Virus record (IMG/VR): IMGVR_UViG_3300043410_000302
Location: 1 to 20,844 of that record
Direction: 5' to 3' (one strand)
Length of the DNA: 20,844 bases
From: a virus
A program made the position numbers and the translations under genes. The notes under the pieces were generated by a model that saw only the letters and a list, made by a program, of their open reading frames with translations, did no database searches and was not told where the DNA came from. Below, one piece after another: positions 1 to 20,844 of the stretch (its first letter is position 1; every line of letters begins with the position of its first letter).

Positions 1-2
1 TG

Positions 3-497
3 GGTCCATCAAGAGGCGCACTTGGGGGTAATCAACCACCTGCTGGCGCTAATTTGATGCAGAAGTATAACGGTCCAACTCAAGGACTTGGTAGTATTGC
101 GCAAAGTCCTTTAGCCGCTTTGGCTAATAAGGAAGCAAGCCGTACTGGCACTGCTGCTGCTGGCTCTCCTGCTGGAGGTGTTCCAGATTATGCTAAACCT
201 TATATGGCTCAAGGCAGTCAACTCCCAAACTATGCTAAACCTTATATGGCGCAAGCTGGTCAACCTTCTAATGTGCCAGACTACGCTAAAGCCTTTATGC
301 CTAAAACTGGTCAACCTACTGGCCTTCCTTCCGCTTCTGCTCCAGCTTTACAAGGTCTTGGCGGTTTAGGCGCTGGTATGAAAAAAGGTGGCAAAGTTAA
401 AGCTAAAGCATATGCTAAAGGTGGTACAGTTTCTTCAGCTTCTAAGCGTGGCGATGGTATTGCTCAACGTGGCAAAACTAAAGGCAGGATGGTGTAA
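3..497 (+). CDS. C-terminal part of a Gly/Ala/Lys-rich phage protein (5' partial)
   Basis: The reading frame is already open at the left edge, so the true start lies outside the window. An in-window start at 57 (ATG) or 54 (TTG) has no good ribosome site. The visible 164 residues are low in complexity. The middle carries three imperfect copies of a unit beginning YAKPYMAQ. The tail becomes basic and glycine-rich, with an AYAKGGTV segment and a terminal box SKRGDGIAQRGKTKGR. The next gene begins inside this stop codon (TAATG), which implies translational coupling. A similar RDG(I/V)A..GKTKGR box occurs in the downstream gene. Proteins with this box recur, as I remember, in uncultured aquatic phages without an assigned function. 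Its place beside neck genes suggests a virion or assembly role, but this is inference. Confidence 0.75.
   Translation, partial: GPSRGALGGNQPPAGANLMQKYNGPTQGLGSIAQSPLAALANKEASRTGTAAAGSPAGGVPDYAKPYMAQGSQLPNYAKPYMAQAGQPSNVPDYAKAFMPKTGQPTGLPSASAPALQGLGGLGAGMKKGGKVKAKAYAKGGTVSSASKRGDGIAQRGKTKGRMV
180..323 (+). repeat. Three imperfect in-frame repeats (YAK-P-Y-M unit)
   Basis: The units start at the TAT/TAC codons at 189, 231 and 282, spaced 42 and 51 nt apart. The first two share a 20-nt identical stretch (189-208 and 231-250). The third is diverged (YAKAFMPK). The repeats lie inside the coding frame, and each is preceded by P-D or P-N. Confidence 0.8.
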
Positions 498-1045
498 TGC
501 CTAGCGTATCTAAAAAGCAGCATAACTTAATGGCTGCTGTAGCAAACAACCCAGCCTTTGCTAAAAAGGTTGGGATTAAGCAATCTGTTGGTAAGGAATT
601 TACTGCCGCAGACAAAGGTAAAACTTTTAAAAGGAGCGGCGGTATGGCTAATACATCACGTATGAATCGACTTGAAGAACTAGGTCGTGTAGATTCAGAA
701 AAGGCAAAGACTGCTAAAGGCAAATCAAATCTTGCTGCTGAAAAGAAACGCATCGTTGGTGAGATGAAGTACGCTAAAGGCGGTATGACTGAGTCTAAGG
801 GAATGGTAAAGAAAGAAGTGTCTTTTATGAAAGCTAAAGGCGCTCCTAAATCTATGATCAAACATGAAGAGGGCGAAATGAAAGCCATGAAAAAAGGTGG
901 CATGACCGCTTCTAAGATGGGCGCAGTACGTACCGCAGCCCCTAGCCGTGACGGTGTTGCTGTTAAAGGCAAGACTAAAGGTCGTAACCTAGGCAATTCA
1001 GGTAAGAATCTTGGTATTCAAAGAGGCGCAAGCCGAGGCAGATAA
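497..1045 (+). CDS. Basic Lys/Gly-rich phage protein, function unknown
   Basis: The product is 182 residues and strongly basic. The N-terminus (MPSVSKKQHNLMAAVANNPA) resembles a family I recall as common in environmental tailed phages, often much shorter than this copy. The central part is Lys/Glu-rich and likely helical. It is interrupted by glycine pairs in YAKGGMTE and MKKGGMTA contexts. The C-terminus holds SRDGVAVKGKTKGR, matching the end of the upstream protein, followed by an Arg/Gly-rich tail. The start ATG overlaps the previous stop (TAATG), and the next gene starts 3 nt after the stop. It may be a nucleic-acid-binding or internal virion protein; no enzyme motif is visible. No function is claimed. 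Confidence 0.8.
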   Translation: MPSVSKKQHNLMAAVANNPAFAKKVGIKQSVGKEFTAADKGKTFKRSGGMANTSRMNRLEELGRVDSEKAKTAKGKSNLAAEKKRIVGEMKYAKGGMTESKGMVKKEVSFMKAKGAPKSMIKHEEGEMKAMKKGGMTASKMGAVRTAAPSRDGVAVKGKTKGRNLGNSGKNLGIQRGASRGR

Positions 1046-1047
1046 TT

Positions 1048-1296
1048 ATGATGCCATGTCGTGGTATGGGTGCTGTTCGTTCTTCTAAAATGCCCGGCGG
1101 GACAAAAAAGCCTCGTCGGGATAACACCGATTTTACTCAGTATAAAAACGGTGGCGAAGTGTGGGACAAAGCAAACCCAGCAAAGAAGCACAAGAAACTA
1201 AGCCCAGCAAAGAAAGCTGCTGCTAAGGCAGCGGCTAAAGCTGCTGGTAGACCATACCCTAACCTCATTGATAACATGAGAATGGCGAGGAAGTAA
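1048..1296 (+). CDS. Small Lys/Ala-rich, histone-tail-like phage protein
   Basis: The product is 82 residues. It starts with MM then PCRGMGAVRSSKMPGG and contains a YKNGGEV segment. A C-terminal Lys/Ala stretch (around SPAKKAAAKAAAKAAGRPYP, then NLIDNMR) resembles the tails of histone-H1-like proteins. It lies 2 nt after the preceding gene, with GAGG just upstream as ribosome site. Its stop overlaps the start of the adaptor-like gene (TAATG). The ending AAGRPYPNLIDNMR is one I recall in other phage proteins at this genome position. DNA or RNA binding is a reasonable inference from charge, but not shown. An ATG at 1051 is an equally possible start. Confidence 0.78.
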   Translation: MMPCRGMGAVRSSKMPGGTKKPRRDNTDFTQYKNGGEVWDKANPAKKHKKLSPAKKAAAKAAAKAAGRPYPNLIDNMRMARK

Positions 1297-2048
1297 TGAC
1301 TACTTCAGGCACAGCCAGTTTTAACCTTGACCTTAACAATATAATTGAAGAGGCGTTTGAGCGTTGCGGTAAAGAGCTGCGCACTGGCTATGACTTGCGT
1401 ACAGCAACTCGCAGTTTAAACATCCTGACGGTTGAATGGTCAAATCGTGGTGTTAACCTTTGGACTATTGAGCAAGGCTCTATTCCGATGGTAGCCAATC
1501 AATATGTATATGACTTGCCTGTAGATACAATTGATCTACTAGAGCATGTCACACGAACTGGGACGGGTCAGAACCAACAAGACCTGACGATTACTAGAAT
1601 CAGTGTATCGACCTATGCGACTATTCCGAACAAGAATGCGACAGGCCGCCCCATACAAGTTTGGGTTGATAGGCAGTCTGGTGCGACTTATCCTATTGGC
1701 GGTCAACCGCAAGGCACAGACCCAACAACCGGCATTGACAACCCTAAGATTTATGTTTGGCCTGCGCCGGATCAAGGAACAGAGCAAGACCCATTTTATA
1801 CATTCGTCTACTGGCGCATGCGACGCATTCAAGACGCAGGCACATCAGGCGAAAAGACAATGGACATACCATTTAGATTCTTAAACTGCATGATTGCAGG
1901 ATTAGCTTATTACTTATCTTTAAAAATAGCTCCAGACAGAGTACCATTGCTAAAGGAACAATATGAAGAGCAATGGAAGTACGCATCTGAAGAAGACAGG
2001 GATAAAGCGGCTGTTCGTTTTGTTCCACGTAGATACTTTATAGACTAA
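1296..2048 (+). CDS. Neck/head-tail adaptor-like protein (tail tubular protein A-like)
   Basis: The product is 250 residues. The N-terminal helical segment has FERCGKELRTGYDLRTATRS followed by EWSNRGVNLWTIEQG. That is the layout of adaptor proteins related to T7 gp11 / P22 gp4-type neck components: helices, then a W-x-IE-G strand and a beta region. A Thr/Gly-rich loop lies around residues 85-150, and 'PKIYVWPAPD' plus 'YWRMRRIQDAG' mark the return to the helical domain. The C-terminus (LKIAPDRVPLLKEQYEEQW) supplies further helices. Such proteins form the ring joining the portal to the tail. It starts inside the stop of the preceding gene and its own stop overlaps the next start. A second adaptor-like protein lies at 2916-4028, so the division of labour is unclear. 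The fold assignment is by pattern, not alignment. Confidence 0.78.
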   Translation: MTTSGTASFNLDLNNIIEEAFERCGKELRTGYDLRTATRSLNILTVEWSNRGVNLWTIEQGSIPMVANQYVYDLPVDTIDLLEHVTRTGTGQNQQDLTITRISVSTYATIPNKNATGRPIQVWVDRQSGATYPIGGQPQGTDPTTGIDNPKIYVWPAPDQGTEQDPFYTFVYWRMRRIQDAGTSGEKTMDIPFRFLNCMIAGLAYYLSLKIAPDRVPLLKEQYEEQWKYASEEDRDKAAVRFVPRRYFID

Positions 2049-2470
2049 TGGGAAACAAGTTTGCATCAGGCAAAAATTCAATTGCAGAGTGCGATCGATG
2101 TGGATTTCGATTTAAACTCAAGCAACTGAAAGCCCTAATAATCAAGACAAAAAGGGTAAATATCCTTGTTTGTCCTGAGTGTTGGGAACCTGATCAACCT
2201 CAATTGCAATTAGGTATGTATCCTGTGGATGATCCGCAGGCGATTAGAAATCCTAGACCAGATAAAAGTTACTACCAATCTGGTATGTCTGGGCTTCAAC
2301 TGGTTAACCAAACTGGTCCATTATTAGATGAGGACGGTTATCCTGGCGAAGGTAGCAGGATATTTCAGTGGGGCTGGTGGCCTATTGGTGGCGCAAGTGC
2401 AAATGATGTAGGTTTAACCCCTAATGCATTAGCCGTAGCATGCGTAGTAGGGACAGTAACAATTACTTAG
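2048..2470 (+). CDS. Zinc-ribbon phage protein
   Basis: The product is 140 residues. Two CxxC pairs (C15-D-R-C18 and C42-P-E-C45), separated by a basic 23-residue segment, form a plausible treble-clef or zinc-ribbon knuckle. Following it are a DQPQLQLGMYPVDDPQA segment and a less ordered Gly/Pro/Trp-rich half (GWWPIGG). The N-terminal pattern MGNKFASGKNSIAECDRCGF is one I remember as a recurrent uncharacterised protein beside neck and adaptor genes in aquatic phages. The gene overlaps the upstream adaptor-like stop by 1 nt. It may act in neck assembly or be a structural metal-binding cap. A regulatory role is less likely at this position. No function is established. Confidence 0.82.
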   Translation: MGNKFASGKNSIAECDRCGFRFKLKQLKALIIKTKRVNILVCPECWEPDQPQLQLGMYPVDDPQAIRNPRPDKSYYQSGMSGLQLVNQTGPLLDEDGYPGEGSRIFQWGWWPIGGASANDVGLTPNALAVACVVGTVTIT

Positions 2471-2479
2471 GAGTAAAAA

Positions 2480-2641
2480 ATGGACGCAAAACAAGTAAAG
2501 AAAATCGCAGATCGTGAGGTTAAGGCTCATGAAAAGCGTATGCATGGCGCTAAAAAGATGGCTAAGGGCGGTGTTACTTCTGAAGCTATGATGAAAGTGG
2601 GTCGCAATATGGCTCGTGCTAACAACCAAAAAACAGGTTAA
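2480..2641 (+). CDS. Small basic phage protein (53 aa) with AKGG motif
   Basis: The ATG at 2480 follows a clean ribosome site whose sequence (TAGGAG) contains the stop codon of the preceding gene. The 53-residue product begins MDAKQVKKIADREVKAHEKR, a Lys/Glu/Arg-rich helix. It continues with KKMAKGGVTSEAM and ends in RNMARANNQKTG. The KMAKGG segment matches the glycine-pair motif found in its neighbours. The stop TAA forms the first bases of the next gene's TAAGGAG ribosome site, so the gene is fully embedded in the operon rhythm. It is probably a small virion or assembly protein. No domain is recognised. Confidence 0.8.
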   Translation: MDAKQVKKIADREVKAHEKRMHGAKKMAKGGVTSEAMMKVGRNMARANNQKTG

Positions 2642-2653
2642 GGAGCAAACATG
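2639..2653 (+). promoter_or_regulatory. Shine-Dalgarno site containing the upstream stop codon
   Basis: TAAGGAG (2639-2645) is a near-perfect anti-SD complement. Its first three bases are the stop codon of the 53-residue protein, and the next ATG lies at 2651-2653. This is the clearest example of a pattern seen at nine junctions in the window. Confidence 0.85.
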
Positions 2654-2905
2654 GCTAAAAACAATCTACCCGCAGAGAAGTACGCCAAGCCTCATACCAT
2701 GAGCGGCAAGAAAGTTGGCTCTGATATTGATTACAAAACAGACCCAAATACTATGAATGCTTTGGAATCCACTCCAGGTGGCATGCCTGCTCGTCGTGTA
2801 AGCGGTGGCAATCCTGCTCGTCAAGACGTTAAGACTTCTGGCATTAAGATTCGTGGTACAGGCGCAGCAACCAAAGGTGTAATGGCACGAGGCCCAATGG
2901 GCTAA
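2651..2905 (+). CDS. Hypothetical phage protein (84 aa)
   Basis: The product is small, polar and probably largely disordered, rich in Gly, Lys, Pro and Arg. Recognisable pieces are MAKNNLPAEKYAKPHTMSGK near the start, a GGMPARRVSGGNPARQD centre, and the C-terminus IKIRGTGAATKGVMARGPMG. I recall the last as recurring in uncultured phage proteins next to adaptor genes. The start is fixed by TAAGGAG 6 nt upstream. The stop is itself part of the next ribosome site. The YAKPHTM segment is reminiscent of the YAKPYM units in the first gene. No catalytic or binding motif is visible. Confidence 0.78.
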   Translation: MAKNNLPAEKYAKPHTMSGKKVGSDIDYKTDPNTMNALESTPGGMPARRVSGGNPARQDVKTSGIKIRGTGAATKGVMARGPMG

Positions 2906-2918
2906 GGAGTAATTTGTG
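2903..2918 (+). promoter_or_regulatory. Stop/Shine-Dalgarno junction with GTG start
   Basis: TAAGGAG (2903-2909) overlaps the stop of the preceding gene and is followed by GTG at 2916. The ribosome site is what supports the non-ATG start of the adaptor gene. Confidence 0.8.
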
Positions 2919-4028
2919 AATTACGCACAACTATATGTTGCGTTACAAAGTTACACTCAGAACTATGAGTCTAGCTTTATATCGAATATACCTACTTTTG
3001 TAAGGCAGGCAGAGAAGCGTATTTATAATTCGGTTCAGCTTGCGTACCTACGTAAGAGTTTGCGTGGTACGTTAACTGCCAATAATAAGTATCTGTCCAC
3101 TCCATCGGACTTTCTCTCTACTTATTCTTTAGCTATATACCCAACACAGACTACTACCGCTACCGGCTCTTCCGCAGCTTTTACTATTACGGTGGGCAGC
3201 AATTCTGGTATTGCGGTTGGGTATTCTGTGTCAGGTACTGGGATTGGTCAGAATGCTAAAGTTACTGTAATCAATGGCACGACTATTACGTTGTCCGTTG
3301 CGAACAGTGCGGCAGTATCAGGATCAGTGACTTTCCAGGGGGACTATATTTACTTGTTAGACAAGGACGTAAACTTTTTACGTGCTGCGTATAGCGATCC
3401 TAACTATGTTGGGACACCTTCTTATTACGCTTTGTTTGGTCCAACAACCTCAAGCGGCACGTTGACCAATGAACTTAGCTACATTTTAGCTCCTGCCCCT
3501 GATCAGGCTTATGGCGTAGAAATCCATTATTACTACTATCCGGCATCAATTGTGGCTGGTGTTATCACTGCTCTTAGCTCAGTTACTCCAGGAGCAGGAT
3601 ATACAGATGGCGTTTACTACAACGTTCCGTTATCTGGTGGTGCCGGTACAGGCGCTACAGCTACTATTATTGTAGTTGGTAGTGAAGTCGTTACTTGTAC
3701 AATTGAGAATCCAGGATCACTGTATTTAGTAAATGATGCATTGACTGCTGACCAAGCATATATTGGTGGCGGTACTTTGTTCTCCGTAGTTGTCACGGCT
3801 ATTAATAACTCCACCGGCACATCGTGGCTTGGAGATAGTTACGATGCCGCTCTTCTTTATGGATCATTGGTTGAAGCCTATGGTTATATGAAGGGTGAGC
3901 AAGATATAATGCAGTATTACGAGCTTAAATACGAAGAAGCACTTAAACAATTGCGTCGTCTGGGTGATGGTCTGGAGCGTGGTGATGCTTACCGTGATGG
4001 GCAAGTTAAATTACCGGTGACTACATAA
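2916..4028 (+). CDS. Neck adaptor protein (SU10-adaptor-like) with two inserted modules
   Basis: The product is 370 residues, with a GTG start supported by TAAGGAG. The N-terminus (IPTFVRQAEKRIY, then LRKSLRGTLTANNKYLSTPS) and the C-terminal helices (SWLGDSYDAALLYGSLVEAY and the segment ending LRRLGDGL) match what I remember of SU10-type neck adaptors. These link portal and tail and are usually about 210-230 residues. The core is interrupted twice. Residues ~77-141 form a Thr/Ser/Val-rich module with GYSVSGTGIGQNAKVTVING, between AIYP and YIYLLDKDVNFLRA. Residues ~215-297 form a second module with PGAGYTDGVYYNVPLSGGAG and ENPGSLY, between YYYPASIVA and GTSWLGD. Both look like surface-exposed beta domains. 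The stop overlaps the next start (TAATG). Confidence 0.8.
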   Translation: MNYAQLYVALQSYTQNYESSFISNIPTFVRQAEKRIYNSVQLAYLRKSLRGTLTANNKYLSTPSDFLSTYSLAIYPTQTTTATGSSAAFTITVGSNSGIAVGYSVSGTGIGQNAKVTVINGTTITLSVANSAAVSGSVTFQGDYIYLLDKDVNFLRAAYSDPNYVGTPSYYALFGPTTSSGTLTNELSYILAPAPDQAYGVEIHYYYYPASIVAGVITALSSVTPGAGYTDGVYYNVPLSGGAGTGATATIIVVGSEVVTCTIENPGSLYLVNDALTADQAYIGGGTLFSVVVTAINNSTGTSWLGDSYDAALLYGSLVEAYGYMKGEQDIMQYYELKYEEALKQLRRLGDGLERGDAYRDGQVKLPVTT

Positions 4029-4453
4029 TGCCATTACAACAAGGTCAAACTTTAAGTTTTAGAAGCGAAATAATCCAAGGAGTTCAAGACCTCTCCACGG
4101 ATGTTTTGTATATGGCTTTGTACACCGGTAATGCTACGCTTGGTCCGACAACTGCCATATATTCTACGGATAACGAGGTTGTTGGTACTGGATATACTGC
4201 GGGTGGAAACATTGTGACCGGTGTATCTATTTCGACTGACGTTAACAGCAACATTGTTTACGTTAATTTTGATAATGTGTCTTGGCCTGGAGCAAGTTTT
4301 ACCGCTCGTGGAGCTTTGATATACAACAGCAGCAAAAGCAATAAGTCTATAGCCGTATTAGATTTTGGCTCAGACAAGACTTTTACAAGCACAAACAACA
4401 TTGTCACGATGCCTGTTAATTCAGCAACGACAGCGTTATTACGATTTTATTAA
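4028..4453 (+). CDS. Phage virion/tail-associated protein (141 aa)
   Basis: The protein is beta-rich. The N-terminus MPLQQGQTLSFRSEIIQGVQ is followed by LYMALYTGNATLGPTTAIY, a TGYTAGGN turn, and ARGALIYNSSKSNKSIAVLD with DFGSDKTF. This pattern belongs, from memory, to a recurrent tailed-phage structural family placed between neck and fibre genes. Its biochemical role is not known to me. It has no signal peptide, transmembrane segment or enzyme motif. It overlaps the adaptor stop by 1 nt, so it is probably translationally coupled. Tail or collar attachment is the simplest inference. Confidence 0.75.
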   Translation: MPLQQGQTLSFRSEIIQGVQDLSTDVLYMALYTGNATLGPTTAIYSTDNEVVGTGYTAGGNIVTGVSISTDVNSNIVYVNFDNVSWPGASFTARGALIYNSSKSNKSIAVLDFGSDKTFTSTNNIVTMPVNSATTALLRFY

Positions 4454-4462
4454 GGGGTTAAT

Positions 4463-5062
4463 ATGCCTAACGCAATAGCTAACTTTGGTGAATCAGTTAA
4501 TGCCGGTATTGGCAAATCTGGTCAAAACGATGACTTAGTTCATCTTGGTGGCGTGTTTAAACTTACATGTTATGACGTTGATGGCAATTTGAAATGGGAA
4601 GATGAGTACCATAATTTAGTTGTCAGCCAAGGTCTAGCCGATTTAAACGCTAAGTATTTTAAAGGTAGCAGCTATAACGCAGCTTGGTATCTTGGTTTAA
4701 TTACCTATCCAGGCAGTACCGTTACATTTGCGGCTGCCGATACTCTTGCGTCCAATAGCTGGACTGAGTTTACTAGCTATACCGGCGGAACCACAAGCTC
4801 AGACCGTGTTACAGTTTCTTTTGGTACCGCTACTACTGCAACCCCATCTGTTATTGCTAATACAACAGCAACTGGCGGTTCCCCTGCTGTATATACAATT
4901 AATGCATCAGGCAGTATTGCAGGCGCATTTTTAACTACCGTACAAGCAAAAAGCACAACTGGTGGCGTTTTATTCTCTGAGGGCAACTTTACTGGTGGCT
5001 TTAAAGGCGTTGCCTCTGGCGATACAGTTAATGTTACCTATACATTTACTGCAAATGTTTAA
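4463..5062 (+). CDS. Phage structural protein, beta-rich (199 aa)
   Basis: The N-terminal segment includes LVHLGGVFKLTCYDVDGNLK and WEDEYHNLVVSQGLADLNAK, then YNAAWYLGLITYP. The C-terminal half is a Ser/Thr/Gly-rich beta sheet ending SGDTVNVTYTFTANV. I recognise the combination 'HNLVV..GL', 'WYLGL', 'W.EFT.Y' and 'GDT.NVTYT' as a widespread virion protein family of tailed phages, usually annotated tail-associated. Cys is nearly absent and there are no catalytic residues. TAAGG at the previous stop serves as ribosome site. It is followed after 11 nt by a small SH3-like protein. Confidence 0.77.
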   Translation: MPNAIANFGESVNAGIGKSGQNDDLVHLGGVFKLTCYDVDGNLKWEDEYHNLVVSQGLADLNAKYFKGSSYNAAWYLGLITYPGSTVTFAAADTLASNSWTEFTSYTGGTTSSDRVTVSFGTATTATPSVIANTTATGGSPAVYTINASGSIAGAFLTTVQAKSTTGGVLFSEGNFTGGFKGVASGDTVNVTYTFTANV

Positions 5063-5073
5063 TGGAGTCATAA

Positions 5074-5250
5074 ATGGCTAAGTTTAAAAAAGGCGATGTT
5101 GTAAAAGTTAAGGCTACTGTTCCAGAAGGCCCAGTAGATGGATTCCGCATGGATGAAGAAGGCAATGTCCTTTATTTGTTCTCATGGACTGATGGTGAAG
5201 GTAATAATCAAACTCGCTGGTTCGATGAAGCAGAGTTAGAACTTGCTTAA
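5074..5250 (+). CDS. Small DUF2158/YodC-like protein (58 aa)
   Basis: The ATG at 5074 is preceded by GGAG (5064-5067). The 58-residue product begins MAKFKKGDVVKVKATVPEGP and ends FSWTDGEGNNQTRWFDEAEL plus ELA. The layout is: GDVV..K at the start, a GPV strand, a central aromatic strand, then QTRWFDEAEL. It resembles the small SH3-like YodC/DUF2158 family, in which GDVV..K..GP precedes a WF or WY pair and a hydrophobic end. The family's role is not known. Here the gene sits between two tail proteins, so it may be a minor virion or assembly factor. The family call is by eye. Confidence 0.8.
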   Translation: MAKFKKGDVVKVKATVPEGPVDGFRMDEEGNVLYLFSWTDGEGNNQTRWFDEAELELA

Positions 5251-5263
5251 AAGGTAGGGAGCT

Positions 5264-6361
5264 ATGTTTGGTGTAGCTTCCTTTGCTGAACTCACTTTTG
5301 CTGGGCAGCCATCAACTGGTGGCGCTAACTTCTTTTATGTCAATATAGCCGAGGCAATCACTGCCTCAGCTAATTTTTCTGCTACCGCTTATTTCTACAG
5401 CGACATAACCGATACCATCCATGCTACGGATAGTGTTAATTTAACAGCGGCATTTTTTACAGCTATAGATGAAGCCATAACCGCATCTGACTTGGTTGTG
5501 GCTCAGGTCGCTTTCTTTTCTGCGGTAAGCGAGACAATAACTGTAGTTGATGCATCAGTCGCAACAGTTAACTTCTTATCGTCTTTAGCAGAATCTTTTA
5601 CTGCGTCCGACTCTGTTTCTGCCCAAGCCTTATATGTTGGGAATATTACGGAATCGACAACCTCAACAGCGGCAACAGATGCGGAATTTTTGCTTATTGG
5701 GGCATGTAACGAAGCTGTTTATTTGTCAGACAATTCTGTAATTTCAACAGCATTTATTTCAAACCAAGACGAAACTGTACATTTATCTGATTCTATTGGC
5801 AGTGGATTTAGCCTATATTACTCTTTAAGTGAGTTAATCCAAGTATCTGACAGCCAAATTGCAAACGTTGACTTTTTAACTGCCCTATCAGAGTCAATTA
5901 TTGGGTTAGATGATCAGATTATTTCTAGCGCATTCCCAGTAAATGCAGACGAGACAATCAATGTATCTGATAGCACTGATAGCCAACGTTTTGTGAACAA
6001 CCTTATTTCAGAAGCAATAACTGTAAGCGACTTAATAGCAGCTCAAAGGTTTACTTTTGGTCTAATTGCTGAGGCAATAGCGGTAATAGATAGTGAATCT
6101 GCCGTTGGAATATTTAGGCCTGATATTGCAGAAAGCGCAATTTTAAGTGATTATTTTGCATTTGCTTATCTATGGAACCCTATACCAGATTCTGCAAATG
6201 GTAATTTCCAAGAGTTTACAACGTCATCAACGCCCAATTATCAAACCATAGATACAGCTTCTGTGCCAAATTATGAAACAATAAATAGCGGAACTACGCC
6301 AAATTATCAGATAGAAGACAATGAAACACAGCCAAACTATACTGATATAAATACTATATAA
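5264..6361 (+). CDS. Repeat-rich phage tail/appendage protein (14 x 20 aa repeats)
   Basis: The product is 365 residues. A short start (MFGVASFAELTFAG) is followed, at residues 30-309, by fourteen consecutive 20-residue units with no insertion or deletion. Position 1 is Glu in 13 units (Asp in one). Position 7 is Asp in 12 of 14. Position 3 is mostly Ile or Val. Position 19 is often Ile or Leu. The regular period and alternating hydrophobic pattern suggest a solenoid or fibrous beta stack, and the acidic ladder could bind cations; both are inference. Residues 324-365 form a second repeat of about 11 residues beginning PNY. Gene context among fibre genes supports a virion surface role. AGGGAG precedes the ATG. 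Confidence 0.82.
   Translation: MFGVASFAELTFAGQPSTGGANFFYVNIAEAITASANFSATAYFYSDITDTIHATDSVNLTAAFFTAIDEAITASDLVVAQVAFFSAVSETITVVDASVATVNFLSSLAESFTASDSVSAQALYVGNITESTTSTAATDAEFLLIGACNEAVYLSDNSVISTAFISNQDETVHLSDSIGSGFSLYYSLSELIQVSDSQIANVDFLTALSESIIGLDDQIISSAFPVNADETINVSDSTDSQRFVNNLISEAITVSDLIAAQRFTFGLIAEAIAVIDSESAVGIFRPDIAESAILSDYFAFAYLWNPIPDSANGNFQEFTTSSTPNYQTIDTASVPNYETINSGTTPNYQIEDNETQPNYTDINTI
5351..6190 (+). repeat. Fourteen tandem 60-nt coding repeats
   Basis: Each unit is exactly 60 nt (20 codons) and units run without gaps. Protein units include EAITASDLVVAQVAFFSAVS, ETINVSDSTDSQRFVNNLIS and EAITVSDLIAAQRFTFGLIA. Nucleotide identity between units is low, so the period is conserved at protein level. 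The sixth unit is the most deviant and lacks the Asp at position 7. Confidence 0.9.
6233..6358 (+). repeat. Four 33-nt repeats encoding PNY units
   Basis: The units are PNYQTIDTASV, PNYETINSGTT, PNYQIEDNETQ and the terminal PNYTDINTI. The period is 11 residues, and the last unit is cut by the stop codon. They directly follow the 20-residue repeat region. Confidence 0.88.
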
Positions 6362-6370
6362 GGAATTATT

Positions 6371-6874
6371 ATGGCTTTCGTAATTGCTGACAGAGTAAAA
6401 ACTACTGCTACCGCTAATCCAGGAACTAGCTCCTCTGTAACGCTGAACGCTAGTCCATCTACTGGATACGTGGCTTTTTCTACGATTGGTAATGGAAGCG
6501 TTACTTACTACACAATTTCTACCCAAAATGCGAATGATTGGGAAGTTGGTATAGGCACCTATTCATCAACTGGTCCGACTTTAACTCGTGATACGGTTCT
6601 TTCTAATAGCTTAGGAACGACTGCCAGAATTGACTTTAATACAGGCACTCAAGATGTATTTATAACCTATCCTGCCGAAAGGGCTGTCTATCAGGATAAT
6701 GGCAATGCGATTATTCCAGGACAATCTGGGGCAGTATATTTAACTGCTCAGACCATAACTTCAGACACAACAATCCCAAGTGGATACAACGGGATAGTGG
6801 CAGGTTCTTTGCAAGTGGCTAATGGAACAACGCTTACTGTTGCTAATGGCTCAATAGCTGTAATAGTGGCATAA
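6371..6874 (+). CDS. Phage tail/appendage protein (167 aa)
   Basis: Residues 1 to ~112 start MAFVIADRVKTTAT and continue with VAFSTIGNGSVTYYTIS, WEVGIGTYSSTGPTLTRDTV and FNTGTQDVFITYPAERAVY. This is a pattern I recall from a common tailed-phage family adjoining fibre genes. The last ~40 residues (TITSDTTIPSGYNGIVAGSL, then VANGTTLTVANGS) look like a short beta-solenoid or fibre end of the type present in many tail proteins. The stop/SD fusion TAAGGA lies at the upstream junction. The role is inferred to be a tail or appendage component. No enzymatic motif is seen. Confidence 0.77.
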   Translation: MAFVIADRVKTTATANPGTSSSVTLNASPSTGYVAFSTIGNGSVTYYTISTQNANDWEVGIGTYSSTGPTLTRDTVLSNSLGTTARIDFNTGTQDVFITYPAERAVYQDNGNAIIPGQSGAVYLTAQTITSDTTIPSGYNGIVAGSLQVANGTTLTVANGSIAVIVA

Positions 6875-6883
6875 GGGGTAAAA

Positions 6884-7795
6884 ATGAGTACAGTCATTAA
6901 AGCAGGCAATAGCACAACAGCGGGATCATTTGCTCCTGATAGCACTGGCATTCTTGAGTTTAAAACAGGAACTGGAGCAGGTTCTACTGCGATGACTATT
7001 GATGCATCGCAAAACATTACAACCACAGGAAACCTTACTGTATCCGGTACGCTTAATGTTGCGGTTGTTTCTCCTATACAACCAATCACCGCATCTGTTG
7101 GGTCGAATGCTTTAACTGTTACATTAAATGCAACTACTTTAGCATTTCGTAGTTCTACTTTAGGTAGCGGCACTGTTAATACTAGAGCAATTACTTCCCC
7201 AATTTCTGTTGTTGTTTCTTCTGGCTCTACATTAGGAACAATTTCCGCACAGCAATCTCGCATTATTGTGGTTGCTATTGATAACTCTGGCACTGTTGAA
7301 TTGGCTGTTGTTAACATGTCTGGTGGTAATAACCTTGATGAGACAACATTAATATCTACAACTGCGGAAGGCGGGGCTGGAGCAGCGGATAGTGCCAACG
7401 TATTTTATTCAACGACTGCCAGAACTTCTGTGCCTTTCCGTGTTGTTGGTTATGTTGAATCAACTCAAACAACAGCGGGTACATGGGCAACCGCACCATC
7501 AACTATTCAAGGTGCTGGTGGTAATGCGGTAACTGCTATGAGTTCTATTGGATATGGTCAAACTTGGCAGAGCGTATCAAGAACAACCGGAACTACTTAT
7601 TACAATACAACAGGCAAGCCAATTACTTTTGCATTTATACCCACTGCCTCTTCGACATTAACTGTAACAATAAATGCATATACTACACCTTCTGTAACTG
7701 TCCCAATTGGCGCTTTTTTTTCATTCATAATACCAACAAATGCCTCGTATAGTATTAACAATGGCGGTTCCGGTCAGACTATAGAATTACGCTAA
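6884..7795 (+). CDS. Tail fibre-like protein with putative receptor-binding C-terminus
   Basis: The product is 303 residues. The N-terminus has a fibre-type pattern: LEFKTGTGAGSTAMTIDASQ followed by NITTTGNLTVSGTLN. This 'GNLTVSG' element is echoed in the tail protein at 14879. The middle is Ser/Thr/Val-rich beta. From residue 223 the C-terminal ~80 residues start GYGQTWQSVSRTTGTTYYNT and TGKPI, a segment I recall as a recurrent C-terminal domain of phage fibres. It is probably the distal, host-contacting end. Eight consecutive T (7714-7721) lie in this domain. TAAGGGG at the upstream stop is the ribosome site. The fibre call is good; receptor binding is inference. Confidence 0.8.
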   Translation: MSTVIKAGNSTTAGSFAPDSTGILEFKTGTGAGSTAMTIDASQNITTTGNLTVSGTLNVAVVSPIQPITASVGSNALTVTLNATTLAFRSSTLGSGTVNTRAITSPISVVVSSGSTLGTISAQQSRIIVVAIDNSGTVELAVVNMSGGNNLDETTLISTTAEGGAGAADSANVFYSTTARTSVPFRVVGYVESTQTTAGTWATAPSTIQGAGGNAVTAMSSIGYGQTWQSVSRTTGTTYYNTTGKPITFAFIPTASSTLTVTINAYTTPSVTVPIGAFFSFIIPTNASYSINNGGSGQTIELR

Positions 7796-7804
7796 GGATT
7801 AAAA

Positions 7805-8068
7805 ATGCCTCACTATAAAGACTTAAATAACAATTTACATTTCTTAGAAAGTTCTGAGTTTGAGAATTTATTGCCGCTAGGATGCGTACAAATTTCTGAT
7901 GAAGAGGCATCTTCTTTTACCCCAACGCAATCTTATAAAGACCTTCGTGCCGCCGAATATCCAGACTTTCGTGATTACTTAGATGGTGTTGTTAAGGGTG
8001 ATCAAACACAAATTGATGCGTACATTGCTGCTTGTTTAGCAGTAAAAGCAAAGTACCCAAAGGAGTAA
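7805..8068 (+). CDS. Small tail-associated protein, possibly assembly factor (87 aa)
   Basis: The product is acidic and mainly helical. The N-terminus is MPHYKDLNNNLHFLESSEFE. The C-terminal half has YPDFRDYLDGVVKGDQTQID followed by AYIAACLAVKAKYPKE. Such small proteins with a 'YP..RDYLDG..KGD' pattern are found beside fibre genes in many phages and may be compared with tail-fibre assembly or XkdW-like proteins. I am not certain of the family. Size and lack of beta repeats set it apart from its adhesin-like neighbours, which suits a chaperone rather than a structural role. It has TAAGGA at the upstream junction, and the next gene starts 3 nt after its stop. Confidence 0.72.
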   Translation: MPHYKDLNNNLHFLESSEFENLLPLGCVQISDEEASSFTPTQSYKDLRAAEYPDFRDYLDGVVKGDQTQIDAYIAACLAVKAKYPKE

Positions 8069-8071
8069 TAA

Positions 8072-8788
8072 ATGACAGCAGCACTTAAAGGAAATAGTGA
8101 TGGTTCTGCCGCTATACAAACTGGCGCTCAAGATGCTATTCAAATTACATCTTCGCAGAATGTAAGTTTAGTAAATAGCTTAATACCTCCTTTAAAGTTT
8201 AGCTCTGCTACTCTATTGGTTACTCCTGTTGCGGGCGCAATTGAATATGATGGCAGTACATATTTCAGCACCGATGATGTTACGGATGGTCGTGGGTATA
8301 TCCCATCTGTACACTTTTTCAGATTAACTTCTGACGGTAGCACAATTAGTACAATTTCAAACTTCTTTGGCACTACTTCAGGTGTCTCGTTAGATGCAGG
8401 TATTTTCTATGAATTAGAAGCTGTTTTATATTTTACAAAGACAACAGCGGGTACAGCTACATTTACCATGACATTTAGTAATGCTCCTGCTAATAACAAT
8501 GCTTATTATGTTGGAACACCAGTTGGTGGTGTAGGTACTGCGGGTACTGCACAAACAGCAGCTTTAGTTAAATCGACATCAACTTCTGGAGCTTTGCCTG
8601 CAACAGGTTCTTTAACTACAGCAGTTAACCATCAATACGCAATTAACTCAGTTTTCCAAGCTAATGCAACAACAGGCGGGACTATTAACTTACAGATTAC
8701 AGCGAGTGCAGGCACTGTTACCCCATTAACTGGCAGTTATTATAAATTGACCCGTTTGCCTGCTTCCAATACAGGAACTTTTGCCTAA
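8072..8788 (+). CDS. Tail/appendage beta protein (238 aa)
   Basis: The N-terminal ~40 residues (KGNSDGSAAIQTGAQDAIQI followed by TSSQNVSLVN) are a fibre-attachment-like pattern similar in style to the start of the protein at 6884. Residues ~48-75 (LLVTPVAGAIEYDGSTYFST) and the following GRGYIPSVHFFRL mark a domain I recall in many phage tail proteins. It is followed by a beta-rich C-terminus. The ribosome site is AAAGGAG inside the end of the preceding gene. It is presumed a virion surface protein; no specific receptor can be inferred. Confidence 0.77.
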   Translation: MTAALKGNSDGSAAIQTGAQDAIQITSSQNVSLVNSLIPPLKFSSATLLVTPVAGAIEYDGSTYFSTDDVTDGRGYIPSVHFFRLTSDGSTISTISNFFGTTSGVSLDAGIFYELEAVLYFTKTTAGTATFTMTFSNAPANNNAYYVGTPVGGVGTAGTAQTAALVKSTSTSGALPATGSLTTAVNHQYAINSVFQANATTGGTINLQITASAGTVTPLTGSYYKLTRLPASNTGTFA

Positions 8789-8797
8789 GGAATAGTT

Positions 8798-9226
8798 ATG
8801 ACCATTACATTAAATGGCACCATTGGCATTACTGGTATGCCTGCAATCATAGAAACTGCGACCATTTCTGCTACTGCTGCTACGGGTACTATTAACTATG
8901 ATGTGCTTTCTCAGACAGTTTTGTACTACACAACCAATGCATCCGCTAACTGGACGGTTAATATTCGAGGAAATAGTGGTAGCTCGTTAAATTCTACGCT
9001 TCTTACCAATCAATCATTGTCTGTTGTATTTATGGTTACGCAGGGTTCTACCGCATATTACAACAACGTTGTTCAAATTGATGGCACTACAGTTACTCCA
9101 AAATGGCAAGGTGGTATTGCCCCAACATTTGGTAATACAAGTGGTGTGGATGTCTATAACTACACAATTATTAAAACAGCAAGCGCAACATATACCGTGT
9201 TTGCTTCACAAAGTCGTTATGCGTAA
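8798..9226 (+). CDS. Small tail protein with fibre-type beta domain (142 aa)
   Basis: It begins MTITLNGTIGITGMP and contains INYDVLSQTVLYYTTNASAN, WTVNIRGNSGS, VTPKWQGGIAPTFGN and VDVYNYTIIKTASATYTVFA. I recall this pattern as a domain repeated across phage tail and collar proteins, here standing alone as its own gene. It is all-beta, with no cysteine and no catalytic signature. The upstream stop is fused with the SD (TAAGGA). A separate small adhesin or a decoration subunit fits best. That it stands alone here is consistent with modular exchange of such domains between genes. Confidence 0.78.
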   Translation: MTITLNGTIGITGMPAIIETATISATAATGTINYDVLSQTVLYYTTNASANWTVNIRGNSGSSLNSTLLTNQSLSVVFMVTQGSTAYYNNVVQIDGTTVTPKWQGGIAPTFGNTSGVDVYNYTIIKTASATYTVFASQSRYA

Positions 9227-9234
9227 GGATTAAC

Positions 9235-10677
9235 ATGCCTGTATTAGCGACAATTGGAACCGATGCATTAAAGGCATATGACTATGCAGCAGACTACAAT
9301 AGAGACCAATATTTTAGTTCTGTTGGTGGGCTTATTGTTGGCGAAGGTGCTAATGGCAACAATAACAAAACGTTCTTAGACTCTACTGGTTTAAACACCG
9401 TAACTAATACGGGAACGTTTATTCAACAAGGAACGTATTCTCCTTTTACAAAATACACTTATGCACCGTATAACCCATTAAGAAGGGGTGGCAGCGCTTT
9501 ATTTACTGGTACTGCATCTAACTATTTATCTGTTGCGGATAGCGCATCACTTGAGGTTGGCAATAGCAATTTCTGTTTAGAGTTTTTCATAAGCCCATCA
9601 TCAGTTGCGGCTGGTGTTAGTACGTTAGTGGCAAAAAGAGCTACTGCGGCAGGCTTTGGACCATTTGTAATAGTTAGAAGCACGACAAGTATTCTTGTAT
9701 ATATGAGCAGCAATGGCACATCTTATGATGTTGCAAACGGTGTAAACATAGGGACTGTGGCAGCGGACACTTGGTACCACATTGCCTTATATAGAGTTGG
9801 GACTGCTATATATGGCTCTGTTGGCGGCACGGTTGTGACTGTTAATGGAAGCACATCTGCAACCCTTACCAATAATACATCCGCAATATATATAGGTGCA
9901 GATTCAGCATCCCAAACCTACAATGGATACATGTCATCATTGCGTTTGGTTATTGGCTCCTCTGTATACACAAGCTCAAACTTTACCCCTCCTGCATTGC
10001 CATTAACTGCGATAACAAACACGCAGCTATTGATTAATTTCACAAATTCGTTTGTTTATGATGCAGCGCAAAATACTGATTTAGTTACGATAGGAACTGC
10101 TGGATTAAGTACGTCATTAACTAAATGGGGTGGAGCATCTATAAGTCTTCCAACGGGAGCGGGTAATTATATACAATCTGTTTATGCTCCCAATTTGGCT
10201 ATGGGTTCAGGCGATTTTACAATTGATTTTTGGGTTTACCAGGCATCTTCTGCGACTTCTTATGTTATTGAGATATATAGCAATAACTCAGGTAGATTAA
10301 CAATTCGAGTAAATGCCGATAGAACAATTGGTGTTTATACAAATAACCTTAACACAGTAGTGACAACAACTGCTGCGTATAAAATCACTTATGGAGTTTG
10401 GTCTCATATAGCTGTTATGAGAACAATTTCAAATACTGATATTGGTGTTTATATAGATGGGGTACGTGGGAATGGCGCAACTACTAACTCCACTACTTTT
10501 TCTAGTTCAGGTGGACTTGCTTTAGGTGGGCTATATACAACCGCACAAACTGGTGGATCAGGCGGTATTAATATTGAAGACCTTAGACTTACCCCAGGTG
10601 TAATAAGATTTACAGCAAGCACAACGCTAGGCGCTCAAGCGTTTATACCGCCTAACGGCCCGGCACCACTTGTATAG
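9235..10677 (+). CDS. Double LamG-like (concanavalin A-fold) tail protein
   Basis: The product is 480 residues. After a start module (KTFLDSTGLNTVTNTGTFIQ then QGTYSPF) there are two LamG-like lectin domains. Domain 1 (residues ~86-250) has 'YLSVADSASLEVGNSNFCLE', a central 'DTWYHIALYRVG' strand and 'YNGYMSSLRLVIGSSVY'. Domain 2 (~297-473) has 'GSGDFTIDFWVYQ', 'YGVWSHIAVMRT', 'IGVYIDGV' and 'IEDLRLTPGVIRF'. The W-x-H-(I)A motif and the C-terminal 'DLRLT' strand are typical of LamG_3 folds. Such domains bind glycans, so this is a strong candidate host-surface adhesin. It is the longest gene of the appendage run. The upstream SD is fused to the previous stop; the next gene follows after 50 nt. 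Confidence 0.85.
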   Translation: MPVLATIGTDALKAYDYAADYNRDQYFSSVGGLIVGEGANGNNNKTFLDSTGLNTVTNTGTFIQQGTYSPFTKYTYAPYNPLRRGGSALFTGTASNYLSVADSASLEVGNSNFCLEFFISPSSVAAGVSTLVAKRATAAGFGPFVIVRSTTSILVYMSSNGTSYDVANGVNIGTVAADTWYHIALYRVGTAIYGSVGGTVVTVNGSTSATLTNNTSAIYIGADSASQTYNGYMSSLRLVIGSSVYTSSNFTPPALPLTAITNTQLLINFTNSFVYDAAQNTDLVTIGTAGLSTSLTKWGGASISLPTGAGNYIQSVYAPNLAMGSGDFTIDFWVYQASSATSYVIEIYSNNSGRLTIRVNADRTIGVYTNNLNTVVTTTAAYKITYGVWSHIAVMRTISNTDIGVYIDGVRGNGATTNSTTFSSSGGLALGGLYTTAQTGGSGGINIEDLRLTPGVIRFTASTTLGAQAFIPPNGPAPLV

Positions 10678-10688
10678 AGAGTTTAAAC

Positions 10689-10715
10689 ATGTCGACTAAA
10701 ACAGGCGAATATTAA
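10689..10715 (+). other. Possible 8-codon mini ORF in the 50-nt intergenic gap
   Basis: ATG at 10689 opens MSTKTGEY and stops at TAA. It lies in the widest gap of this region (10678-10727). No clear ribosome site precedes it. The bases around it hold three palindromes in 16 nt (GTTTAAAC, ACATGT, GTCGAC). It may be a remnant, a leader or chance. Confidence 0.25.
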
Positions 10716-10727
10716 TAGGAGATTTAA

Positions 10728-10997
10728 ATGCAATACGCTTTAATTTCACCCGATGAAAAAGTTACTAATATTGATGGCAGCACAGGTTATCGTGTATGTG
10801 ATGCAGCATTTACAAAGTTTGATGTTGCGCCTCCTTTGTTTTGGTTTGAGTGCGAAACAATCATGGTTCCAGACAGATATTACTATGATCCTGTTCGCTT
10901 AGAAATAAAAGAAAAACCAGCTAATCCAATACCTAAACAAACTATAGCAGCGCCTGCTGATTCTCAACCAGTAACATCAGGAACGCAGAGTTTTTAA
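10728..10997 (+). CDS. Hypothetical phage protein (89 aa), tail-region type
   Basis: It begins MQYALISPDEKVTNIDGSTG and contains FDVAPPLFWFECETIMVPDR followed by YYYDPVRLEIKEKP and a Pro/Ala-rich tail. The pattern 'ALI.P.E..V', 'F.VAPPLFW..C' and 'YYD' is one I remember in small proteins located near fibre genes in uncultured phages. The fold is probably a small beta domain with a flexible C-terminus. TAGGAG (10716-10721) is the ribosome site. The stop overlaps the cupin start (TAATG), linking the two translationally. No function can be assigned. Confidence 0.75.
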   Translation: MQYALISPDEKVTNIDGSTGYRVCDAAFTKFDVAPPLFWFECETIMVPDRYYYDPVRLEIKEKPANPIPKQTIAAPADSQPVTSGTQSF

Positions 10998-11275
10998 TGG
11001 TTATTATATTTCCTAAGCGCATGATTACTTATGATGGCGCACAGATAGATGTGTTTCATGCCAACAAAGGAGAAGGACTTCCACGGCATGAGCATCTTTA
11101 TAGCCACTTAATAATGTGTCATGCGGGTTCATGTGTTGTTAGAAAACAAGGCAAACAATTAATTATTAATAAAGATTCAGAGCCAGTTAATTTGCTTGCT
11201 GATGGGTGGCATGAAATAGAAGCGCTAGAAGACAATACTGTTTTTTGCAATATTTTTTCTTTGGATAAGAGATGA
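10997..11275 (+). CDS. Small cupin-fold protein (92 aa)
   Basis: The single-domain protein matches cupin motif 1, G(x5)HxH(x3)-[E](x6)G. It has G25, H31, H33, then His37 in place of the usual Glu, then G44. A second His (H72 in DGWHEIEALEDN) sits where motif 2 supplies the fourth metal ligand. A four-histidine metal site is therefore plausible. The rest (FPKRMITYDGAQ, VFHANKGEGLPRHEH) is typical of small RmlC-like cupins I recall next to phage fibre genes. Substrate and metal are unknown. Options include a structural tail domain or a sugar-modifying enzyme. Its start overlaps the previous stop and its own stop overlaps the next gene (ATGA), so all three small genes are coupled. Confidence 0.8.
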   Translation: MVIIFPKRMITYDGAQIDVFHANKGEGLPRHEHLYSHLIMCHAGSCVVRKQGKQLIINKDSEPVNLLADGWHEIEALEDNTVFCNIFSLDKR

Positions 11276-11532
11276 CTACTATATACAAAGTTTTTAATGC
11301 CGCAGATGGCACATATATTGAAGCCGCTACTAAAGAACAATGCGTTAAGGTTCTTGGGTTTGTTGCTTATAAATTTTATTTATCCCATACGCATAATATA
11401 CCTTATGTTTTGATTACAAAAAATGAAGATGGTAGTGAAACATGGAAAGCTCCTGATGGTACTGAACTTATTTCTCCATACGATGCAAACGTAATTCCTT
11501 TAGAAATTGCTTCATTGGTAGATAGAGCTTAA
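11272..11532 (+). CDS. Hypothetical phage protein (86 aa)
   Basis: The start ATG overlaps the cupin stop (ATGA at 11272-11275). It begins MTTIYKVFNAADGTYIEAAT and has an aromatic middle (GFVAYKFYLSHTHNIPYVL). It ends with ETWKAPDGTELISP and VIPLEIASLVDRA. No conserved domain is recognised. The mix of helix and short strands is unlike the fibre proteins around it. By position it may act with the cupin or in fibre assembly, but nothing in the sequence proves this. Confidence 0.72.
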   Translation: MTTIYKVFNAADGTYIEAATKEQCVKVLGFVAYKFYLSHTHNIPYVLITKNEDGSETWKAPDGTELISPYDANVIPLEIASLVDRA

Positions 11533-11534
11533 TC

Positions 11535-11711
11535 ATGGCATTAAATGCGACAGGTCCTATTAGTATTGGCGGAACTACCGTCGGACAGTCTATTAACTTA
11601 GAGCTGAACCTATCTGCTACGGATAACTCTAGTATTGGGCAAACTAATTTCCGTACACTCGCAAATATATCATCAGGCACTATTAGCTTAGACGACTTTC
11701 ATGGTAAGTCT
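11535..11711 (+). repeat. Paralogous 5' segment of Gly-rich gene A
   Basis: It encodes the 59-residue attachment segment shared with 12665-12841 (50 of 59 residues identical). A 17-nt stretch at 11550-11566 is identical at 12680-12696. This gives a substrate for homologous exchange between the two genes. Confidence 0.85.
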
Positions 11712-12665
11712 AATATTATTGTTATCCCGCCAATAGATGCCAACACAAACCAATACATCTTATATTCAGCAAATGTACCTGGATACGTACCTGGCAGTGC
11801 AAAAATTGAGTTATCTATAGATAGTGGGGTTTATTTATACTCAACTAATACGCTGAACCCGGCTCTTACATTTTTTGGGTTTGAGCCTGGAGATGTAATA
11901 ACAGTAAAAAATAGTGGGTACATAATTGGCTGTGGCGGAAATGGAGGGGGCGTTTCGGCGCTAAGCCCAGCGCCTTCCGTTACTACTTACCCTGCTACCG
12001 CTGGAGGGTCAGCTATATCTACTACGTGTGATGTCGTGCTTGAAAATAACGGGTATATAGCTGGTGGTGGAGGCGGCGGCGCTATAAATAATAAAGCAGG
12101 TTCGGGAGGCGGTGCAGGGGGAGGTGGCGCAGGGGGAGGTTTGGGTGGCTCTTCTTTTTCAGGACCACCTAATATTTTGCAACCAGGTGGAACTGGTGGC
12201 GCTCCTGGCGCAGTAGGTGGAGACGGACAAAGAGCTGCATATGGAACTCCTGGAGGAGCAGTGCTTTGGTGTGGTGGCGGTGGCGGCGGGCGTATACTTC
12301 CCGGCGTAGGTGGTGCAGGGGGCCAACAAGCTAACACTGGTAACGATAACGGAAAAGGCGGTGGCGCTGGTGGGGGTGGAGGAGGTGCTGCAGAAGCTCC
12401 GCCAGGTGGTGGGTATACGTATATGAATTTAGGTGGGGCAGGTGGCAGCGCAGGTGCGGCAGGTAATGATGGAGCATACTCTTTCCCTGGAAATTTTGGT
12501 GTAACTGGCGGTGGCGGCGGAGGTGGTTGGGGGGCTTCTGGAGGTATGGCATTAAATTATAACCACCCCACAACTCCTGGCGCTGCCGGTGGAAAAGCAG
12601 TTGCCTTAAATGGGTATACAGCAACAATAACAGGTTCAGGTGTAATTTACGGAGCGGTAAGTTAA
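11535..12665 (+). CDS. Glycine-rich tail fibre/receptor-recognition-like protein A
   Basis: The product is 376 residues and paralogous to the next gene. The N-terminal 59 residues (MALNATGPISIGGTTVGQSI to DDFHGKS) resemble a tail-attachment segment common in phage fibres. A small beta domain follows to ~130. Residues ~133-355 are extremely rich in Gly, with runs such as GGGGGGWGASGG near the end. The C-terminus is AGGKAVALNGYTATITGSGV then IYGAVS. Polyglycine-rich adhesins of this type (for example Gp38-like receptor-recognition proteins) can form polyglycine-II sheets; that comparison is inference. Its 59-residue N-terminus is identical at 50 of 59 positions to that of the next gene. The stop overlaps the next start (TAATG). 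Confidence 0.82.
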   Translation: MALNATGPISIGGTTVGQSINLELNLSATDNSSIGQTNFRTLANISSGTISLDDFHGKSNIIVIPPIDANTNQYILYSANVPGYVPGSAKIELSIDSGVYLYSTNTLNPALTFFGFEPGDVITVKNSGYIIGCGGNGGGVSALSPAPSVTTYPATAGGSAISTTCDVVLENNGYIAGGGGGGAINNKAGSGGGAGGGGAGGGLGGSSFSGPPNILQPGGTGGAPGAVGGDGQRAAYGTPGGAVLWCGGGGGGRILPGVGGAGGQQANTGNDNGKGGGAGGGGGGAAEAPPGGGYTYMNLGGAGGSAGAAGNDGAYSFPGNFGVTGGGGGGGWGASGGMALNYNHPTTPGAAGGKAVALNGYTATITGSGVIYGAVS

Positions 12666-12841
12666 TGGCACTAAATTCTACAGGTCCTATTAGTATCGGC
12701 GGAACTATCGTCGGGGAATCTATTAACCTTGAGCTTAAATTATCTGCTACAGCAAACTCTAGCATAGGTCAAACCAATTTTCGTACATTGGCTAAAGTCC
12801 CAACAGGAACAATTAGTCTTGATGATTTTCATGGGAAAAGC
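12665..12841 (+). repeat. Paralogous 5' segment of Gly-rich gene B
   Basis: It is the counterpart of 11535-11711, with no insertion or deletion over 59 codons. The nine residue differences are spread over the segment, with four clustered at residues 44-47. Confidence 0.85.
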
Positions 12842-13768
12842 GATGTTATTGTTTTGCCAGCTATTGAGGCAACCACAAATAACGTAGTAATTATTGCTGA
12901 CGATATACCTGGATACATAGCAGGAGATACAAAAATTGAATTAACTGTTGAATACAATGTTTACGTATATTCAACAACATCTGATGACGGAGGGCTTACT
13001 TTTGATGGGTTTACCACAGGCGATGAAATAAAAATAATCAACAATGGCTACATACAAGGCAAAGGCGGTAGCGGTGGTAATAGTACATATAATGCTATAA
13101 ACAATGGACAGCCTGGCGGTAATGCAATAGACATTATAAATAGCATTGGGGCTTCATTTGTTATTGAAAACTATGGGACTCTTTTGGGTGGTGGAGGCGG
13201 CGGAGGTGGCTCTGGTTTATCAGGAGGGGGCGGCGGGGCAGGAGGTGGAAATGGTGGGTTCGCTCAAGACGCTTATGACATAACTCCTGGCGGAGCTGGC
13301 GGTGGCGCTGGAATGCCGGGACAAGATGGGGCAGTACCAAATCATTATGGAGGTGGTGGTAGCGGAGGTGGGGGAGGTGGCGCTTGGGGGTATGGAGGAG
13401 CCGCAGTTTATGTTTATCAGGAAGGTCATTTTGAGCTTTCAAAATGGGCTGGGAAAGGCGGTCTTTCTGGCGGTAGCGGTGGCGCTAATATGTTTGTTGC
13501 CTGCGGAAATTCTGGTTATGGATACACTGGCGCTGGTGGTAGCTATAACAATCCAGGTGGTAATGGTTACATGATCGTACATTTAGCCTCTAATCTTATG
13601 TGTTGTGCAGGCGGTGGCGGTGGGTGGGGCGCTTCAGGAGGTTCGGGCGGAGGCACAACACAACCAAGCGTATATCACCCAGGTGGGCCAGGCGGCAAAG
13701 CAGTAAGTTTAAACGGCGCAAGTATTACTGTATTTAATTCAGGGGTAGTTGCGGGCGCTATAAGTTAA
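12665..13768 (+). CDS. Glycine-rich tail fibre/receptor-recognition-like protein B
   Basis: The product is 367 residues, a tandem paralogue of the preceding gene. It has the same order of parts: N-terminal attachment segment (50 of 59 residues identical), small beta domain, Gly-rich array with GGGGGGGSG and GGGGGWGASGGSGG, and C-terminus GGKAVSLNGASITVFNSGVV then AGAIS. The Gly-rich centres differ much more than the N-termini, as expected if the ends anchor the protein and the centre contacts a receptor. The two proteins could be alternative or joint adhesins. They could also be a recent duplication that recombines. The start lies within the stop of gene A. The following gene starts 12 nt later. 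Confidence 0.82.
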   Translation: MALNSTGPISIGGTIVGESINLELKLSATANSSIGQTNFRTLAKVPTGTISLDDFHGKSDVIVLPAIEATTNNVVIIADDIPGYIAGDTKIELTVEYNVYVYSTTSDDGGLTFDGFTTGDEIKIINNGYIQGKGGSGGNSTYNAINNGQPGGNAIDIINSIGASFVIENYGTLLGGGGGGGGSGLSGGGGGAGGGNGGFAQDAYDITPGGAGGGAGMPGQDGAVPNHYGGGGSGGGGGGAWGYGGAAVYVYQEGHFELSKWAGKGGLSGGSGGANMFVACGNSGYGYTGAGGSYNNPGGNGYMIVHLASNLMCCAGGGGGWGASGGSGGGTTQPSVYHPGGPGGKAVSLNGASITVFNSGVVAGAIS

Positions 13769-13780
13769 GAAAGATAAATC

Positions 13781-13933
13781 ATGGATACATTTGATCTTCT
13801 AGTAAAAGGCTGGCCTATTATATTGGCGCTAGTAACTCTTATTATTGTGCTATCTAAATTAGATTTGCGAGTTGCTGTGCTTGAAGAAAAGATTAAAACT
13901 TTGTTTGATTTGTTAAATAAAAGGGATAAATAA
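13781..13933 (+). CDS. Small one-TM protein, candidate lysis (holin/spanin-like) component
   Basis: The product is 50 residues. The short N-terminus (MDTFDLLVKG) precedes one transmembrane segment (residues ~11-25, WPIILALVTLIIVLS). After it comes an amphipathic helix (DLRVAVLEEKIKTLFDLLNK) of coiled-coil type, ending in RDK. AAGAAAG lies before the ATG and its stop overlaps the next gene (TAATG). Position directly before the holin-like and peptidase genes points to a lysis role. The layout (short N-terminus, TM, soluble helix) would suit a small holin or the inner-membrane part of a spanin. No lipobox partner is visible. The exact role is undetermined. Confidence 0.72.
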   Translation: MDTFDLLVKGWPIILALVTLIIVLSKLDLRVAVLEEKIKTLFDLLNKRDK

Positions 13934-14433
13934 TGCTGCCATTACTTGTACCTATTCTGACTCAACTTGCTGGCGCAGGAATGCAAAAAGTTGTTGACGC
14001 AGTATTAGATAAAGGAGTTGCCACAGTAGAAGAAAAGTTAGGCGTTACTTTGACACCAGATGCTGATGGGAAGTTTTCTGATGAAAAACTAGCCTCCCTC
14101 AAAGAAGCGGCTATGAAACATGAAGAGTTCATGTTTGAGCAGGAAGTCAAAGACCGTAGCAGCGCCCGTCAAAGAGAAGTAGATATTGCCTCCAACGAGA
14201 ATGTCCCCCTAATAAACAAAGTAATTACCCCGGCATTAGCCATATTTGTGGTTCTTGCATCGTTTATTTTGTTTGCTATTTTAATATTTGTGGATGTGCG
14301 TCCTGAAGCCAAAGACATCCTGATCTATATATTGGGCGTGTTATCTGCGGCAGTGACTCAAATTCTTTCTTATTATTTCGGCTCATCCCAAGGAAGCAAA
14401 GATAAGTCGGATTTATTGGCGCTAAAGAAATGA
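13933..14433 (+). CDS. Holin-like protein (GTA holin 3TM family-like)
   Basis: The product is 166 residues. The N-terminal part may be weakly hydrophobic (LLVPILTQLAGAG). Residues ~33-90 are soluble and charged, with KDRSSARQREVD. Two clear transmembrane segments follow (~101-121 and ~128-149), and the tail reads YYFGSSQGSKDKSDLLALKK. This resembles the 'holin of 3TMs' family (PF11351) found in gene transfer agents and phages, which has the same SAR and YYFGSS signatures as I remember them. It would permeabilise the inner membrane to release the peptidase encoded next. The start overlaps the previous stop. The stop overlaps the peptidase start (ATGA). Confidence 0.8.
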   Translation: MLPLLVPILTQLAGAGMQKVVDAVLDKGVATVEEKLGVTLTPDADGKFSDEKLASLKEAAMKHEEFMFEQEVKDRSSARQREVDIASNENVPLINKVITPALAIFVVLASFILFAILIFVDVRPEAKDILIYILGVLSAAVTQILSYYFGSSQGSKDKSDLLALKK

Positions 14434-14876
14434 ACTTATCCACTAATTTTACTTTAGAGGAAATGACTGCAAGCGAGGCAGCAGTCCGTCATGGAATTGA
14501 CAATACTCCTCCCAATGATGTGCTAATGAACCTACGTAGATTGGCATTATTTTTAGAGGAAGTGCGAAAAGCTATTGGAATGCCATTGCACATAAATTCT
14601 GCCTATCGCTCCCCTCTTGCAAATGAGGCAGTGGGAGGAAAAAAAACCTCACAACATTGTCGTGGGGCGGCAGCAGATATAAAAGTAAAAGGAATGACAC
14701 CTGACCAAGTTGTCAAAGCAATAATCAAAGCAGGTTTAAACTACGACCAAGTTATTCGGGAGTTCGACAGTTGGACGCATGTTAGTATTTCTAACACAAA
14801 AGACGAAAAACCGAGGAAAATGGCGTTAATTATTGATAAAAATGGGACAAGACCATTCCCAATCGTTAAGGACTAA
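14430..14876 (+). CDS. Endolysin, M15-type zinc peptidase
   Basis: The product is 148 residues, the usual size for phage M15A-like peptidases. The zinc site is visible: H76 and D83 in SQHCRGAAADIK (pattern SxxHxxGxAxD), and H117 in SWTHVSI. E111 or D113 is a candidate catalytic acid. SAYRSP (residues 57-62) is the conserved substrate-pocket segment. The protein cleaves D-amino-acid-containing peptide bonds in peptidoglycan. It has no signal peptide, so release needs the holin encoded immediately upstream, which it overlaps by 4 nt (ATGA). It is not nested with a spanin. It is embedded in the tail operon. Confidence 0.92.
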   Translation: MNLSTNFTLEEMTASEAAVRHGIDNTPPNDVLMNLRRLALFLEEVRKAIGMPLHINSAYRSPLANEAVGGKKTSQHCRGAAADIKVKGMTPDQVVKAIIKAGLNYDQVIREFDSWTHVSISNTKDEKPRKMALIIDKNGTRPFPIVKD

Positions 14877-14878
14877 TC

Positions 14879-15664
14879 ATGCCAAGTACATATTCCCCCG
14901 ATCTACGTATTGAGCTTATTGCTACAGGTGAAAAATCTGGTACGTGGGGTACCATTACTAATACTAACCTTAGTAATGTTCTTGAAGCAGCTATTGCTGG
15001 ATTGGCTGATGTAATAATAACAAACACAGACCAAGCTCTTACTGTTGTTGACGGAAACACGGACCAATCAAGATGCGCTGCAATCAAATTATCAACGGTA
15101 TTAACAAATAACTTTAACGTTTATGTGCCTCCAGTTACTAAACTTTATGTTATTCAAAATACCAGCACAACTTATTCAGCAACAATTAAATGTAGTATTA
15201 CAGCAGGTAGTACAACACCGGCTCCGGGCGGCGTTGGCGTAACTATTCCTCCTGCTAAATCAGTATTGGTGCGAACTGATGGTACTAACGTTATTGAGCA
15301 ACTTAACTATGTTGCAGGTAATTTAAACGTTGGCGGTAACTTAACGGTTGATGGAAACATTGCTAGTAGCAGTGGCGCAATTCCTGTTTCAAACGGTGGT
15401 ACTGGTGTAGCTACAATATCTGGAGTTGTTTTTGGCAATGGCACTTCTCCTTTTACAGCAGCTACAGGTACAGAAATATCAACAGCAATCGGCACTACTC
15501 CAGTACAAAAAGCAAACGCAATATCAAACTCTGGTGGTTGGAATATAACTCCCAGCGGCACAACGCTTTATTTTAATTACAACGGAACCAACGTAGGTAA
15601 ACTTGATTCTTCTGGTAATTTTACTGTTCTTGGAAACGTAACCGCATTTGCTGCATCGATTTAA
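14879..15664 (+). CDS. Tail protein with TYSPDLRIELI N-terminus
   Basis: The product is 261 residues. The N-terminus MPSTYSPDLRIELIATGEKS followed by GTWGTITNTNLSNVLEAAIA is a segment I recall at the start of many tail appendage proteins of aquatic phages. Residues ~148-161 hold GNLNVGGNLTVDGNI. Residues 169-176 hold PVSNGGTG, a common motif before distal fibre domains. The C-terminus (WNITPSGTTLYFNYNGTNVG, then LDSSGNFTVLGNV) is a typical terminal fibre pattern. The ribosome site TAAGGA lies in the end of the peptidase gene. It is probably a tail fibre or spike subunit. Confidence 0.8.
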   Translation: MPSTYSPDLRIELIATGEKSGTWGTITNTNLSNVLEAAIAGLADVIITNTDQALTVVDGNTDQSRCAAIKLSTVLTNNFNVYVPPVTKLYVIQNTSTTYSATIKCSITAGSTTPAPGGVGVTIPPAKSVLVRTDGTNVIEQLNYVAGNLNVGGNLTVDGNIASSSGAIPVSNGGTGVATISGVVFGNGTSPFTAATGTEISTAIGTTPVQKANAISNSGGWNITPSGTTLYFNYNGTNVGKLDSSGNFTVLGNVTAFAASI

Positions 15665-15674
15665 GGGGCAATAA

Positions 15675-18071
15675 ATGCCACTACAAAAATTACAGTTCCG
15701 TCCTGGGGTTAACAGAGAAGGCACCTCATTATCTAATGAAGGCGGTTGGTATGATGGCGACAAAATTCGTTTCCGTTCAGGGTACCCGGAAAAAATTGGC
15801 GGCTGGGCTGCGTTATCGTTTAATACATTTTTAGGTGTATGTCGTTCGCTTTGGAATTGGATTACTCTTACAAGTTATAACTTAGTTGGAGTTGGTACCA
15901 ATTTAAAGTTTTACATAGAAAATGGCGGCGCTTATTATGACATTACGCCCATTCGAGCAACCACTGTTGACACAACAACATTTGCAGCGGGTTATTCAAC
16001 ATTGGATGATGATATAACCAATTCTGATACAACAATTGTTTTGGTTGATGCCACAAACTTTGTTGCAAATGATGGGCATATATTAATTGGCACAGAAGAA
16101 ATAACTTATCTTTCTAAATCTGGCAATCAATTATTAAATTGTACTCGTGGCGCTAATGGCACAACACCAGCTTCTCATCTGGCTGGAGATGGTGTTGGCT
16201 CGTCAATGCTAACCATAACAGATAGCACAGCATCAAACATTCAAGTAAATGACTTTATAACTTTTTACGGTGCTACTTCATTAAGCGTAGCAAGTAATCA
16301 GTCCTATACGGTTAATCCAACTACTGATGTATTTACTGTTTCATCTGCATTGCCAAATGGCACAACAATTCAAGTTACTACTACCGGTACAGTTCCTGCC
16401 GGTATGGCTGTAGACACAACATACTACGTCATTAATTCTTCTTCCTTAACGTTTAAACTAGCTTTAACTGCTGGTGGAGCAGCAATTGATGTAACTGATG
16501 CAGGAACAGGGACTCAGTCTCTTGTAGTAACTAGCGGCATGACTGCTGCGGTTCTTAATCAGGAGTATCAAATTGTTACTGCTTTAACAGGCGGCACAGG
16601 ATACATCATAGAAGCTCGTGCTGCGGTAACCAATCCTGTTGTAAATGTTGCTACTACTAATGGTGGCGCTACAGTATTTGCCACATCTTTAGATGTAGGT
16701 AATGGTGGCGGCGGAGTTGATACTGCGTACCAAATTAGCACGGGACTTTCTTTATATACTGTGGGTACTGGTTGGGGTACGGGGCCTTGGGGTCGTGATG
16801 CTTGGGGTTCAGGCTATACCACTGGTATTGGCTTGCAGTTACGTTTATGGAACCAAATTAACTTTGGTGAGTATTTGCTATTTTCGCCTCGTGGTGGCGC
16901 TCTTTATTTATGGCAGCCAGGTCCAGGTGCTACACCAGCTTTTACCTCAAGAGGTGAATTGGTATCTGGGAAAGATGTCCCTTCACAGATTAATAACTTA
17001 ACGGTATCTGACGCATCTCGTATTGTTATTGCGTTTGGATGTAATGACATAGGTATTTATAACTCTACTCCCCTTGAGCCTATGCTTGTCCGTTGGACGG
17101 CACAAGAAAGTTATACAGATTGGACTCCTACCGCAGTTAACCAAGCAGGTAGCTTCCGCTTGTCGCATGGATCAATCATTATTGGGACACTGCAAACTCG
17201 TCAAGAAATTCTAATTTGGACTGACGCTGCTATTTACTCTATGCAGTATGTTGGACCCCCATATGTATGGGGCTTTACATTGTTATCAGATAATATTTCT
17301 GTTGTTTCTCAGAACGCAATGATCACCGCAGGCGGTGTTACGTATTGGATGGGTACAGACAAATTCTATACTTACTCAGGTCGTGTGGAAACATTGCCAT
17401 GCTCAGTGCGTCAATACATCTTTGATGACATTAACCGAGACCAATACGCTCAGTATTTTGCATGTACAAACGAGGGTTATTCTGAAGTATGGTGGTTCTA
17501 TTGTTCTACCAACTCAGATGAAATTGATAAATACGTAATTTACAACTACCTTGATAAAGTTTGGTATTACGGTACGTTGTCACGTACAGCTTGGTTGGAT
17601 AGTCCATTGCGACCATATCCTATGGCGGCGACCCCAAGCCATCGTCTTGTTTTCCATGAGTTTGGCAATGACAATGCAGAGACAGATCAGCCAACACCAA
17701 TAACTTCTTACATAGAATCCTCTGACTTTGATATTGGCGATGGTCAAAACTATGCATTTGTATGGAGAATGTTGCCAGATATTGGTTTTGATGGCTCTAC
17801 AACACCATTGCCAAATAAACCATCTGTGACATTAACAATGCGTCCTAAGCAAAACCCCGGCGCTCCATTTGGTCCCGCTCCATCTCCTACTGTTCAGGCG
17901 GCTAATCTATACAACGTACAACATACGTACAACGTCCAAGAATTTACGCAGATCGTTTACACGAGGATACGAGGCCGTGAAATGGCATTCAGAATTGAAT
18001 CAACAGGTATAGGTACCGCATGGCAGCTTGGTGTTCCAAGTATGGATATTAGACAAGACGGTAGGAGATAG
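15675..18071 (+). CDS. Large tail hub/stabilisation-like protein (798 aa) with inserted modules
   Basis: This is the largest complete gene. The N-terminus MPLQKLQFRPGVNREGTSLS followed by NEGGWYDGDKIRFRSGYPEK is a family I recall in short-tailed aquatic phages. It is comparable to the P22 gp10-type stabilisation proteins, which form a hub under the portal. The C-terminal ~440 residues carry the core (TGWGTGPWGRDAWGSG, PRGGALYLWQPGPG, RGREMAFRIESTG). Two modules seem inserted. Residues ~107-174 end in 'TRGANGTTPASHLAGDGV'. Residues ~205-285 include 'GTVPAGMAVDTTYYVINSSS' and 'GGAAIDVTD'. The first is homologous to a segment of the distal protein at 18601. TAAGGGG at the previous stop is the ribosome site. 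Confidence 0.78.
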   Translation: MPLQKLQFRPGVNREGTSLSNEGGWYDGDKIRFRSGYPEKIGGWAALSFNTFLGVCRSLWNWITLTSYNLVGVGTNLKFYIENGGAYYDITPIRATTVDTTTFAAGYSTLDDDITNSDTTIVLVDATNFVANDGHILIGTEEITYLSKSGNQLLNCTRGANGTTPASHLAGDGVGSSMLTITDSTASNIQVNDFITFYGATSLSVASNQSYTVNPTTDVFTVSSALPNGTTIQVTTTGTVPAGMAVDTTYYVINSSSLTFKLALTAGGAAIDVTDAGTGTQSLVVTSGMTAAVLNQEYQIVTALTGGTGYIIEARAAVTNPVVNVATTNGGATVFATSLDVGNGGGGVDTAYQISTGLSLYTVGTGWGTGPWGRDAWGSGYTTGIGLQLRLWNQINFGEYLLFSPRGGALYLWQPGPGATPAFTSRGELVSGKDVPSQINNLTVSDASRIVIAFGCNDIGIYNSTPLEPMLVRWTAQESYTDWTPTAVNQAGSFRLSHGSIIIGTLQTRQEILIWTDAAIYSMQYVGPPYVWGFTLLSDNISVVSQNAMITAGGVTYWMGTDKFYTYSGRVETLPCSVRQYIFDDINRDQYAQYFACTNEGYSEVWWFYCSTNSDEIDKYVIYNYLDKVWYYGTLSRTAWLDSPLRPYPMAATPSHRLVFHEFGNDNAETDQPTPITSYIESSDFDIGDGQNYAFVWRMLPDIGFDGSTTPLPNKPSVTLTMRPKQNPGAPFGPAPSPTVQAANLYNVQHTYNVQEFTQIVYTRIRGREMAFRIESTGIGTAWQLGVPSMDIRQDGRR
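16080..16196 (+). other. LIGTE...TRG...H..GD module in hub protein
   Basis: It encodes residues 136-174 of the hub-like protein. The 39 residues align without gaps with 18769-18885 at 18 identical positions, including LIGTE, Y, SK, TRG, H and GD. It is a discrete exchanged module rather than a general similarity. Confidence 0.8.
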
Positions 18072-18072
18072 C

Positions 18073-18273
18073 ATGGCATTTTTAAATACAAAGAACCCAT
18101 CTCTTCCTATTGCTCCTGTTGTTTATGACCGTCATTATCAAGACGCTCTTAATAATATATTACGTCAATATTTCATTACTTTGGACACATTAAATGCAAA
18201 CCAAACAGAGCTTGTTGCGTCGCAGCAATCTTTGATGTGGATGGGTAATAGCGGAGGGTTTTTCAGTGGCTAA
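18073..18273 (+). CDS. Small phage protein (66 aa), tail region
   Basis: ATG at 18073 is chosen because TAGGAGA lies just upstream and it follows the hub stop by 1 nt. A GTG start at 18028 would add 15 residues inside the hub gene and lacks a site. The product starts MAFLNTKNPSLPIAPVVYDR. It continues with a helical piece (HYQDALNNILRQYFITLDTL) and ends LMWMGNSGGFFSG. It is probably a small tail assembly or structural protein. The GTG start of the next gene lies 8 nt before its end. Confidence 0.75.
   Translation: MAFLNTKNPSLPIAPVVYDRHYQDALNNILRQYFITLDTLNANQTELVASQQSLMWMGNSGGFFSG
18252..18268 (+). promoter_or_regulatory. Shine-Dalgarno site deciding a GTG start
   Basis: CGGAGGG (18252-18258) precedes GTG at 18266-18268 within the end of the preceding gene. 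It is the reason for accepting a GTG start with an 8-nt overlap. Confidence 0.7.
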
Positions 18274-18604
18274 TTTTCAAACAGTAACTCCGGTACATCT
18301 TGGTCAGGGCGCAATAACAACTAGCTACACTACGTTGTATACAACACCATTAAGCACTAGAACATATCTTAAAGATATAGACATTGTTAATACAACCGCA
18401 TCTATTATTCATATTTATTTAAGTTTAGTTCCTGTTAGCGGCACTGCTAGTACGTCAAATGCTCTTTTGTATTACAACGCATTACCTGCTTATACGACTT
18501 TACAATGGACGGGTTCTCAGATATTAGACGGAGGCACAACCATACAAGTTAAGGCTTCTGCTACAGGATGCACAATCATTGCTAGTGGCGGCGAAGCGGT
18601 ATGA
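18266..18604 (+). CDS. Phage tail-associated beta protein (112 aa)
   Basis: GTG start, with GGAGGG a suitable distance upstream, overlapping the preceding gene by 8 nt. The product is all beta: VTPVHLGQGAITTSYTTLYT, then TYLKDIDIVNTTASIIHIYL and TLQWTGSQILDGGTTIQVKA. The pattern 'L.TAYTTLYT', 'KDI.I.NT' and 'QILDGGTTIQV.A' is one I recall as a repeated small protein family near the phage tail tip. The stop overlaps the next start (ATGA), so the two are coupled and could form one unit of the tail tip. Confidence 0.75.
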   Translation: MANFQTVTPVHLGQGAITTSYTTLYTTPLSTRTYLKDIDIVNTTASIIHIYLSLVPVSGTASTSNALLYYNALPAYTTLQWTGSQILDGGTTIQVKASATGCTIIASGGEAV

Positions 18605-19341
18605 CGATCAGTTTCTTTCCTCCGTCAACTGCATCTAATGCGTTACTTCAGTTTCCTAATGGCGCATTCCATCAAAATGGGACTACAACACTAACCGCAA
18701 ATATGACCAATGTATCCACAACCGACATACAGGTTGTGTCTACAACTGGGTTTTTATCTGCGGGTGGTTTGCTGATAGGTACGGAATTAATTAAGTACAC
18801 AAGCAAAACCTCCACAACATTTAGCGGCATTACTCGTGGTGTTTATGGGTCTACTAAATCTGCACACAGTATTGGAGATGCAGTTTCCGAAGCTCAAGCA
18901 GTTCCTTCTGCAACAACAGAATTAGCTATATCAATGACAACAACAGATACAGCTAACCAAGTATCTATTGATCCCACTGATAGCACTAAAGTTCTTTTTG
19001 CCATTTCTGGTTATTACAACGTTCAATTTAGTGCGCAACTTTTAAGTTTTGATGGCACGATTGATAACGTAACCTTTTGGTTTAAACAGAATGGCACGAA
19101 CGTAGGCAACTCCGCAGGTATTGTTTCTGTCCCAAGTATTCATGGTGGTGTGGCAGGGGCGGCTATTGTTTCTTGGAATATTGTGCTTCCTTTAGCAGCC
19201 GGAGACTATCTTCAACTCATGATGGCTTCAACCACTGGCAACACAGTAGCGGCTACTTATCCCCCCGTAACAAGCCCTACAAGACCCGCTTCACCATCAG
19301 TTATTTTAACGGCAACATTTGTATCTGGCCTCTATGTATAG
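18601..19341 (+). CDS. Tail tip/appendage protein with C1q/TNF-like C-terminal domain
   Basis: The product is 246 residues. Residues ~40-97 hold a module that also occurs in the hub-like protein (LLIGTELIKYTSK then TRGVYGSTKSAHSIGDAV). The remaining part (~118-241) has the layout of a C1q/TNF-like jelly roll: 'SGYYNVQFSAQLLSFDG', 'FWFKQNGTNVGNSAG', 'SWNIVLPLAAGDYLQLMMAS' and a closing 'ASPSVILTATF'. Such domains form trimeric heads and bind receptors in many phage and host proteins. It is likely a distal, trimeric adhesin; this is inference. It overlaps the preceding gene by 4 nt (ATGA). Its stop is followed by a 60-nt gap. Confidence 0.78.
   Translation: MTISFFPPSTASNALLQFPNGAFHQNGTTTLTANMTNVSTTDIQVVSTTGFLSAGGLLIGTELIKYTSKTSTTFSGITRGVYGSTKSAHSIGDAVSEAQAVPSATTELAISMTTTDTANQVSIDPTDSTKVLFAISGYYNVQFSAQLLSFDGTIDNVTFWFKQNGTNVGNSAGIVSVPSIHGGVAGAAIVSWNIVLPLAAGDYLQLMMASTTGNTVAATYPPVTSPTRPASPSVILTATFVSGLYV
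18769..18885 (+). other. LIGTE...TRG...H..GD module in C1q-like protein
   Basis: It encodes residues 57-95, matching residues 136-174 of the hub-like protein (18 of 39 identical, no gaps). It is followed by a Ser/Thr linker and the C1q/TNF-like domain. Confidence 0.8.
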
Positions 19342-19401
19342 CTATGATAGTGGCAAATAGAATGTTAAACTTTGACAAATTTTTTGTAATGAGGTAGAGA
19401 A

Positions 19402-20844
19402 ATGTCCCTCCATAAAATAGCCAAACACCTTGAGGCAGCAGGACGTAATAACGACTCCATGCTTGTCCATATGTCCCCACGTGAGGTTAGTGGCTTACAA
19501 GCCCTTGCTAGAACGCATGGTGGGGATTTGAGTATCAACCCAAATACTGGCTTGGTTGAAGCCGGATTCCTTGATTCTATTCTGCCAATGTTAGCCGGTG
19601 CGGCTCTAACCGCTACAGGTATTGGCGCTCCACTGGCAGCAGGTATCGTTGGCGCAGGTACAGGTTTAGCTTCTGGTAGCGTAGAAAAAGGTTTGATGGC
19701 AGGCTTGGGTGCGTATGGCGGTGCAAATATTGGCACAAGCCTAGCTGAGGCAGGCGGTTCAGCAGCAGCCCCTGAAACCGTTGTTGGTGCTACTCCTACC
19801 CCTGCTCCTACAGTGAGCGCAGGTAGCCCTATAGTAGACAATGCATTAAATCCATCGGCAAATAATATGCTTGGCACTGGATTTACAAACAGCGTCCCTC
19901 CTAATGCAATGACACCATCATTTAGCACAAACAACATTCTTTCTGATGCCGCTCAAGCACAAGGTCCATTGTCAACCGGCACAACAGCTATTCCTCAGAC
20001 AGCCGCAAATACCTTTAGTGGCTCTTTAGATAAAATGGGTACAGGCTTTAGTGATGTCACTAGCAGCATGGACAAACTTGGTGACTTTGCTTCTCAAAAC
20101 AAAGGCAGTTTATTGATGTCGGCTGCCCCAATGGCTTACAGCATGATGAATCCTAATTCATCTTTGTTTAGTAAAGACGAGCCTGCAAAAGGTCCTGAGA
20201 AGAAAAAAATTACTGACCGTCCTTATAAGTTTTCTACTGAGCAAGACCCAAATGCATATTTAGCTACTGATTCTAGTGAGCAAAATTATTTTGTTGAGCC
20301 TCGCTTTACTGCGCTTCCTACGACTGAACGTTTCGCAAAAGAAGGCGGCTTGATGGGCTACGCTTTAGGTGGCTCGATTCCAGACTCTCCTAGCTCAAGT
20401 ATTTTTGGTGGCAATTCGATGTATCCACAGTCTCAAACACCGACACCAATTTATTCAAACCCAATGTTGCAGCGCACATCACCAACCGAAGTTACTGACA
20501 ATAACTATGCAAGAGGTGGGATGACAGGCGGTTTAAGAGCTTTTGCTGATGGCGGTTTTACAGGATCAGGCGCAATTGATTTGCATGTTCCTATTAACTT
20601 AGGTGGCAACGCTAATTATTCTGCAATTGGCACCCCAGATCAATCAGGCGGTCAAGGTGTAAACGGAACTCCATATGCGCAGGCAGCAGGAAACAATACC
20701 GCAGCCGCAGTTAATACATTCCAAAACTTTGAAGACCAACAGCAACAAGGAACGCAGCAATACGCTTCTGGTGGTTACGCAGGTTATAACTTAGGTGGTT
20801 ATTCTGATGGTGGTCGTTTATTGAGAGGACCTGGTGATGGCGTA
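19402..20844 (+). CDS. Large Gly/Ala-rich internal or tail protein (3' partial)
   Basis: ATG at 19402 is preceded by GAGGTAGAG. The frame runs open to the right edge (481 residues seen). The N-terminus MSLHKIAKHLEAAGRNNDSM then LVHMSPREVSGLQALARTHG and INPNTGLVEAGFL is a family I recall in uncultured aquatic phages. Residues ~60-118 are a long run of small and hydrophobic residues with glycine repeats (GAGTGLASGSVEKGLMAGLG), a glycine-zipper pattern that could insert in membranes. The rest is low complexity, with [YF]AxGG-type pieces (YALGGSI, YARGGMT, FADGGFT, YASGGYA) and GPGDG at the edge. It may be an ejection or internal virion protein, but no function is proven. It resembles the first gene in style, not in alignable sequence. 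Confidence 0.8.
   Translation, partial: MSLHKIAKHLEAAGRNNDSMLVHMSPREVSGLQALARTHGGDLSINPNTGLVEAGFLDSILPMLAGAALTATGIGAPLAAGIVGAGTGLASGSVEKGLMAGLGAYGGANIGTSLAEAGGSAAAPETVVGATPTPAPTVSAGSPIVDNALNPSANNMLGTGFTNSVPPNAMTPSFSTNNILSDAAQAQGPLSTGTTAIPQTAANTFSGSLDKMGTGFSDVTSSMDKLGDFASQNKGSLLMSAAPMAYSMMNPNSSLFSKDEPAKGPEKKKITDRPYKFSTEQDPNAYLATDSSEQNYFVEPRFTALPTTERFAKEGGLMGYALGGSIPDSPSSSIFGGNSMYPQSQTPTPIYSNPMLQRTSPTEVTDNNYARGGMTGGLRAFADGGFTGSGAIDLHVPINLGGNANYSAIGTPDQSGGQGVNGTPYAQAAGNNTAAAVNTFQNFEDQQQQGTQQYASGGYAGYNLGGYSDGGRLLRGPGDGV

Follow-up and report, generated by a model that had tools for sequence, protein, structure and literature searches.

The window analysed here, 20,844 bases long, is one viral record. 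One of its ORFs encodes a protein whose central part is made of repeats of a single length, which raises the questions of what such a protein might do in a phage and why the length of each repeat should be kept so strictly. The features of the ORF are as follows.

5264..6361, + strand: ORF of the repeat-rod protein (P0001), 365 aa
5267..5302, + strand: N-terminal aromatic-Gly motif, residues 2-13, FGVASFAELTFA, of the form [F/W][G/A]-x3-[F/W][A/G]-x3-[F/W][A/G]
5351..6190, + strand: 20-residue repeat array, 14 units, unit 1 starting at Glu30
6173..6361, + strand: C-terminal aromatic 11-residue repeats, overlapping unit 14; read from the sequence and aligned with homologues

Repeat structure of the protein

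In a preliminary description of this DNA, the array was said to consist of 14 units of exactly 20 residues with diverged DNA, an invariant Glu/Asp at position 1 and Asp at position 7 in 12 units. All of this was confirmed: there is no insertion or deletion from Glu30 to 6190, position 1 is E in 13 units and D in one, and Asp7 is replaced by A in units 1 and 6. The units share on average only 25% of their residues and 40% of their bases, and the array is therefore old. Its periodicity is stronger than that description could tell. At lag 20 the autocorrelation of the protein reached +0.90 BLOSUM62 per position with 29% identity, and the maximum obtained from 2,000 shuffles at lags 10-30 was -0.08 per position. 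No sub-period at lag 5, 10 or 15 was detected by autocorrelation of the array. An aromatic residue at position 15 forms a third conserved column, which had not been listed before. The array is preceded in phase by a half unit (FFYVNIA), and unit 14 is a hybrid in whose second half the C-terminal aromatic module begins. In that module six anchors (W304, F315, Y326, Y337, Y348 and Y359) are spaced by exactly 11 residues; they are mostly W in homologues, and Y or F stands for W in five of the six in the window. The N-terminal motif FGVASFAELTFA consists of three aromatic-small pairs at five-residue spacing.

Conservation of the repeat unit in homologues

Used as a direct query, the window protein gave no matches in viral contigs or phage records. 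Homologues were reached through conserved neighbours, namely a 798-residue structural protein and the phrog_644 protein, and then by homologue-led scans, which yielded 112 distinct homologues with the 20-residue repeat (type A) in environmental phage contigs. The window protein has the 20-residue period with E1, D7 and F15, both end modules and the gene position of this type, and the family profile matched its array at 5333-6151 (residues 24-296, 13.7 units). Among genome contigs a single locus was obtained (L120, a Gammaproteobacteria assembly), which matched in the N-terminal motif only and carries a rod of 22-residue units. No Pfam family matched the window protein, and no description of these repeats was found in the literature searched.

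Unit lengths were taken from a wraparound alignment in which insertions and deletions were allowed. Exactly 20 residues were found in 1,101 of 1,171 internal units (94%), 21 in 52 and other lengths in 18, so the strong length constraint proposed for the window array is conserved in the family; irregular unit length, named beforehand as something that would speak against it, is limited to 6% of units, mostly of 21 residues. The 21-residue unit is unit 6 in the related arrays of L052, L033, L084, L085 and L086, and this common place suggests an inherited bulge. The sequence had also been called free, which is too strong: the units of the window have indeed diverged, but across the family E1 is kept in 98% of units, D7 in 84% and F15 in 76%, hydrophobic residues are kept at positions 3, 5, 11 and 19, and the median dN/dS of 0.22 over 70 homologue pairs indicates purifying selection.

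The number of units is a different matter. Most homologues have 8-20 units, with a range of about 4 to 26; the nearest relatives L121 and L122 have 26, and L124 has about 4. Gaps within arrays between homologue pairs peak at 20, 40, 60 and 80 residues, which is partly an artefact of aligning 20-residue arrays. Recent in-phase duplications, each of a single unit or a few, were seen in L108/L109, L112, L269 and L042. The proposal that repeat number sets the length of an appendage is thus retained in so far as unit number differs among related phages, mostly by whole units, but a number varying from about 4 to 26 is not a conserved ruler. What is constrained is the length per unit; the number of units is unconstrained. 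L109 also carries a second, short repeat-rod gene of about 5 units (L109:2397-2822) immediately before the long fused one.

Predicted fold

Five AlphaFold monomer models of the window protein were made from 53 sequences. The top one had a mean pLDDT of 64 and a pTM of 0.55; over residues 31-240 its block-mean pLDDT was 65-87, and it was all beta with about two strands per unit. The remaining four models had pLDDT values of 37-55. For the homologue L101 (39 sequences) a coil with no fold was predicted at pLDDT 38. Only one model therefore agrees with the solenoid or fibre suggested earlier and the homologue does not, while the confident disorder that had been set against that suggestion was not seen either, since the coil of L101 is of low confidence. 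A Foldseek search of the PDB with the window model, itself of modest confidence, gave nothing significant (best E 0.68), and a sequence search of PDB chains gave no match to the rod protein. Against predicted viral structures, Foldseek returned a single match with E < 0.001, an uncharacterised phage protein.

Independently of the models, hydrophobicity alternates at the unit border of type A, with I19, E1, I3 and L5 on one face, and the hydrophobicity profile peaks at 180 degrees for the family, less clearly for the window alone. This fits a strand with the invariant Glu on its hydrophobic face. If buried, such an acid, one in each unit, could have the backbone or a cation as its partner. The beta fold is a prediction, as would be any oligomeric state of the rod.

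The same data bear on the idea of a disordered charged linker whose register is kept only through tandem duplication. The composition is of low complexity and rich in S, T, A, N, D and E, and the L101 model and the Foldseek search of the PDB would both agree with a linker. However, 94% of units have exactly 20 residues despite 25% identity, where a linker would gather insertions and deletions; five hydrophobic positions per unit are kept, including the aromatic at 15; and the best window model is all beta. We consider a linker improbable.

Gene neighbourhood

The genes surrounding the repeat gene are listed here.

4028..4453, + strand: upstream neighbour of the phrog_644 family; homologue annotated as minor tail protein in Gordonia phage Sixama
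4463..5062, + strand: upstream neighbour, phrog_8123; found in 55 cases, always before the repeat gene
5074..5250, + strand: small ORF of 58 aa, after the phrog_8123 gene and before the repeat gene; read from the sequence
6371..6874, + strand: downstream neighbour; also after the repeat gene in L121, L124 and L127
14879..15664, + strand: fibre-type gene with a phrog_31104 N-terminus; homologue downstream of the repeat gene in 99 cases, mostly directly

Wherever phrog_644 and phrog_8123 homologues were found, the repeat gene lies downstream of them, in a slot between the adaptor/minor-tail genes and the tail-fibre genes. In CRP-902, CRP-603 and ct7L0027 the gene immediately after the phrog_644 homologue is annotated as tail fibre. 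In L042, L107, L109 and L116 a fibre-like stretch of 600-1,300 residues, Gly-rich or of beta type, comes first in a fused protein and is followed by the rod and the C-terminal W module. The acidic rod is absent from every phage record in the collection, and its putative location in the virion is therefore deduced from synteny and fusions. These support a fibre role of the protein, and the appendage or fibre context proposed from the repeats holds as far as the gene sits in a tail-fibre neighbourhood.

Several other proteins of the region were noted. The window encodes a 370-aa SU10-adaptor-type protein (2916-4028) with inserts at about residues 77-143 and 221-280 that match other structural families; in L123 and other relatives the protein has about 225 aa. 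Among the fibre genes, 9235-10677 encodes a protein with two laminin-G/ConA-like lectin domains, and 11535-12665 and 12665-13768 are tandem paralogues with a common N-terminus (MALN.TGPISIGGT.VG.SINLEL) and Gly-rich Gp38-like adhesin domains (PF05268). The fibre-type gene of several relatives has YadA-like 17-residue repeats; in L147:8257-10362, L159:2297-5140 and L183:9410-12520, the gene after the rod has such repeats (NTAVGYQAG) behind a phage fibre N-terminus. The homologue of the 6371-6874 protein in L080 (L080:5575-6042) ends in one type B unit and the W module of 11-residue repeats, so this module also attaches to that protein.

Different rods between the same ends

When type A members alone were used to build an HMM of the C-terminal module, a search with it found 32 further proteins (E 5e-27 to 1e-5), nearly all of them with other rods. 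Type C has units of 20 residues rich in Gly, Val and Thr (GV.AsGaVGTVt.s.t.ALT) and type B units of 22 residues (GVQATGqvGTVTVtG.AvV.VT), both without acidic residues. Types B and C are related to each other (hhalign probability 98%). A relation of type A to B or C was not shown by profile comparison; the probability for A and C was only 10.8%. The strict N-terminal motif was found in 111 of 136 full-length slot proteins, across types A, B and C. In L170, L174, L194 and L195 a further repeat, LTPALYTNTNTFYTPTV, stands ahead of the type B array in the same ORF.

Loci drawn through the phrog_644 neighbour, a sample which does not select for rod type, comprised 18 of type A, 13 of type C and 15 of type B. 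A rod protein was present in 35 of the 38 such loci with at least 3.5 kb downstream; two of these 35, L125 and L130, have a short C-terminal module and were put in type C by reading the sequence. HTVC023P has no rod gene directly after phrog_644. In MJing1 the slot holds a "tail repeat like protein", which was set aside as a different fibre with DVTGLQTALDGKA repeats. On a tree of the neighbour genes (adaptor and phrog_644 proteins) at least 10 changes of rod type were counted, and its starred branches alone force 9 changes for type A. The genes on either side of the rod show 94% and 83% identity between L140 and L144, although L140 carries an acidic A rod and L144 an uncharged C rod. In the first W unit, similarity within a type is 0.45 for A, 0.60 for B and 0.41 for C, higher than the 0.31-0.33 between A and the other two types. 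Many replacements may therefore concern the gene as a whole; L172 and L179, with 0.54 across types, could represent an exchange within the gene.

The acidic ladder is not supported as the essential feature: close relatives fill the slot with uncharged rods of 20 or 22 residues between the same end modules. At least three rod types occupy the slot, and the ladder is a trait of only one of them and does not account for the slot itself. This also touches the suggestion of a cation site, in which the fibre would be locked by Ca2+ or another cation bound to Glu1 and Asp7 from one unit to the next. Both residues are highly conserved over more than 1,000 units, the window array has 38 D+E versus 3 K+R, and E1 is on the face of hydrophobic positions 19, 3 and 5, an unfavourable place for a charge without a partner. 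On the other side, columns 8-12 have no DxDxDG or RTX-like loop, D7 is missing in two of the 14 window units, and the same slot is filled by rods without acidic residues, although a site in type A only could still exist. A locking cation ladder is in our judgement an improbable explanation, on a level with the linker.

Slightly more credit, still as an unlikely alternative, is given to a multivalent adhesin, in which the repeats would bind host glycans or surface polymers and the rod types would be exchanged as host-range determinants. The switching between close relatives is what is expected of receptor-binding parts, and the gene lies beside the lectin-like and Gp38-like adhesin genes. Yet one unit pattern is kept within a type, and this together with the low dN/dS gives no overall sign of diversifying selection; moreover, ends common to all types mean that the rod is not the sole candidate for binding.

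The best reading of these observations is a length-constrained rod near the tail fibres: in an uncultured tailed phage, the product of the ORF is probably an accessory rod protein of the tail fibres, the number of units setting its reach, in a slot which accepts different rods as spacer or shaft. Between the two fixed ends, one of which would attach the protein to the virion, each 20-residue unit would form one turn or layer of two short beta-strands (about positions 18-6 and 10-15) with a bend at Asp7. Gain or loss of whole units would change the reach and leave the phase intact. As the slot takes acidic 20-residue, uncharged 20-residue and uncharged 22-residue rods, the rod may act mainly as a spacer, or as a shaft for presentation, with a conserved end on either side. 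We tentatively extend this to a dedicated rod slot in a widespread group of uncultured tailed phages, a possibility we hold with less confidence, in which conserved ends would bracket unrelated 20- and 22-residue beta repeats that are repeatedly exchanged between close relatives, and shaft chemistry (acidic or neutral) and length would evolve independently of attachment and tip.

Comparison with known systems

Several known repeats were compared with the unit. The pentapeptide-repeat (Rfr) beta-helix also has 20 residues per coil, with a five-residue sub-period A(D/N)LxX, and was rejected on the lack of such a sub-period; L117 alone gave a pentapeptide Pfam match, below threshold (20.5 versus a cut-off of 38 bits). 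RTX and DxDxDG calcium repeats were rejected because the GGxGxDxxx or DxDxDG loop is absent from the unit columns and there is no Pfam match. YadA-like head repeats (NTAVGxxA.., a Gly roll of about 14-17 residues) occur in the next gene of relatives, not in the rod gene. The gp34 tail fibre of Natrialba phage PhiCh1 has acidic repeats too and gave a distant BLAST match to L192, but its repeat has 10 residues (SQTAMDAVSD), unlike the unit of the window; homology was rejected and the match judged compositional. The profile of phrog_12240, to which no function is assigned, matched the array weakly and partially (14-166 of 387, E 8e-6), and no such match was found in the eight homologues tested.

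Right-handed beta-helix tailspikes (P22, Det7, 9NA) were among the top fold matches, none of them significant (E 0.8 and worse). The coils of tailspike beta-helices are irregular in length, in contrast to the strict 20-residue period here. Trimeric fibre shafts of phages and adenovirus, such as the triple beta-spiral with its 15-residue repeat, are built of short beta repeats; these have a fixed length, and the length of the shaft depends on how many there are. The window rod differs from the triple beta-spiral in its period of 20 and in having no column for the conserved Gly/Pro turn (G 2.4%, P 1.6%), and its conserved Glu and Asp set it further apart.

A close likeness was found in WJZ48131 of phage DSL-LC04 (OR003939, assembled from Dishui Lake), annotated as a hypothetical protein. 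Its gene also follows an adaptor and a phrog_644 homologue, and the protein has a W-G rich N-terminus, central repeats and C-terminal W..V.DSQ repeats like the window protein; it differs in its rod, which is of the 22-residue VTGVQATG type without acidic residues. For none of the rod types did the searches find a Pfam model or a solved structure. Fibre shafts with fixed-length repeats are already known; what is new is that unrelated rods are exchanged between common ends, and not the acidic ladder. A slot that swaps unrelated shafts and keeps both ends would separate the role of shaft chemistry from attachment and tip, would supply a natural series of rods of differing unit number for testing fibre length against adsorption, and would give a handle on many unannotated genes in environmental phage sequences.
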